64,000 nt of DNA from Opitutaceae bacterium (GTDB taxonomy: Bacteria; Verrucomicrobiota; Verrucomicrobiia; Opitutales; Opitutaceae): the NCBI GenBank assembly GCA_016794625.1, contig JAEUGY010000037.1:229071-293070 (forward strand). Reading direction: 5' to 3'. Below are positions 1 through 64,000 of this stretch, one piece after another. How positions within the stretch are numbered: position 1 is the stretch's first letter; every line of letters begins with the position of its first letter. The notes under the pieces were generated by a model. It was given only the letters and a program-made list of their open reading frames with translations, made no database searches and had not been told where the DNA came from. The position numbers and the translations under genes were made by a program.

Positions 1-120
1 GAAGAGGATAAGGCAGTGGACATGAGTGCGATCGATCAAAAGGGCCACCGGCGAAGAAGGACGGTGGGGGCCACCCGGGCATCCGCCGGGAGGGACTCGT
101 GGGGTTTACCGGTCGCCGCA

Positions 121-149
121 CCGGAGAATTTCAGTTGCAATTACTCCGG
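121..149. repeat. inverted repeat in left flank
   Basis: The arms ccggag (121-126) and ctccgg (144-149) enclose a second pair, aatt (127-130) and aatt (139-142). It could be an operator or a hairpin for whatever lies left of the window. No T-tract follows, so a terminator is less likely. Confidence 0.3.
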
Positions 150-180
150 CCGGGCGTTTGTTCGCCAAGGCCTGATCGAG

Positions 181-238
181 TCCATGGTAACGGTTTCGCG
201 GTGTGAGTGATTGGCGTCCCACATTTAGCAGAGCCACG
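181..238 (-). promoter_or_regulatory. leader-like block shared with the TonB receptor upstream region
   Basis: This block aligns over about 60 bases, with roughly three quarters identity by eye, to 16726-16789 just upstream of the TonB receptor start. The shared core gagtgattggcg is identical. In the receptor copy an ATG follows within ten bases on the minus strand. Here the homology stops at ccatggact and the frame from that ATG ends after 13 codons. It is probably a promoter or 5' leader duplicate, or the remnant of a lost receptor gene. Confidence 0.45.
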
Positions 239-276
239 ACCCCGACCCGATCAGGTTTTTTTGTGCGGAAACGTCT

Positions 277-295
277 CGCGCCCGCAGCGGGCGCG
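277..295 (-). terminator. hairpin downstream of the amidase/asparaginase run
   Basis: An 8-bp GC stem (277-284 with 288-295) with loop cag lies just past the stop codon of the last asparaginase gene on the minus strand. No U-run follows in that direction, so it is a weak terminator candidate for the nine-enzyme transcript. Confidence 0.35.
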
Positions 296-318
296 GTGAC
301 GGTCTGGGTGACGTCCGA

Positions 319-1491
319 TCAATACTCGTCGAAGATCCGTTTGATCTCCTTCGGATCCTGCGTCTTGGCCAGGGCCAGCTGCAGAAGCATGCGAGCCTTC
401 TCCGGCATCAGATTGTCCGCGGGAATGATCCCGGACTCACGCCGCCGGGGCGTGTCTTGGACGCGGCCGCCATGGGTGCGGGCGGTCACTGCGACAATGA
501 CCCCCGCGGCCTGGGCCTTCTTGATGGCTTCGGTCTGTCCGCCGGTCGGGCTGCCGGCTCCGGTGCCATCCACAATGATCCCCTTGACTCCGGCCGTGAC
601 CATCGCGTCGAGGATGTAACCGGGCGCCTCCGTGTAGGCGTAGGCGATCTCCACGTCGGGCAGTTTGGGCGGGAGCGAGTTGATGTTGAACTCGGAGGTG
701 TGGGTGTGGCGGCGCGTCGGTGCGGTGAAGAAGACCACTTTGTCCGGATCAGCGACTCCCATTACGCCGAGATCGATGCTGCGAAACGTATCCATCCGAT
801 AGGCACTCAATTTCGTCACATCGCGGGCCGAATTGATGTTCTGGTTCATCGCGTGCAGCACCCCCTTGCCCGCCGCCTCCGGAGTGGCGGCGACCCGGAC
901 CGCATTGAGCAGGTTGAGGGGACCGTCGCCGCTGAGGCCGCTCCAGGGCCGCTGCGAGCCCACGTACACCACCGGTTTGGTGATGTTGACCGTCAGGTTC
1001 ATGAACCATGCGGTCTCGGCCATCGTATTCGTGCCGTGTGTGACGACGACGCCGTCCACGTTGGGGTCGTTGGCCAGTTCCTGCAGACGTTTCGCCACGG
1101 CGTAGAGCCGCTCGTAGGACGTGCCGCCGCCCGCGGGTGCGTCCGCCGGCGGACGGAAGTCCTCGGTCGTGATGCGGGCGTAGAGGGCCAGGTCGGGCAG
1201 GTCCTTGACCCACTTCTCCGGATCCACGCGGGGGTTGTCCTTGCCTCCATAGTTGGTGATGTTGAGCCGGTCCTTGGCTTGGGAGGCGATGGTGCCGCCC
1301 ATGGAGAGCAACGTGATCCGGGGCAGCGAAAGACCCGGAGGAGCGATGGGCGGAATTTCCTGCGCCCGCAGGACGGAAATGGGAGCGAGGCAGGCGAGGG
1401 CGCAGCTCGCGGTCAGGGCCCGCAGCGCGAACCGTCGGGCCTGGGGCCGGGGCGGAGTGAGGGCGGAACGAAGAGAAGGAGACGTGTGCAT
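319..1491 (-). CDS. type II L-asparaginase family, exported (paralogue A)
   Basis: A 390-residue asparaginase/glutaminase-family protein that would hydrolyse L-asparagine (or glutamine or small amides) to the acid and ammonia. A hydrophobic stretch at residues 22-43 ending in an LRAQ-type cleavage site suggests Sec export to the periplasm, as in AnsB. The first catalytic Thr sits in GGTIAS (T67). The second motif reads THGTNTM (T154), so the Asp of the usual T-D pair is Asn155. Lys227 in DVTK is kept. The C-terminus ends RIFDEY. It is the last gene of the amidase run, with the next asparaginase 37 bases upstream. Family assignment is firm; substrate and activity level are inferred. Confidence 0.9.
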   Translation of the reverse strand: MHTSPSLRSALTPPRPQARRFALRALTASCALACLAPISVLRAQEIPPIAPPGLSLPRITLLSMGGTIASQAKDRLNITNYGGKDNPRVDPEKWVKDLPDLALYARITTEDFRPPADAPAGGGTSYERLYAVAKRLQELANDPNVDGVVVTHGTNTMAETAWFMNLTVNITKPVVYVGSQRPWSGLSGDGPLNLLNAVRVAATPEAAGKGVLHAMNQNINSARDVTKLSAYRMDTFRSIDLGVMGVADPDKVVFFTAPTRRHTHTSEFNINSLPPKLPDVEIAYAYTEAPGYILDAMVTAGVKGIIVDGTGAGSPTGGQTEAIKKAQAAGVIVAVTARTHGGRVQDTPRRRESGIIPADNLMPEKARMLLQLALAKTQDPKEIKRIFDEY

Positions 1492-1528
1492 GAAAGTGAA
1501 GTGATGGAAGTGAGCCGTCGGGACCGCA

Positions 1529-2569
1529 TCAGTAGCTGTTGAAGATCCGCTGAAGCTCGCGCGGATCCTTGGTCTTGGTCAGGGCGAGCCGCAGAAGAAT
1601 GCGCGCCTTCTGCGGATTGAGACTGTCGGCCGTGATGACACCGCGTCCGGCGGTGCGCTCGCTCAAGGGCACCCGTCCCGCGCCCTTGCGGTCGCTTTGC
1701 ACGACCGCAATGCCCTTGGCGATGGCGGCGGACGAGCCGGTGGCGAACGGTGGGGCTCCGTCGGCAAGGATGATTCCCTTGACGCCGGCCTCGATCAGGG
1801 AGTTCAGCGGCGCGGCGGAAGCCTCCTGGTAGCCGTAGACGATATCAACCGCGGGAAGTTCGGTCAGGGCGCTGACATCGAATTCACTCTTCGACGTGTG
1901 CCGGGTCAGGGGCGTGCGGTAGAATACCACCCGGTCGCTGTCCGAGTAGCCGATCGGGCCCACCTCGCGGGAGACAAACGTTTCGACGTGGGTGGTGTGA
2001 CCCTTGTTGACGAACCGCGCGGAGTGCAGGGTGTCGTTCAGCAGCACGATCACCCCCTTGCCCACGGCCTCGGGTGTGACGGCGGTGCGGACCGCATTGT
2101 AAAGGTTGAATGGACCGTCCCGGCTGATGCCGGTCCAAGGACGCATCGCACCGACCACCACCACCGGTTTATCGGATTTGACGGTGAGGTGAAGAAAGTA
2201 GGCCGTCTCCTCCAGCGTGCCCGTGCCATGCGTGACCACAGCGCCGGCCACGTCGGCTTTGGCCAGCTCGGCATTGATGCCCTTGACCAGCTTCAACAGC
2301 AGGTCGGTTTTCATGCCACCTGATCCGATGTTGCTGATTTCCGTCACCTGGATGTCGGCGATTGCCTTCAGCTCCGGCAGGTCGCTGAGCAGTTCGTCTG
2401 GGGTCACCCGGCCATCGTTGTACTCGGTGATCTTGAGACGATGAGCACCCTTGCTCTGGATGGTGCCCCCGGTGGTGAAGAGGGCCACTTTGGGCAGGGC
2501 GGCTTGGGCGATGGGGCCCGCGATAAAGGCGAGCAGGAGCAGGCAGGTGGAGGTGAGACGTGGTTTCAT
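1529..2569 (-). CDS. type II L-asparaginase family, exported (paralogue B)
   Basis: A 346-residue asparaginase-family enzyme with a clean signal peptide (residues 1-24, ending AQA). The first catalytic Thr is in TTGGTIQS (T36). The second motif is THGTGTLEETAYFL, so the Thr116 partner is Gly117 instead of Asp. Lys189 is present, and the substrate-pocket block DGPFNLYNAV is intact. The C-terminus RIFNSY matches the neighbouring paralogue, so the two look like a diverged tandem duplication. It sits 15 bases downstream of an amidase gene and is almost certainly co-transcribed with it. It should act in the periplasm, releasing ammonia from amides freed there. Confidence 0.9.
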   Translation of the reverse strand: MKPRLTSTCLLLLAFIAGPIAQAALPKVALFTTGGTIQSKGAHRLKITEYNDGRVTPDELLSDLPELKAIADIQVTEISNIGSGGMKTDLLLKLVKGINAELAKADVAGAVVTHGTGTLEETAYFLHLTVKSDKPVVVVGAMRPWTGISRDGPFNLYNAVRTAVTPEAVGKGVIVLLNDTLHSARFVNKGHTTHVETFVSREVGPIGYSDSDRVVFYRTPLTRHTSKSEFDVSALTELPAVDIVYGYQEASAAPLNSLIEAGVKGIILADGAPPFATGSSAAIAKGIAVVQSDRKGAGRVPLSERTAGRGVITADSLNPQKARILLRLALTKTKDPRELQRIFNSY

Positions 2570-2584
2570 GCGGTCGTGGCTGGA

Positions 2585-4213
2585 TTAGTAGGAGAGGGAT
2601 TCACCCGGCAGCGCGGGCGTGGTGGGAGGAAGACGACGCACCGGGCCGGCGCTCGCTTCGTATCCGGATGCGAGTTTCAAAAGAAGCGGTTCGCTCCAGG
2701 GCCGGCCCAGGATCTCCAGACCGACTGGATTGCCGTCCGGGGTGAAGCCCATGGGGACGACGATGGCGGGCAGACCGGTGATCGGGCTGAGCTGGATCGT
2801 CTCGGTATAGACCGTGTCCGTCGGCCGGGGCCCAATCAGCGTGGCGCGGCGCAGCCGGTGCGGATAGACAAGAGCGTCGAGCTGCAGCTTGTCCATCAGC
2901 GCGATCACCGCGGCGCGGAGGGCGGCCTTGCCTTCCAGGGTCGCCCGGTATTCAGGATCGCGATTCAAGTCGACCGGCTTCTCAAGGGCGGCCTTGTCGG
3001 CCGGGCGTCCCGGGACTCCCTCATGACCGAGCAGGAGCTGGCTCGCGTCCTTGAACGGGTAGCCGGGGCCCTGTCGGGCGAGGTAGTGGTTGATGGCGGC
3101 GATGCGCTCGTAGCGACTCGGCGAGACATTGGCGCCCAGGTATTGCCGAAGATCGAAACCCATCGAGACCGGGTTGAAGAGTTTAGCCCCCGCCTTGGGG
3201 AGCACGGCCAGCGCCTGTTTGGTCAACTCCAGGACCTCCGGTTCCGAGGGGGTGTAGTCGTAGGCCTCCTTGAGCACGCCCAGACGGGCGCCGCGCAGAC
3301 CCTGGGGATCGAGAAAACTCACATAAGGCTGGGTCGGCATCTGGCCAAGACTCTGCGCTGTCCACATGTCGAAGGCGTCAAACCCGGCGATGGCGTCGAG
3401 GGTCACGGCCAGGTCGTACATCGAGCGCGCCATGGGTCCGCCCCGCTCACCCGTCAGGTAGCTCCACATCTGACCGTCCCGCGAGATCAGGCCTGAAGTG
3501 GAGGCGAGGCCGTAGAGATTGCCGTCACTGGTCGGTGTGCGGATGGAAAAGCCCGTCTCGCTGCCCAGCCCGACGGTGCCGAAGACGGCGGCGAGGGCGG
3601 CCGATGTGCCGGAGCTCGACCATCCGGGTGTGCGTTTGAGATCGTAGGGATTGAGTGTGTTGCCGCCGAGCGTGGAGGCGGCGACGAACGGAGGCTGCGC
3701 GTACCAGTCGGATTGATTCACCTTGGCCAGCATGATGGCGCCGGCCTCCTTCAGTTTTTTCACAATGAAGGCATCCTTGGTCGGCTTGACACCCTTGAGG
3801 GGCAGGTAGCCACCGGTGGTGGGCATGTCGACCGTGTCGAACACGTCCTTGACCACCACGGTGATGCCGTGCAGAGGGCCGCGCACCTTGCCGGCCTTGC
3901 GTTCCGCGTCGAGAGCGCGGGCTTCGGCCAAGGCGTTGGGATTGAGAAACAGGACCGCCTTGAGTGAAGGTCCCTTGGCGTCGTAAGCGGCGATGCGGGC
4001 GAGGTAGAGTTCGGTCAGACGCTCGCTCGTCAACGCACCGGAGGCCATGGCCGCCTGCAGGTCGGCAATGGTGGCGGTGCTCAGGTTGAGAGTGGCGGCG
4101 GAGGCCGGGACGGCGCAGGCGAGGGCGAGGCTGCCGCGAAGCAGCCAGCGCCGGAGGCCCGCGCGCAGCGCGCTGGCGGGACGTTCGAGGTTGGACGAGG
4201 ATCGGTGGGTCAT
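2585..4213 (-). CDS. exported amidase-signature family hydrolase (AS-1)
   Basis: A 542-residue AS-family amidase. I start at ATG 4213, because a longer frame would run into the upstream gene; the stop of that gene lies 2 bases away. A Sec-like signal (residues 18-40) is followed by the array's typical opening, LSTATIADLQAAM. The Ser-cisSer-Lys triad is readable as Lys122 (VVKD), Ser199 (WSSSG) and Ser223. The nucleophile motif is atypical: SETGFS in place of TDTGGS, with Glu for Asp and Phe for Gly next to the serine. It would hydrolyse an amide in the periplasm; the altered pocket suggests a different substrate from its neighbours. Confidence 0.88.
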   Translation of the reverse strand: MTHRSSSNLERPASALRAGLRRWLLRGSLALACAVPASAATLNLSTATIADLQAAMASGALTSERLTELYLARIAAYDAKGPSLKAVLFLNPNALAEARALDAERKAGKVRGPLHGITVVVKDVFDTVDMPTTGGYLPLKGVKPTKDAFIVKKLKEAGAIMLAKVNQSDWYAQPPFVAASTLGGNTLNPYDLKRTPGWSSSGTSAALAAVFGTVGLGSETGFSIRTPTSDGNLYGLASTSGLISRDGQMWSYLTGERGGPMARSMYDLAVTLDAIAGFDAFDMWTAQSLGQMPTQPYVSFLDPQGLRGARLGVLKEAYDYTPSEPEVLELTKQALAVLPKAGAKLFNPVSMGFDLRQYLGANVSPSRYERIAAINHYLARQGPGYPFKDASQLLLGHEGVPGRPADKAALEKPVDLNRDPEYRATLEGKAALRAAVIALMDKLQLDALVYPHRLRRATLIGPRPTDTVYTETIQLSPITGLPAIVVPMGFTPDGNPVGLEILGRPWSEPLLLKLASGYEASAGPVRRLPPTTPALPGESLSY

Positions 4214-4215
4214 GG

Positions 4216-5835
4216 TCAGTAGGTGAAGGATTCCCCCGGGAGGGCAGGAGTGGAGACGGGCGGGCGCCGGTGCCGGGTGGTGCTCTCGTATCCAGCGCCC
4301 ACCGTCAGGAGCGTGGGCTCGCTCCACGGTTTGCCGAGGAACTGCAGCCCAAACGGCATGCCGTCGCCGGGAAAGAAACCGCCGGGCACGATGAGGGTAG
4401 GAAGTCCCGTGTAGGAGCTGAGACTGTTGCGAGTCTCCGCCCGGCCCCCGCCGCCTTCGGCGGGAATCGTGTCGATGACCGCCGTGCGAAAGGGCAGCAC
4501 GAGTGCGTCGAGCTGGTGCTTTTCGATCAGCGCCACGAGGGCGGCGCGCAACATGTCCTGCTGCCGTTAGGCGGCGATGAGTGGCGCGTGGCGGTCGAGC
4601 CGGCCGATTTTGGCTGTCTCGATGATGCCCGGTTTGACGAGGGCTCCTCCCTTGGCAATCATCTCCTCGACCGTGCGGATCGGCGCGGTCGGAGGGAGGG
4701 CGGAGAGATACTTGTTGATCGCGTCGGCCCGTTCGAATGACGCGGCGGCAGCGTCGCTTTGCACCTGCACGAGGTCCAGGTGCGTCAGCACCGGATCGAC
4801 GACGACGGCTCCGGCCTTGCGCAGATCGGCGACCGCCTGATTGAACAAAGCGGTGCCTTCGGCGTGCAGGGCGCCGGGGCGCACCATCTCCCGCAGCACG
4901 CCGAGCCTGGCCCCACGCAGACCATCCGGGCGGACAAAACTGACATAAGGTGCGTCAGGCAGCCGGCCGACACAGGCTTCCGTGGCGAGGTCGGCGGCGT
5001 CGTAACCGGCGATGACATCGAGCACCGCCGCTGCATCCAGCACACTGCGCACCATGGGCCCGCCGTTTTCCTGGCGCGGTGAGCTCCACATCATGCCCGT
5101 GCGGGAGACGAGGCCGTGGGTCGCGGAGAGTCCGACCAAATTGCTGTTGGCGCTCGGAATGGTGATGGAGCCGCCGGTGTCGCTGCCCAATCCAAGAGTG
5201 CCGAACCATGCCGCCACGGCTGCACCGGTGCCGGAGCTGGAGTGGCCGGTGCTCTTTTTGGCATTGTAGGGGCTCAGCACCTGGCCCTTCAGCGTGCTCG
5301 CTCCCGCCGGGGCGACACCGTACCAGTCGGATTGGTTGAGTTTGGCGAGAATGATGATGCCCGCGGCGCGCAAACGGGCGATGACAAACGAGTCGCGCGA
5401 GGGCTGGGAGGTCGCCATCGGCAGGAAGCCGCCGGTGGTTGGCAGGTCCGCTGTATCGTAGACATCCTTGACCACGGCGACCAGACCATGGAGCGGGCTG
5501 CGCGCGCGCCCCGCTTTGCGCTCGGCGTCCAAGGCGCGAGCCTCCTCCAGGGCGCGGGGATTGAGTGTGATGACCGTGTTGAGACGCGGTCCGGACTGAT
5601 CGTAGGCGGCGATGCGTGCCAGGTAAAGACTCACCAGCCGCTCGGAGGTGAGGGCGCCGCGCTCCAGTACCGTGCGCAGCTCCGCGGTGGTGGCGGTCGC
5701 CAGATCGAACGTGGCCGCGCGGGCCGGGGGGAATGCGGCCGACAGGACGAGCGCCAGGGTGAGAACGCGTGGACGCAGCGCGTGCGTCCAGCGGGGCGAG
5801 GGGCGCGGGGTGTCAGCGATCGGACAGGGTGACAT
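4216..5835 (-). pseudogene. amidase-signature gene split by one in-frame stop (AS-2)
   Basis: This AS-family gene reads as 422 residues from ATG 5835 to a TAA at 4567-4569, then continues in the same frame for another 117 codons to a TGA at 4216-4218. The intact neighbour (5813-7450) has Tyr at the aligned position and no length difference around it: RLERNRRLAAIYRQQ there, RLDRHAPLIAA-stop-RQQ here. A single base change from TAC or TAT explains it. The triad (Lys123, Ser199, Ser223 in SDTGGS) lies in the first part. The missing C-terminal fifth normally completes the AS fold, so the product is probably inactive. Readthrough or a base-call error are alternatives. Its start overlaps the end of the upstream amidase by 23 bases. 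Confidence 0.85.
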
Positions 5836-7450
5836 GGGAAGGGAGGGAGAGGGTTTCACCGGCCAGCGCGGGGGTCGAAGCAGGGGCCTTGCGGTGCCGG
5901 GTGGCAGCCTCGTAGCCGCTGCCCAGTTTGATCAGCGTGGGTTCCGCAAACGGACGGGCTAGCAGCTGCAGACCGAAGGGCATGCCGTCGCTCGGCCAGT
6001 AGCCGCCTGGCACAATCAGAGTCGGCAGCCCGGTGGAGGAAGCGAGGTGGTTGCGCACCTCGGGATTCTGCCAGGTGTTGCGCGGCATGGCGTCGATGCG
6101 CCACGGCGTCAGCGTGCGGAACGGCAGCACGAGGGCGTCGAGTTGATAGGTGTCCATCAGGGCCAGCAGCGCCGTCTTGATTACTTCCTGCTGGCGATAG
6201 ATGGCGGCGAGCCGACGGTTGCGCTCAAGGCGGGTGAGTTTGGCCGTCTCGATGATGACCGGTTTCACCTTGTCGCCACCGATGGCGATCATCTCCGCGA
6301 CGGAACGGATCGGCGCGGACGCAGGCAAGCCCGCGAGGTAGGCGTCGATGGCGGTCGCTCGTTCCACCTCGGCGGCATCCGCGTCGACTTGCAGGCTGAT
6401 CAGGTCCAGACCCGTGAGCACGGGATCCACCACGATGGCGCCGGCTTTGCGCAGATCGGACACCGCGCGCTGGAAGAGCGCTACGCCTTCCGCGTGATCC
6501 GGGCCGGAGCGGACCATCTCTCGCAGCACACCGATTCGCGCGCCGACGAGGCCGTCCGACCGAACGAACGACACATACGATGCGGCGGGCATGCGGCCCA
6601 CGGCCGCTTCGGTGGCGAGATCCGCGGCGTCGTAGCCGGCAATGACATCGAGCAAGGTGGCCACGTCGTGCACGCTGCGGGCCATCGGCCCGGCGTTCTC
6701 CTGCCGTGGGGAACTCCACATCATCCCTGTGCGCGAAACGAGTCCGTGCGTGGCGGAGAGGCCCACCAGCGCGTTCAACGTGCTTGGATTGATGACCGAA
6801 CCCGTCGTGTCCGAACCCAGGCCGAGGGTGCCGAACCAGGCGGCCATGGCGGCACCGGTGCCGGTGCTTGATCCCCCGCCGTATTTGAGTGGATTGTACG
6901 GACTGATGACCCGGGGGCGCAGGGTGCCGCCTCCATTTTGCCCGACGCCGTACCAGTCGGACTGGTTGAGTTTGGCGAGGATGATGCCGCCCGCCTGCCG
7001 GATTCGATCGATGATAAATGCGTCGCGATTGGGCTGGGATGCCGCCATGGGTGCGAATCCACCCGAGGTCGGCAGGTCACGGGTGTTGAAGACGTCCTTC
7101 ACCATGACCGCAATCCCGTGCAGGGGACCTCGGACCCGGCCGGAACGTCGTTCGCTGTCGAGTTGCCGGGCCTCCTCACGGGCCCGGGGATTGAGGGTGA
7201 TGATGGTGTTGAGCTTCGGCCCCTGCTGATCGTAGGCGGCGATCCGTGCGAGATAGAGCTCGACCAGCCGCTCGCTCGTGAGCGTCCCGGCGGCCATCGC
7301 CCGCTGCAGATCGGCCACGGTGGCCGTGGCGAGCTCGAGTTCGGCGGCGCGGACCGCCGGCGACGACGTGAGGGCCGTGACCGCGCCCACCGCAAGGATC
7401 AACCAAAGGCGGGTGCAGGTTCGACCCGTCGGAGCGAAGTGTGGGAGCAT
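5813..7450 (-). CDS. exported amidase-signature family hydrolase (AS-3)
   Basis: A 545-residue AS-family amidase from ATG 7450; a GTG two codons earlier is also possible. A Sec-like signal covers residues 12-36. The triad is Lys118 (VMVKD), Ser194 (GGGSSTGTG) and Ser218. The nucleophile motif is SDTTGS, with Thr for the first Gly, and the following SVINPS departs from the usual SIRxPA. It is the closest relative of the broken AS-2, sharing the block DWYGV and the segment LVGLSATHGLVSRTGMMWS, so those two are a recent duplication. It is periplasmic, with an unknown amide substrate. Confidence 0.88.
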   Translation of the reverse strand: MLPHFAPTGRTCTRLWLILAVGAVTALTSSPAVRAAELELATATVADLQRAMAAGTLTSERLVELYLARIAAYDQQGPKLNTIITLNPRAREEARQLDSERRSGRVRGPLHGIAVMVKDVFNTRDLPTSGGFAPMAASQPNRDAFIIDRIRQAGGIILAKLNQSDWYGVGQNGGGTLRPRVISPYNPLKYGGGSSTGTGAAMAAWFGTLGLGSDTTGSVINPSTLNALVGLSATHGLVSRTGMMWSSPRQENAGPMARSVHDVATLLDVIAGYDAADLATEAAVGRMPAASYVSFVRSDGLVGARIGVLREMVRSGPDHAEGVALFQRAVSDLRKAGAIVVDPVLTGLDLISLQVDADAAEVERATAIDAYLAGLPASAPIRSVAEMIAIGGDKVKPVIIETAKLTRLERNRRLAAIYRQQEVIKTALLALMDTYQLDALVLPFRTLTPWRIDAMPRNTWQNPEVRNHLASSTGLPTLIVPGGYWPSDGMPFGLQLLARPFAEPTLIKLGSGYEAATRHRKAPASTPALAGETLSLPSHVTLSDR

Positions 7451-7468
7451 CGACACAGAAGGAGGGGG

Positions 7469-9115
7469 TCAATTGCCGATCCGGTCGGTGACCAGCGCCG
7501 GCGTGTGTTTGGGGAGAGCGCGGGCTCGGGTGGCTTGTTCGAAGTCGTAGCCGTAGCCCAGCAGCTTGGGTTCGCTCCACGCGGGTCCGAAGAAACTGAG
7601 CGTGACGGGAAGTCCTTCCGGGGTGAAACCCGCTGGCACAATCAGGTCCGGATAGCCGGTCTGGTTGGCAAAATTCGTCGGCGAGTCACCTCCGCCGGCG
7701 GGTGGGGTGGAAGGGGTGATCAGCTGGGCGGGACGGGGCGAGGTGGGATAGACGATGGCGTCCAGCCGGTGTTTGGCGAAGAGGGCGTCGATGCCCGCCT
7801 TGGTGGACGCAAGGGCCTGGTTCTTGACGGCGAGATAGACCGGATCGGTGAGATCCAGTGCGATTGAGGCGGTGTAGGTGAGCGCGAACGCCTTCTGTGG
7901 ACTGCGGTAGCCGGTCTTGGGGTCGTTGGACCGGGCCACCACTTCGTCAAAGGATTTTGGATATCCGGGCCGAGTGGTCTTCAGGTACTGGGTGAGCTGG
8001 GCCTTGAATTCGGAACTGACCAGCTGGTTGTAGATGGGCTGACGTGAGGCCAGCAGGTGTTCCGGGTACTTGATGGGGTCGACGATGACGGCGCCGAGAG
8101 ACTTCAAGGTCGCGATCGCTTTCTCGATCACGGCATCCGTGCCGGCGTCGCGGCCGAGAAAGTCGCGGGCGATGCCGATGCGCGCGCCCTTGAGGGATCC
8201 GGTTTTGAGAAAGACTGTGTAGTCGGATTTGAGATGCGCGCCGCTGGCGCGGGTGGCCTCGTCCGCCGTGTCGACGCCGGTCATCGCGCCCAGCATCACG
8301 GCGATGTCGTAAACGCTCCGTCCCATCGGGCCGGCGGTGTCGAAGCTGAGACCGAGCGGGATGATGCCGTCGCGCGAAAGCAGACCGCAGGTGGGCTTGA
8401 GGCCGACGATGCCGTTGGCCGCGGAAGGACCGCGGACCGAACCGCCGGTGTCGGTGCCGACGCCCAGCTGGGCGAAGCCGGCGGCAATGGCCGCGCCGGT
8501 TCCACCCGAAGAACCGGCCGGCCCGCGGGTGAGGTCATGCGGATTCCGGGTCTGTCCTCCGGCGGAACTGAAGCCATTGGGCACGGCACCCTTTTTCAGG
8601 ACCTCGGGATCCTTCGCACCGCTGACGCTCCCGCCCGAGCCCGCCCATTCGGAGAGGTTGACCTTGGCAAGAATCACGGCGCCGGCGTTGCGCAGCTTGG
8701 TCGTGATGAATGCGTCATCCGGGGGCAACGATCCTTCCAGTAGTTGGGAGCCCCCGGTGGTGGGCAGATCCACCGTGTCGATGTTGTCCTTCAGCACCAC
8801 CGGCACTCCGTGGAGCGGGCCGCGGATCTTTCCTGACTTGCGCTCCGCGTCGAGGGCGCGGGCCTGCTCCACCGCCTTGGGGTTGAGTGTGATGACCGCA
8901 TTGATCGTCGGCCCTTGTTTGTCGTAGGCCGCAACCCGGGCGAGGTAGGCCTGCGTGAGCGTCTCGCTCGTGAGGGTGCCGGCTTTGAAGGCGGCATTGA
9001 TCTCGGCCACGGTCGCCGAGGTCAGGTCGAGCGGTGCGGCGTGGGCAAGGGAGGCCGCGGCGAAGAGCGCGGCGAGGCTGAGTCCGGAGAGGCGGTGGGG
9101 GAGGAGGGATCGCAT
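7469..9115 (-). CDS. exported amidase-signature family hydrolase (AS-4)
   Basis: A 548-residue AS-family amidase with a Sec signal peptide (residues 8-27, ending AHA-A). Its motifs are canonical: Lys109 (VVLKD), Ser202 (AGSSGGTG) and Ser226 (TDTGGSVRGP), followed by GIVGLKPTCGLLSRDG. Of the Sec-type copies it has the most standard active site. An insertion around residues 158-190 (GSGGSVSGAKDPEVLKKG), between the Lys and Ser motifs, is absent from the others. It is spaced 12 bases from the next gene, consistent with one transcript. Confidence 0.9.
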   Translation of the reverse strand: MRSLLPHRLSGLSLAALFAAASLAHAAPLDLTSATVAEINAAFKAGTLTSETLTQAYLARVAAYDKQGPTINAVITLNPKAVEQARALDAERKSGKIRGPLHGVPVVLKDNIDTVDLPTTGGSQLLEGSLPPDDAFITTKLRNAGAVILAKVNLSEWAGSGGSVSGAKDPEVLKKGAVPNGFSSAGGQTRNPHDLTRGPAGSSGGTGAAIAAGFAQLGVGTDTGGSVRGPSAANGIVGLKPTCGLLSRDGIIPLGLSFDTAGPMGRSVYDIAVMLGAMTGVDTADEATRASGAHLKSDYTVFLKTGSLKGARIGIARDFLGRDAGTDAVIEKAIATLKSLGAVIVDPIKYPEHLLASRQPIYNQLVSSEFKAQLTQYLKTTRPGYPKSFDEVVARSNDPKTGYRSPQKAFALTYTASIALDLTDPVYLAVKNQALASTKAGIDALFAKHRLDAIVYPTSPRPAQLITPSTPPAGGGDSPTNFANQTGYPDLIVPAGFTPEGLPVTLSFFGPAWSEPKLLGYGYDFEQATRARALPKHTPALVTDRIGN

Positions 9116-9127
9116 GGGAACAGTCAG

Positions 9128-10759
9128 CTAGTAGGAGAAGGATTCGCCGGGCAGTGCGGGGGTGGAGGCTGGGTCAACGCGGCGCTGCGTCGCCTGCTCA
9201 TACGCGTAGGCGTAAGCAAGGAGACGGGGTTCGCTGTAGGCCGCTCCTAGGAACGAGATCGAAACAGGAAGCGTGCCGTGGGATACACCGGCAGGGACAA
9301 TCACGTCGGGCAGCTGCGTGATGTTCGCGATGTTGGTGATCGAGCCACCGAGGCGGGCACTGGTATCCATGGGCGACGAGTCAGCGATCTTCGCCGGCGG
9401 TTCGCCGCGAGTGCAGTAGACGATGCAGTCGAGCCGATGTTGGGTCATGACGCTCATCACGGCGTCACGGATCATGGCCATGCCGTGCTCCCGCGCGGAG
9501 CGGTAGAGCGCGTCCGTGGATTTCAGGCCCGTGTTCGAGGCGCGCAGCGCATGGTAGAGCCGCGCGTTGGGGGAGACACGGCCGCGCGGCTCCTTCAAGC
9601 CGTCGTGCAGCGCGATCATCTCGTCCAGCGACTTCGGGTAGCCCGGTTTGAGGGTCGCCAGGTAGTGCCCGAGTTCTTCGCGAATATCCACCTGACGGAT
9701 GATCTCGGAGACGCCCTGCCGTCCCTCCATTACGACGGAAGGGTACCGCACGCTATCGATGATCACGGCCCCCTGGGCCTTCAGATCGGCGACCGCCTGG
9801 TTGAACGTGGCGTCGACCTCCTTGTCCTTGCCCAGCCCCTCGCGCAGGATGCCGATGCGGGCGCCGTTGAGCGCCTTCTTGTTTAGAAACTGGGTGTAGT
9901 CGGTGTAATAGAGTCCCACGCTCTTTTCCGTCAGGGCATCATCCGGATCGACTCCCGTCATGAAACCCAGGGAGAGGGCGACGTCGTAGACGGTGCGCGC
10001 CATCGGCCCGCCCGTGTCGAGCGAAAGTACGCGGGGAATGATGCCCGCGCGCGAAAGCAAACCATTGGTCGGCTTGATGCCGGGGACACCATTGTAGGAG
10101 CAGGGACCACGAATCGAACCGCCCGTGTCGGTACCCAGACCGAGCGGAGCGAACCAGGAGGCAAGTCCGGCGCCCGTGGCGCCCGAGGAGCCAGCCGGGA
10201 TGCGATCCAAGGCGTGGGGATTCTTGGTCTGACCCCAGAGAGAGCTGAAGCCGATGCCTCCTCCGGCCAGTTCGTCAAGATTGACCTTGGCCAGCACGAT
10301 GGCACCCGCTTCGCGCAAGCGGCGGATCATGTATCCGTCGCGTGGCGGCAGCGAACCGGCGAGATAGAAGGCTCCGCCCGTCGTCGGCAGATCAGCGGTG
10401 TCAAAGTTGTCCTTCACCAAGACCGGTATCCCGTGCAGCGGAGAACGCCGCCCGCGGGCGCGGTATTCGGCATCCAGCTCCCGCGCGGTCTCGAGTGCGC
10501 GGGGATTGAGGGTGATGACGGTATTGAGGGACGGACCCTGCTGGTCGTAGGCCTGGATGCGTGCGAGGTACAGTTGGACCAGCTTTTCGTAGGAAAGCGC
10601 CTTCGCATCCACTGCGGCGTGGATGGCGGGAATGTCGGCCGAGGCGAGGTTGAAGGTTGCCGACCAAGCCGTGGAGACCCCTGCGCAGAGCAAGGTGACG
10701 AGAACGAAGCGGACCGGAAGACGGGCGAAGCCGCGACGGGCGGCGGAGGATGAGGTCAT
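9128..10759 (-). CDS. exported amidase-signature family hydrolase (AS-5)
   Basis: A 543-residue AS-family amidase from ATG 10759; a GTG four codons upstream is possible. A Sec-like signal covers residues 12-34. The triad is Lys116 (VLVKD), Ser191 (AGSSGATG) and Ser215 (TDTGGSIRGPC). After the catalytic core it carries a helical middle segment (around residues 290-370) with PSVVMEGRQGVSE and GYPKSLDEM, also present in AS-4, so these two form a subgroup. It begins 15 bases after the stop of AS-6, as expected in an operon. Confidence 0.9.
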   Translation of the reverse strand: MTSSSAARRGFARLPVRFVLVTLLCAGVSTAWSATFNLASADIPAIHAAVDAKALSYEKLVQLYLARIQAYDQQGPSLNTVITLNPRALETARELDAEYRARGRRSPLHGIPVLVKDNFDTADLPTTGGAFYLAGSLPPRDGYMIRRLREAGAIVLAKVNLDELAGGGIGFSSLWGQTKNPHALDRIPAGSSGATGAGLASWFAPLGLGTDTGGSIRGPCSYNGVPGIKPTNGLLSRAGIIPRVLSLDTGGPMARTVYDVALSLGFMTGVDPDDALTEKSVGLYYTDYTQFLNKKALNGARIGILREGLGKDKEVDATFNQAVADLKAQGAVIIDSVRYPSVVMEGRQGVSEIIRQVDIREELGHYLATLKPGYPKSLDEMIALHDGLKEPRGRVSPNARLYHALRASNTGLKSTDALYRSAREHGMAMIRDAVMSVMTQHRLDCIVYCTRGEPPAKIADSSPMDTSARLGGSITNIANITQLPDVIVPAGVSHGTLPVSISFLGAAYSEPRLLAYAYAYEQATQRRVDPASTPALPGESFSY

Positions 10760-10774
10760 GGGAGAGGACACAGG

Positions 10775-12328
10775 CTAGAGAACCGGGTGGGGGAACGGGC
10801 CGAAGGCGCGTTCGAGGTGCAGAGCGACGGCGAAGGCGACGTCCTCGCGCAGGGGGCGGCCGACGACCTGCAGCCCGAGCGGCAGTTTTTCCGGTGAGGT
10901 GCCGCCACGCAGCACGAGCGCGGGCCAGCCGGAGATGTTGTAGATGGCGGTGTAGCTCATGGAACCGTCGCGAGCCGACTGGATGCGCGGCGCAGGGCCG
11001 GCGTTGGCCGGGCAGAGGATGACGTCGTAGTTTTTGAACCAGGAGGTCATGGCGCGACGGTAGCGGTCCTGCTCCTGCAGCAGTGCGATCAGTTCGGCGG
11101 AGGTGCTGGCCGGAGCGCTGAACTTGAGGCTCGGTGCCACCGTCCGACTGCCGACTTTCTCGGCCAGTCGCTTCATCCACTGATTGCCATCGGCCTGACG
11201 CAGCCGGGTGCGCAACTCGACGGCTTCACGGTAGTGCGGATGCAGATCCTCTCGCACCGTGGCGCCAAGGGCCGCGAGGGAATCGGCCGCCCGCTTCACC
11301 ATGGCCTGCGTCTCGGCGGTTGGGGCAGAGACTCCGTTGCTCAGATAGAATGCCACGCGCAGTTTGGAGAGATCGACGGCCGCTGGCTCGAGGAATGGGG
11401 CGGGCAGAATGGCCGCGTCCTTGCCGTCCGGCCCTGAGATGACGCGGGTGACCAGGACAAGATCTTCCACCCTGCGGGCGAGAGGTCCGACCTGCTGGTA
11501 GGCGTCGAAGATGCCACCGTAGTCGACAATGTGACCGGTGCGCGGCACGCGCCCGGTTGACGGCTTGATCCCGGCGACACCGTTGGCATGCGCCGGACCG
11601 CGGATGGAACCGCCGAAGTCGGAGCCGATGTCGAAGGCCGCGCCACCTGCCGCCACAATCGAACCAGCGCCGCCGGAAGAACCGGCGGAGCTGTGCAGCG
11701 GATTGTGCGGATTCCGAGTGACGCCATAGATCAGGTTCCAGGTCGAAGTGATGCCATCGACTCCCGAAAGCGTGAATTCGGGGGTATTGGTCTTGCCGAG
11801 GAGGATGGCACCTGCGGCGCGGGCCCGGGCGACCGCAGTGGCGTCCGCGGCGGGTACATAGTCGATCCGGCCGAGCGTTCCCCCGGTGGAGACCACTCCG
11901 GCGGTATCGAGCAAGTCCTTGATCGTCATCGGTACGCCGTGCAGCGGACCCAGGGTTCGGCCGGAGGCGACCGCGTCGTCGGCGGCCTTGGCCTCGGCCA
12001 GAGCGCGATCAAAGCAGGTCTTGACCACGGCATTGAGGGTGGGATTGACCGCCTGGATCCTTTGGATGTAGGCGCGGGTTGCTTCCGTCGAGGAGACCTT
12101 CTTTTCTCGAATCAACTGCGCCAGCCGCGAGGCGGACATCCAGATGATCTCAGTCGAAGTGTCGTCGGAGGTGGCGGGAGCGGCCGCGCGAGCGGATGAA
12201 CCCACAGCGAGCGTTCCCAGCAACGAGCCGGCGGCGCCGAGGCCGGCGCTGCGCAGAAAGCCGCGGCGACTGGGCCGGACGGACGCGCCGCGCGAGGCGG
12301 AAGAGAGGGGCAGGGAGGAGGAATTCAT
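10775..12328 (-). CDS. Tat-exported amidase-signature family hydrolase (AS-6)
   Basis: A 517-residue AS-family amidase of a second subgroup. The N-terminus carries a twin-arginine signal, SRRGFLRSAG (RR at 21-22), followed by a hydrophobic stretch ending ARAAA, so the folded enzyme should be exported by Tat. The triad is Lys137 (MTIKD), Ser217 (AGSSGGAG) and Ser241 in SDFGGSIRGPAHANG, the form seen in GatA-like and many fungal-type amidases. It is about 50% alike by eye to AS-7, its upstream neighbour. It lies 18 bases after AS-7. Confidence 0.9.
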   Translation of the reverse strand: MNSSSLPLSSASRGASVRPSRRGFLRSAGLGAAGSLLGTLAVGSSARAAAPATSDDTSTEIIWMSASRLAQLIREKKVSSTEATRAYIQRIQAVNPTLNAVVKTCFDRALAEAKAADDAVASGRTLGPLHGVPMTIKDLLDTAGVVSTGGTLGRIDYVPAADATAVARARAAGAILLGKTNTPEFTLSGVDGITSTWNLIYGVTRNPHNPLHSSAGSSGGAGSIVAAGGAAFDIGSDFGGSIRGPAHANGVAGIKPSTGRVPRTGHIVDYGGIFDAYQQVGPLARRVEDLVLVTRVISGPDGKDAAILPAPFLEPAAVDLSKLRVAFYLSNGVSAPTAETQAMVKRAADSLAALGATVREDLHPHYREAVELRTRLRQADGNQWMKRLAEKVGSRTVAPSLKFSAPASTSAELIALLQEQDRYRRAMTSWFKNYDVILCPANAGPAPRIQSARDGSMSYTAIYNISGWPALVLRGGTSPEKLPLGLQVVGRPLREDVAFAVALHLERAFGPFPHPVL

Positions 12329-12346
12329 GGCGAGGGTGGACGCGGC

Positions 12347-13879
12347 CTAGAGCACGGGGGGGCGATAGCCGAAGCCCGGTTGGGCCTCGAGATGACGGGC
12401 GACGGCGAGCACAACGTCGTCGCGCCACGGCTTGCCGACGATCTGCACCCCGATGGGCAGGCCATCCGGGGACATGCCTCCGCGCAGGACCGCGGCCGGC
12501 CAGCCAGTGATGTTGTAGATCTGGGTATAGCCTCCGCCCACGGGTGCGCCCGGAGTCTCCGGACGATCGAGCGCGGTGGCGGGGGTGGCGCCGGTCGGAC
12601 AGAGGATCACGTCGTAACTGTCCATCCATGACAGCAGCCTGCTGCGCAGCGCGTCCTGACGTTCGGCGAGGCGCGTGAACTGGTCGGCCGCCAGAGTCTT
12701 GCCCGTGATGCGGCGTACAATGCCCGGTGAGGCGGTGCGGGTGCCGGCCTCGTCGAGCATGCGCTGGAACCAGGCGCCTCCGTCCGCGCCGACATACGCG
12801 CTGCGGATCTCCTGACCTTCGGCGTCACCGCCGTGAAACGCCTCGGTCACCGATGCCACCGCCGGGGCGAGTGCCTGGGCGGCGTTCTTCACGGCGGCGA
12901 TCGTCTCGGCGCTTGGAGTTGAGACGGCATTGGAGGTATAGAAGGCGACCCGGAGACCCTTCAACGACACCGCAGAGGATGCTCCCAGGGGAATGGGGAG
13001 AATCACCGGATCCTCGAAATCCGGTCCGGCGATGAGCGAGAGAATCAACTCCAGATCCTCCACCCGGCGCGCCAGCGGCCCCAGTTGCTGATAGCTGTCG
13101 AACGGCCCGCCGTAGCCCGGCAAATGTCCCGTGCGTGGTACGCGACCGGTGGTCGGTTTGATTCCGGCAATGCCATTCATGTGGGCCGGGCCCCGGATGG
13201 AGCCACCGAAGTCCGAGCCAATGTCGAAGGACGAGCCACCGGCGGCGACGATGGCGCCGGCGCCGCCCGAAGAACCGCTCGGTGAATATCCCGCCTTGTA
13301 CGGATTGTAGGTCTGGCCGAAAACCAGGTTGTAGGTGCCGAGGCCACCACCGCCGAGCGTGAACTCCGGTGTATTGGTCTTTCCGATGAGAATGGCGCCG
13401 GCGGCGCGCACCCGGGCCACCGCGGTGGCGTCCGTGCCCGGGACGTGCCCTTTCCGCCCGAGCGTGCCGGCGGTTGAGATGACTCCGGCGGTTTCCAGGG
13501 AATCCTTGATCGTGAAGGGCACCCCGTGCAGCGGTCCAAGCGATCGACCTCGGGCGAGGGCGGCGTCGGCGGCGGCCGCTTCGGCGAGGGCTCGCTCGGT
13601 GACCAGGGTCACCACTGCGTTGATCTTTGGGTTGACGGCGGCGATGCGGGCCAGCTGGGCCTGCACGGCTTCCACCGAGGACAGTTTCTTGGTCCGGATC
13701 AGCTCGGCCAGCTTCGTGGCAGAAGCGTAGAGCGGATCGGAGGAAGAGTCGGTGGAGGTGACGGAGGAGCTGGATTCGGCGCGGGAGCGAAGTCCGGCGA
13801 GGGAGACTAGGGCCGCTGTCCCGCCCAGATGGGCGAGAAACCGGCGGCGCGAGGGGGGCGAAGCGGGCGATGAGCGCAT
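12347..13879 (-). CDS. Tat-exported amidase-signature family hydrolase (AS-7)
   Basis: A 510-residue AS-family amidase. ATG 13879 is preferred because it places the twin-arginine motif SRRRFLAHL (RR at 11-12) near the N-terminus; an upstream in-frame start adds 21 residues but weakens the signal. The triad is Lys125 (FTIKD), Ser203 (SGSSGGAG) and Ser227 (SDFGGSIRGPAHMNG). It is the first enzyme gene after the TonB receptor. A terminator-like hairpin and a short palindrome lie between them, so it may be transcribed by partial readthrough or from its own promoter. Confidence 0.9.
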   Translation of the reverse strand: MRSSPASPPSRRRFLAHLGGTAALVSLAGLRSRAESSSSVTSTDSSSDPLYASATKLAELIRTKKLSSVEAVQAQLARIAAVNPKINAVVTLVTERALAEAAAADAALARGRSLGPLHGVPFTIKDSLETAGVISTAGTLGRKGHVPGTDATAVARVRAAGAILIGKTNTPEFTLGGGGLGTYNLVFGQTYNPYKAGYSPSGSSGGAGAIVAAGGSSFDIGSDFGGSIRGPAHMNGIAGIKPTTGRVPRTGHLPGYGGPFDSYQQLGPLARRVEDLELILSLIAGPDFEDPVILPIPLGASSAVSLKGLRVAFYTSNAVSTPSAETIAAVKNAAQALAPAVASVTEAFHGGDAEGQEIRSAYVGADGGAWFQRMLDEAGTRTASPGIVRRITGKTLAADQFTRLAERQDALRSRLLSWMDSYDVILCPTGATPATALDRPETPGAPVGGGYTQIYNITGWPAAVLRGGMSPDGLPIGVQIVGKPWRDDVVLAVARHLEAQPGFGYRPPVL

Positions 13880-13890
13880 GGAGGGACAGG

Positions 13891-13905
13891 CACGGTGAAA
13901 CCGTG
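13891..13905 (-). repeat. short palindrome just upstream of the first amidase gene
   Basis: The arms cacggt (13891-13896) and accgtg (13900-13905), with loop gaa, lie 12 bases before the amidase ATG. It could be a regulator site or a small hairpin in the leader of the enzyme transcript. Confidence 0.35.
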
Positions 13906-13943
13906 CGGCAAACGTGAACGGAACGGGGAACGCAGAAACCAAA

Positions 13944-13969
13944 CCGCCGCCGGGCGCAGCCGGCGGCGG
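13944..13969 (-). terminator. hairpin terminator after the TonB receptor gene
   Basis: A perfect 10-bp GC stem (13944-13953 with 13960-13969) and a 6-base loop sit 9 bases past the receptor stop codon on the minus strand, followed by tttggttt. It probably attenuates transcription between the receptor and the amidase genes. Confidence 0.6.
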
Positions 13970-13977
13970 TGGTGTGA

Positions 13978-16719
13978 TCAGAAGCGGTACGTGATCGTGG
14001 AGTCGAAGGTGCGCGGCAGGCGCGCCGCGACCGAGTTGAACGATCCACCGTTGAAGTACAACTTGTCGAAGACGTTGAGGATGTTCAAACGTCCCTCCCA
14101 GTTCTTGTACGTGTAGGCGATACCGGCGTCGAACACGTAGACCGGCTTGACGATGACCGTCTTCAGACGGTCGGCGGCGAAGTTGCCCTGGTAGTAGGCC
14201 GTGGCCCGGATCGAGATGCCGTTCTTGAACGTGTAGATCGGCGTCAGGTTGACGATCGTATCGGGAATCGCATTGACTTCATCGTAGTCCGTGACTCCGG
14301 CGGGGATGTTGGTCGAGATGATGCCGCCCCAGCCGAAGGCCTCGGCCGGGATGACGACCTTGCCCGTTGCGTCGACCACGTCAGGATACCCGAGGAACCG
14401 GGCATTGGTGTTCACGTTGCCCGAACTCACCAGATTCACCGTCTTGGAGCTGCTCATGCCCGCGGTGAGACTGAAGCGGCGGCTTGGCGACCAACGCAGC
14501 TCACCCTCGATGCCGCGCCCCCGCGTAGCCCCGATGACACCCGCGCCGTCGTTTGGATCGAAGTTGTTGCGCGTCTGATCATAGGCGGCGACGGCGAAGA
14601 AGAGTTTTCCGCCGTAGTACGAACCCTTGATGCCGACTTCGCGCAGCTGGGATTCGCCAATCGGACCGCGGCGGACATTGGCCACCGGGATGCCTCCCGT
14701 CGAAGCGTCGCCAATGGGCGCGGATTGGACGGCATACGTGAAGTAGGGTTTCAGACCCCGGATCAGCTCGAAGCTGGCGCTTCCCGAGTAGGACCAGCCG
14801 AAGTCGTTGGACTTGGCGTAGTCGGCGTACCCCTTAAAGGCGGGATTGGTGCTGGCGACCGTGAGGCTTCCGTTGCCGTTGCGATTGAAGACACCGGCGG
14901 GCACGTAGGCCTCGCTATCAATGCTGTCGCCCCGGCCGCCGACCATCAGATTGAACTTCTTGAAGAGCGTGATGTCGGCGAGAAGCCCGAAGCCCCACTG
15001 CAGGTAGTTTGACTGCTGGAACTGGGAGAGGGCGCTGCCTTCGAAGCCGGAGTTCTTGGTGAAGGCACTGAACGTGTCGTTCGGGGTGAACCCGGACATC
15101 AGACTGCGTCGGAAGTCATAGTCCACCGTGTTATCGGTCCGCCGGCCACCGTCGTAGTAGACTCCGTTCACCGAACCGAGAGTGGCGGCTTCCAGCCAGT
15201 CCCACTTCGGATGCCACGTCTTTACGACCGTGATCTTGTCCTCAATTTGGAAGATATTCTGGAATTGCGAGAACGGATTGCGGCCGGTCTTCTCCTGGTC
15301 CTGCGTATCCAAGAGGAACTGATTCTTGTAGGTCAGGTCCTCGTTCGTGTCGTTGACCAGGTCGAAGAAGAAGGTGTAAATGTAGGCCTCGTAGTAGTCT
15401 TCACCAAAGCTCCGACGGTAGTCGAACGGCACCTGCTGCCAGGTCCCCAGCTTCGGGTCGAAGGCGGGCGGCATGTAGAAGGCCTGCTTGGCGACCGCGG
15501 TGTTGGGCAGCCCCGTGGCGAGGACCGGATATACTCCAAGCTGCAGCCCCTGCCGTTGCACGGCGGTCCCGCCCACCTGGGTGGGCGCCGTGTCGAGGTA
15601 GCCGGCCTGGAACTGGGCGACCGTAATGGTGCCCCCGTTGACCGGTCCGCCCTGCCAGGGGAAGCGCCGGTTGAGCGGGGCGTTGACCTGACCCACGTAG
15701 TTGCGCGAGGCGCCGATGTTGCCCGCGGCGGTCGAGGCGCCGCCTCGACCCTGGGGGATGCCCCCAAAGTAGGAATTGAAGATCTCCGTGTCGGAAATGC
15801 GACTGTCCCCGTTGCTGTCGAGGTTATAGGAGAAGGTGCCGTCCCAGTAGCGCCCCGTGTTGACGAAATCCTGGGTGGTGCGGTTAACGCCGCCCGGGAG
15901 ACCGCCGTAGGAGTACTGTGAGACCGCGCCGGTTTCCAGGCGCCAGTTCTTCGTTAGATCCAGTGTCAGCGTGGCTTGGATGATCTTGTGCCGATCATGC
16001 GGAGAGATCGAGTAGTAGCTGTCGCTGTCTTCATAGTAGCCGAAGACCTGATAGCCGCCGTTACGGCCGGCGATCTTGACCGGCCCCCCGACGTCCGTGG
16101 TCACGATGTTCTTTCCGTAGGAGCCGAAGGTGTAGCTGACCTCGCCCGTCGGCCGATCGAGGTATTTCCCGGTCTTCTCCAGGCGGGCCGTCTTCGGGTT
16201 GAAGTTCAGGTAGCCGCCGATGCGGCCCAGGCCGTAGATGGGCGAGGGGGGGCCACGGACGATTTCGATCGAGTCATTGGCGGCGAAAATCGTCCGGTAG
16301 TTGCCCTGCGGATCAATCCGCCGCATACCGCGGAAATAGAAGTCCGATGTCTGGTTCCGGACGGAGACATTGCCCTGGAGACCGAAGCGGAAATTCGAGA
16401 ACGTGGACGGTGCGATCCGGGCGATGTCCTCCGAATTGCGAATCGCGAGCGTCTTGATGAACTCGGAGCTGATGTTGGTCGCCGAGCGGGGAGTATCGTA
16501 CAAGCTCCGGTTCAGGCCGAGAATGGAGCTCGTCGGCTGATTCGGGACAATACGGTTGGGATCGTCCTTGTTTTCTTCGGCGATGAACTTCTCGAGTGTG
16601 ATGACCGGTTCATCGGATTTCTTGGCGGCCTCCCCCGGCGTGGCCACCTGGCCGGAGGCAGCCAAAGGCAGGAAGGACGCTAGGCTTACGAGCGTGCTGA
16701 GAGACTTAACTTTTCGCAT
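13978..16719 (-). CDS. TonB-dependent outer-membrane receptor
   Basis: A 913-residue TonB-dependent receptor. A signal peptide (residues 1-23) is followed by an N-terminal segment ITLEKFIAEE, the likely TonB-box region. The plug domain (about 70-200) includes the typical SIEIVRGPPSPIYG block. A 22-strand barrel should follow, ending in the aromatic C-terminus STITYRF expected for BAM recognition. It would import a ligand too large for porins, powered by TonB. Its place between a TetR regulator and nine exported amidohydrolases suggests the ligand is an amide-rich compound or its breakdown product. Sequence alone does not reveal the ligand. Confidence 0.92.
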   Translation of the reverse strand: MRKVKSLSTLVSLASFLPLAASGQVATPGEAAKKSDEPVITLEKFIAEENKDDPNRIVPNQPTSSILGLNRSLYDTPRSATNISSEFIKTLAIRNSEDIARIAPSTFSNFRFGLQGNVSVRNQTSDFYFRGMRRIDPQGNYRTIFAANDSIEIVRGPPSPIYGLGRIGGYLNFNPKTARLEKTGKYLDRPTGEVSYTFGSYGKNIVTTDVGGPVKIAGRNGGYQVFGYYEDSDSYYSISPHDRHKIIQATLTLDLTKNWRLETGAVSQYSYGGLPGGVNRTTQDFVNTGRYWDGTFSYNLDSNGDSRISDTEIFNSYFGGIPQGRGGASTAAGNIGASRNYVGQVNAPLNRRFPWQGGPVNGGTITVAQFQAGYLDTAPTQVGGTAVQRQGLQLGVYPVLATGLPNTAVAKQAFYMPPAFDPKLGTWQQVPFDYRRSFGEDYYEAYIYTFFFDLVNDTNEDLTYKNQFLLDTQDQEKTGRNPFSQFQNIFQIEDKITVVKTWHPKWDWLEAATLGSVNGVYYDGGRRTDNTVDYDFRRSLMSGFTPNDTFSAFTKNSGFEGSALSQFQQSNYLQWGFGLLADITLFKKFNLMVGGRGDSIDSEAYVPAGVFNRNGNGSLTVASTNPAFKGYADYAKSNDFGWSYSGSASFELIRGLKPYFTYAVQSAPIGDASTGGIPVANVRRGPIGESQLREVGIKGSYYGGKLFFAVAAYDQTRNNFDPNDGAGVIGATRGRGIEGELRWSPSRRFSLTAGMSSSKTVNLVSSGNVNTNARFLGYPDVVDATGKVVIPAEAFGWGGIISTNIPAGVTDYDEVNAIPDTIVNLTPIYTFKNGISIRATAYYQGNFAADRLKTVIVKPVYVFDAGIAYTYKNWEGRLNILNVFDKLYFNGGSFNSVAARLPRTFDSTITYRF

Positions 16720-16725
16720 GAACAG

Positions 16726-16789
16726 TCCATGGTTTACGGTTGTCGGAGCTGAGTGATTGGCGATTCCCTACTTAGCACAGCCGGTGCCA
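16726..16789 (-). promoter_or_regulatory. leader of the TonB receptor gene
   Basis: This block is conserved with 181-238 at the left end of the window, including gagtgattggcg. It lies immediately upstream of the receptor ATG and between it and the candidate operator. It may hold the ribosome-binding region or a second regulatory site. Confidence 0.4.
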
Positions 16790-16832
16790 TGAGTTGCAGG
16801 CCGAGGGGGCTATGAAAAACTTTCTTTGCGGT

Positions 16833-16852
16833 AAGTGAGTTACTACTCACTT
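16833..16852. promoter_or_regulatory. candidate TetR operator palindrome
   Basis: A perfect inverted repeat, aagtgagt-tact-actcactt, with 8-bp arms and a 4-bp spacer. This is the size and symmetry typical of TetR-family operators. It lies 114 bases upstream of the TonB receptor start and about 350 bases downstream of the TetR-family gene, so that regulator probably binds here. A ttgaca at 16851-16856 on the plus strand overlaps one edge. Confidence 0.55.
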
Positions 16853-16944
16853 GACAGCCGGATTCCAGTGGCTCCTAGCGCGACGCGCCTGCACCGCAGA
16901 GCGGTGAAGAGGAAAATCGAAGCGTGGAGCGTGAAAAACCAGGC

Positions 16945-17157
16945 GTGGCCGCGAGGGCCAGCCCTACAATGGGAGCGGGAACGCTGAATGCTTTACTTCA
17001 GACGCAGAAGTGTCCCGGGACATTTCCTAGCATTCGAACTTCACTCTTCGCCCTTCACGCTTTACCGCGCATCGCGGTGCCGGTGTGGCCGCGAGGGCCA
17101 GCCCTTCGACGGGCTCACGGCTTAGACGTGGCCGCGAGGGCCAGCCCGACAATGGGT
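16945..17157. repeat. three copies of an intergenic 20-base repeat
   Basis: The motif gtggccgcgagggccagccc occurs at 16945-16964, 17085-17104 and 17128-17147. In two copies it is followed by (t/g)acaatgggngcgggaacgctga. It is internally palindromic (tggcc/ggcca around the centre). The rest of the 486-base gap between the TetR and receptor genes holds only the leader and operator described separately; no gene is evident. Confidence 0.6.
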
Positions 17158-17205
17158 GCGGGAACGCTGAGCGCGGAACGACCGAAGGGCGACGTTCGCG
17201 CTGGA

Positions 17206-17931
17206 TTAGCGACCCAGGCGGAACTCCCCGCCTCGCTCCCACGACCGCATGATTTCTGGTGCGGCGTAGCGCGCGATCAGGGATTCGCGCAGCCCGATTC
17301 CGCGGAGCCCGAACAGCGTCGCCTGCCGCACGACGTCCATGAGATCACCCTCGTAGTCAACAACTGGATCCGCGGGAAGCAGGTGATAGTAGGCCTGGGT
17401 GGCGACGTTGCGTGCCAGCCAGAATCTCTGGTTGGGAGAAAGCCCACCGGCTACGATCTGGCGTGCGGCGATGCCGGCTTCGATGCATGCGACCACCTTG
17501 GCGCGAAAGGCATTGATCACCGGGTTCCCGAGGAGCAGTCGGGCGAAGGCGCCGTCGTCGAGCAGACTGTCCCCCATCATGCGCATTGCGGTTTGCAGTT
17601 CGAGAGAGCGACAGACCAGCACGGCCCGAGCGTTGAGGTAAATCAGCTGGACAAGGTTGGCGCAGGTCGGGGGCAGTTCTTCAAATCGGGTCTCCTCGAG
17701 CGGCAGACGCCGGGCGCAATGGAGGTAGATTTCCTGGTACAGCACTTGGCGGTTGGGAAAGTGCTTGAACAGCAAGGCCTCGGAGACCCCGGCGACCCGG
17801 GCCAGTTCTCGGGTCGAGAGGTGGCGCAGCCCTTGCGAGGCGAACAGGGGCAGTCCGGCTTCGAGAATCAACTGCTTGCGGTCGCTGGCGGCGACTCGCT
17901 TGGCTCGAGGGAGCGGACGTTTACGGGGCAT
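17206..17931 (-). CDS. TetR/AcrR-family transcriptional regulator
   Basis: A 241-residue regulator. The N-terminal helix-turn-helix (about residues 18-65) carries the family signature LSTRELARVAGVSEALLFKH, followed by FPNRQVLYQEI. The C-terminal half is a helical ligand-binding domain without a recognisable subclass. A basic N-terminal tail (MPRKRPLPRAKR) is typical. Being directly upstream of, and on the same strand as, the TonB receptor, it is the natural regulator of the amidase locus. The palindrome at 16833-16852 fits as its operator. The ligand is unknown. Confidence 0.9.
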   Translation of the reverse strand: MPRKRPLPRAKRVAASDRKQLILEAGLPLFASQGLRHLSTRELARVAGVSEALLFKHFPNRQVLYQEIYLHCARRLPLEETRFEELPPTCANLVQLIYLNARAVLVCRSLELQTAMRMMGDSLLDDGAFARLLLGNPVINAFRAKVVACIEAGIAARQIVAGGLSPNQRFWLARNVATQAYYHLLPADPVVDYEGDLMDVVRQATLFGLRGIGLRESLIARYAAPEIMRSWERGGEFRLGR

Positions 17932-18045
17932 GGCGTCGATTTATTGGGGGCGGTGGCGTCGGCCGACCGTGGGCGGTGAATTACGGATACATGCGGTGAC
18001 GTCCGGTGGCGAAACTCCCGCCAGCTCGAAACGGCGTGCGGTGAA

Positions 18046-18606
18046 TCATCCGGCCAGGTCCGCGTCTATGACGTCGCAGATGTGGTGGAGGAGAAACAGG
18101 TGCGCCTCCTGGGCCGCGCGGCCGGAGTCGCCGGGGACGATCAGGTCGATGGTGGCGAGGCCTCGGGCCTTGCCGCCGCCGCGGCCGAGGAAGGCGATGC
18201 TGGGCAGCGCGAGGCGTCGCGCCTCGGCAAGGGCGGCGAGGATGTTGGCGGAGTTGCCGCTGGAGGTGAAGACCACCACGACATCGCCCGGGCGGGCGAG
18301 GCCTTCAATCTGCCGCGAAAAGACGGAGTCATATCCGTAGTCGTTGCCGATGCAGGTGAGCAGCGAACCGTCGGCCGAGAGCGCGACGGCGGGGAGGGAG
18401 CGGCGGTTCTTGAAATAGCGCCCGACGAGTTCGGTCGAGAAATGCTGGGCTTCCGCCGCGCTGCCTCCATTCCCGCAGATGAGGAGTTTGCCTCCTTGAC
18501 GCAGGGTGGAAACGACAAGTTCGGTGGCCTGGTCGATTTGCGGACGGATGTCGGTCAGGGCCTGGAACGTGCGGAGGGTCTGGGCGAGTGCGGCGTCGAA
18601 GGACAT
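18046..18606 (-). CDS. gmhA: phosphoheptose isomerase (sedoheptulose-7-phosphate isomerase)
   Basis: A 186-residue SIS-domain protein of the GmhA type. It converts sedoheptulose 7-phosphate to heptose 7-phosphate, the first step of ADP-heptose synthesis for lipopolysaccharide core. The SIS motif CGNGGSAAEAQHF and the second phosphate loop FTSSGNSANI are both present, with length as usual for the family. It is transcribed divergently from the cysteine desulfurase gene, with only 79 bases between starts. Other GmhA-like SIS proteins (for example DiaA) share the motifs, so the exact role is likely but not certain. Confidence 0.85.
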   Translation of the reverse strand: MSFDAALAQTLRTFQALTDIRPQIDQATELVVSTLRQGGKLLICGNGGSAAEAQHFSTELVGRYFKNRRSLPAVALSADGSLLTCIGNDYGYDSVFSRQIEGLARPGDVVVVFTSSGNSANILAALAEARRLALPSIAFLGRGGGKARGLATIDLIVPGDSGRAAQEAHLFLLHHICDVIDADLAG

Positions 18607-18685
18607 GGATTTCGCAGGTCGGGAGTCTGGCGTTGACCGGTGGCCGCTTGCAAGCCAGCTGAGGAGATGGCAGAGGTGGGGTTGC

Positions 18686-19837
18686 GTGATCTATTTCGAC
18701 CACAATGCCACCACGCCGCTGACTGCCACTGCCCGGGCCGCCTGGTTGCGGGCTCAGGACGAAGCGTGGGTGAATCCCTCCAGTCCCTACCGCGAGGCGG
18801 CGCGGGTGCGGATTCACCTGGAGGCGGCGCGCGAGGCCTTGGGTTCGCTGCTTGGCGCGGGAGCTGAGCGGGTGGTGTTCCTTTCCGGCGCGACCGAGGC
18901 GGCGGCCGCGGTCGCCCAGCATCTGGCCCGGACCTTGCCGGCCGGGGTGCGGGTGGCGATGAATCCCACGGAGCACCCGTGTGTTCTGGCCGCATTCGGG
19001 GCGGCGTTTCCCGGTCGTTGGATCGCGCTTCCGGTGACGCCCGAGGGGAGGGTGGAAACCGCGCGGGTGGCCGGGATGGTGGACGAAGCTGCGGCTTCGT
19101 CCGCGCCCATCGGGGCCGTCGTGGTGATGGCGGCCAATAACGAGACCGGGGTGCTTCAACCGTGGTCTGAATTGGCGCGGATGTGTCGGGCGCGGCAGGT
19201 GACGTATGTGTGCGACGCGTCCCAATGGGTCGGCAAGCTTCCGGCGGCGGGCCTCGGGGCCGCCGACTGGGTGTTCGCGTCGGCGCATAAGTGGGGTGGA
19301 CCCAAGGGCGTGGGTTTTCTGTTGCGAGCGAGCCCGGCCGACACGTTCCAGGGTCTGCTGGGCGGAGGCCAGCAGCGAGGCCATCGGGGCGGCACCGAAG
19401 ACTATCCGGGAGTCGCGGCCATGATGGCGGCCCTGGTGGAGGCGGAAAGCGGTCAGGTGCTCTGGGAGACGGAACGGGCGCTGTGGCGCGACGCATTCGT
19501 GCACGCCGCCGTGGCCGCGCTGCCGGGATCCCGGGTGGTGGCGGTGGGAGCGGAACGACTGTGGAACACGGTTTCGCTGACCTTGCCGCGGCATGAGCAT
19601 CTTCGCTGGGTGGCGCGGCTGGACAAACGGGGCTTCGTCGTTTCGACCGGCTCTGCCTGCGCGACGGGCCACGAGGGACCCTCGCACGTGCTCGCCGCGC
19701 TGGGGTTGGATCCTGAGGCCATGCGCCGGACGATTCGCATCAGCGCCGGCTGGTCCACGCTGGAGAAAGACTGGCTGGCGTTGCGACAGGCTCTGGTGAC
19801 GGTGTCGGCGGAGTTGGACGCGGCGCCAACGAAGTGA
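18686..19837 (+). CDS. cysteine desulfurase, NifS/IscS family
   Basis: A PLP-dependent cysteine desulfurase of 383 residues, starting at a GTG preceded by gaggtggg at good spacing; the protein opens with the family hallmark YFDHNATTPLT. PLP Lys202 is in SAHKWGGPKG. The catalytic Cys325 is in STGSACATG, on a short NifS-like loop. It would take sulfur from cysteine for Fe-S clusters or other sulfur carriers. No scaffold gene (iscU, nifU, suf) is adjacent, so it may be a stand-alone or accessory copy. Confidence 0.9.
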   Translation: MIYFDHNATTPLTATARAAWLRAQDEAWVNPSSPYREAARVRIHLEAAREALGSLLGAGAERVVFLSGATEAAAAVAQHLARTLPAGVRVAMNPTEHPCVLAAFGAAFPGRWIALPVTPEGRVETARVAGMVDEAAASSAPIGAVVVMAANNETGVLQPWSELARMCRARQVTYVCDASQWVGKLPAAGLGAADWVFASAHKWGGPKGVGFLLRASPADTFQGLLGGGQQRGHRGGTEDYPGVAAMMAALVEAESGQVLWETERALWRDAFVHAAVAALPGSRVVAVGAERLWNTVSLTLPRHEHLRWVARLDKRGFVVSTGSACATGHEGPSHVLAALGLDPEAMRRTIRISAGWSTLEKDWLALRQALVTVSAELDAAPTK

Positions 19838-19859
19838 AAAGGCGCCCCGACGGCGGTGT

Positions 19860-19880
19860 CGACGGAGCGACGCCCTCCAG
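19860..19880. repeat. dispersed intergenic repeat, copy 1
   Basis: Contains gacggagcgacgccctcca, one of three copies in the window (others at 22606-22627, inverted, and 22726-22747). It lies in the 179-base gap between the cysteine desulfurase and recF genes. Confidence 0.5.
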
Positions 19881-20016
19881 CGGAGGCAAGGCGGACCATC
19901 GTCGGTGCCATCGAAGGCTTGGCCTGCGTCTCACGCAACCCCGATGGGTCGCCGTCGCCGCGCGCAGATGGGGCTGGGTTTTGCGCGCGGAATGCGTGTA
20001 CTGATTGTTTTTGTCG

Positions 20017-21111
20017 ATGCGACTTCGCCGGATCATTCTTCAACACTTTCGCAACATCTCCTGGGCGGAGGTGGAGCTGACCGGGACGAGGCATTTTTTC
20101 CTTGGACCGAACGGCCAGGGGAAAACGAATTTGCTCGAGGCGGTGGGTCTGCTGACCGCGCTGCGTTCCTTTCGGACCAGTGACGCGCGGGTCTTGATTG
20201 CCCACGGTCAGCCGGAGGCGGCGCTCTCGTTCGAACTGGAGCAGGAGCGCATGGGCCCCACGCGGGTGACGATCCGGTTGCGCGCGGGCAGCAAGGAGGT
20301 CACGGTCGACCAGGAGCGCGTGACCCGTCTGGCGGACCTGCTTGGCCGGTTTCCCACCGTGGTGTTTTCGTCGCAGGACCAACAGCTCATCCGCGGCGCG
20401 CCGGGCGGACGGCGTCGCTGGCTCGATCTGACCCTGGCGGCAACGGACCCGGCCTACCTGCAAACCCTGCAAACCTACCACCGGGCGCTGGCCGGGCGGA
20501 ATGCGTTGTTGAAACGAGCGACCCCGACCGCGGAACTTGCCGCCTTTGAGCGTCCCCTCGCGCAATCGGGCAGCCGCCTGATGCGGGAACGTGCGGTGGG
20601 ACTCGAACGGCTGGGCCGCCACCTGACCCGTGCGTATGCGTGTATTGCGTCGCCCGGCAGCCCGGAGACCGTGGGGTTTGCCTACGCACCGGATCTGGCT
20701 TCGGCGGATGAGGCTGCCTGGTTGCACGCGCTGGCGGCCGGACGGGCGCGCGACCTGCAGTTTCGGTCGACCTTGACCGGTCCCCACCGCGATGACCTGG
20801 ACTTCACGCTCGATGGCCGCCCGGCGCGCGAGGTGGCTTCGGAGGGGCAGCAACGCAGCCTCGTGCTCGCTCTCAAAGTCGCCCAGGCGCATTGGTTCCA
20901 CGCTGGCAGTGGTGTGGCTCCGGTGTTGCTGGCGGACGATGTGCTCGGAGAACTGGATCCCGGGAGACGGGCGCGCTTCTGGCAGGCGGTGGAACCCGAC
21001 TGGCAGGTTCTGGCCACGGGAACGACCCGGCCGGAGTCGGATCCGATCGCGTGGAACATGATTACGGTTGCCAAGGGTGCGTTCGCCCGGGCGGAGTCAC
21101 CCCGATCATGA
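20017..21111 (+). CDS. recF: DNA replication and repair protein RecF
   Basis: A 364-residue SMC-like ATPase that loads RecA at single-strand gaps with RecO and RecR. The start is ATG 20017 (MRLRRIIL). Walker A is GPNGQGKTN near residue 30. The segment SSQDQQLIRGAPGGRRRWLD is the RecF signature, and LLADDVLGELDPGRR is the C-terminal Walker B/D-loop. In many genomes recF lies near dnaN and gyrB; here it does not. Its TGA overlaps the start of the next gene in an ATGA arrangement. Confidence 0.92.
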   Translation: MRLRRIILQHFRNISWAEVELTGTRHFFLGPNGQGKTNLLEAVGLLTALRSFRTSDARVLIAHGQPEAALSFELEQERMGPTRVTIRLRAGSKEVTVDQERVTRLADLLGRFPTVVFSSQDQQLIRGAPGGRRRWLDLTLAATDPAYLQTLQTYHRALAGRNALLKRATPTAELAAFERPLAQSGSRLMRERAVGLERLGRHLTRAYACIASPGSPETVGFAYAPDLASADEAAWLHALAAGRARDLQFRSTLTGPHRDDLDFTLDGRPAREVASEGQQRSLVLALKVAQAHWFHAGSGVAPVLLADDVLGELDPGRRARFWQAVEPDWQVLATGTTRPESDPIAWNMITVAKGAFARAESPRS

Positions 21112-21863
21112 TGCAACTTGAGCCCTGGCAATGGGCGCTACTGGTGGCGGGAGCCGTGCTCGTGGGCATGGCCAAGACAGGAGTGGCCGGCCTCGGGACC
21201 CTGTTCATTGCCATTTTCGCCAATGTGCTTCCGACGAAGCAGGGCACGGGCCTGGTCCTGCCGCTGCTGATTTTTGGCGATTTGGTGGCGGTGGCGGCCT
21301 ATCGGCGCCACACCCAGTGGCCGCAGCTGTTGCGCCTGTTTCCCTGGGCGGGCGTGGGCGTGTTGTTCGGCTACTTCGCGATGGATCGTATCGACAACCA
21401 GCAAGCACGCGTGCTGGTCGGGGGCATCATTGTCGTGCTGATGGCCCTGCACCTCTGGCGCCGCAGTCAGGGAGCGAAGGCGGAGGACAAGTGGAAGGAA
21501 CAGGGCCCTCCCGCGCCGATCGTGGCGGGAACGGGGATCTTGGCGGGGTTCACCACCCTTATCGCCAACGCGGCCGGCCCGCTCATGTCGATCTACCTGC
21601 TGGCCCTGCGGCTGCCGAAGCTCGAATTCCTCGGCACCGCCGCCATGTACTTTTTGCTGCTGAACCTGTTCAAGGTCCCGTTCATGATTCACCTCGGACT
21701 CGTCAATGGACCCAGCCTGCTGACCAACCTCGCGCTCGCCCCGGCGGTCGGAGCCGGCGCACTCGCGGGTCGCTGGCTGGTGCATCGCATCAATCAGCGT
21801 TGGTTCGAGATCATTACACTCTCGTTGACCGCACTCGCGGGCCTTAAGCTCCTGTTGTTTTGA
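21108..21863 (+). CDS. TSUP-family (TauE/SafE) membrane permease
   Basis: A 251-residue, strongly hydrophobic protein with about eight membrane segments in two repeats; both halves carry the family's glycine-rich loops (VGMAKTGVAGLGT and GFTTLIANAAGPLMSIYLL). TSUP proteins export sulfite, sulfonates or related organic anions across the inner membrane. It starts in the last bases of recF (ATGATG, four-base overlap), so translation is probably coupled. The substrate cannot be told from sequence. Confidence 0.85.
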   Translation: MMQLEPWQWALLVAGAVLVGMAKTGVAGLGTLFIAIFANVLPTKQGTGLVLPLLIFGDLVAVAAYRRHTQWPQLLRLFPWAGVGVLFGYFAMDRIDNQQARVLVGGIIVVLMALHLWRRSQGAKAEDKWKEQGPPAPIVAGTGILAGFTTLIANAAGPLMSIYLLALRLPKLEFLGTAAMYFLLLNLFKVPFMIHLGLVNGPSLLTNLALAPAVGAGALAGRWLVHRINQRWFEIITLSLTALAGLKLLLF

Positions 21864-21981
21864 GAACCTCGTCGCACTTCCCCATGTCCGGACCGGAAGG
21901 GACACGCCTGAAGCGTGGGTCGGGGTGTGAACCGGTCTCAAGGTTCGGCGGGTGCCCGGCGGGCGGGGAGAAAGGTGGACC

Positions 21982-22590
21982 ATGGCGCGCATGACCGTTC
22001 GGCAGATGTGGGCGGCCAAACTGGCGGGCCTGCCGATGGAAGCCGGGGTGCCGCGCGCAGGCGGGCGGCGGCCTGATCCGACGCCGGGTCTGTCGCTGCA
22101 GCGGACACCGTTCAGCGGACGGGTGCTGGGCGTCGACCCGTCCCTGCGCGGCACGGGACTGGCGATGATCGAATTCGTCTCCGGCCGCACCCCGGTGTTG
22201 CTCCGCTGCCAGACCGTAAAGGTCCCTCCCCGGGAGACGATGGCGTATGCGCTTGGTCAAATCCACCGGGCGGTGGCCGCGTTTCTGGGCGACTTCGACG
22301 TGCGGCATGTGGCGCTCGAGCAGACGATCTACGTGCAGAACTTCCAGACCGCACAGATCCTGGGAGCAGCCCGGGGAGCGGCCATTTCGGCGGTGGCGCT
22401 GCAGGACAAGCCCGTATTTGAATATCCCCCACTGCGCGTAAAGCAGGCGGTGGTCGGCGCGGGACGGGCAAGCAAGGAGCAAATGGCGCGCACGGTGATG
22501 GCCCTGCTCGGGCACGGCCGCACGCTGGCGGTGGACGAAGCGGACGCCGCGGGCGTCGCGTTGTGTCACGCCTTCACCTGGCGCGGGTAG
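21982..22590 (+). CDS. ruvC: Holliday junction resolvase RuvC
   Basis: A 202-residue RuvC endonuclease that cleaves four-way junctions with RuvAB. The catalytic acidic residues are visible: Asp52 (GVDPSLRGTG), Glu113 (ALEQTIY), Asp185 and Asp188 (VDEADAAGVALCHA). ATG 21982 is chosen for the preceding gggagaaagg. Compared with the usual family, about 45 extra residues precede the first catalytic strand. They are basic and Pro/Gly-rich (MTVRQMWAAKLAG), of unknown role, and may reflect a later true start, although no good alternative is apparent before residue 47. Confidence 0.92.
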   Translation: MARMTVRQMWAAKLAGLPMEAGVPRAGGRRPDPTPGLSLQRTPFSGRVLGVDPSLRGTGLAMIEFVSGRTPVLLRCQTVKVPPRETMAYALGQIHRAVAAFLGDFDVRHVALEQTIYVQNFQTAQILGAARGAAISAVALQDKPVFEYPPLRVKQAVVGAGRASKEQMARTVMALLGHGRTLAVDEADAAGVALCHAFTWRG

Positions 22591-22605
22591 GTGGGTCGGG
22601 GTCGA

Positions 22606-22747
22606 CTGGAGGGCGCCGCTTCGTCGGCACCGGTTGCGCGCGGCGATCCCTTCCCAATCCAAAGTGTTTTTGCGCATCGAGGACATACGAGCCGGCGCGG
22701 CCAGTCGGTGCGCGTCCCCGCGGCGCCGACGGAGCGGCGCCCTCCAG
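22606..22747. repeat. inverted pair of the dispersed repeat, copies 2 and 3
   Basis: Copies at 22606-22627 and 22726-22747 are inverted relative to each other and differ at one of 22 positions. They bracket about 100 bases between ruvC and the sensor kinase gene, so the transcript could fold into a long stem. Neither copy lies in a coding region. Confidence 0.6.
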
Positions 22748-22776
22748 GAGTGGGTCCCCTCTGGGTCTGCCGGTTG

Positions 22777-22816
22777 TCGCCGGCCTCGCTGAGGCCGCGA
22801 CGGGACCTTCGGTCCC
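22777..22816. terminator. two hairpins between converging genes
   Basis: Stem ggcctc/gaggcc with loop gct (22782-22796, extended outward past a bulge to 22777-22800) is followed by gggacc/ggtccc with loop ttc (22802-22816). They sit between the convergent ruvC and sensor kinase genes and probably act as a two-way terminator; no strong T-tract is present. Confidence 0.45.
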
Positions 22817-22831
22817 ACCCGGGTCGATGAC

Positions 22832-25564
22832 TCAGCTCGGTGGGGAAAAGGGCGGACGTCGGTCGCCCAGCACCGCCTGCAATGCGTGGTTCAGATCTCC
22901 CACGCGGTAGGGTTTGGCGAGGAAGCCGGCGAAACCCATGTCGACGAAGTGTCGCCGGCGTCCCGGGTCATCGTAACCCGTGGACACGATGGCGCGCACC
23001 TCCGGGTGCAGCTCGCGCAGCCGGCGCAAGCATTCCTCGCCTCCCATGCCGCCGATGACGGTCAGGTCCATGACAACGGCGTCGTAGGGACGGCCCACGT
23101 TGAGGTACCGACGATACAGGGCCAGCGCCTCCTCGCCGTCGCGGGCGAGGTCGAAGGTGTAATCGAGACTCTGCAGCATGCTCGCGGTGAGGGCGCTGAT
23201 GTGCGGGTCGTCGTCCATGAACAGGATCCGCCCCGTGCCAAACGGCAGACCGGGCCGGAGCGGGGCGGCGGGCTCGACCGCGGCGGCCGCGGCCGGCAGG
23301 TAGACCGTGAAGGTTGAACCGGCGCCAGGCAGCGAGGAAACCCACACCTGACCCTGATGCCGGCGCACGATCGACAGCGCGGTGGCGAGTCCGAGGCCCG
23401 TGCCCCGGGTCTTGGTGGTGTAGAAGGGCGTGAAGATCCGTTCGAGGTTCTCCGGGGCGATGCCGCTGCCGTTGTCCTGCACGTCGATCTGGACGTAGCG
23501 GCCGGCGTCGAGCGGAGGCACCTCGCCCGCCGCCAGCTCGAGCGCGCGCGCCTGGATCCGGATCCGGCCGGCGCCGACCTCGGCCGGCAGGGCCTGGATC
23601 GCGTTGACAATGAGGTTCTGGAAGACCTGCAGCATCTGGCCCCGGTCCGTTTCAATGGGCGGCAGATCCGGAGGGACCTCAAGCGTGATGGCGGCGAGGC
23701 AGCCGGTCGCCGCGATGCGCACCGCGTCGCGCAGGATATCCTCCACCGCATGATGGATACGCCGCGTCCCCGGGGAGTCGGTGGCAAAGGCGATGAGCTG
23801 GCGCGACAAGGTCGTGGCCTCGAGGCAGGCCTTCTCGGCGTTGGCGAGATGGGAAAAGTCGCGATGCTCCTTCGCCTGCGAGATGGCTCCGAGGATGGTC
23901 GTGAGCAGGTTGGTGTAGTCGGCCGCGATGCCGCCGGCGAGGGTGCCCAGCGACTCCAGCCGGTTCGCCCGCAGCAGTTCCTCGGGGGTGAGTGACATCT
24001 CCCGCGGGTCGCGGAAGACAACGATGGCTCCGGCGATCCGCCCCTGGGTGTCCCAGGTCTGGTGCGCGCTCCAGACCACCGGCAGCGGCTCGCTGCGATC
24101 GGGCAGGGGCGCCAGGGCATGATCGGTGCGCAGGGCGCCCGCGGACGGCGACGCCAGGTGGGCGCTGACGGCGTCGTAGTCGGCCTGGTAATCCTGACGA
24201 CGAACCAACGGAAACGCCTGGCTGATCGAAAGCACGCCATCGGCGCGGGGAGACCGGCCGGTCAGCCGTTCCGCCCGGGCATTCATGAAAACCACGGTGC
24301 CTTCCGCGTCCGCGACGATCACGGCCTCCTGCAGCGCGTCGAGCAGCGGCCCGACCAGGTGTGGTGGGGGCAGCGCGTTGGCCGCGGCGAGGCGTTCGAT
24401 GTCGCCGCACAGCGGGATGGCAAAGCCGACCGCACGGGTGAGGTCGCGCCGCCGGGTGAATTGACGCGAGACCCCGAAGAGCACCGGGATCACCTGGCCG
24501 TTGCGGTGCAGCAGGGTCGTGGCCTCGACCAGCGGTTCCTCGTCCGGCCGGTGTTCGGCGAGCCAGGTCGAGACTCCGGCCGGGGCGCGACCGGGCAGCA
24601 GGGCGTCGAGCAGCGGCGCGAGGGCATCCCCGTCCGGCTCCGTCCCGCCCGCCGGCACGCCCAGCAGACGGCGCCAGGTATCGGAAAACCAATACTGCTG
24701 GCCCCCGAAATCGAGATCGAAGAGCCCGAGCTGCCCGTGATCGGCGAGGCGGCGCAGCCGGTCGGACGCGGCGAAGGCCTCCTCCTCCAGCTCCTTGCGC
24801 TCGGTGATGTCGAAGACCGCGCCGAGGGCCTGTTCGAGGTCGCCGGCGGGACCAAATACCTGCAGGCCATGGCACTGGATCCAGAGGTAGCGTCCGTCCT
24901 GGTGCCGCATGCGGAATTCCAGCGCGAGCGGACGCGTACCCGGCGCGGGCGGGCGTTTCGACACCCGGTGCGGGGCCGCCGCGGAGTCCTCCGGATGGAG
25001 CAGCCCCTGCCACGCCTCGTAGGTGTCCGGGAGCGTGTCCGCCGTGTATCCGAGAAGCTGCTTCATCGAGGGCGAGAAGCGGGCCCGGCCGTGCTGGAAG
25101 TCGAGCGTGAAGAGCCCGATCGGCGCCTCGCGGTCGAGCCAGGCGTTCACCGCGTCGACGGCGGGGCTCGGGGCGGGGGCGGGCCCGGGACGCGACGCGG
25201 TGCGCGCGGGCACCGGAGCGAGCGTGGCAAAGTATCCGCCGGCGGGGCCGCTCGCCGGTTCGAGGCGGAGCAGGAGTTCGACTTCAGGCGCCAGGTGCGC
25301 CGCCACCCTCAACCCCTGGTCGGCCGCGGCGGCGAGCAGGACCTCCCACTGCGCCTGCTGCCAGTCCGGGTCCTGGGAGGTGATGTCCCAGGCCAGATGA
25401 CCGACCAGCGCCGTGCCGACCAGGGTGGCCGGATCTGCGACGCCCAGCATCCGGGCCGCCGGGGTGCAGGCGGCGATGATGCCCTCGCGCGAAAGCCACA
25501 GCCAGGCCGGCGGGGGCGTTTCCTCCGCATGGCCGGGGGCCGGGTTGGAACGGGCGTTCGTCAT
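22832..25564 (-). CDS. PAS-rich hybrid sensor kinase lacking the phospho-acceptor His
   Basis: A 910-residue cytoplasmic hybrid sensor without membrane segments. The order is: PAS-like domains (about 15-115, 145-260 with a PAC end VFDITERK, 275-390, 410-530), a HisKA-like dimer region (530-600), HATPase_c (about 645-755, with DNGSGIAPENLERIF and GTGLGLATALSIV) and a receiver (775-900, with MDDDP, Asp833 and Lys in KPY). The H-box reads GTLAGGIAADYTNLL where related kinases have GGIAHDFNNLL, so the phospho-acceptor is Ala548 (codon 23921-23923). ATP binding and the receiver look intact. ATG 25564 is chosen because longer frames overlap hemH. Its stimulus is unknown. Confidence 0.88.
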   Translation of the reverse strand: MTNARSNPAPGHAEETPPPAWLWLSREGIIAACTPAARMLGVADPATLVGTALVGHLAWDITSQDPDWQQAQWEVLLAAAADQGLRVAAHLAPEVELLLRLEPASGPAGGYFATLAPVPARTASRPGPAPAPSPAVDAVNAWLDREAPIGLFTLDFQHGRARFSPSMKQLLGYTADTLPDTYEAWQGLLHPEDSAAAPHRVSKRPPAPGTRPLALEFRMRHQDGRYLWIQCHGLQVFGPAGDLEQALGAVFDITERKELEEEAFAASDRLRRLADHGQLGLFDLDFGGQQYWFSDTWRRLLGVPAGGTEPDGDALAPLLDALLPGRAPAGVSTWLAEHRPDEEPLVEATTLLHRNGQVIPVLFGVSRQFTRRRDLTRAVGFAIPLCGDIERLAAANALPPPHLVGPLLDALQEAVIVADAEGTVVFMNARAERLTGRSPRADGVLSISQAFPLVRRQDYQADYDAVSAHLASPSAGALRTDHALAPLPDRSEPLPVVWSAHQTWDTQGRIAGAIVVFRDPREMSLTPEELLRANRLESLGTLAGGIAADYTNLLTTILGAISQAKEHRDFSHLANAEKACLEATTLSRQLIAFATDSPGTRRIHHAVEDILRDAVRIAATGCLAAITLEVPPDLPPIETDRGQMLQVFQNLIVNAIQALPAEVGAGRIRIQARALELAAGEVPPLDAGRYVQIDVQDNGSGIAPENLERIFTPFYTTKTRGTGLGLATALSIVRRHQGQVWVSSLPGAGSTFTVYLPAAAAAVEPAAPLRPGLPFGTGRILFMDDDPHISALTASMLQSLDYTFDLARDGEEALALYRRYLNVGRPYDAVVMDLTVIGGMGGEECLRRLRELHPEVRAIVSTGYDDPGRRRHFVDMGFAGFLAKPYRVGDLNHALQAVLGDRRPPFSPPS

Positions 25565-25634
25565 GGCAACGGACGCGGGCGAGGCGCAAGGGGGCGTTTC
25601 ATTGCGTTCGCCGGTGCAGGCAAGGTGCGCGGGC

Positions 25635-26708
25635 TCAGACCGCGATCGCGGCGGCCTGGCGGAGGTGGGTGCCGGTGAGGCTGTCACCGCCCAGCCAGGC
25701 GCGGACTCGACCGGCGAGAAAGTCGATGTAGGGCGGCTGGTCGTTCAGGCAGGGGACGTGCTGAAAATGGTCTCCGCCGGCGGCGAGGAAGTCCTCTTTG
25801 CCTTCCCCCGCGATTTCTTCGAGCGTTTCGAGGCAGTCCGCGACAAAGGCCGGGGTCATTACGATCAACCGCTTGCGTCCCTCTTGGGGCAGCCGCTTCA
25901 ACTCGAAATCCGTGTAGGGCGTCAACCAAGGCTCGCCCGCCAGCCGGGATTGGAACGAGACCGAATGCCGCTCCGCCGGGATGGAGGCCCGACGCACGAG
26001 GGCGCGAGTCGTGGCCAGACACTGGGCCTTGTAGCAGGTGCTGTGGACGGGAGAGCAGGTCGTGCAGCAGTCCGGCACGAGGGTGCAGTGACCTTTGGAG
26101 GAATCGGCCTTGCGCAGATGCCGGACCGGAATGCCGTGGTAGGAGAACAGGATGTAATCGTGCGGCTGGGCGAAATAGGGCGCCGATACCTGGTAGAGGG
26201 CTTCGATGTAGTCGGCGTCGGCGTAGAACGGGTGCACCGAATCGAACTTGATTTTGGGCGCGAGCCGCGCGGCTTCCTGAAAGACCTTCACCACCACGGT
26301 TTCCCAGGACGACATGGCGTAGTGCGGATACTGGGGAAACAGCAGCACCTCGGTGATGCCGTCGCGGGCCATCTGTGCGACCACACTGGCGATCGACGGC
26401 GATCCGTAGCGCATGGCCAGATAGACCGGGGCGGCTGATCCCAGCTGTTCTGCCAGTTTGGCGGCGACCCGTTTGGACGTCAGGACCAACGGCGACCCGT
26501 CCTTGGTCCAGATCTCTTCGTAGGCGTGGGCCGACTTCTTCGGCCTCGTGCGCAAAATGATGCCTTCCAGGAGCAGCCAGCGAAACGGAGCCGGGAGATC
26601 GAGTACGCGCTCATCACCCAAAAATTCGCGCAAGTAGCGCCGAACATCGGGCACGGACGTGGAATCAGGAGAACCAAGATTGACGAGCAGGACGGCGCGT
26701 TTGGACAT
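25635..26708 (-). CDS. hemH: ferrochelatase
   Basis: A 357-residue ferrochelatase that inserts Fe2+ into protoporphyrin IX, the last step of haem synthesis. It starts at ATG 26708 (MSKRAVLLVNLGSP, the family opening). The metal-binding His191 is in SYHGIP, and the C-terminal block PAFVADCLETLEEI holds the conserved Glu. Between residues 208 and 230 six cysteines cluster (208, 214, 215, 218, 225, 230), more than in the E. coli enzyme. The downstream sensor kinase starts 70 bases after its stop on the same strand. Confidence 0.93.
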   Translation of the reverse strand: MSKRAVLLVNLGSPDSTSVPDVRRYLREFLGDERVLDLPAPFRWLLLEGIILRTRPKKSAHAYEEIWTKDGSPLVLTSKRVAAKLAEQLGSAAPVYLAMRYGSPSIASVVAQMARDGITEVLLFPQYPHYAMSSWETVVVKVFQEAARLAPKIKFDSVHPFYADADYIEALYQVSAPYFAQPHDYILFSYHGIPVRHLRKADSSKGHCTLVPDCCTTCSPVHSTCYKAQCLATTRALVRRASIPAERHSVSFQSRLAGEPWLTPYTDFELKRLPQEGRKRLIVMTPAFVADCLETLEEIAGEGKEDFLAAGGDHFQHVPCLNDQPPYIDFLAGRVRAWLGGDSLTGTHLRQAAAIAV

Positions 26709-26826
26709 GCGAAGCCCAATGGGGGCCACGTTTTTGGCCGGAGTCAAACGAGCTCCTTGGGTCGAACGTCCTTCTGGTTTCCCGGCGAATCCCTCGTCCG
26801 CCCGTCCCACCGGTAGCCGGCGCGCG

Positions 26827-27144
26827 TCAGGCAGCGCCCCGGCAGCCCTGGATCATGGCGATCAACCGGTGGACATTTTCGGGAGCGATCCGGTCGGTGA
26901 CGAGGGAGCGGGGATAGTTATGTTCCACGTCGAGCCGCAGCCCATCTTCGGAGCCGGGGCGGACAAAATCCTCCACGAAATCCATGCCGCCCCGCGGCTT
27001 GATCCACCGATAGTAGATGTCCGGCTCATCGGACTCGATGACGATATCGGACTTCAGGAAGACGTGACAGTAGAGCGTGAGGTCCCGAAAAGAGAGGAAC
27101 CACGTGGGAGGGTTCACCAATAGATCTCGTATGATGAGGGTCAT
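26827..27144 (-). CDS. small protein of unknown function
   Basis: A 105-residue protein beginning MTLIIRDLLVNPP; an upstream in-frame start would add 20 residues. I recognise no family. It has no signal peptide or membrane segment. Aromatic-rich patches (WFLSFRDLTLYCHVFL, DIYYRWIKP) suggest a small folded beta protein. It lies upstream of hemH on the same strand, 118 bases away. The gap to gpmI is AT-rich and probably holds divergent promoters. Confidence 0.55.
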   Translation of the reverse strand: MTLIIRDLLVNPPTWFLSFRDLTLYCHVFLKSDIVIESDEPDIYYRWIKPRGGMDFVEDFVRPGSEDGLRLDVEHNYPRSLVTDRIAPENVHRLIAMIQGCRGAA

Positions 27145-27293
27145 CGAGAGGCCTTTGATAGCATCACTGTTGCCAACTTCGGCGCAGGGTGGCGCGAAAT
27201 TCATTATCAGAGCACAAAATCTGCAGTGAATTTAGCCTTCTATCGGGGAAGCCGGCCCGCCATGCCTAATCCTCGGTCATTTCCACTATTCTC

Positions 27294-28877
27294 ATGAGCA
27301 CTCTGCGCACTCCGGTTCTATTGATCATTCGCGATGGTTGGGGCAAGAATCCCCATCCCGAGCAGAACGCGTTCAATGCCGTGCACTTGGCAAAGAAACA
27401 GGCGGACGACCGCCTCCATGCGAAGTACCCGCACACCTTGGTGGCGGCCTCCGGCCTGGATGTGGGTCTGCCGGACGGCGTGATGGGGAACAGCGAGGTG
27501 GGCCACGAGAATATCGGCGCCGGTCGCATCGTGGATCAGGAATTGGTCCGGTTGAACAAACTCTTTTCCGAAAAGCAGTTGGAAACAAACAAGGTCTGGC
27601 GTGCCGCCGTGGAACGCGTGAAATCCCGCGGATCCCGGCTCCACTTGATGGGCATCGTTTCCGACGCGGGCGTGCACGGAATGCTCGAGCACCTTTACGG
27701 CATCCTGCGCCAGGCCAAGCTGGAGGGCATCACCGAGGTTTTCATCCACGCCTTCACCGACGGCCGGGATACGCCGCCGGGTAGCGGCGCGGGTTACATT
27801 GAGCAGGTGGAAGCCCAATGCCGACAGATCGGCGTGGGCCGGATCGCGTCCGTCTGCGGTCGTTTTTGGGCGATGGACCGCGACAATCGGTGGGAACGGG
27901 TGGCCAAGGCCTACTTCATGTTGACCGGCCAGAAGGCGGAAGCCACGGCCACCTCGGCGGTGGAAGCGGTGCGCTCGTACTATGTCAAACCGCTGAGCGA
28001 AACACAGAAAGGCGATGAGTTCGTGCCCGCCACCTGGGTGGTGGATGGAGCGGGAAAACCCATTGCCACGATGCGCGACGGCGACGCGGTGTTGTTCTAC
28101 AATTACCGCGGGGACCGTCCCCGCGAAATCACTAAGGCATTCGTGATGGACGGATTTGCCGAGTTCCCCCGGGGACCCAAACTCGACCTATATTATGCCA
28201 CGATGACGGAGTACGAGGCGGGCCTGCCCGTGCACGTCGTTTCCCCGAAGCCCGAGGCGCTCAAGAACATCCTCGGCAAGGTCGTTTCCGACGCCGGGAT
28301 CGGTCAGTTCCGGTGCGCGGAGACAGAGAAGAATCCGCACGTGACCTTCTTCTTCAACAATTACCGCAAGGACCCGTTCCCCGGTGAAGATCGTGCCTGT
28401 CCGGCCAGCCCCAAGGTGCCGACCTACGACATGCAACCGGAGATGTCCGCGGGAGAAGTGACGCGCCTGGCGAAGGAAGCCATTCTCTCCGGCAAGTATG
28501 GCCTGCTGGTCGTCAATTTCGCCAACCCCGACATGGTCGGACACACCGGTTCCTTGCCGGCGGCGATCAAGGCGGTCGAAGCCACGGACGCCGGTGTCGC
28601 CACCCTGCTGGCGGCGCTGGAAAGTGTCGGTGGCCGGGCCGTGGTCTGCGCCGACCACGGCAACTGTGAACAGATGTGGGATCCGGAGAACAACTCACCC
28701 CATACCGCGCACACCCTGAATAAGGTCGAGGTGTTCGTCGTGGGTGCCGGCTATGCGGCAGGTACGACGACGATGCGCACCGGTGGCCGGCTGGCGGACA
28801 TTGCCCCGACCGTGCTCCACCTCATGGGTTTGCCCAAACCGGCGGAGATGACCGGCCAGAGCCTGATCGTCGGCTAG
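27294..28877 (+). CDS. gpmI: 2,3-bisphosphoglycerate-independent phosphoglycerate mutase
   Basis: A 527-residue Mn-dependent phosphoglycerate mutase that interconverts 3- and 2-phosphoglycerate in glycolysis and gluconeogenesis. The opening LLIIRDGWG gives the metal ligand Asp14. The phospho-acceptor Ser67 is in MGNSEVGHENIGAGR, and the C-terminal metal block VVCADHGNCEQM and HTAH are present. Length and domain order are as expected for the alkaline-phosphatase-fold enzyme. It stands alone on the plus strand. Confidence 0.95.
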   Translation: MSTLRTPVLLIIRDGWGKNPHPEQNAFNAVHLAKKQADDRLHAKYPHTLVAASGLDVGLPDGVMGNSEVGHENIGAGRIVDQELVRLNKLFSEKQLETNKVWRAAVERVKSRGSRLHLMGIVSDAGVHGMLEHLYGILRQAKLEGITEVFIHAFTDGRDTPPGSGAGYIEQVEAQCRQIGVGRIASVCGRFWAMDRDNRWERVAKAYFMLTGQKAEATATSAVEAVRSYYVKPLSETQKGDEFVPATWVVDGAGKPIATMRDGDAVLFYNYRGDRPREITKAFVMDGFAEFPRGPKLDLYYATMTEYEAGLPVHVVSPKPEALKNILGKVVSDAGIGQFRCAETEKNPHVTFFFNNYRKDPFPGEDRACPASPKVPTYDMQPEMSAGEVTRLAKEAILSGKYGLLVVNFANPDMVGHTGSLPAAIKAVEATDAGVATLLAALESVGGRAVVCADHGNCEQMWDPENNSPHTAHTLNKVEVFVVGAGYAAGTTTMRTGGRLADIAPTVLHLMGLPKPAEMTGQSLIVG

Positions 28878-28891
28878 GGCCCGGGCTGAGC

Positions 28892-29494
28892 CTACTTGTC
28901 GCGTCCGTTGCTGATGGGTGAGAACTCGCTGCGACGGATGAAGGTCTGATCCACTTCCCGCTTGAGCTGGGCGGCTCCGGCGGGATCCGTCTGGCGGAGC
29001 AGGTACACGTTCTCCGCAGCGTTCTGCATGTTCTTCAGACGCTCCTCCTCCTCCCACATCATGAGGGCATATTGCTCTTTGCTCATGCCGAAGAGGGGAA
29101 TCGTGAATCGGTTGAGGGCTTTACCCGTCTCCGTAAAATACTTGTCCACAGCGATTTGACCGAGCCCTTTCTTCGTGTTGACGTCCTTTTGTCGAAAGAC
29201 CGGCGGACGATCGCCATGGACGACGTACTCGGGCAGGCGGACGATGCCATTCTTGGGCTGATCCGGCTCAACCTCCTCGGGTTCGGGTTTCTTTTCGACC
29301 GGCTTGGGCGGGGCGTAGGCGATGCCGGCGGCCACTGCCTGAATCGTCGACCGCGAAAGGCGCTGGGAAGGTCCACTGACCTCGACGGTGGGCCGTTCTG
29401 GCGGTGGCGACGGGACCACTGCTTGGGCGAACACCGCCGAACCGGAAAACGGAAGCATGACCAGCAAGGCCAGGAGGCGAGGGGACGTGTTCAT
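28892..29494 (-). CDS. secreted protein of unknown function
   Basis: A 200-residue protein with a Sec signal peptide (residues 1-23, ending VFA-Q), a proline-rich linker (PSPPPERP), a low-complexity segment KPVEKKPEPEEVEPDQPKNG, and a charged helical C-terminal half. I recognise no family. It is likely periplasmic or anchored near the outer membrane. It converges on gpmI with 14 bases between stops. The 137-base gap to proA holds nothing further that I can identify. Confidence 0.6.
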   Translation of the reverse strand: MNTSPRLLALLVMLPFSGSAVFAQAVVPSPPPERPTVEVSGPSQRLSRSTIQAVAAGIAYAPPKPVEKKPEPEEVEPDQPKNGIVRLPEYVVHGDRPPVFRQKDVNTKKGLGQIAVDKYFTETGKALNRFTIPLFGMSKEQYALMMWEEEERLKNMQNAAENVYLLRQTDPAGAAQLKREVDQTFIRRSEFSPISNGRDK

Positions 29495-29631
29495 GACAAT
29501 GAAGTAGACGCGGTTCAGCCGATAAAGTTCAAGGGAGATTCTGATCGACCGTAATCCTCAAAAAGCTTTCTGATTCAATAGGTTGAAGATTTAATGTGCA
29601 GCGCGGGCCGGCAAAGATTGGTCGCTCGAGA

Positions 29632-30918
29632 TCAAGGACGCGTCTGACCCGTGCCGTCGACCCAGTATTTATAGGTGCAAAGCTCCGGCAACCCCATCGG
29701 TCCGCGGGCATGCAGCCGGTCCGTGCTGATTCCAATTTCGGCACCGAAACCAAACTCAAAACCATCGTTGAAGCGGGTGCTGGCATTCCATCCGACCACG
29801 GCGCTGTCGACCCCTGCCTGGAAGCGTCGCGCCTGAGCTTCGTCGGCGGTCACGATGACGTCGGTGTGAGCGGAACCATCCCGATTGATCACCGCGATGG
29901 CCTCGTCGACCGAATCCACCACCCGCACGGCGAGGATGAGATCAAGAAACTCGGACGTGTAGTCGGCCGGTTGGGCGGCGGCGACCTGCGAAACGGGAAC
30001 CTCCGGCGCCGCGGCGAGCGCGGCAGCCGCACGGGCGTCGCACCGCAGCTGCACTCCTTTGCGGGCAAGTGCCGTGGCCACGCGCGGCAGGAGGGTCGAT
30101 GCCACGCTGGAATGGACGAGCAGCTGCTCCGCGGCGTTGCAGACCCCAGGTCGGGACACCTTGGCGTTCACCGTGATCGCCTCGGCCATGGCGGGATCCG
30201 CGGAAGCGTCGAGATAGACAAAGCAGACCCCGGTGTAGTGCTTGATCACGGGAATCCGGCTATTCTCGACGACAAATCGAATCAGACTCTCGCCCCCGCG
30301 CGGGATGATGCAGTGCACGAGATGGTCGAGGGACAGCAGGGTCGTCAGGGCGGCGCGATCGGTGGTCGGAATCAGCTGCAGGGCGTCCGGCGGCAGTCCG
30401 GCGGCGGCCAAAGCCTGGGCGAGCAGGACCGCGAACGCGGTGTTGGTATGGAAGATCTCTTTCCCGCCCCGCAGGATGGCGGCGTTGCCCGATTTCAGGC
30501 AGAGGATGGCGCAGTCGATCGTCACATTCGGTCGCGCCTCGTAAATGATGCCGATGACACCAATGGGCACACGGAGTTTGCGCATCCGCAGCCCATTGGG
30601 CCGCGTCCAGGCGTCCAATTCCTGACCCACCGGATCCGGCAAGGCGGCGACCTGTCGAACGGACTCCGCGAGCGACGCCAGCCGCGTCGGAGTGAGCGTC
30701 AGGCGATCGATTTGCGCCTTGGTCATCCCGTTGGCTTCCGCCTGGGCCAGGTCGCGGGCATTGGCGGCGAGCAGCGCATCCGCGGCCGCCGGCAGCGCCT
30801 CGGCCAGAGCCAAAAGGGCGGCATTTTTCTGCGTGGTGGACGCCGTGGCCAGCACGAGGGAAGCCGCCCGGGCACGCTGGGCGATCGCAGTGACGAGGTG
30901 GACGAGATCAGCGGACAT
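29632..30918 (-). CDS. proA: gamma-glutamyl phosphate reductase
   Basis: A 428-residue aldehyde-dehydrogenase-fold enzyme that reduces gamma-glutamyl phosphate to glutamate semialdehyde with NADPH, the second step of proline synthesis. Start ATG 30918 gives MSADLVHLVTAIAQRAR. The catalytic Cys260 is in VSRPGVCNAAEQLLVH, and VIGIIYEARPNVTIDCAILC is the family signature. proB is not adjacent. Downstream the gene ends well before the unrelated secreted protein gene. Confidence 0.95.
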   Translation of the reverse strand: MSADLVHLVTAIAQRARAASLVLATASTTQKNAALLALAEALPAAADALLAANARDLAQAEANGMTKAQIDRLTLTPTRLASLAESVRQVAALPDPVGQELDAWTRPNGLRMRKLRVPIGVIGIIYEARPNVTIDCAILCLKSGNAAILRGGKEIFHTNTAFAVLLAQALAAAGLPPDALQLIPTTDRAALTTLLSLDHLVHCIIPRGGESLIRFVVENSRIPVIKHYTGVCFVYLDASADPAMAEAITVNAKVSRPGVCNAAEQLLVHSSVASTLLPRVATALARKGVQLRCDARAAAALAAAPEVPVSQVAAAQPADYTSEFLDLILAVRVVDSVDEAIAVINRDGSAHTDVIVTADEAQARRFQAGVDSAVVGWNASTRFNDGFEFGFGAEIGISTDRLHARGPMGLPELCTYKYWVDGTGQTRP

Positions 30919-31016
30919 GAAGCCAAAGTGTCCCCCGAAACCCGAAAAACGACAACTCCGGAGTGCAGACCGCACCGAACGCTGAACGGGGAACGCTGAA
31001 CGCCCAATTTTTGACG

Positions 31017-32366
31017 CTACTCGAAGAGGCTGCCGCGGTTGAAGCGCCAGATGCTGATCGTATTGACCACGGCGGCGATGGCGAGGAGCACGCCGGCGTA
31101 GGGCAGCAACTCCACCAACGTGCAGTCGGCCCAGAGGACCTGCAGGAAGCCCTCCATCGACCAGTAGACGAGGGTGAATTTGCTTAAGACCTGGATGAAA
31201 TCAGGCATGAAGCTGGTCGGGAACCAGGCGCCGCCGACGGCGCTCATCGTCAGGATAAGGAACGTGGCCAGACCGCTCGCCGCGGCCGGTGACTTGGCGA
31301 TGGAGGCGAGCAGCATGCCAAAGGCGGTGCAGGCGGTCGAAGTGGCGAGGCAGATCACCAGCAGGTTGCCAAAATTGCTGGTCACATCGATGCCGAACAA
31401 AATCCGGCCGGCGAAGAACAAGGAGGTCAGCTGCACCAGTCCGAGGAGCATGCCGAACAGGTACTTGCTCCAAAGGATGTGAGAACGACGCACCGGGGCG
31501 GCCAGCAAACGCAGGAACAGGCCGGCCTTCTTTTCGTCGAAGAGGGAAGTGGCGGCGCCGCTGACCGAGAACAGGAGAAACATGATCGCCCAGCCTCCGA
31601 CACTGCGGGTGGCGGCGGCGTTCTTTACCTTTTGGCCGGAGAGCTGTTCCGACTCAATTTTCAGGATGCGGTCGAGGAAGTTCTCGGCGGTGGAGGACGA
31701 GGTGGCGGCACCTTGGGCTCCAGACGACCCGGTACCGCTTGGCAGTCGGCCGGACATCAGGTCGTCGTAAATCTGGCCCGCGTCGCCACCGAAGTTGGCG
31801 GCGACGTTCTCGGCCAGCCGGCGATAAAACGCCTCGGTCCGAGCGGGTCCGGCGAAGCTCACGGCCCGTTTGCGCAGCGAGTCGAGCAAGGCGGCGGGCG
31901 CGGCGGTGAAGATGGTCTTCTGCAGCAGGCCCGTGACCATCTGGGTTTCGATGTCATTGCGGGGATTGTTCAGGAATCGCACTTTCAGTCCAAAGGACGT
32001 GTCGCTCTGCGCGTCCGCTGGAAACACGAGGGCGTAGCGAAGTTTGTTTTCGCGGAACAGGACGCGGACCCGGTCTTCGGTCAGCACGGTTTCGACGCCC
32101 TGCGCGTCCTTTTCCGTGGTCATGACACGAAAGGCTTTTTCCTGGCGCAGAGAGGCGGTGATGGCGTCCGCCGCCGCCGAGGCCGGGCCCTGCACGACGA
32201 CCGCGAGCGGAATCCCCACCGGGCCGCTCGAGCTGCGTTCGACCCCGAAGACCTGGCCGAAGATGTAGATGAGCACGGCCGGCACGAGGAACGTGAGCGA
32301 GACGGCGGTGCGGTCGCGCAAGAATCCCACGATGTCTTTGCGCAGAAGAACGAGAACGGTGGACAT
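31017..32366 (-). CDS. ABC-2 type transporter permease
   Basis: A 449-residue ABC-2 permease. One membrane helix near residues 20-40 is followed by a large extracytoplasmic domain (about 45-260) and five further helices toward the C-terminus (including IMFLLFSVSGAATSLF and LATFLILTMSAVGGAW). This is the layout of YhgE/YadH-like exporter permeases. It works with the ATPase encoded immediately upstream. The cargo is unknown; drugs, lipids and polysaccharides are all possible. Confidence 0.85.
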   Translation of the reverse strand: MSTVLVLLRKDIVGFLRDRTAVSLTFLVPAVLIYIFGQVFGVERSSSGPVGIPLAVVVQGPASAAADAITASLRQEKAFRVMTTEKDAQGVETVLTEDRVRVLFRENKLRYALVFPADAQSDTSFGLKVRFLNNPRNDIETQMVTGLLQKTIFTAAPAALLDSLRKRAVSFAGPARTEAFYRRLAENVAANFGGDAGQIYDDLMSGRLPSGTGSSGAQGAATSSSTAENFLDRILKIESEQLSGQKVKNAAATRSVGGWAIMFLLFSVSGAATSLFDEKKAGLFLRLLAAPVRRSHILWSKYLFGMLLGLVQLTSLFFAGRILFGIDVTSNFGNLLVICLATSTACTAFGMLLASIAKSPAAASGLATFLILTMSAVGGAWFPTSFMPDFIQVLSKFTLVYWSMEGFLQVLWADCTLVELLPYAGVLLAIAAVVNTISIWRFNRGSLFE

Positions 32367-32392
32367 GGCGGGACGAAAGAAAGCGGGGCGGT

Positions 32393-33313
32393 TCAGGCGT
32401 CCCGCAGGGACTTTCCGGTGAGGTGGAGAAACAGATCCTCCAGATCGGGACGGGCCAGTTGCACCGCGGAGGCGGGAATGCCGGCCTCCTCCAGGTGCGC
32501 GAACACGGAGGAGAGCCGCGTGGCGGGCGCGAGGGCGAGCACCGTGGCGTCCGCCGTGACCGAGACCGACCCAAAGGACTCCAGGCCCGCGATCCGCCCG
32601 GACCCGGCGCCGCTCGACGTGATGCGCAGCGTTTCGGTCGAGGGCAGGTGCGTCAGCAATTCATCGAGCGTGCCGAGGGCGAGCAGTTTTCCGTGGTCGA
32701 TGATGCCGATCCGCGAGCAGAGTTTCGTGGCCTCCTCCATGTAGTGGGTGGAGTACACCACGGTCAGCCCTTGCCGGTTGAGCTGCTGCAAAAACTCGAA
32801 GATGGCGTTGCGCGACTGGGGATCGACCCCGACCGTGGGTTCGTCGCAAAGCAACAGGCTCGGCTCGTGCAGCAGTGCGGCGACGATGTTCAGCCGGCGC
32901 TGCATGCCGCCGGAGAACCGCTTGACCAGATCGCGCCGGCGGTCGACCAGCTGCGCGGCCGTCAGGCATTGCTGGATACGCTCCTTCAGCCGGGCGCCGG
33001 ACAGACCGTAGAGCCGACCGAAGATGCGCAGGTTTTCCTCGGCCGAAAGGTCCTCGTAGAGGGCGATGGTCTGGGGGACGAAACCGAGCTTCTGGCGCAG
33101 GTCGAGCCGCGACAAAACCAGCGGCTCGCCCTCAAGCAGCACCCGGCCGGAGTCGGGCTGCTTGAGCCCGGCGACGAGCGACATCAGCGTGCTCTTGCCG
33201 GCCCCATTCGGACCGAGCAGTCCAAAGAACTCGCCCCGGCGCAACGTCAGAGAGACCGCGCTGAGGGCGGTGAGGGAGCCGTAGCGTTTGGTGACGGATT
33301 CGAGGGAGAGCAC
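32393..33313 (-). CDS. ABC transporter ATP-binding protein
   Basis: A 306-residue ATPase starting at GTG 33313 (LSLESVTKRYG); longer frames would run into the upstream kinase gene. Walker A is GPNGAGKST, the signature is FSGGMQRRLN, and Walker B is LLLCDEPTVGVD with H-loop STHYMEE. The C-terminal 80 residues form an extra domain as in drug- and polysaccharide-export ATPases. It is separated by 26 bases from its permease gene and by 14 bases from the PfkB kinase gene. Confidence 0.9.
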   Translation of the reverse strand: MLSLESVTKRYGSLTALSAVSLTLRRGEFFGLLGPNGAGKSTLMSLVAGLKQPDSGRVLLEGEPLVLSRLDLRQKLGFVPQTIALYEDLSAEENLRIFGRLYGLSGARLKERIQQCLTAAQLVDRRRDLVKRFSGGMQRRLNIVAALLHEPSLLLCDEPTVGVDPQSRNAIFEFLQQLNRQGLTVVYSTHYMEEATKLCSRIGIIDHGKLLALGTLDELLTHLPSTETLRITSSGAGSGRIAGLESFGSVSVTADATVLALAPATRLSSVFAHLEEAGIPASAVQLARPDLEDLFLHLTGKSLRDA

Positions 33314-33327
33314 GGTGGGCGGAAGAC

Positions 33328-34347
33328 TCAGGAAGCGACCGGACCCAGGGCCAGACCGCGGGCGTGCACCTCGGGCCAGCGAACGGAAGGGATGATCGGT
33401 CCCATGTGCCGCACCGTCTCCGCGCCCAGATGGGACGCCAGACGACCGCAGGCCGGCAGGGACCATCCGCGCAGCAGACCGAAGAGAAAACCAGCGGCCC
33501 AGGCGTCGCCCGCGCCATTGGTGTCGAGCACCTGGTCGACGCGGACCGGTTCGATGCGGTGAAGTTCGGAGCCCTGGGCGATCCACGCGCCGTCGGCGCC
33601 GACCTTCACTGCGGCGAGCACGCCGTGGCTGGCCAGTTCCCGCGCGAGGTCGGCGAATGGCACCTGCGTCTTGGTCGGGAACAGGGCGCGGATTTCGTCT
33701 TCGTTGGCAAACACGACATCGATGCCGCGTTTGAATTGGGAGAACAGCCAGTCGCGCGATGCTCCGACGACCTCGAAGGAGGACAGATCCAGACTGACCC
33801 GGGTGCCCGCGGCGCGCGCGGCGGCGAGCGCCGCATCGGCCAGAGCTTGGTTGAACACGAGGTAACCTTCGATGTGCGCGTGACGGCAGCCGGCAAAGTC
33901 GGCCGCCACCACTTCACCCGGTGACAACGTCATCGCGGCGCCCAGGTCGGTGCGCATCGTGCGTTGGGCATCCGGCGTGATCAGGGCCAGACAACGGGCA
34001 TTGGCGCGATCTCCCCGCTTGAAGCGGGAACCATCGACCCCCGCCGTCTCAAAGGCAGTCCGGTACCGCTGGGCGAACTCATCGTTGCCCAGCTTGCCGA
34101 GGAACGTGGTGCGCAGGCCGAGCCGGGTCGCGTTGAAGGTGACATTGGCAGCCGAGCCGCCGGTGGAGTGAGCCGGAGCCTGGTCCAAGTGGGACAGGAT
34201 GCGCTGCATCTCGCCCTGATCGACGAGCACCATGCCCCCTTTGTCCCCTTGGACATGACGGAGAAAACTGTCCGGGACCGAGGCGAACAGGTCCATGATG
34301 GGCGAACCGACGCCGATCAGATCAAACGAAGTGGAAGCGGAAGTCAT
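33328..34347 (-). CDS. PfkB/ribokinase-family sugar or nucleoside kinase
   Basis: A 339-residue PfkB-family kinase. The N-terminal GGSAANVTFNATRLG and the C-terminal signature DTNGAGDAWAAGFLFGL (catalytic Asp) are clear. The profile resembles bacterial adenosine kinase-like and fructokinase-like members, but the substrate cannot be fixed. It lies 14 bases from the DUF-type small gene and the ABC genes on the same strand, so the four may be one transcript. Confidence 0.88.
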   Translation of the reverse strand: MTSASTSFDLIGVGSPIMDLFASVPDSFLRHVQGDKGGMVLVDQGEMQRILSHLDQAPAHSTGGSAANVTFNATRLGLRTTFLGKLGNDEFAQRYRTAFETAGVDGSRFKRGDRANARCLALITPDAQRTMRTDLGAAMTLSPGEVVAADFAGCRHAHIEGYLVFNQALADAALAAARAAGTRVSLDLSSFEVVGASRDWLFSQFKRGIDVVFANEDEIRALFPTKTQVPFADLARELASHGVLAAVKVGADGAWIAQGSELHRIEPVRVDQVLDTNGAGDAWAAGFLFGLLRGWSLPACGRLASHLGAETVRHMGPIIPSVRWPEVHARGLALGPVAS

Positions 34348-34361
34348 GGGCGGTGCGACCG

Positions 34362-34754
34362 TCAGTTGGAGATGAAGAAGCTGGTGGCGAGCAGGAGCTC
34401 GTCGTCAATTTCGATATTGATGTCGTACTCGCCCGGTTCAGGGAAGGGCAGGTTGGCGATCTCATTGATCAGGTTGATCCGTTGCAACGGACTCTCCGAG
34501 TCAAACTTGCGCTCGATCAGCGGTTGCATGCGGGCGGCGTCGAGACCCATGGAGATCTTCATGGTGTGCGAGCCCTGACTGCAATCCGTCACAGTGATGA
34601 ACCACACCATGTACGGATAGACGAAGGGGAATTGCCGGACCCGGGTATTTGAGAAGACCCCCAGCAAGGTGTGTTTGCCGGTGGTGGGGTCGATATGAGC
34701 CCCGTCACAGGTGATCCAGGAGAGAAGTTGCGGTTTGGACAGCATGGACTGCAT
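34362..34754 (-). CDS. small protein of unknown function (DUF6941-like)
   Basis: A 130-residue cytoplasmic protein from ATG 34754 (MQSMLSKPQLLSWITCDGAH). The pattern HTLLGVFSNTRVRQFPF, then FITVTDC and GEYDINIEIDDELL suggests a single beta-sandwich domain. I associate it, with low certainty, with the DUF6941 group. It lies 14 bases upstream of the PfkB kinase. It is transcribed divergently from a small membrane protein, with 110 bases between starts. Confidence 0.55.
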   Translation of the reverse strand: MQSMLSKPQLLSWITCDGAHIDPTTGKHTLLGVFSNTRVRQFPFVYPYMVWFITVTDCSQGSHTMKISMGLDAARMQPLIERKFDSESPLQRINLINEIANLPFPEPGEYDINIEIDDELLLATSFFISN

Positions 34755-34864
34755 GAAGGCAGCACCGTGGCGCAACGGTCCCCCGTGGGGCAAGCGGCGA
34801 ATGGGTGCAGGAAATACCCCCAAATGGCTCGCACCGGGCATCTCCCGCGCTTTATCGAAAGGGA

Positions 34865-35056
34865 ATGACTTGGCTGAACGCGTCGTTCGAATCCCTGGCC
34901 GGCTATCCGCGATGGCTGGTCTTGTCCTGTGCGTTCGTTCTCGCGCTGGGTGCGCTATGGTTTTTTGCCAAATTGCTCAAATGGAGTCTCTACCTCCTCG
35001 TTCTGCTGGTGATCATCGGCGGAGGCGGGGTGGTGGCGGTGCTGTTGCTGACCTAG
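34865..35056 (+). CDS. small two-helix membrane protein
   Basis: A 63-residue protein with start ATG 34865 after gaaaggga. Two adjacent hydrophobic helices (WLVLSCAFVLALGALWFF and WSLYLLVLLVIIGGGGVVAV) span nearly all of it. No family is recognised; it is a typical small inner-membrane protein. The 116 bases to pyrG contain a ttttttg run and a short tgcccc/ggggca hairpin. Confidence 0.5.
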   Translation: MTWLNASFESLAGYPRWLVLSCAFVLALGALWFFAKLLKWSLYLLVLLVIIGGGGVVAVLLLT

Positions 35057-35163
35057 AGAAGGGGTCCGCTGGGAGGTGCCCACCGCGCGTTTTTTGCCCC
35101 TTTGCCCCGGGGGCACTGACTTTTGCCGGTCTTTTCTTGCGCGGCAAAGACCCGACCGGTTAA

Positions 35164-36801
<1,638 letters not shown>

Positions 36802-36817
36802 GCTGCCGCTGCCCGCC

Positions 36818-37612
36818 ATGCTTTACGATCCGTCCCGCTTGTTGTTGATCGCCGGACCGTGTTCGCTCGAAAACGAAGGGGTGTGCCGGGCGGTGGCGGA
36901 AACGTTGGTGGCCGTGCGCACGCATCACCCGGAGTTGAACGTGGTGTTCAAAGGGTCCTACGACAAAGCGAACCGGACCTCGCTGGCCGGCCCCCGGGGC
37001 ACGGGACTGGAGGAAGGGCTCCGCCTGCTGGCCCTCGTCCGACGGGACTACGGTTTTCCGGTGCTGACCGACGTGCATGAGTCCATCGGAGTGAAGGCGG
37101 TGGCGGAGGTCTGCGACGTGGTGCAGATTCCAGCCTTTCTCTGCCGGCAAACCGATCTTCTCCTCGCCGCGGCGGCAACGACGCGGGTCGTCAACGTAAA
37201 GAAAGGTCAGTTTCTTTCACCCCAGGAGATGGTCCATGTGACCGGCAAGCTGCGCGAAGGCGGGGCGAAGGAAATCTGGCAGACCGAACGTGGCACAACC
37301 TTTGGTTATCAGAACCTAGTGGTGGACATGCGGTCGTTCTCGATCATGAGACAGAACGGATATCCGACGGTCTTTGACGCGACTCACGCGGTGCAGCTGC
37401 CGGGCGCGGCCGGAGGCAAGAGCGGCGGCCAGCGCGAATTCGTTCCTCCCCTGGCGCTGGCGGCGCTGGCGGCCGGGGCGAACGGACTCTTCATCGAGAC
37501 CCACCCGGACCCGGCGCAGGCGATTAGCGACGGACCGAACATGATTGCAACCAAAGACTTGCCAGACCTGATCGAGCGGGCGCTGGCCGTCTGGCGCGCC
37601 GTGCGCCGTTAA
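36818..37612 (+). CDS. kdsA: 3-deoxy-8-phosphooctulonate (KDO8P) synthase
   Basis: A 264-residue KDO8P synthase that condenses PEP with arabinose 5-phosphate for the inner core of lipopolysaccharide. Start ATG 36818. The metal-ligand position is Cys15 in IAGPCSLEN, as in the metal-dependent class; the metal-free E. coli enzyme has Asn there. [11 protein letters not shown], the DVHE block, and KKGQFLSP follow. It is immediately downstream of pyrG, a pairing seen in several bacteria, since CTP is needed to activate KDO. Confidence 0.94.
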
Positions 37613-37696
37613 ATGGGGACCTCGATCCTCGGGTTCGTCCACCGGCATTGACCGACCGACAACTTCGGGCAAGTCTGCGCCCGCAACCTTTAGCGC

Positions 37697-39322
37697 ATGG
37701 ACACCTACCTCATCGACGTTCCGATGCCCTCGATGGGCGCCACGGTCAGCGAGCTCACCATCATCGATCTCAAGATCGAACCGGGTACTGCCATCTCCAA
37801 GGGGCAGAAGATCGCTGAGCTGGAGAGCGACAAATCGGTTTTCGAATACGAATCGCCCTGCGATGGGGTGGTGGCGGCGGTCCGCTGCCGACCGGGCGAT
37901 ATCGTGGCGAGCGGAGGACCTTTTCTGCGCATCAAGACGGCGGATGTGGGTTTGCTCCACTTGCGAGTCACCTCGGACGTTCCGGTCGATGTCGCCCCCG
38001 CGCCGGCGGCCCGGCCGGCGGCAACCCCGGCACCGTCCGCTGCTCCCCTCGTGGCCTCGCCTGTTCCCGTCGCGCCCGTGTCAGCGCCCGCATCCGCTCC
38101 CCTGGCCGCGCCGGCCGTGGCCACCCCGGTGGCGAAGGGACCCATTTGGACGCCGAGGGCCATCAAACTCGCGCAGGAGGCGGGCTTGGATCCTTTGACC
38201 CTTACCGACATGCCGGCCACCGGTCCGGGCGGGCGGGTCTCGGGCGACGATGTCACCCATTACCTCGCGCGGCGTCAGACACCGGCGGTGCAGCCGGTGG
38301 TGGCCTCCGCCCCGGCCGTGCCGGCTGATCGTGGAGTCGAGACCGTGTGCATCGCCGGTGTTGGATACGCGGTACCGAAGAACATCAGGCCGACCAGTGA
38401 AATTTTGCGCGCGTTTCCCGACCGCACGGAAGCGGAGATGCTCAAGCTGACCGGCATCAAGGAAAGGCGCTACGCGGATGGCGATGAAACCGCGACCAGC
38501 CTCGCCGCCACCGCCGTACGGAACGCGCTGGAGCAGGCGGGAATGCCGTTGAGCCAGATCGATGGCATCCTGATGGCGACGATTCTGCCCGACCAGCCGG
38601 TGCCGGCGATGGCCAGCGCGCTGGCGCGACACCTCGGGATTCCGCGCGTGTTTGCGTTCGACCTCAATGCCGCCTGTTCGGGCTGGCTTTATGCGCTCGA
38701 AGTCGGTCGGTCCCTCATTCGCGGGGGCTCGGCGAAAAACCTGATTGTCGTCACGGCGGAGCTCCTTTCACGCATCACCAATCCCAAGGACCACGAGACC
38801 GCGTTTCTCTTCGGAGATGGTGCCGGAGCCGCGATCCTCAGCCATGCCGATGGCGGCCATCGCCTTCACCGGATGGCGTTGTCGGGCGACGCCACCCAAT
38901 TCGCGGCGATCCAGCGGCCGGGCGGCGGGGCGACCCGTCCGTTCCCGGCGCCCGGCGGGGCGGATCAGGCGGATTTTTATCTGCAGATGAACGGGGCTTC
39001 CGTGTTCAAGAGCGCGGTGGTGGCGTTTGCCGACCAGATCGAGGCCACCTTGCAACGCCATCAACTCGCTCCGGAGGACATCTCCTGGGTGGTGCCGCAT
39101 CAGGCGAACGAGCGCATCCTCCGCGCGGTCAGCAAACGGATCGGCATCCCGTTCGAAAAGGTCGTCATGACCATTTCCCGCTATGGCAATACCAGCGGAG
39201 CCTCGGTCTCGATGGCCTTGGGCTGGGCGGCGCAGGAGGGTATCTTCCAGCCCGGTGACCGGATCATCTTCTGCAGCGTGGGCGCGGGACTGACCTTTGC
39301 GGGCGGGCTGCTGGTCTGGTAG
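37697..39322 (+). CDS. lipoyl domain / E3-binding domain / KAS III (FabH-like) fusion
   Basis: A 541-residue continuous protein with three domains not usually joined. Residues 1-85 are a lipoyl domain: Lys46 lies in ELESDKSVFEY, the lipoylation pattern rather than the biotin MKM. Residues 150-190 are a peripheral-subunit-binding domain (TPRAIKLAQEAGLD, then GPGGRVSGDDV). Long Ala/Pro linkers (95-147, 195-212) join them as in E2 acyltransferases. Residues 213-541 are a ketoacyl-ACP synthase III with Cys327 (NAACSGW), His468 (VPHQAN) and Asn498 (YGNTSGA). The E2 catalytic domain is replaced by the condensing enzyme. I infer that acyl groups made on lipoyl by a 2-oxoacid dehydrogenase may start fatty-acid or polyketide chains directly. 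Confidence 0.9.
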   Translation: MDTYLIDVPMPSMGATVSELTIIDLKIEPGTAISKGQKIAELESDKSVFEYESPCDGVVAAVRCRPGDIVASGGPFLRIKTADVGLLHLRVTSDVPVDVAPAPAARPAATPAPSAAPLVASPVPVAPVSAPASAPLAAPAVATPVAKGPIWTPRAIKLAQEAGLDPLTLTDMPATGPGGRVSGDDVTHYLARRQTPAVQPVVASAPAVPADRGVETVCIAGVGYAVPKNIRPTSEILRAFPDRTEAEMLKLTGIKERRYADGDETATSLAATAVRNALEQAGMPLSQIDGILMATILPDQPVPAMASALARHLGIPRVFAFDLNAACSGWLYALEVGRSLIRGGSAKNLIVVTAELLSRITNPKDHETAFLFGDGAGAAILSHADGGHRLHRMALSGDATQFAAIQRPGGGATRPFPAPGGADQADFYLQMNGASVFKSAVVAFADQIEATLQRHQLAPEDISWVVPHQANERILRAVSKRIGIPFEKVVMTISRYGNTSGASVSMALGWAAQEGIFQPGDRIIFCSVGAGLTFAGGLLVW

Positions 39323-39336
39323 GTCCGGCGGGGTGT

Positions 39337-39350
39337 CCGGCTCGCGCCGG
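39337..39350. terminator. hairpin between converging genes
   Basis: Stem ccggc/gccgg with loop tcgc, in the 30-base gap between the stops of the fusion gene and rsmE. It is a small candidate two-way terminator. Confidence 0.4.
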
Positions 39351-39352
39351 CC

Positions 39353-40105
39353 TCAATTCTGCAGCTCGTAGCTGAGAATGCTGAGCGCGTAGACAGCGGC
39401 GGTCTCGCAGCGCAGCACGAGGGGGCCGAGCGTCACGGGTTCAAAACCAGCCCGGGTGCTGGCCTGCATCTCCTCCGGACTGAAGTCGCCTTCGGGTCCG
39501 ATCAGCCAGAGCACCGTGTGGGGTGGCTTGGTGTGCCGCTCGCGATACGCGGCGAGCACGGCCTTGAGGGAGCGCGCTCCGGGCTGGAGCGAGGCGATGA
39601 GTTTCAGGTCGTATCCGTGACTTGACTCCATGAATGGAATCACCCGCTCCATCGGACTGATGTCCGGCAACCACGGATTGCCGCACTGCTTGGCGGCTTC
39701 GAGCGCGGCGGTCTGCCACTTCTCGACTTTGCGATCCTGGCGGTCCCCTTCGAGGTGCACCTGGGTCCGCGCACTCTCCAGCGGCACGATCCGCGCGGTG
39801 CCGAGTTCGGTCGCTTTGCGCACGATCGAGTCCATCGCCGTGCCCTTGGGCAGCGCCTGCCCGAGCGTCAGCCGGTGCGGCAGCGGGGGGGCGGTCCGGC
39901 GGGAGTTCACCCGGATCACCGCGCTGCGCTTGTCGGCGCGCGTCAGGGTGCCGAGCCATTCGGTGCCGTGGCCATCGAACGCCACCACTGCGTCTCCGGA
40001 CCGGGCGCGGTTCACATTGACCAGGTGATGCGACTCATCGGGCGAGAGCAGCAGCTCCGAGGGATCCCGAGACGAAGGCCGGCAGAAAACGCGGAAGTCA
40101 GTCAT
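39353..40105 (-). CDS. rsmE: 16S rRNA (uracil-1498-N3)-methyltransferase
   Basis: A 250-residue RsmE-family SPOUT methyltransferase that modifies U1498 of 16S rRNA. Start ATG 40105 (MTDFRVFCRP). An N-terminal PUA-like half (PDESHHLVNVNRARSGD) precedes the knotted SPOUT half with LGQALPKGTAMDSIVRKATELG and the cofactor block LIGPEGDFSPEE, then LGPLVLRCETAAVYAL. It converges on the KAS III fusion and diverges from mfd; the 287 bases to mfd hold no gene that I can support. Confidence 0.93.
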   Translation of the reverse strand: MTDFRVFCRPSSRDPSELLLSPDESHHLVNVNRARSGDAVVAFDGHGTEWLGTLTRADKRSAVIRVNSRRTAPPLPHRLTLGQALPKGTAMDSIVRKATELGTARIVPLESARTQVHLEGDRQDRKVEKWQTAALEAAKQCGNPWLPDISPMERVIPFMESSHGYDLKLIASLQPGARSLKAVLAAYRERHTKPPHTVLWLIGPEGDFSPEEMQASTRAGFEPVTLGPLVLRCETAAVYALSILSYELQN

Positions 40106-40392
40106 GGCGAAGTCCGTCTCTTTGTTCCTCCGTCCTTCATCTGGCAAGCGACCAGTGCAGGGCGAAAACAGCGATGGCGCGGGACCATCGGGGTCCGACG
40201 CCTTCACCGACTCGCCAAATACCACGATGAACCCGGCAAAAGAACGGGTAACGGTCGGAAAGAGAGACGTGCCCGCCGGCCGGCTGCTCCAAGCGAGCGG
40301 AACCGGTGGGCAGCGTGGGCGGAAATCGGTGGAGGACGGACCTTCGCCGGAGTTGCGCTGGGGCCGATCCTGGTTTCCTGTGATCCCCTTCC

Positions 40393-43300
40393 ATGCCGGC
40401 CCGAACCGCCCTGAAACGTCACAAGCTGTGCGGCATCTGTCCCCCCGCCCGGGCGGCGGTGCTCGACGAGCTGGGTCGCACACATCCTGCTCCGGTGTGG
40501 CTGGTGGTGACGGTGGACACCAAGCGGAGTGAACAGCTGGTGGAGGATCTGGCGTTCTTCCACACGGCGAGCGGCGATCCAAGGCCGGCTGAAGTCCTGC
40601 ACTTCCCGGAGGCGATGCCCGAAAACCGGGACATGCGGGAGGCGTTCTCCGCCTCGGCCGATCGTCAAACGGTGCTCTCCAAGCTCCGCTCGCGTCGGGT
40701 GGCGGGAGTTGGAGCGGCCCCGGGCGGCTCGTCGACCCTGGTGGTGGTGACCACTCCGGCCGCGCTGGCGCAGCCGGTGCCTTCGCTGGAGGCGTTTGCG
40801 GAGAAGGAAGTGACCCTCAAACGCGGGCAGACCCAGTCCTTTGCCGGCTTGCTCGAGCTGCTGCGCGAGCTCGATTACGATTCGGAAGCGGTGTGCGAGT
40901 CGCCGGGCCACTACGCCATTCGCGGAGGGATTGTGGACGTTTATCCTATCACGGCAACCGAGCCCTACCGTCTGGACTTTTTTGGCGATGAGATTGAGGA
41001 GATCCGCGCCTTTGATCCGGTCACCCAGCGCTCGGGCGCGGCCGTGGAGTCCATCGCGCTGTCCGCCTCGCCGCGCCTCCGTCTCGCCACCTCCCAAACC
41101 GGGCTGGCCGATTACCTTTCACCCGCCACCCACCTCGCCCTGATCGAGCCGGCGGAGCTTGACGCCGACTTCAGCGCTGCCGTGCGCGAGGGTGCCGACG
41201 GTCTCACGCCCGTGCTGGAGCGCGTGAGCGCCTTGTTTGGCTTGAGCGACATGGATGAGGCGTCGGCGCTGCTCGACGGAGACGAAGTGGTGGAGTCCAC
41301 CTGGGACACCGACAGCCTCGTGCATCACCGGTCGTATCCGGACGACGCGCTTGTTGCGCAGGAGCGGTTGCACGGCGAGGTCGAGGCGCGCCATGCCTTC
41401 CTGGAGAAAGTGCGCGAGTGGAAGCGACTCGGTTACGGGCTCGCCTTTGTGGTGTCGAAGGAAGGTGAGGAACAGCGTGCGAAGGAGATTCTGGAGGAGG
41501 ACCATGCCCTCAAGACCCTGCAGCCACTCTGGCTCCGCGGCATGCCGAACGAGGGCTTTCGCATCACCTTCCGCCCGGGTGCCGAGGCAGGGGAGACGGT
41601 CGTGGACGCGTCCACACGACTGACCTGGCGGAAGCCGGCGGCGAGACGCGGGCTGGTGGTGGTCACGGAGACCGAGCTCTTTGGCCGCCAGCGGGCGCGG
41701 CGCGCCGGTGGCACCAAGCGCGCCCTCGCCCAGCGGGCGCAGATCGACCAGCTGCTGGACTTCGCCGAGCTGGTGGAAGGTGACTTTGTCGTGCACCTCC
41801 AGCATGGCATCGCCCTTTATCGCGGCCTGACCCGGATTGAGACCGCGCAGGGTGTGCGGGAGGTCATCTCGCTTGAGTTCGATGACCATGTGACGCTGCA
41901 CGTGCCCCTGCAGGAGTCGCACCTCATCAGCCGCTACGTTGGACTCTCCAAGACCCGCCCCCAGCTCGGCCGGATCGGATCCGGGCGCTGGGAAAAGACG
42001 CGCCAGGCCGCGGAACGCGCCACGATCGACCTCGCGGCCGAGCTCCTCCGCATCCAGGCGGCGCGCGAGGCCCAGCCCGGGTTTTCCTTCCCGCCGGACA
42101 ACACCTGGCAGAAGGAGTTCGAAGCCTCGTTCCCGTATACAGAAACCCGCGACCAGCTCCGGGCGATTGAAGAGGCCAAGGCCGACTTGGAAAAGCCCCG
42201 GCCGATGGACCGGCTCATTTGCGGCGACGTCGGCTTTGGCAAGACCGAGGTGGCGATCCGCACCGCGTTCAAGGCCGTGCAGGGCGGCAAGCAGGTGGCG
42301 GTGCTGGTGCCGACCACGGTGCTGGCGCAGCAACACCTCAACACCTTTCGCGAGCGCATGGCGGGGTACCCGATCGCCATTGAAATGGTCAGCCGCTTTC
42401 GCTCGCGGGCGGAGATCGGAAAGATTCTGACGGCGACGGCGGCGGGGCAGGTCGACATCCTGGTCGGTACCCACCGCCTGCTGCAGCGCGACGTGACGTT
42501 CAAGGACCTCGGCCTCGTTGTGATCGACGAGGAGCAGCGCTTCGGCGTGAAGCACAAGGAGCGATTCAAATCCCTGCGCGCCACCGTCGATGTGCTCTCG
42601 ATGAGCGCGACCCCGATCCCGCGCACGCTCTACATGGCGATGACCGGTGCGCGCGACATGAGTGTGATTGAGACGGCGCCGACGAATCGCCATCCCATCC
42701 AGACCATCGTCAAGACCTACGACGAGAAACTCGTGGTGGATGCCGTGCGACACGAGATCCGCCGCGGGGGCCAGGTTTTCTACCTGCACAACCGCGTCAT
42801 GACGATCGATCTCGTGGCGGCACGGTTGCGAGAGCTCATGCCGGACCTCACGATCGGGGTCGGTCACGGCCAGATGGATGCGGATGAGCTGGAGGAACTG
42901 ATGACGGAGTTCGTGGCCGGCCGTTACCATGTGCTCGTCTGCACGACCATCATCGAGAGCGGCCTCGATATTCCCAACTGCAATACCATCATCATCGAGG
43001 GGGCGGACCGCTTTGGTTTGTCGCAGCTCTATCAGCTGCGCGGCCGTGTCGGCCGTTTCAAGCATCAGGCCTACGCCTATCTGCTGCTGCACCGGCACAC
43101 CCGACTGGTCGAGATTGCCCGCGAGCGCTTGAACGCCTTGCGCACGCACAATCAACTCGGCGCCGGCTTTCGCATTGCCATGCGCGACCTCGAACTGCGC
43201 GGTGCAGGCAACCTGCTCGGAGCCGAGCAAAGCGGGCATATTGTGGGAGTGGGGTTCGAGCTGTACTGCCAGTTGCTGCGGCAGTCCGTGGCCCGCCTGC

Positions 43301-43842
43301 GTGGCGAGAAGCAAGCCGCGGCGATCCGGGCCAGCGTGAAGCTCGATTTCGTCTTTGTGGGGGAAGGCGACCCCGCGCTCCCGGACCCGACCCGGACGCG
43401 TGGGCACGGCTCCGGCTACACCGCGGTGAAGGATGCCGAACATGACGCCAGTGGGGCGGTGGAGGTAGATCGGATCCAGGCGCGCATCCCGGCCACCTAT
43501 CTCGGTGAAACTCGTTTGCGGATCGATTTCTATCGAAAACTGGCCATGGCGGAGGGGCTCCCGCAACTTAAGGTCATCGAGACCGACTTGCTGGATCGAT
43601 TCGGTGCCTTTGGCGACGAAGTCCGTGCCTTGTTGATAGTCACAGAGATACGGATCAGGGCGGAACAAAAGGGCATTGTGTCCGTCGAAACGGAGTCCAC
43701 CCGCCTGAAATGCCTTCGTGCCCGTGGGGCCCGGGATGATTACGTCATGCTGGGAACACGGTTTCCGCGGTTGACCAGTCCCAAGCCCCTTCTACGGTTA
43801 AAAGAGATTATCGTTTTTTTGAATAACTTGCCCAACCCATGA
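40393..43842 (+). CDS. mfd: transcription-repair coupling factor
   Basis: A 1149-residue Mfd that removes stalled RNA polymerase and recruits UvrA. Domains: UvrB-like N-terminal part (1-330), RNA-polymerase-interacting CarD-like domain (about 470-545; DFVVHLQHGIALYRG), RecG-like helicase with Walker A Lys617 (GDVGFGKTEVAIRTAFKA), the DEEQRFGVKHKE box, SATPIPRTLYMA and GRVGRFKHQAYAYLL, and a C-terminal TRCF domain. Length is normal. Its stop overlaps the start of the next gene (ATGATG), so the isomerase gene is probably translated by coupling. Confidence 0.96.
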   Translation: MPARTALKRHKLCGICPPARAAVLDELGRTHPAPVWLVVTVDTKRSEQLVEDLAFFHTASGDPRPAEVLHFPEAMPENRDMREAFSASADRQTVLSKLRSRRVAGVGAAPGGSSTLVVVTTPAALAQPVPSLEAFAEKEVTLKRGQTQSFAGLLELLRELDYDSEAVCESPGHYAIRGGIVDVYPITATEPYRLDFFGDEIEEIRAFDPVTQRSGAAVESIALSASPRLRLATSQTGLADYLSPATHLALIEPAELDADFSAAVREGADGLTPVLERVSALFGLSDMDEASALLDGDEVVESTWDTDSLVHHRSYPDDALVAQERLHGEVEARHAFLEKVREWKRLGYGLAFVVSKEGEEQRAKEILEEDHALKTLQPLWLRGMPNEGFRITFRPGAEAGETVVDASTRLTWRKPAARRGLVVVTETELFGRQRARRAGGTKRALAQRAQIDQLLDFAELVEGDFVVHLQHGIALYRGLTRIETAQGVREVISLEFDDHVTLHVPLQESHLISRYVGLSKTRPQLGRIGSGRWEKTRQAAERATIDLAAELLRIQAAREAQPGFSFPPDNTWQKEFEASFPYTETRDQLRAIEEAKADLEKPRPMDRLICGDVGFGKTEVAIRTAFKAVQGGKQVAVLVPTTVLAQQHLNTFRERMAGYPIAIEMVSRFRSRAEIGKILTATAAGQVDILVGTHRLLQRDVTFKDLGLVVIDEEQRFGVKHKERFKSLRATVDVLSMSATPIPRTLYMAMTGARDMSVIETAPTNRHPIQTIVKTYDEKLVVDAVRHEIRRGGQVFYLHNRVMTIDLVAARLRELMPDLTIGVGHGQMDADELEELMTEFVAGRYHVLVCTTIIESGLDIPNCNTIIIEGADRFGLSQLYQLRGRVGRFKHQAYAYLLLHRHTRLVEIARERLNALRTHNQLGAGFRIAMRDLELRGAGNLLGAEQSGHIVGVGFELYCQLLRQSVARLRGEKQAAAIRASVKLDFVFVGEGDPALPDPTRTRGHGSGYTAVKDAEHDASGAVEVDRIQARIPATYLGETRLRIDFYRKLAMAEGLPQLKVIETDLLDRFGAFGDEVRALLIVTEIRIRAEQKGIVSVETESTRLKCLRARGARDDYVMLGTRFPRLTSPKPLLRLKEIIVFLNNLPNP

Positions 43843-44858
43843 TGTCAGGTCGCCAACGCCCCATGTTCCGGTTTGCCCGCTCTTCGTTTGTTGCGCTGAT
43901 GATGGTCGGAGGTTTGCAGCTCCCGGTGATCGCCCAAGCACCGGTCAACGACGGTCTGGATCTTCGATTTGCCAACGGCATTGCCGCCATTGTTGAAGGC
44001 AAGGTCATCACGGTGGAGGACATTCGTCAGCAGATCGCCCCGCTCGTCGGTGACATCCAAAAGGAGGCGCGCAATCAGCAGGAGTTCAACCAGCGCCTGG
44101 AGGCGCTGCAGGAAGAGGTCATTCAGAACCTCATCGATCGCGAATTGATCGTGAAGGAATTCCGGAAGGACGAAAAGAAGCGCATTCCGGAGAGCTACGT
44201 GGACAACCAGATCGCGGAGACGCAGATCGGCCAATTTGAGGGCGATCGTTCCAAGTTCCTCGCTTACCTGCGCAGTCGCGGTTTGACGCTGCGTGAATAC
44301 CGGAAGGAAGTCGAAGAGGAGATCATTTACGGCTACATGCGCCAGCAACAGCGCAAGTCGCAGAGCACGGTCAGTCCGGTCAAGATCGAGGCGTTCTACA
44401 ACGAGAACAAGGACCGCTTTTTCCAGGAAGACGAGGCCCAGCTGCGTCTCATCCAGTTTACGCGCGCCGGTCAGTCGGACGCGGAGCTGAAGGCCCGGGC
44501 GCTTGAGGTGTATGAGCGGCTGAAGGCCGGCGAAAAATTTGAAGATCTGGCGCGGGAAGTCTCCCAGGACTCCCGGAAGACCAAGGGCGGCGATTGGGGC
44601 TGGCAGAAGAAGTCGGACTTGAAGGCGGAGTTCAGTGATCCGCTGTTTGCCCTGAAAAAGGGTGAGTTCACCGAGCCGATTCTAACGCCGGAAGGTGCAT
44701 TCCTGCTTTACGTCGAGGACCGCAAGTATGCCGGTATCCAGCCGATTGATCAGGTGCGTGAACAAATCGAGCGCATCCTCATCACGCAGAGCTCCCGCCA
44801 GGCGCAGGAACGCTGGCTTGAGCGGCTCCGTCGCAACGGCTACGTGAAGCACTTCTGA
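43839..44858 (+). CDS. exported peptidyl-prolyl isomerase, SurA/parvulin type
   Basis: A 339-residue SurA-like periplasmic chaperone. A signal peptide (about residues 8-33, ending VIAQ) is followed by a SurA N-like helical domain (NGIAAIVEGKVITVEDI, to about 190) and one parvulin PPIase domain (about 200-300; DEAQLRLIQF, VSQDSRKTKGGDWGW, ALKKGEFTEPI). A C-terminal helix ends in KHF. It should assist outer-membrane protein folding, which fits a genome with large TonB receptors. E. coli SurA has two PPIase domains; this has one. Confidence 0.88.
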   Translation: MMSGRQRPMFRFARSSFVALMMVGGLQLPVIAQAPVNDGLDLRFANGIAAIVEGKVITVEDIRQQIAPLVGDIQKEARNQQEFNQRLEALQEEVIQNLIDRELIVKEFRKDEKKRIPESYVDNQIAETQIGQFEGDRSKFLAYLRSRGLTLREYRKEVEEEIIYGYMRQQQRKSQSTVSPVKIEAFYNENKDRFFQEDEAQLRLIQFTRAGQSDAELKARALEVYERLKAGEKFEDLAREVSQDSRKTKGGDWGWQKKSDLKAEFSDPLFALKKGEFTEPILTPEGAFLLYVEDRKYAGIQPIDQVREQIERILITQSSRQAQERWLERLRRNGYVKHF

Positions 44859-44950
44859 GCGGGGAATTTAAACGCGGAGACGCGGAGGCGCGAAGATCGG
44901 AAGCAACAGCGCAGCGAAGGCAGGGGAGAAGCGCCGGGATCGGTTGCGGG

Positions 44951-46402
44951 TCATGGGCTGGAAGGTTCTTGTCCGCGCGTGACTGCATCGCCTTCAGGAG
45001 CGGGTGGGGTTGTGTTTTCCCCGCTTGGTAGCGCCTCAACGTCGCGCAGGCGTCGTTCGATGGCGCGGGTGCGGGTGCCGGTGCGTTCGATCTCCGACGA
45101 CGCGGCCTCGAGCTTGCGTTTGACGTTGGCGAGGGTCTCGGCGAAGCGGGAGAATTCGGTCTTCACTTCACCGAGCACGGTCCAGACTTCGCTGGAGCGC
45201 TGCTGAATGGCGAGGGTGCGGAACCCGAGCTGCAGGCTGTTGAGCAGCGCGGCCAGGGTGGTGGGTCCGACCACGACAATGCGGTGCTGGGTCTGCAGGC
45301 TGTCGACGAGACCCGGCTGCCGGACAATTTCGGCATAGAGGCCTTCGGTCGGCAGGAACAGCAGGGCGAAGTCGGTGGTGTGCGGAGGAGCGAGGTATTT
45401 CTCGGCGATGCCGCGGGCAAAGACGCGCACGGTCTGCGCGAGGGCGGCGAGGGCGGCGCGCACCGCCTCGGGGTCGGCCCGCTCGGACGCATCGACCAGG
45501 CGTTGGTAATCTTCGGTTGGAAACTTGGCGTCGATCGGGAGCCAGACGGGTGCGTCCTTGACGCCCGCCCCGGGCAGTTTGATCGCAAACTCCACGCGGG
45601 CACTGGAGCCGGGCACGGGAGCGACATTGGCTTCATATTGGTCGCTCGTGAGAAGTTGGCCGAGCAGCGTCGCCAGTTGGACTTCACCCCAGGTCCCGCG
45701 CGTCTTGACGTTGGTCAGCACCCGTTTGAGGTCGCCCACGCTGACGGCAATGGCCTGCATTTCACCCAGGCTGCGGATGACCCGCTCCAGGTTGTCCCCG
45801 ACCTGCTTGAACGAGGCGTCCAGTCGCTGTTCCAGGGTGGTCTGGAGTCGCTGGTCCACCGTCGCCCGCAGCTCGTCGAGTTTGGCGGCGTTTTGGGCGG
45901 AAAGGTCGCCGAGGCGTGTCTCCACGGAGGCTCTCAACCGGTCTCCCGATTCGGTCAAGAGTCGCGCGAGAGCATCGAACCGCGTGGCGAGTTCACTCAG
46001 CTGATGCCCTTGGGCGGTGCGACTGGACTCGAGCGCGTTGCGCAGGGTCAGGGCGAATTCGGCGAGCTGGGCCCGCGATTCTCCACGGGCTTCATGGAGG
46101 GCAGCGGCGAGGTGGGCGGACAGCGCTTCCGTGCGGGCCGTCGTTTCGCGACGCAGGTCATCGGCGCGCTGGCCTTGCAGGGCGAGGCTGCGGTCGATGC
46201 GACCGCCGAAGTCCTCGCGCAGCGCGGTGCCGGAGCGCGCGGACTCGTCGCGCAGCGCGGACTCAAGCCGCTGCAGTTCGGAGGAGAGACGATCAAAGCG
46301 GAAAACGGCGACCGCAGGGTCGAGCGACGCGGAGCGGCGAAGCACCAGGACCAGCAGAAGCGTGCAGGCCAAAATGAGCAGGGCGAGAATCGCAAGGAGC
46401 AC
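44951..46402 (-). CDS. rmuC: RmuC-family protein
   Basis: A 483-residue RmuC-like protein that limits DNA inversion at repeats in E. coli. A GTG start gives an N-terminal membrane helix (LLAILALLILACTLLLVLVL), then a long coiled coil (about 40-210), then the nuclease-like RmuC domain with RGTWGEVQLATLLGQLL and PIDAKFPTEDY. A Ser/Thr/Pro-rich tail (PSGENTTPPAPEGD) follows. It precedes a DUF167 gene on the same strand by 28 bases. Confidence 0.92.
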   Translation of the reverse strand: MLLAILALLILACTLLLVLVLRRSASLDPAVAVFRFDRLSSELQRLESALRDESARSGTALREDFGGRIDRSLALQGQRADDLRRETTARTEALSAHLAAALHEARGESRAQLAEFALTLRNALESSRTAQGHQLSELATRFDALARLLTESGDRLRASVETRLGDLSAQNAAKLDELRATVDQRLQTTLEQRLDASFKQVGDNLERVIRSLGEMQAIAVSVGDLKRVLTNVKTRGTWGEVQLATLLGQLLTSDQYEANVAPVPGSSARVEFAIKLPGAGVKDAPVWLPIDAKFPTEDYQRLVDASERADPEAVRAALAALAQTVRVFARGIAEKYLAPPHTTDFALLFLPTEGLYAEIVRQPGLVDSLQTQHRIVVVGPTTLAALLNSLQLGFRTLAIQQRSSEVWTVLGEVKTEFSRFAETLANVKRKLEAASSEIERTGTRTRAIERRLRDVEALPSGENTTPPAPEGDAVTRGQEPSSP

Positions 46403-46430
46403 GACGGGAGATGTCGGGGCTGAGGTTTCG

Positions 46431-46706
46431 CTACGCGCCGGGCAATCGGGCGCGCGTCTGCTCGAGGGTCAGGCCGGTGATGGTGACGCATTTTTGTCGC
46501 GATTTTTCCCCGATCGCGACCGCGACCGCGCGTCGCGGAAGATCTAGGGCGTCCGCGAGAAAGGCGCACAGGGCGTCGTTGGCACGTCCGTCCAGGGCGG
46601 GCGCGCGAATCTTCACTTTCAGGGCGTCACCCAGCCAGCCCACGATCTCATCGCGACCGGCGTTGGGAATGGCCTTGATGGCGAGACGACAGGACGGCGC
46701 CGGCAT
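46431..46706 (-). CDS. DUF167 (YggU-family) protein
   Basis: A 91-residue DUF167 protein. The family motifs are present: LAIKAIPNAGRDEIVGW, LKVKIRAPALDGRANDAL and IGEKSRQKCVTITG. Its cellular role is not established; members form a small alpha/beta fold. It lies 14 bases downstream of the cystathionine synthase-like gene and is probably co-transcribed with it and rmuC. Confidence 0.9.
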   Translation of the reverse strand: MPAPSCRLAIKAIPNAGRDEIVGWLGDALKVKIRAPALDGRANDALCAFLADALDLPRRAVAVAIGEKSRQKCVTITGLTLEQTRARLPGA

Positions 46707-46720
46707 GGCAACAGGGGGGA

Positions 46721-48217
46721 TCAGGCCAGAGCCTCGCGCAAGGCGTCGATGATGGATTCAACCGGTTCGCAACCGACCGAGAGCCGCAACAAGTCCGGCG
46801 ACAGACCGTGACGGGCGAGGTGTTCGCAGCCCGTCTCGCTCGTGACCAGGTCGTAGTGCGCCAGGTAGATGAATGGGCAGATCAGCGTGGTCTTCATGCC
46901 GAAGCTGGGACCTTTCGGCAACCGCAGGCGGTCGTAGAACGCGTCGAGCGGACCCGCGACCGTGAAGCTGATCATGCTGCCGATGGCGTCGGGTGAACGA
47001 GCGAGCCGCAGGTAGTGCTCCCGGGATTGCGGTTCGAGCGCCCACAGAACCGAGCGGACACGAGGATGCTGGCGCAGGAAATCAACCACCCGTGCGGCGG
47101 AGGCCTGGGTCGTGCGGACCACGCTCTCTGTGTCGCCAATCTGGGCGGCGAGCCGGGCGAGATCGCGCGGATGCACGGGTTCCAGTTCCTCGCTGATGCG
47201 GGCCCGGAGTTCTGCCGCGTCCTCCAGCCCGGGGCGCAGGGCGCAGGCGCCAAAGAGGACGTCGCCCTCGCTCGCCGTGTATTTGGTGAGCGAATTCACC
47301 ACGATGTCGGCCTGCGGCAGGACGTCGATGGCCAGGGGTGAGGAGACGGTCGGGTCGACGATCAAGACGACGCCGTGGTCGCGGCACAAGGCGTGCACGG
47401 CGGCCAGATCGGGCGTCTGCAAGAGAGGGTTGGTCGGCACCTCGGTGATGACGCCGGCGATCTCGTGGCCCCGCTTGGCGAAGAGCTGCCGCAGACCTGC
47501 CAGGTCGAACACGTCGGTGTGCGCCACGTAGTCGCCGGGGCCGCCGGAGAACTTTTGCAAGATCGCGATCGTGTCGAGGTACAGCCAGCCGAACTGGACC
47601 CAGACGCGCCGGCCCCGGGGGGCCTGAAGTTTCGAGACGGCGAGGAATGCGGCCCAGATCGCATTCATGCCGCTGTTGGCCAGAAAGAGGTCGGCATCCG
47701 TCGCGGGGGAAAAGGCCCGGCGCAGGTAGGCACGCACCACGCCCTCGGCGTCGCGGGTGAGAAGCGTTTCGGGATGAGGGGCGGCGAGTTCGCCGACGCG
47801 GACCAGGTAGTCCTCGGTGGCGCGGGTCGAGGCCAGGGCCCCCGTATGCTGCAGCCAGGTCTTGGCGCGGGCATAGGTGTCGGCCAGGGCTGGAAAAGCG
47901 ACGCCCCACAAGCCTTCGTGTTCGAGGATCCGCCCCTCGACCGGCGCGAGCCAGCGCTTCAATTGAGCTGCGGCCCGGGCGGACGCGACGGGCCACGCCT
48001 CGTGCTGCTCCAGACCGGCGCGTCGGACCAGGGATGCGGCCGCCGCCTTGAGGAACGGATGCTGAACGAAGCGAGGGTAGCCCGAGGTCAGGTGCCGGGT
48101 GATCTCGGGGTCCTTTTCCTCGTAGCCGATCACGGAACGCATCGTCGGCAGGCTGCAGGAGACGCCGTGGACGCTGTTCGGGATGCGCTGACCCAGGGGA
48201 AGCGGAGAGAAGGACAT
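46721..48217 (-). CDS. cystathionine gamma-synthase-like PLP enzyme, fungal type
   Basis: A 498-residue Cys/Met-metabolism PLP enzyme. The start is ATG 48217 (MSFSPLPLGQRIPNSVHGVS). PLP Lys312 is in SLTKYTASEGD and the cofactor Asp is in VDPTVSSPLA. The N-terminal section (GYEEKDPEITRHLTSGYPRF) resembles the start of yeast STR2-type cystathionine gamma-synthase, as I remember it, rather than the shorter bacterial MetB (about 390 residues). It probably joins an activated homoserine to cysteine in methionine synthesis; other gamma-replacement reactions are possible. Confidence 0.82.
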   Translation of the reverse strand: MSFSPLPLGQRIPNSVHGVSCSLPTMRSVIGYEEKDPEITRHLTSGYPRFVQHPFLKAAAASLVRRAGLEQHEAWPVASARAAAQLKRWLAPVEGRILEHEGLWGVAFPALADTYARAKTWLQHTGALASTRATEDYLVRVGELAAPHPETLLTRDAEGVVRAYLRRAFSPATDADLFLANSGMNAIWAAFLAVSKLQAPRGRRVWVQFGWLYLDTIAILQKFSGGPGDYVAHTDVFDLAGLRQLFAKRGHEIAGVITEVPTNPLLQTPDLAAVHALCRDHGVVLIVDPTVSSPLAIDVLPQADIVVNSLTKYTASEGDVLFGACALRPGLEDAAELRARISEELEPVHPRDLARLAAQIGDTESVVRTTQASAARVVDFLRQHPRVRSVLWALEPQSREHYLRLARSPDAIGSMISFTVAGPLDAFYDRLRLPKGPSFGMKTTLICPFIYLAHYDLVTSETGCEHLARHGLSPDLLRLSVGCEPVESIIDALREALA

Positions 48218-48372
48218 GAGACGAGGCGCCAGTGTTCGGCCGGTCCGACGTTTGGCAATCCCGGGATGGAGGCAGCCGACCGGCCGCGCGGCGATGGCGC
48301 CAACGCCGGAGGGTCGGTGGTATTGAAACCCGGCGTTGACCGTGGTCGGCAGGGGTGGTGACCTTCCCGCGA

Positions 48373-49518
48373 ATGAAAACACCCCTTGTGACCCACCTGG
48401 GCCAGCCCAGTTGGACGCTCCAGAACGGTTCCGTGTCGGCGCGGGTCACCCGAACTGCAGGCATGCTCGGTCCGGTGGAGTTTCGTTTGCCCGACCAGCG
48501 ACGGATTTCGCCCCTCGCGGTCGCCCCGTGGGCCGGCGAGACCCTGCCACCGGGCCTGCCGCCACTGCTCCATGCCTTGCGCGGGGACTTCTTCTGCGCG
48601 CCCTTTGGTGGGAACGGGACGGCGTACCGAGGGGAGCAGCATCCGCCGCACGGTGAGTCGGCTAATCGCGATTGGACGCTCGATGCCACCAGCCAAGCGG
48701 GTGATGCGCGGACGCTCCATGCCCACCTGACCACGAAGGTGCGCCCAGGACGCATCGACAAACGCCTGACGGTGCGCGAGGGCCATACCGCGGTGTACTG
48801 TGAGCACATCATGCACGGTTTTCGCGGATCGATGCCCTTGGGGACCCATCCCTGTATCGCATTTCCGGCCGAGGAAGGTGCGGGCCGCGTCTCCGTGGGA
48901 GGTTGGGCGTGGGGACAGGTCCTGCCGATGCCCTTTGAGTTGCCGGCCCAGCGCGGTTATTCGTCCCTCGAGGTGGGAGCACGCTTTCGCTCCCTCGACC
49001 GCGTGCCGCTGGCGGTGGGAGGATTCGCCGACCTTTCGCGATATCCGGCCAGGAAAGGATTCGAGGACCTCGTCATGCTCGTCGGGGCCGGCAAAGGCGC
49101 GTTTGGCTGGAGCGCAGTGGCGTTTCCTGATCAACGCTATGTGTTTCTGCAGGTGAAGAACCCTCGGATCCTGCGACACACCGTGCTTTGGCACTCCCAC
49201 GGGGGGCGACACTACGCGCCTTGGAATGGCCGCCATACTTCCGTGCTCGGCTTGGAGGAGGTGACGTCTTATTTTCATCTGGGACTGGCCGAGTCGGTCA
49301 AAGATAACCCCATGAACATGAAGGGCATTGATACGGCGGTGACGTTCCCCCAGCGACGGCCGCTCCGCGTCGCCCACATCCTCGCCGTCGTCGCCATTCC
49401 GCGCGGATTCGATCAGGTGGCGGACGTGCGATCGGTCCCGGGTGGGGCTGAGCTGGTGGCGGCGAGTGGAGTTTCCGTACGAACTCCCCTCGATCTGGGG
49501 TTCGTCGCGGACTCGTGA
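48373..49518 (+). CDS. galactose-mutarotase-fold protein, substrate unknown
   Basis: A 381-residue protein from ATG 48373. It appears to be a beta-rich protein of the aldose-1-epimerase superfamily: HALRGDFFCAPFGGNG and HPPHGESANRDW resemble the sugar-binding face, and EEVTSYFHLGLAES the C-terminal part. There is no signal peptide. The catalytic His and Glu cannot be placed with confidence, so it may be a sugar-binding relative rather than an active epimerase. It is divergent from the cystathionine synthase-like gene. Confidence 0.55.
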   Translation: MKTPLVTHLGQPSWTLQNGSVSARVTRTAGMLGPVEFRLPDQRRISPLAVAPWAGETLPPGLPPLLHALRGDFFCAPFGGNGTAYRGEQHPPHGESANRDWTLDATSQAGDARTLHAHLTTKVRPGRIDKRLTVREGHTAVYCEHIMHGFRGSMPLGTHPCIAFPAEEGAGRVSVGGWAWGQVLPMPFELPAQRGYSSLEVGARFRSLDRVPLAVGGFADLSRYPARKGFEDLVMLVGAGKGAFGWSAVAFPDQRYVFLQVKNPRILRHTVLWHSHGGRHYAPWNGRHTSVLGLEEVTSYFHLGLAESVKDNPMNMKGIDTAVTFPQRRPLRVAHILAVVAIPRGFDQVADVRSVPGGAELVAASGVSVRTPLDLGFVADS

Positions 49519-49590
49519 ACGGGCGAATTCTGAATCCCGAAATTGCGTTTTTGACGAACGCAGGGACGTGTGTACGGTAACGCCGTACCC

Positions 49591-50262
49591 ATGATCGCCC
49601 GTCGCCGCATTCTCCTCGCTTTTGCCGCGTCCACCTTGGTTTTGCCGGCCGGGTTGTGGGCGGCGCTCTTTCCCCCGAAGGGCCTGATCGACCATCTCCT
49701 GTGTTGTGGTTCATCGTTTCAGGCGCCCGCGTCGCAGCACCGGACCGTGGCACTGGCCTCGGGATTGGCGGATGCATTGCCGGTCAACAGCGGTGGCGGG
49801 AGCGGCCGGGCGGCCGCTCCGGCGCCCATCGAAGAGGAAAATGGATACGTAAAACTCGGCTTTGACCGACTGGCCGGCTACACCTTCAAAGTTCCGCCCT
49901 TCGACCCGGCGGCCACTCCAAACGTAAAGCCCCCCACGGGCGAGGAGCAGATTCCGGACTGGCTGAAGAAACTCAACGGCCGCAAAGCCCGCGTCACCGG
50001 GTTCATGCTTCCGCTCAAGATGGATGGCGGTTTGGTGACCGAATTCCTGCTGTTGAGCGACCCCATGATGTGCTGCTACGGAGCGGTGCCGGACATGAAT
50101 CAGTGGGTGGTGGTCAAGATGAAGAACGGTGGCGTGCGTCCGATCCAGGACGTGCCGATTTCGTTCTATGGCGACATCAAGGTCGGAGCCATGTTCGAGA
50201 ATGGCTACATGACCGGCATCTACGCGCTTGAGGGCGACAAGATGGGCGAAGTGCAGGGCTGA
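49591..50262 (+). CDS. exported DUF3299-domain protein
   Basis: A 223-residue protein with an N-terminal arginine-rich signal (MIARRRILLAFAAS) and hydrophobic segment. The mature part matches DUF3299: ARVTGFMLPLKMDGGLVTEFLLLSD, PMMCCYG and NQWVVVKM, with two adjacent Cys. Members are often near metal or cytochrome genes, but their function is unknown. It converges on an ACT-domain gene, with 17 bases between stops. Confidence 0.7.
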   Translation: MIARRRILLAFAASTLVLPAGLWAALFPPKGLIDHLLCCGSSFQAPASQHRTVALASGLADALPVNSGGGSGRAAAPAPIEEENGYVKLGFDRLAGYTFKVPPFDPAATPNVKPPTGEEQIPDWLKKLNGRKARVTGFMLPLKMDGGLVTEFLLLSDPMMCCYGAVPDMNQWVVVKMKNGGVRPIQDVPISFYGDIKVGAMFENGYMTGIYALEGDKMGEVQG

Positions 50263-50279
50263 TTGCCCGGCCCTTTCGG

Positions 50280-50732
50280 TCAGCGCGAGATATCGCGCTG
50301 GGTGAGCACCTTGAAGCCCCGGTTGCCGAGCGCCTGAGTGGCGACATCGGTGTCTTCCACATTGAGGGCCAGCGCCGTCCGGTCACCCGGGCGCTTCATG
50401 AAGCTGTAGACGTAGTGGATGTTGATCTCGGCCTCGAGCAGTGCGGACAAGACGGGGCCCAAATCGCTCTCATCCGAGATCTCCACCGCCAGTACATCGC
50501 TTTCTCCGAAAGGGAAATCGTTATTGATCATCAACTCCCGTGCTCGATCCGGATCGTCGACAATCAGCCGAACGATGGCGCTGTCGGTCGTGTCCAGAAC
50601 GGTCAGGGCAATGATGTGCACATTGTTCCCCCGCAAGAGTGCGGTCAGGTCGTGGAGCCGTCCGACCCGGTTTTCAGCGAAGACAGAGAACTGTTTGACG
50701 GGATCGCTTGCAGCGGTGGTTGTCACGGACAT
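50280..50732 (-). CDS. tandem ACT-domain protein
   Basis: A 150-residue protein made of two ACT domains (about 12-80 and 85-145): FSVFAENRVGRLHDLTALL and SALLEAEINIHYVYSF. ACT pairs bind amino acids and regulate enzymes; stand-alone versions of this form are annotated as amino-acid-binding regulators. No partner enzyme is adjacent, so the ligand and target are open. Confidence 0.85.
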   Translation of the reverse strand: MSVTTTAASDPVKQFSVFAENRVGRLHDLTALLRGNNVHIIALTVLDTTDSAIVRLIVDDPDRARELMINNDFPFGESDVLAVEISDESDLGPVLSALLEAEINIHYVYSFMKRPGDRTALALNVEDTDVATQALGNRGFKVLTQRDISR

Positions 50733-50854
50733 AGGGAAGGTTGGCCATGACCGTGGCCGTCCCGGGCCAGCGGGTCAATCGCGACGACGGATCCCGTCGG
50801 TGGGTCCCTTTTTGTCGTGCCCGCCAGCCCCGCCGGCCCTTACACTGACCGACT

Positions 50855-51766
50855 GTGCCGCACCACCACCCCGATCACTATGCCGCCATTCAGGCCCGCG
50901 CCAAGGTGGCGGCGAGGCTGGTGTTGAGGGGCATTGCGCTGAATGCCGTGTTGGCGGTGGCCAAGTTTACGGGGGGCGTGCTGGGTTCGACGTACGCATT
51001 GATTGCGGACGGGGTGGAGTCGTTGCTCGACATCGCCACGTCGACCCTGGTCTGGGCAGGCTTCAAATGGGCGGCGCGACCGCCCGATGCGGATCACCCC
51101 TACGGGCATGGCAAGGCCGAGGCGGTGGCGGCGTTTGCGGTGGCTCTCGTGATTCTGGGCGCTGCGGTGTGGATCGGAAGGAATGCGGTGCATGAGATCA
51201 TCACCCCGCACCGCGGGCCGCACTGGGCCACGCTGCCGCTGCTGGCGGCCATCGTGATCGTAAAAACCTACTTTTCCCGACGGATGTCGGCAGAGGGGCG
51301 CAACACCGCGAGCACGGCCCTGGGAGCGGAGGCGTGGCATCACTTTTCGGATGCGGTGACCTCGGCCGCCGCTTTTGTCGGCATCGCCGTGGCGGTCATC
51401 GGTGGCGCGGGCTACGAGAGCGCGGACGACTGGGGTGCGCTGCTGGCCTGCGGAGTGATTGGCTGGAATGGAGTGACCGTATTCCGGCAGGCTTTGGGCG
51501 ACATCATGGATACAGCTGCGCCGTCCGACCTTGAATTGGAGGTTCGCCGGGTGGCGCAGACCGTGGCGGGGGTGGTCAACCTGGACAAGTGTCGCGTCCG
51601 CAAGAGCGGCCTCAGCTACCTGGTCGACATCCATGTCCGGGTCGACCCTGAGCTCACCGTCGCCGCCGGCCATGAGATCGCGCATGCGGTGAAGGACGCC
51701 CTGCTGCTTTCGTCACTACGCATTGGAGACGTCCTGGTGCACATCGAGCCCGCGGCGCCGGCTTGA
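50855..51766 (+). CDS. cation diffusion facilitator (CDF) metal exporter
   Basis: A 303-residue CDF protein starting at GTG 50855 with a His-rich N-terminus (MPHHHPDHY). It has six membrane helices; metal residues lie in [15 protein letters not shown] and [15 protein letters not shown], and the cytosolic [11 protein letters not shown] motif is intact. A C-terminal cytosolic domain (about 215-300) follows. It probably exports Zn, Fe or Mn in exchange for protons. The metal cannot be set from sequence. Confidence 0.9.
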
Positions 51767-51900
51767 GGCCGACCGGCCCCGCCGGGCCTCCGGTGCAGGT
51801 ATTCGTGCAATTTCTAGGGAGCGGTTGGCAGTTTATACGCAGCAGGGAAGGGTGGGAATGCGGTTTACTCTCGGGTGCAACGTTTTTAACCCTAGTAGCC

Positions 51901-53721
51901 ATGAGTAAACGCGACGTCTCCAAGCCTCTCAGCACCAATCCCAACCTGCTCAAGTGGGTTCAGAAGATGGCGGAACTGACCAAGCCGGCAGCCATCCACT
52001 GGGTCGACGGCACCCAGGAGGAGTACGACGGCCTGTGCGCCCAGATGGTGTCGAGCGGCACCTTCATCAAGCTGAACGAGAAACTGTGGCCGGGATGCTT
52101 CTATGCGCGCTCGGATCCGGGGGACGTGGCGCGGGTGGAGGATCGCACCTACATCTGTTCCCTGTCGAAGGACAACGCCGGGCCGACGAACAACTGGGTC
52201 GATCCGTTCGAGATGCGCAAGAAGCTGAAAGGCCTCTTTGCCGGCTGCATGGCCGGGCGCACGATGTATGTTCTTCCCTACAGCATGGGTCCGATCGGTT
52301 CCCCGATGGCCCAGATCGGGGTCGAACTGACCGACTCCCCGTACGTTGTGGTCAACATGCGCATCATGGCCCGCGTCGGGCTCGCCGTGTTCAAGGAGAT
52401 CGACAAGGCGGAAAAGCGGGTGGTGCCCTGCCTCCACTCCGTTGGTGCACCCCTCAAGCCGGGTCAGAAGGACGCGGTCTGGCCGTGCAATCCGGACAAG
52501 TACATCGTGCACTTCCCGGAGACCCGGGAGATCTGGTCGTATGGTTCTGGATACGGCGGCAACGCCCTCCTCGGCAAGAAGTGTTTTGCGCTGCGCATCG
52601 CCTCGAACATGGCCCGTGACGAGGGCTGGATGGCCGAGCACATGCTCATCCTCGGGGTGGAGAACCCCCAGGGCGAGAAGACCTATGTGGCGGCGGCGTT
52701 CCCGAGCGCCTGCGGCAAGACGAATTTCGCGATGATGATCCCGCCGAAGGCGTTTGCGGGTTGGAAGGTATGGACGGTCGGGGATGACATTGCGTGGATC
52801 AAGCCGGACGCCCGCGGGCGCCTGCATGCCATCAATCCGGAGGCGGGTTTCTTTGGGGTGGCGCCCGGCACGTCGGTGAAGACGAATCCGAATGCCATGG
52901 CCGCCCTGGCGAAGAACACGATCTTCACCAATGTGGGGCTGACACCCGAGGGTGGAGTCTGGTGGGAGGGCATGACGGACACGCCGCCGGCCGAATGCAC
53001 CGACTGGCAGGGCAATCCCTGGACCCCCGCCCTGGCCAAGGAGAAGGGGGCGAAGGCGGCCCATCCCAACGCTCGGTTCACCGCGCCTGCCTCGCAGTGC
53101 CCGACCATCGATCCGGACTGGGAGAAACCGGAAGGCGTGCCGATCAGCGCGTTCATCTTTGGTGGGCGCCGGGCGACGACCATGCCGCTGGTGTACCAGG
53201 CCTTCAATTGGAGCGCCGGCGTCTATACCGGCGCCACGATGGGATCGGAGATGACCGCGGCCGCAGCGGGTACGATTGGCAAGGTGCGCCGCGACCCGTT
53301 CGCCATGCTGCCCTTCTGCGGGTACCACATGGGCGATTATTTCCGTCACTGGATCAAGATGCAGCGCTCATTGTCGGAGACGCCCCGCATCTTCCACGTG
53401 AACTGGTTCCGCAAGGACGCCGAGGGCAAGTTCATCTGGCCGGGTTTCGGCGAGAACATGCGGGTGCTCAAGTGGATTGTGGACCGCTCGCGTGGTCGCG
53501 CCTTGGGCAAGGAGACCCCGATTGGCTGGCAGCCGCACTACGAGGATCTGGAATGGAAGGACCTCGACTTCAGCAAGGAGAAGTTTGAGGCCTTGCAGTC
53601 CTTCGACCGGGCGGCCTGGCGGGCCGAGGTCATCGGCCATGAAGAGCTCTTCATCGACCTGCACGATCACCTGCCGAAGGAAATGGTCTACGAGCGCGAA
53701 CTGCTCATCTGCCGCATGTAG
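51901..53721 (+). CDS. pckG: phosphoenolpyruvate carboxykinase (GTP)
   Basis: A 606-residue GTP-dependent PEP carboxykinase that converts oxaloacetate to PEP, the entry to gluconeogenesis. ATG 51901 gives [11 protein letters not shown]. The P-loop with hyperreactive Cys271 is [13 protein letters not shown], and metal and substrate blocks [11 protein letters not shown] and [18 protein letters not shown] are present. The GTP type, as opposed to the ATP type of E. coli, fits with some bacterial phyla only. The preceding AT-rich 134 bases should hold the promoter. Confidence 0.96.
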
Positions 53722-53840
53722 GGTCGTGGGAGACGGCCGCCGCCCGTGGCGGACCCGTTGTGCTGAGGCCGGCCGGTTCGAGCGAAGGAACCGGCCGGGT
53801 GTGAGGGATTGCGCTTTGCCGGGAGAGGGTTTGTGTGGGT

Positions 53841-53869
53841 CCGGCGGCGTGTCCGCCGGGTCCCTTTTT
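53841..53869 (+). terminator. hairpin plus T-run ahead of the S9 peptidase gene
   Basis: Stem ccggcgg/ccgccgg (53841-53847 with 53853-53859) with loop cgtgt and then ccctttttg. It would terminate pckG transcription, but it ends only five bases before the peptidase ATG. Confidence 0.6.
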
Positions 53870-53873
53870 GCCC

Positions 53874-56501
53874 ATGATGATGCGTTCCGCCCCGTTACCA
53901 CTGTTTGCCCTGCTCACGTGCGGCGCGTTGCTGCCGGTCGCGAGTCCGCCTCCGGCTGCGGCGCAATCGGCCGGCGACGAAGGGTATCAGCTGCCCCCTC
54001 CGGCCATGCTGAAGATTTTGGATACTCCGCCGCCTCCCGCCGTCCGGCTCAGTCCCGACCGTCGCTGGCTCACGGTGAGCGAACGGGATCTCGACGAGAC
54101 AACGATCGCCGAGCTGGCCGAGCCGCTGCTGATGTTGGCCGGTCAGCGCTTCAAGCCGGCCCCCACGACCCGCATTGAGGTGACCGGTCTCACCCGGGTG
54201 ACGCTGCGGCGTTTGGAGGATGGTCTGGAGCGCGTTCTACGACCGCAAAAGAACGAACGACTCGCGGAATTGACCTGGGTGCGCCGGTCCGCCGCCGGGG
54301 GCGAACTGGCCTATGTGGCCGTGGGCGAAGGGCGGATGGAGGTGCATCTCTACGACGCCGCCACTGGAGTGGATCGCAGGGTGGAGGCTCCAGGACTGGA
54401 AGGCAGGATCTCCGATCTTACGTTCACGCTCGACGGTGACCACCTCGCGTTTTCCGCTTCGACTCCGGCGGGAGTCACGCTCTGGATCGCAGACGCGCGG
54501 GCCGCCCGGGCCGTCCGGGTTCCCGGCGTGCTGATCAATCATGTGAACGGCGGCTTTTCCTGGCGTCGGGGACGGCCTCCGTTGATCGCCCAAGTGCGGG
54601 TGCCCGGCGCCGTACCCACCGGGCAAGACGTGCCGACGGGTCCGATTGTTCAGGAGTCGAAAGGGAAAACCGGTTCCGCCCGCACCTATCAGGACTTGCT
54701 CAAGTCTCCTCAGGATGAGGCCTTGTTCGAGTATCACTTCACCAATCAGGTGGTGGCGGTGGCGGTCGACGGCACCGTGCAACGTCTCGGACCGCCCGGG
54801 ATTCACACTCAGGTGACCGCCGCCCCGGGAGGGGAGTACTTGCTCGTGACGACAGTTCGCCGGCCTTTTTCCTATCAGGTTCCGATGGGCGCTTTCCCTC
54901 GCCGAACGGCCGTTTGGGACCTGTCCGGGCGCGAAGTCGCGGTGGTGGTCGACACACCCTTGCGGGACAATCCGCCCAGTGCACGGGATGCTGTGGTGCC
55001 TGGTATTCGCAGCGTTCAATGGAGGACGGATGCGCCGGCGACCTTGGTCTTGCTCGAGGCCTTGGATGGAGGTGACCCAAGGCGTCCAGCACCGAAGCGC
55101 GACCGACTCTCGCTGCTCAGCGCACCGTTCCTTGGACCCTCGACCGTGTTCTTCGAGAGCGAGCTGCGGATGGCAGGGGCCCAATGGATAGCGCCGGACC
55201 TTGCTTTCGTCACGGAACGTTCCTCGCGCACCGCCCGCCTCCGGACGTGGGCGGTGGATCCGCGAAGCCCCGCCGCACCGGCCCGACTGCTGCGGGACCG
55301 CAGTTCTGAGGATCGTTATGGAGATCCGGGAACCCTGGTCATGGTGAATCATCCCACCGAGACCCGCGAGATTCCACTCCGGTCGGACGACGGCCGCTGG
55401 CTCTATTTGGTTGGGCCCGGCGCGTCCAAGGAAGGCGCCCGGCCATTCCTCGATCGGTATGATCCGGTGGAGAATCGGACGGAGCGTCTCTGGCAGTCGA
55501 CGCCGCCCCACCATGAGGAAATCGATGCGACCATGGTCCTCGATTCACAGGCCCGCCGCTTCGTCTTCAAGCGGGAGTCTCCGACCCAGTGGCCCAACTA
55601 CTTCCTGCGTGACGGGGATGTCGTGAAACCTCTGACAGACTTGCCGGATCCGTCGCCTTGGTTTGCCCGGGTCAAAGGCGAGCTCGTGCGCTACCGCCGC
55701 GCTGACGGCGTCGAGCTCAGCGCCACGCTCTATCTGCCGCCCGACTATGACCGGGCGCGCGATGGACCGCTGCCCTTTTTTCTTTGGGCCTATCCCCGGG
55801 AGTTTCTCACCGAGGAAGGTGCCTCGCAAGTGGCGGGCTCACCCCACCAATTCAAACGACCGGCGAAGCAGGACCATCTGCTGTTGCTGACCCAGGGTTA
55901 CGGCGTCCTTGACGGTCCGGCGATGCCCATCGTGGGCAAGGACGGTCGCGAGCCGAATGATCGCTATGTGGAGCAACTCGTGGCGAGTGCCCAGGCGGCG
56001 GTTGACTACCTGGTGAGTCGAGGCGTGGCCGATCCGGACCGACTGGCGGTCGGGGGACACTCCTACGGTGCCTTCATGACCGCGAACCTGCTGGCCCACT
56101 GCGACCTGTTCCGGGCCGGCATCGCCCGTAGCGGTGCGTACAACCGGACTCTGACTCCCTTTGGTTTTCAAGCGGAGCCGCGCACGTATTGGCAGGCGCC
56201 CGACATTTACAACCAGATGTCTCCCTTCACACACGCGCATCTGGTCAACGAGCCGATCCTCCTGATCCACGGTATGCGTGATTCCAATGCCGGCACATTT
56301 CCCCTGCAGTCAGAGCGCATGTTTGCGGCCTTGAAGGGCAATGGAGCGACGGTGCGCTATGTGCAGCTGCCGCTTGAGAGCCACGGCTACGTGGCGAAGG
56401 AGTCGCGGCGCCATGTGCTGTGGGAAATGGTCACCTGGCTGGACCGGCACGTAAAGTCGGCGGAACGGCCGGCTCGGACGGCAGCGTCACGCACCCCTTG
56501 A
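53874..56501 (+). CDS. exported S9-family serine peptidase, glutamyl endopeptidase-like
   Basis: An 875-residue prolyl-oligopeptidase-family enzyme. The first of three consecutive ATGs is at 53874. A signal peptide (residues 1-30, ending PPAAAQ) suggests periplasmic location. A beta-propeller (about 50-600) precedes the alpha/beta-hydrolase domain with Ser730 (GGHSYGAF), Asp803 (HGMRDSN) and His837 (ESHGY). The segment IARSGAYNRTLTPFGFQ is, to my memory, nearly the same in plant chloroplast glutamyl endopeptidase (CGEP), so a preference for cleavage after Glu is plausible. It would break down periplasmic peptides. Confidence 0.88.
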   Translation: MMMRSAPLPLFALLTCGALLPVASPPPAAAQSAGDEGYQLPPPAMLKILDTPPPPAVRLSPDRRWLTVSERDLDETTIAELAEPLLMLAGQRFKPAPTTRIEVTGLTRVTLRRLEDGLERVLRPQKNERLAELTWVRRSAAGGELAYVAVGEGRMEVHLYDAATGVDRRVEAPGLEGRISDLTFTLDGDHLAFSASTPAGVTLWIADARAARAVRVPGVLINHVNGGFSWRRGRPPLIAQVRVPGAVPTGQDVPTGPIVQESKGKTGSARTYQDLLKSPQDEALFEYHFTNQVVAVAVDGTVQRLGPPGIHTQVTAAPGGEYLLVTTVRRPFSYQVPMGAFPRRTAVWDLSGREVAVVVDTPLRDNPPSARDAVVPGIRSVQWRTDAPATLVLLEALDGGDPRRPAPKRDRLSLLSAPFLGPSTVFFESELRMAGAQWIAPDLAFVTERSSRTARLRTWAVDPRSPAAPARLLRDRSSEDRYGDPGTLVMVNHPTETREIPLRSDDGRWLYLVGPGASKEGARPFLDRYDPVENRTERLWQSTPPHHEEIDATMVLDSQARRFVFKRESPTQWPNYFLRDGDVVKPLTDLPDPSPWFARVKGELVRYRRADGVELSATLYLPPDYDRARDGPLPFFLWAYPREFLTEEGASQVAGSPHQFKRPAKQDHLLLLTQGYGVLDGPAMPIVGKDGREPNDRYVEQLVASAQAAVDYLVSRGVADPDRLAVGGHSYGAFMTANLLAHCDLFRAGIARSGAYNRTLTPFGFQAEPRTYWQAPDIYNQMSPFTHAHLVNEPILLIHGMRDSNAGTFPLQSERMFAALKGNGATVRYVQLPLESHGYVAKESRRHVLWEMVTWLDRHVKSAERPARTAASRTP

Positions 56502-56572
56502 GACCGCCCTCGTTGTCGTGGCCTTTCCTCCAGGCTACTTGCGCCGGAGAGGGCCACCGGCATCTTGGCCGC

Positions 56573-57328
56573 ATGGCGATTCGTTTCTTAGCGCTATTCC
56601 TGCTGGCGGCCATGGCGGCCATCGTTCACGCGGAAGTTCCCGCCCCGTTGGACCAAGCGGTGAAAAAGCTGGTGGCGGATACTGACCGTTGGGCCTATTC
56701 GCAGGAGGTGAGAGAGTTCGATAAGAACGGGAAAAGTGATGGCGGGCCCACGCGAGAACGGTATGACCCCTCGAAGCCCGAAGATGAGCAGTGGACACTG
56801 CAGCTCTACCGCGGCCGCATCCCGACCGAAGCAGATGTGCGGGCGTGGCAGCGCCAGAAGCGGCGCGAAGCGAAACGTCGAGACCGTCCCCTCGGGGAGA
56901 TCATCGACTTTGAGCGCGCCGTGCTGACCGAAGAGACGGAGTTGGGGTGGGTGTACCGCTTGCCGATCAAGCCCGGCGCCAGCCGCCGTCTCCCGTCGGA
57001 TAAGTTTTTTGTTCTCATGAGCGTGGGCAAAGCGCGCATGGAGTTGGAGAACGTGTCGGTGCGGACGACCGAGTCATTCCGTCTCAATGGCCTGGCCGGC
57101 CTCGCGGCGAAGGTGGAAGGCGTGGAAGTGGACGCCCGCTTCGCCGTGGTCGAGGACGCCTATGCAGCCCAGCCCTCGGTGATTACGGCCTCCGGTTCGG
57201 CCCGGGTCGCATGGGTGTTTCGAGTCGGCGGGCGGGCCGAGGTCGTGTGGACGGAGTTTCAACGAGTGAAACCCTATCGCGATCGGTACGACGTTCAGAT
57301 TGGGGACGTCAAAGCCCTCGACTTCTAA
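56573..57328 (+). CDS. secreted protein of unknown function
   Basis: A 251-residue protein with a signal peptide (MAIRFLALFLLAAMAAIVHA). The body is charged (RAWQRQKRREAKRRDRPLG) and ends in beta-rich segments (VFRVGGRAEVVWTEFQRVKPY). I recognise no family. It follows the S9 peptidase by 71 bases on the same strand and may be co-transcribed. A strong GC hairpin lies 56 bases past its stop. Confidence 0.6.
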   Translation: MAIRFLALFLLAAMAAIVHAEVPAPLDQAVKKLVADTDRWAYSQEVREFDKNGKSDGGPTRERYDPSKPEDEQWTLQLYRGRIPTEADVRAWQRQKRREAKRRDRPLGEIIDFERAVLTEETELGWVYRLPIKPGASRRLPSDKFFVLMSVGKARMELENVSVRTTESFRLNGLAGLAAKVEGVEVDARFAVVEDAYAAQPSVITASGSARVAWVFRVGGRAEVVWTEFQRVKPYRDRYDVQIGDVKALDF

Positions 57329-57838
57329 CGCCTTCCCTAGGGTAAACGGTACGGACCGCGCCCCCCCCCTCCGGGGCAAAGAAAAAGCCCGCCTACCCCA
57401 GGCGGGCTTAAGACTACCCCTAAAAACCAACAAACCAAATGAACTACGAAGAGGTAGACGAGCGGACTTGAAAAACGTTCGAATTCTCCGCCGATGAAAG
57501 TGAAAATCGGGAGAAGCTGTAGACGGGGGTCTTGCCGCCGCCGAATCCGGGTTTAGCTATTGACCTTATCAGCAGTTGGTTAGGCGGAATCTTCTTCCCT
57601 TCTGGCGCGGGATTGACGTCGTTTCAGCCGAGCGCAACGAGAGGCACGCCGGGACACCTCTTCCCTCCGACGAAGGGGCGAAAAGAACGGATGAACGGCG
57701 CGACGAATGGGGAAGGGGGGTGACGCTTTCCAGTGAAACTCGTGGTGTGTTTGCGCGCTCTCCCGCGACCTTCAAGAAGGACGCACGGTCTCCTCCCGGC
57801 ACTGCAGGACGGCGATCTGCAGCTGAATCCCCCGGCCG
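57329..57838. other. 510-base gap with a leftward terminator and no clear gene
   Basis: No conserved coding region is visible. The gap holds the hairpin at 57385-57409, an A-rich patch (57421-57438) with a ten-codon frame at 57439-57471 lacking a ribosome site, and a mixed region up to the GH42-like start. A small RNA on the minus strand or a long leader of the glycosidase gene are possible. Confidence 0.5.
57385..57409 (-). terminator. intrinsic terminator on the minus strand
   Basis: A 10-bp stem aagcccgcct/aggcgggctt with loop acccc. On the minus strand it is followed by tttc and more T, a textbook terminator. On the plus strand no T-run follows. No minus-strand gene lies upstream within reach, so it may end a small RNA, or serve the plus-strand gene imperfectly. 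Confidence 0.65.
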
Positions 57839-59977
57839 ATGAACCACCCCGACGTCCCTCCCAGCGAGCCTCCTCCATCTGCGCCGTCACGTTTGAGCGC
57901 GCTCGATTCGAACCGCACGATGCTGGGCGTCTGGTTCGGAAACTTTTTCGAGCCCTTTTATAGCGACCGTGAGGCGGTGCGCCGAGGAATAGCGGAGGTG
58001 GCGGATCTGGGATTCACGAGCCTCAATCTCGACTCCAAACCCTGGGAGGACTTCTTTGCCCGCTATCGAGGTGAGTCGGCCAGTCCCTACGTGGCCATGC
58101 AGGAGTTCATGATGCAGGAGGCGGCCGACCGCGGCCTCGATTACACCCACCTCGCCCTGTACCTGTGCGGGGACAATCTCTATCCCACGATCCGGGATGT
58201 GCCTCCCGTGCGTGGCGAGGAGAGTGTGCGGCCCGATGGCGAACGGATGGGCACCTACAAATACTGGTCGCCCAAAGCGCAGCAGACCATGGTCGATCAC
58301 GTGCTCGGACTCCTGAAGCGGTATGGATCGGGCATGCACCGCCGGAACGATGGACGCATCGTCATGCAGACGATGTTTGATCCGATCCCCAAGCCCAGTT
58401 TCGATGAGGAGGGCAGGACCCGTTACCTCGCATGGCTGGCCCGGCGCCATGGCGGTGACATTGCGAAACTCAATCGTCGTTATGGACTGAACGCCGCGTC
58501 GTTCGAGGCGCTGCGTCCGACCGACTATTGGCTGCATCCGGAAAAACTCAGCTGGGTGGAATGTGCGATTCCAACGAAGGAGGACTTCGAGCGAAAATCC
58601 CCGGACTTCCTGCGCTGGGTCGACAATCAAACTTATCTGGCGGGTGAAATGGAGAACTACTTCGCCACCATGCACCAGCGGTGGCGAACGGTTGCGCCCG
58701 AGCTCTTTGTTGAACCGGTGCTGCACCAGTGGGGATATTTCTTCAATCCTCCCGGCCAGACCTATTGGCCGACTGCCCAGCGGGCGCTCGATGTGTACCG
58801 CGTCGCGCCGCACGTCGACGGCGTGCTCTTTATCACGTCGCCTCTCAATGCCGAGAACCGCCCGGATGCGATGGCAGTCAGCGTCGAGGGAGCGATCCTG
58901 CGTGGAGCCAGCGCGGGCCGGACATTTACGGGCGGTCTCTATCTCGGCCGGCACGTGAATGGCGACATCTACCGGACCGTGCCCCCCGCCGAGGCGATCG
59001 CGACGCTCGTCGCGTCCGGCGCCGGCAACCTGCATACCTACGGCTACAGCGGTCTCGACGACGGGGGAGTGTTGTTCCGCATGGATGAGGTGTTCAAGGA
59101 CTCCCTGCGCGCGGGTCTGCAGTGGGCCCGCGCGGTCATTCCGCGGCTGGACGCACCCCGGCCCAAGGAGGTCGCCCTGCTGTTCCCGGCGGAAATGAGC
59201 CTGTATGAGCCGTTGCCGGTCGACACGGAGGGACGCCATCGCATGGACCTTTTAGGGTGGTATTCACAATTCACCGACTTGGGCTGGCACGTGGATGTGG
59301 TGCACCCGGATCAGGCGGCGCAGGGAGCGCTGGCGCCGTACCAGCATCTGGTGATTCCGCACAACTCGCTGGAGGAGCTGATGGACCCGGAGTCGCGCCT
59401 CCGGGTGGTGGAGGCCCTGCAGCGGTTTGTCGCCCAAGGGGGCACCCTTTGGCATGGTCCGGCCTGCGGACTGGTCAAGCAGGCGTTCGGAATCGAAGAG
59501 GAACCGGTGGCGTTTGACTGCATCGACTGGCGGGAGCAGGTCATTCCGCACGGCTGGTCGACGGTGGCCTACCGCCAGGGAGAGCCCCTGGGAACTTACC
59601 TCCAGTCCGGTCGGACGGCGATGGCGTCGTTGACGCACGGCAATGGGCTCGTCCTTTCGTTTGGGTTCGAGTATGGATACGCGTATTCCCGCCTGACCAT
59701 GCCGATCGTGCCCCCAAATTACGGTCGTCGGGAAATGCACCCGGTGGTACTGCTCAAGGAGACTCCCGTGGCGGTCCACGGTGGAGTCTCGCCGCGGGCC
59801 GCCTTCCGGCCGATCAAGGGGGTGGAGTGTGTGCGTTTTGGCCGCCGGTGGGTGGTGGTCAACCACCGCTCCAGTCCGGTCGACCTGCGGAGTCTAAACC
59901 ACCGTCATGCCATTCCGTTGGTTCCGTCCGAACCGGGCTGGCTGGCCGCCCATGCAGCGACCTGCCTGGAACTGTGA
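57839..59977 (+). CDS. GH42-like glycoside hydrolase, beta-galactosidase type
   Basis: A 712-residue protein with a TIM-barrel N-terminal part (about 28-400) and a second domain (about 430-600) that looks like the class-I-glutaminase-like trimerisation domain of GH42. The pattern WLARRHGGDIAKLNRRYG matches the GH42 sub-motif before the acid/base region. No signal peptide is visible, so it is probably cytoplasmic. The catalytic Glu pair cannot be assigned by eye. Beta-galactosidase or beta-xylosidase-like action on short sugars is an inference. Confidence 0.65.
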   Translation: MNHPDVPPSEPPPSAPSRLSALDSNRTMLGVWFGNFFEPFYSDREAVRRGIAEVADLGFTSLNLDSKPWEDFFARYRGESASPYVAMQEFMMQEAADRGLDYTHLALYLCGDNLYPTIRDVPPVRGEESVRPDGERMGTYKYWSPKAQQTMVDHVLGLLKRYGSGMHRRNDGRIVMQTMFDPIPKPSFDEEGRTRYLAWLARRHGGDIAKLNRRYGLNAASFEALRPTDYWLHPEKLSWVECAIPTKEDFERKSPDFLRWVDNQTYLAGEMENYFATMHQRWRTVAPELFVEPVLHQWGYFFNPPGQTYWPTAQRALDVYRVAPHVDGVLFITSPLNAENRPDAMAVSVEGAILRGASAGRTFTGGLYLGRHVNGDIYRTVPPAEAIATLVASGAGNLHTYGYSGLDDGGVLFRMDEVFKDSLRAGLQWARAVIPRLDAPRPKEVALLFPAEMSLYEPLPVDTEGRHRMDLLGWYSQFTDLGWHVDVVHPDQAAQGALAPYQHLVIPHNSLEELMDPESRLRVVEALQRFVAQGGTLWHGPACGLVKQAFGIEEEPVAFDCIDWREQVIPHGWSTVAYRQGEPLGTYLQSGRTAMASLTHGNGLVLSFGFEYGYAYSRLTMPIVPPNYGRREMHPVVLLKETPVAVHGGVSPRAAFRPIKGVECVRFGRRWVVVNHRSSPVDLRSLNHRHAIPLVPSEPGWLAAHAATCLEL

Positions 59978-60010
59978 GAGCGACGGAGGCCCGAACCGTT
60001 GTCGGCGAGA

Positions 60011-60039
60011 CGAGGCGCAAACGTAGGATTTGCGCCTCG
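60011..60039. terminator. two-way hairpin terminator
   Basis: A perfect 11-bp stem cgaggcgcaaa/tttgcgcctcg with loop cgtagga, placed between the convergent glycosidase and TerC-family genes. No U-run flanks it, so it may work with other factors. Confidence 0.6.
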
Positions 60040-60072
60040 CCGATGACCGCGAGCTGAACGGTGGTTCCTAGG

Positions 60073-61113
60073 TCAAGGATGTGACTGGACGGGCTGGCCC
60101 GGGGTGCGCTTCGGAATGGCCAGTGAGAATGCCACGGAGATCGCAAGGATCGCCCCGATGATTCCCAGCGACCAGGTGACGGGAAACTTGCCGCCGAAAT
60201 AGTCGTTCAACCAGACCATCTTGAGTCCGACGAAGACCAGGATGATGCCGAGTCCGTACTTGAGGGCCCAGAACTTGTGCATGACGCCCGCGAGCAGGAA
60301 GAACAACGCCCGCAGTCCGAGAATCGCGAATACATTTGAAGTGAACACAATCAGCGGTTCTCGCGTGATTGCGAAGATGGCCGGAACGGAATCGACGGCG
60401 AAGACGATGTCGCTCAGCTCGATGAAAACCAGCGAAACCAGCAAGGGTGTGGCGTGAAGCACGCCGTTCCGACGGATGAAGAACTTGTCGCCCTCGATCG
60501 CCGGGGTGACCGGCAGGAGACGGCGGAGCAATCGGATGATGGGGTTCCGATCAGGTTCGATGGGCTTTTCCGGAGCGAACAGGATCTTGAATCCGGTGAG
60601 GATGAGGAAACCGCCGAAAACCCAGATCACCCAGTGCCACTGCATCAAGGCGGCGCCGATCGAGATGAAGATGATGCGGAAGACGAGGGCTCCGAGAATT
60701 CCGTAGAACAGGATGCGGTGCTGGTATTTGGGTGGGATCGCGAAGTAGCTGAACACCACGACAAAGACAAAAATGTTGTCCACCGAGAGGGACTTCTCGA
60801 TGACGAATCCGGTGAGAAACTCCAAGGCCGTCTGATCGGCAAGTTGAGCGGCCTGAGCCGCTGTCATCCCTTCGGCCAGCAGGCGTGGGTCCTGCGGAAG
60901 CTTCCAATGAGCGTATTTCCAGAGTCCGAAGCAGAAGATGAGGGCGAGACTGATCCAGATGATGCTCCAGGTGAGTGCCTCCTTGTATTTGACCTCATGG
61001 GCATCCCGGTGGAAGACGCCGAGGTCGAGGGCGAGCAGGGCGAGTACGCCGAGCGTGAAGAGTGCGTAGAACCACCAGTAGTCTGCGAAAGGGAACAGTG
61101 CGTAGGTTGTCAT
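60073..61113 (-). CDS. TerC/Alx-family membrane protein
   Basis: A 346-residue TerC-family protein with about nine membrane helices. Family motifs are present: FLTGFVIEKSLSVDNIFVFV and the second ELSDIVFAVDSVPAIFAITRE. Members are linked to tellurium resistance, metal loading of exported enzymes and (Alx) manganese efflux. A cytosolic loop holds EKPIEPDRNPIIRLLRRLLP. It is followed on the same strand, upstream by 17 bases, by the HPF-like gene. Confidence 0.9.
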   Translation of the reverse strand: MTTYALFPFADYWWFYALFTLGVLALLALDLGVFHRDAHEVKYKEALTWSIIWISLALIFCFGLWKYAHWKLPQDPRLLAEGMTAAQAAQLADQTALEFLTGFVIEKSLSVDNIFVFVVVFSYFAIPPKYQHRILFYGILGALVFRIIFISIGAALMQWHWVIWVFGGFLILTGFKILFAPEKPIEPDRNPIIRLLRRLLPVTPAIEGDKFFIRRNGVLHATPLLVSLVFIELSDIVFAVDSVPAIFAITREPLIVFTSNVFAILGLRALFFLLAGVMHKFWALKYGLGIILVFVGLKMVWLNDYFGGKFPVTWSLGIIGAILAISVAFSLAIPKRTPGQPVQSHP

Positions 61114-61130
61114 GGGCTGGAGTCGAGGGC

Positions 61131-61436
61131 TCAGGTACGCGGGGCCAGTTTCTCATCGGCCGCCGGCGTGGCCGACAGGTCCTCGACTTCACGGATCGCG
61201 GCCCAAATTGCCTGAAAAAGGACGGGGTGGCATCGCTCGATAGTTTGACGCTGCCCGTTTGCTTCCAACTCCATCTCCACCCGGTACTGCGGGGAGACCG
61301 GATCGAGGCACCGTTCAACGGTGATGATCGCAGTGTCGATGGGCCTTCGACGAGAAAGAGAGAGGAGCCGGTTCTCGATCAGAGAATCGTAGGACTCGGC
61401 GGACCCGAGGTGACGGTGGCGGAGCACAAGTTTCAT
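61131..61436 (-). CDS. HPF/RaiA-like small protein
   Basis: A 101-residue protein resembling the S30AE ribosome-hibernation fold: SLIENRLLSLSRR, AIITVERCLD, YRVEMELEANGQ. The final segment is acidic. Family fit is plausible but short of certain; a general stress protein is an alternative. It is 17 bases upstream of the TerC-type gene on the same strand and divergent from the LysR gene. Confidence 0.5.
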   Translation of the reverse strand: MKLVLRHRHLGSAESYDSLIENRLLSLSRRRPIDTAIITVERCLDPVSPQYRVEMELEANGQRQTIERCHPVLFQAIWAAIREVEDLSATPAADEKLAPRT

Positions 61437-61557
61437 AGTAAGGAAAGATCAGTCCAACGGGCGGACTGAACGATAGGGTCGGGAATCTAACCATTTTTGG
61501 ATTGTTTGAATAATATGATCTTTTACAGTCACACTTAGGTTAAAACGAATAATTAGA
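61437..61557. promoter_or_regulatory. divergent AT-rich promoter region
   Basis: This 121-base gap between the divergent HPF-like and LysR genes is much more AT-rich than its surroundings (for example ttgtttgaataatatgatc). It should contain both promoters and the LysR binding site, as LysR regulators usually control their own gene. Confidence 0.5.
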
Positions 61558-62457
61558 ATGGACTGGCTCAATTATCATCACCTTCGTTACTTTTGGACCG
61601 TGGCCAAGGAGGGCGGACTGAGGCAGGCGGCGGCGCGGCTTCACGTCTCCCAGCCCTCAATTTCCGCGCAGATCCGGGAATTGGAAGAAGCGCTCGGTGA
61701 GAGGCTTTTTCGGCGGCAGGGGCGCTCCAACGTTCTCACGGATGCCGGCCAGATCGCGCTCCGTTATGCGGACGAGATTTTCAATCTGGGGCGTGAGTTG
61801 ACGAATGCCATCAAGCAGAGCCCTTCGAGCGAGGCCATCCGGCTGCACGTCGGCGTGGCGGATGCGGTACCCAAACTGGTCACGCACGAGATACTCAAGC
61901 CGGTGTTTGAGATGAGCCAGAAGGTCCACGTGATCTGCCGTGAGGGAAAGGCGGCGGACCTCATCGCCCATCTGGCCGCTCACCGACTGGACATTGTTTT
62001 GGGTGATGAACCGGCGCCGAGTTCGCAGCAGGGGCGTGTTTTCAACCACCTGCTCGGAGAGTCGGGGGTCACCTTTTGCGCCGAGGCGAGTCTCGCTCGT
62101 TCGCTGCGTCGCGGATTTCCGAAGTCATTGCACCGTGCGCCGGCGCTGCTCCCCGCGGAGACGACGGCGTTCCGCCGCTCTTTGGAAAAGTGGTTCCAAG
62201 TGGTCGGAGTGCAGCCGCGCGGGGTGGCCGACTTCGAAGATGCGGCCTTGACGAAAGTGGTGGCGGCGGAGGGCAAGGGCTTCGTGGCCATACCGACCAT
62301 CGTGGTCAAGGAAGCGACGGAGCGTTACGGCCTGGAGATCATCGGCTCGACCGATCGCTGCCGGGATCAAGTCTATGCCATTACGGCCGAGCGCCGGATC
62401 TCGCATCCTGCAGTCACCTTGATCACCGAGGGCGCCCGGCACCTGTTTGCAGGTTAA
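61558..62457 (+). CDS. LysR-family regulator, NhaR-like
   Basis: A 299-residue LysR regulator. The winged helix-turn-helix is at residues 1-62 (LNYHHLRYFWTVAKEGGL, ARLHVSQPSISAQIRELE). The substrate-binding half starts near 90. The opening and the phrase HLRYFWTVA resemble NhaR, which answers sodium. It lies 16 bases before an SbtA-type transporter that is sodium-dependent, so it may control that gene in response to Na+ or bicarbonate. Confidence 0.88.
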   Translation: MDWLNYHHLRYFWTVAKEGGLRQAAARLHVSQPSISAQIRELEEALGERLFRRQGRSNVLTDAGQIALRYADEIFNLGRELTNAIKQSPSSEAIRLHVGVADAVPKLVTHEILKPVFEMSQKVHVICREGKAADLIAHLAAHRLDIVLGDEPAPSSQQGRVFNHLLGESGVTFCAEASLARSLRRGFPKSLHRAPALLPAETTAFRRSLEKWFQVVGVQPRGVADFEDAALTKVVAAEGKGFVAIPTIVVKEATERYGLEIIGSTDRCRDQVYAITAERRISHPAVTLITEGARHLFAG

Positions 62458-62473
62458 CTCCGCTTTTTTCCCG

Positions 62474-63430
62474 ATGCTCGACAACCTACTCGACCCGCTG
62501 TTCCTGTTCTTCGTCGTGGGATTTTTCGCCGGTATCCTGCGATCGGATCTTCGCATGCCGGATGCCGTGTACCAGCTGCTCAGTACGTACCTGCTGCTCT
62601 CGATCGGCCTCAAGGGAGGCGTGGAACTGGCGCAAGCGCACAATGGACAAATGCTGCTGCCTGTGGGGGCCACCTTGCTTCTGGGGACCACGGTACCGAT
62701 CACGGTGTTTTTTGTCGCCACTCGAATCGGCCGAATGTCGCGGGCGGATTCAGCGTCCTTGGGAGCCCATTATGGATCCGTCAGCGCCGTCACGTTTGCC
62801 GCGGCCATGGAAATGGTTCGCCGGAATGGTGTGCAGCCCGAGGGGTTCATGCCGGTCCTGCTGGTGGTGCTCGAGATCCCCGCCATCTTGCTTTCGATTT
62901 TTCTCTATCGATCGGGAGTGAAGGAGAGCCGGGAGCATGGCTATGGAACGATTCTCCATGAAATTCTGTTGAACCGTTCCGTCTTCCTTCTCCTTGCCGG
63001 CATGGTGGTGGGTTGGCTGGCCGGACCGGCACGATTTGCTTCGTTCGAGCTGCTCTTTGTCGACGCGTTCAAGCCGATCCTGGCATTCTTCATTCTGGAA
63101 ATGGGCCTCGTGGCGGCGATGCGGATGTCGGAACTGCGCAAAGTCGGTGGTTTTCTTGTCGCCTTCGCGGTGATCTTTCCGCTGTTGGCGGGTACGATCG
63201 GTGGGTGGCTGGGACTCGCGAGCGGGCTTTCGGCGGGGGGCGCCACCATTCTGGCTTCCATGGCGGCGAGTGCATCCTACATTGCCGCTCCCGCCGCCAT
63301 CCGGGTGGCGATTCCAGAAGCGAACACGGGACTCTCCGTGGCGGCCGCGCTCGGGGTCACCTTTCCCTTCAACCTCGCGGTGGGAATCCCCTTCTTCTCC
63401 TGGTGGGTTGACCGCTTGGCCTCCGCCTAA
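62474..63430 (+). CDS. SbtA-type sodium-dependent bicarbonate transporter
   Basis: A 318-residue membrane protein of the SbtA/DUF897 group from ATG 62474. It has about ten helices with the marks STYLLLSIGLKGGVELA and SLGAHYGSVSAVTFAAAMEM of the two repeats. SbtA brings bicarbonate in with Na+ in cyanobacteria; in heterotrophs it may feed carboxylation. It is a little shorter than the cyanobacterial proteins. A small ggcgtc/gacgcc hairpin follows at 63461-63475. Confidence 0.85.
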   Translation: MLDNLLDPLFLFFVVGFFAGILRSDLRMPDAVYQLLSTYLLLSIGLKGGVELAQAHNGQMLLPVGATLLLGTTVPITVFFVATRIGRMSRADSASLGAHYGSVSAVTFAAAMEMVRRNGVQPEGFMPVLLVVLEIPAILLSIFLYRSGVKESREHGYGTILHEILLNRSVFLLLAGMVVGWLAGPARFASFELLFVDAFKPILAFFILEMGLVAAMRMSELRKVGGFLVAFAVIFPLLAGTIGGWLGLASGLSAGGATILASMAASASYIAAPAAIRVAIPEANTGLSVAAALGVTFPFNLAVGIPFFSWWVDRLASA

Positions 63431-63647
63431 CCCGTTCCCCAGTTCCGCTCCGTTGGAGGTGGCGTCGGTGACGCCGCGTGCTGCAAGGTTGTGGCTTATT
63501 TGCAGGTGAGGGAGAGGCCTGGCAGTTCCGTTCCCTCATTAACGACGCCGCCAACCGCGGAGGCACCGTCGCTCCGATGCGACCCCTCGAGGACACCCTT
63601 GATGCAAAATTAAAACAAATGGAGGGTCGTTCTCACGGCGAACAAAA

Positions 63648-63671
63648 AACCCTCCGGGAGAGCGGAGGGTT
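63648..63671 (-). terminator. intrinsic terminator after the tRNA fragment
   Basis: Stem aaccctccg/cggagggtt (63648-63656 with 63663-63671) and a T-run on the minus strand, 9 bases past the tRNA 3' end. It is the native terminator of the tRNA-Met gene. Confidence 0.75.
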
Positions 63672-63679
63672 TGGGAAAA

Positions 63680-63728
63680 TGGGTGCAGGGGCTGGATTTG
63701 AACCAGCGACCTTCAGGTTATGAGCCCG
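63680..63728 (-). tRNA. 3' half of tRNA-Met(CAT), split at an attachment site
   Basis: The minus strand reads the anticodon arm (GGGCTCATAACCTG), variable loop, T arm (GCTGG-TTCAAAT-CCAGC), acceptor strand and an encoded CCA. Position 72 is A, which points to the initiator type. The 5' half should lie to the right, but instead of a D arm and acceptor strand the sequence beyond 63728 is unrelated. In the anticodon stem one C-A mismatch and one G-T pair remain, as expected if the junction lies at its outer end. Confidence 0.8.
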
Positions 63729-63847
63729 GCGGTAAATGTTATGGTTATAGGTATTTAGCTCAAGACAGGCTGGAACTACGGTGTAAACTACGGGTCAGTT
63801 AGAAGCAGTCACTCACCCTTTCACGAAGTCACACCGGAGTTTTTCGC

Positions 63848-64000
63848 ATGGCCCTCGAGATCCAAAAAGGTCGCAGCAAGTGGTGGTACGGTCGCGTCAC
63901 CGTGAACGGTGCCGACGTGGTCAAGAACCTCGGCGTCCAGATCAAGGGCGTCCCGCCGCGCACTCTGCGCGAGCAAGGTGACGCCGCCTTTGAGCGCTCG
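63848..64000 (+). CDS. start of an integrase (tyrosine recombinase), runs off the edge
   Basis: Only the first 51 codons are in the window: MALEIQKGRSKWWYGRVTV and onward to the edge. This resembles the N-terminal arm-binding part of phage-type tyrosine recombinases, with a short beta strand set WWYGRVTVNG. The catalytic domain is outside. The position, 120 bases from a split tRNA gene, supports an integrase rather than another protein. Confidence 0.65.
   Translation, partial: MALEIQKGRSKWWYGRVTVNGADVVKNLGVQIKGVPPRTLREQGDAAFERS

Follow-up and report, generated by a model that had tools for sequence, protein, structure and literature searches.

In the accepted view, acyl-CoA is the starter of fatty acid synthesis in bacteria, and KAS III is the enzyme that uses it. 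The way in which KAS III holds CoA is set out in the accessible part of an account of FabH (PMC4606726): the adenine is sandwiched by Trp32 and Arg151 and bonded by Thr28, and Arg36 is among the residues holding the pantetheine. In Staphylococcus aureus, a branched-chain 2-oxoacid dehydrogenase plus FabH provide the route to branched fatty acids, as described in excerpts of PMC10026030.

The window, which is the whole stretch of 64,000 nucleotides of Opitutaceae DNA that was analysed, contains a gene for a 541-aa protein in which a lipoyl domain, a peripheral subunit-binding domain and a KAS III domain follow one another:

37697..39322, + strand: lipoyl – subunit-binding – KAS III fusion gene, 541 aa (ORF, Pfam, NCBIfam)
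37715..37933, + strand: lipoyl domain, residues 7-79 (Biotin_lipoyl PF00364, E 1.2e-12; AlphaFold2 fold)
37832..37834, + strand: Lys46, predicted lipoylation site (ESDKS motif, found in 208/208 fused proteins among the matches listed)
38150..38254, + strand: peripheral subunit (E3/E1) binding domain, residues 152-186 (E3_binding PF02817, E 1.6e-7, 31.8 bits, cut-off 23.7)
38345..39319, + strand: KAS III (FabH-type) condensing domain, residues 217-541 (PRK09352; Foldseek)

The reading frame starts with ATG and ends with a stop codon at 39320-39322 (+). All four Pfam matches of the protein exceeded the gathering score, the condensing domain being recognised in two halves, ACP_syn_III (residues 321-395, E 1.7e-24) and ACP_syn_III_C (residues 452-541, E 3.7e-30). 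The NCBIfam KAS III model PRK09352 matched residues 217-541 with 306.9 bits (cut-off 249), while the fusion stayed below the cut-off of TIGR00747, fabH (278.4 versus 292.1 bits), for which the canonical FabH of the same genome scored 404.8 bits. No match to the 2-oxoacid dehydrogenase acyltransferase core (PF00198) was found in the protein by Pfam at E values up to 1. The AlphaFold2 model of the fusion (mean pLDDT 78, pTM 0.69) reached a pLDDT of about 90 in residues 1-90, about 82 in the binding domain and mostly 70-96 in KAS III, with a weaker stretch at residues 401-440 (56-74) and disordered linkers at residues 98-146 and 195-213 (below 50). In a Foldseek search, the top eight matches were FabH structures, with target TM values of 0.92-0.94. 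The family matches and the fold model thus confirmed the initial annotation, according to which lipoyl and subunit-binding domains share one chain with a KAS III that stands in the C-terminal place of the E2 acyltransferase domain.

Chance or misassembly as the origin of the fusion was excluded, because the listed homologues span 98-100% of the query. The best 120 of 4,459 homologues covered 99-100% of it, and the best 120 of 7,906 homologues retrieved with a fusion from a second family (f66) covered 98-100%; lipoyl and KAS III domains were precomputed in both sets, and the binding domain was unlisted in some of these full-length homologues. Where the listed homologues had a database name, it was beta-ketoacyl-ACP synthase III or hypothetical protein. 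The source genome (G000) comprises 6.4 Mb and is 95% complete.

The KAS III parts of 208 fused proteins among the matches listed were aligned with the FabH of E. coli (NC_000913). The catalytic residues of the protein in the window, and the residues that occupy the CoA-contact positions (roles after the accessible part of PMC4606726), are located as follows:

38675..38677, + strand: Cys327, catalytic (E. coli Cys112; alignment)
39098..39100, + strand: His468, catalytic (E. coli His244; alignment)
39188..39190, + strand: Asn498, catalytic (E. coli Asn274; alignment)
38435..38437, + strand: Glu247, at the position of FabH Trp32 (adenine stacking; alignment)
38447..38449, + strand: Leu251, at the position of FabH Arg36 (pantetheine contact; alignment)
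38792..38794, + strand: His366, at the position of FabH Arg151 (other side of the adenine; alignment)

The full Cys-His-Asn triad that had been read from the sequence alone was recovered in the alignment: Cys112, His244 and Asn274 were unchanged, together with Asn247, Arg249 and Lys256, in all 208 listed fusions, and Cys327, His468 and Asn498 were invariant in 45 aligned fusions. The position of Lys214 was occupied by Lys in 203 and by Arg in 5 of the listed fusions. Arg249, Lys214 and Lys256 are residues that we take to lie on the ACP side of FabH. The CoA contacts were replaced in every one of the same 208 proteins: Trp32 by Glu (193) or Asp (15), Arg36 by Leu, Ile, Thr or Val, Thr28 by Arg, Lys, Met or Leu, and Arg151 by His (143), Tyr, Phe, Pro, Gln, Asn or, in 5, Lys. 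Since the CoA-contact residues are replaced and the triad and the basic patch are kept, the KAS III of the fusion is, as far as the alignment tells, a condensing enzyme with its catalytic residues and ACP patch retained and its grip on CoA lost. The position of Phe87 was occupied by Val, Ile or Thr (208/208 listed fusions), which suggests a wider acyl pocket.

Trp32, Arg36 and Arg151 were likewise absent from 59/59 orthologous rows of a second comparison, in which rows stand for fused and split loci and some genes appear twice; among the 17 "other FabH" rows beside them, three were the FabH of the source genome, two the distant C64 enzyme and one that of E. coli. The distant C64 enzyme also has neither Trp32 nor Arg36. 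Canonical FabHs retained Trp32, Arg36 and Arg151 in 15/15 family genomes examined, namely the source genome, three with the split form and eight with the lipoyl-only form described below, and three with neither. In a tree, 81 rows of KAS III parts grouped in a single clade, separate from the canonical FabHs (SH-aLRT 99); where this clade belongs is unsure because of the long branches in this quick tree.

Two proteins only in the source genome matched PF00198, and NCBIfam identified them as the PDH E2 and SucB; a lipoamide dehydrogenase gene adjoins sucB. Three strong E1s were found with PF00676, the third of them being a 679-aa E1alpha-beta fusion on a contig (C73) without PF00198. No ordinary E2 for this third E1 was found in the genome by these two profile searches. 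Two further PF00676 matches, in frames 308 and 697 aa long, were weak.

A KAS III orthologue was present in 107/150 family genomes (counted by eye at a best E below 1e-100, plus one contig-edge piece, in G292), and 103 of these 107 also had E1alpha-beta; the four in which E1alpha-beta was not detected are drafts, 68-94% complete. Of the 43 family genomes without a KAS III orthologue, 35 had E1alpha-beta and 8 did not. Among 286 genomes of the class, 19 reached 400 bits, all from the same family; a wider range was missed in this sample because it holds no genome of families f66 or f76. In the order, 95 genomes outside the family included 13 with an E1alpha-beta orthologue, from these two families, and 11 of the 13 had the lipoyl protein and KAS III at one locus, while the other two (88 and 92% complete) showed no lipoyl protein. 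The lipoyl-KAS III pair, as one gene or as two neighbouring ones, is therefore found widely in the family and also in f66 and f76. Rariglobus hedericola, Termitidicoccus mucosus and Pelagicoccus albus are named carriers among the matches listed. A scan of genome contigs, which reaches close relatives only, gave 15 loci, 13 of them in Verrucomicrobiota, one in a MAG that bears the label Sumerlaeota, and one, a weak KAS III match, in Prevotellaceae, and so no sound fusion in another phylum.

The locus occurs in three states. Many genera have the fused gene; elsewhere two adjacent ORFs were found, one for a lipoyl-binding-domain protein and then one for KAS III. The lipoyl ORF lay directly before KAS III in 13/14 split loci, the remaining one (L086) ending at a contig edge, and in one of them (L085) the ORFs, 4222-4686 and 4683-5690, overlap by 4 bases. 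In the third state, the lipoyl-binding-domain protein follows kdsA by itself: KAS III is missing both from the locus and, as an orthologue, from the genome as a whole. Ten genomes from five genera are of this kind, and Pfam was run on three of their lipoyl-binding-domain proteins. The lipoyl motif was present in 119 of 120 listed short lipoyl-binding-domain proteins, alone or split not being told apart in this count.

The surroundings of the gene in the window are shared by many of these loci:

35173..36801, + strand: pyrG, CTP synthase, upstream of kdsA (TIGR00337)
36818..37612, + strand: kdsA, KDO-8-phosphate synthase, frequent upstream neighbour (TIGR01362, above cut-off)
39353..40105, - strand: rsmE, 16S rRNA methyltransferase, frequent convergent neighbour (TIGR00046)

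The next gene upstream was kdsA in 31/40 annotated lipoyl-protein loci, the window included. E1alpha-beta lay directly before kdsC (TIGR01670) in 23/25 genomes, and the order continued with lptC-lptA-lptB in 7/8 stretches that were long enough, where only LptB has a family match, lptC and lptA having been assigned by eye. E1 and the fusion were about 10-18 kb apart in each of the seven genomes from genera g16 and g18 (in G208, if the contig is circular).

Forty family genomes, picked by their E1 and KAS III state and not by the binding domain, were searched for that domain. A binding-domain protein other than an E2 was found in 34/34 genomes with E1alpha-beta (15 fused, 9 split, 10 lipoyl-only) and in 0/6 without it, counts which, like all co-occurrence counts given here, come from related genomes and are uncorrected for shared descent. 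The lipoyl domain was also seen in 32 of the 34; for G306 and G338 the binding domain by itself was seen, in a short frame immediately ahead of KAS III. The ten binding-domain loci of the six genomes without E1alpha-beta were true PdhC or SucB. Both conditions occur within one genus (g6), in which G064, G117 and G155 had E1 and the lipoyl protein, and G231 and G403 had neither. In the order, 27 genomes without an orthologous E1 had no such protein, as judged by frame length and E1 neighbours, and five odd loci that were examined turned out to be true E2s.

The six genomes without the system each contained an E1 frame of 1,048-1,131 aa. In five of them, E1alpha-beta was followed by E2-like sequence, and in the sixth (G291) the stretch ended early. 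Pfam assigned E1_dh, Transket_pyr, Transketolase_C, Biotin_lipoyl and 2-oxoacid_dh to two of these chimeras (L189, L190), and found no binding domain in the two. With such domains, the chimera would make acyl-CoA. Frames longer than 1,040 aa, a threshold above the OGDH frames (912-1,004 aa), were present in 6/6 genomes without the system, 6/9 lipoyl-only genomes and 1/13 KAS III genomes (G015); the source genome has no such E1 frame, which makes 1/14. In G117, the one lipoyl-only genome in which the sequence of the long frame was examined, it was the chimera.

Taken together, these observations make it probable that the fusion acts as the E2 of the unpaired E1alpha-beta, and that acyl groups move from its lipoyl arm to the cysteine of KAS III and from there to malonyl-ACP, with no acyl-CoA in between. 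In this scheme, E1alpha-beta would act on a 2-oxoacid, which is most likely branched; it would release CO2 and transfer the remaining acyl group to the lipoyl arm on Lys46, a residue whose lipoylation we infer from the motif. The lipoyl arm would then swing into the KAS III tunnel, where the CoA site is changed, and acylate Cys327. Malonyl-ACP is expected to dock on the retained Arg/Lys patch, giving 3-ketoacyl-ACP, and E3, the predicted recruit of the binding domain, would reoxidise the dihydrolipoyl arm. The ordinary FabH encoded beside plsX, with its CoA site intact, is probably the enzyme that uses acetyl-CoA to begin straight chains. That 2-oxoacid decarboxylation might lead directly to chain initiation, bypassing acyl-CoA, had already been proposed for this gene, and the sequence comparisons favour it: the CoA site is replaced in all 208 listed fusions, the unpaired E1 that such a route predicts exists as the third E1 of the genome and co-occurs with the lipoyl protein, and genomes without the system carry another type of E1-E2, the chimera. 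The E1 partner, the split form, the lipoyl-only lineages and the chimera go beyond what that proposal covered.

The same CoA-free mechanism could serve pyruvate or 2-oxobutyrate, yielding straight or odd chains instead of branched ones. The alpha half of E1 scored 104.7 bits against the branched-chain E1alpha 1dtw_A, its top match, and 72.5 bits against the best pyruvate E1alpha, but a second branched-chain E1alpha, 1qs0_A, scored 46.4 bits, below the pyruvate enzyme; E1beta scored nearly the same with pyruvate as with branched-chain enzymes (208.1 versus 206.8 bits), and E1alpha-beta reached no NCBIfam E1 cut-off. Both straight and branched chains are reported for the lipids in the available parts of PMC12193912 and PMC13274419, as such a substrate would allow. 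However, the position of Phe87 is small in all 208 listed fusions, and PDH and a canonical FabH are present in the source genome in any case. We regard pyruvate or 2-oxobutyrate as unlikely, and a branched 2-oxoacid as the likely substrate.

The fatty acids of cultured species agree with the branched reading in part. In the table excerpts at hand, Rariglobus hedericola has 31.1% anteiso-C15:0 and 8.3% iso-C14:0 (PMC12193912); in its genome (G042), binding-domain proteins were found only beside the PDH and OGDH E1s and in the fusion, and there was no long E1 frame. Cephaloticoccus primus, for which anteiso-C15:0 and iso-C14:0 appear in Table 1 of PMC13274419, the part of that paper used here, combines E1alpha-beta with the lipoyl protein in its genome (G108), which contains neither a KAS III orthologue nor a long E1 frame. 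Lacunisphaera limnophila, with 48.6% iso-C15:0 according to an excerpt of PMC5303756, lacks the whole system (G231). It is one of the six genomes that carry the long E1 frame, so the chimera would explain its iso-C15:0 without lipoyl-KAS III. Opitutales of other families likewise have branched chains among their main fatty acids, as far as PMC12193912 and PMC10288369 are accessible. Branched fatty acids were therefore rejected as a marker of the system, because they are common in the order, including a species without it. Branched chains, which the initial annotation suggested looking for in the lipids, are present in a species with the fusion and also in species without KAS III. 2-oxoacid:ferredoxin oxidoreductases and acyl-CoA synthetases could be other suppliers of branched acyl-CoA.

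The lipoyl-only lineages are the main difficulty for the CoA-free route. Ten genomes have both E1alpha-beta and the lipoyl protein but no KAS III, so the pair must act without it; in Cephaloticoccus primus, the acyl group has to reach a different acceptor, perhaps FabH or the PDH E2 core. FabH as heir to the lipoyl route where KAS III is lost found no support: in 8/8 lipoyl-only genomes examined it kept Trp32, Arg36 and Arg151, and with this CoA site intact there is no sign of a takeover. The persistence of the pair in ten genomes, and the intact FabH in the eight examined, would also suit a scheme in which E1alpha-beta and the lipoyl protein load the acyl group, the PDH E2 core moves it to CoA, and KAS III is an optional consumer. 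We consider this scheme improbable, as it leaves unexplained both the fusion or adjacency of KAS III to the lipoyl protein and the loss of its CoA site, and as 6/9 lipoyl-only genomes have a chimera-sized E1 frame of their own, which in G117 is the chimera.

It is equally hard to credit that the N-terminal domains merely tether KAS III to a complex from which it takes acyl-CoA made by a neighbouring ordinary E2, by proximity channelling: the binding domain is the usual anchor of 2-oxoacid dehydrogenase complexes, as is known of the family, and one KAS III genome (G015) also holds a chimera-sized E1 frame, but all four CoA-contact residues are replaced in 208/208 listed fusions, with an acidic residue for Trp32, the lipoyl Lys motif, needless for a mere tether, is kept in all of them, and no E2 for the partner E1 was found in the source genome.

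With the CoA-free transfer from lipoyl arm to KAS III as the preferred reading, we lean towards seeing in the system a new class of 2-oxoacid dehydrogenase that ends in a C-C bond, converting 2-oxoacid and malonyl-ACP to branched 3-ketoacyl-ACP, CO2 and NADH with acyl-CoA nowhere on the way, and that may be the main branched starter route of many Opitutales, linked to LPS assembly by gene order (kdsA, kdsC). If so, it would be a new way of beginning a fatty acid: the lipoyl-bound starter would uncouple branched-chain membrane synthesis from the CoA pool, and starter formation would be coupled to NADH and CO2 release within one complex. It would also explain the branched lipids of Opitutales such as Rariglobus, where the binding-domain search found no ordinary branched-chain E2, and would offer a ready module for branched fatty acids in engineered hosts. 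The natural fused, split, lipoyl-only and chimera states make the question testable in cultured, non-pathogenic bacteria.

The initial annotation knew of no described enzyme of this kind, and a search of open-access papers agreed with it, finding no description of a lipoyl-KAS III enzyme among the papers listed. Each component of the system has precedents; what would be new is the acceptor of the complex. With the E2s PdhC, SucB and BkdB, the fusion shares the lipoyl domain with its DK motif, the Ala/Pro-rich linker, the binding domain and a C-terminal acyl-handling domain, but it has KAS III where these proteins have the PF00198 core, and its predicted acceptor is malonyl-ACP and not CoA. With FabH and other KAS III enzymes (PRK09352, TIGR00747), it shares the fold, the Cys-His-Asn triad and the basic residues of the ACP side, whereas its CoA contacts are replaced, lipoyl and binding domains are added, its clade is separate and its TIGR00747 score is below the cut-off. 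The E1alpha-E1beta-lipoyl-2-oxoacid_dh chimera has E1 domains and a lipoyl domain in common with the system, its E1 part being 28% identical to E1alpha-beta, but it ends in an acyltransferase core, has no binding domain, and is found in genomes without lipoyl-KAS III. Compared with the Staphylococcus aureus route, the predicted start (a 2-oxoacid) and end (a branched 3-ketoacyl-ACP) are the same, but the intermediate there is free acyl-CoA, whereas for the fusion a protein-bound acyl-lipoyl is predicted.

The fused 2-oxoacid dehydrogenase E1 (E1alpha-beta), the proposed partner of the lipoyl–KAS III fusion, adjoins kdsC in 23 of 25 genomes. At the following locus it lies directly upstream of kdsC and further LPS genes:
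L046, 5091-9620: E1alpha-beta, then kdsC and lptC-lptA-lptB (lptC and lptA named by eye)

The fusion itself was found twice in one genome, G241, where the KAS III of the second copy is 54% identical to that of the window:
L098 (contig C66), 3456-4979: second, divergent fusion copy
A fusion 75% identical was also observed on a 3.2-kb contig (L157) of a MAG labelled Candidatus Sumerlaeota, a label that is probably a binning error.

Lipoyl-binding-domain proteins standing alone downstream of kdsA were observed at loci L105-L114, without a catalytic domain or an adjoining KAS III; nine have 156-205 aa, and the L114 frame is longer. An entire 2-oxoacid dehydrogenase E1-E2 was seen as one polypeptide of 1,042-1,076 aa, devoid of a subunit-binding domain, in three chimeras:
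L189, 1740-4868: E1alpha-E1beta-lipoyl-2-oxoacid_dh
L190, 1806-5036: same architecture
L192, 1775-4927: same architecture

Additionally, these genomes carry a further KAS III-like family (L003, L133, L134, L137, L138), which has Gly in place of E. coli Asn247 and a residue other than Arg at E. coli Arg249.
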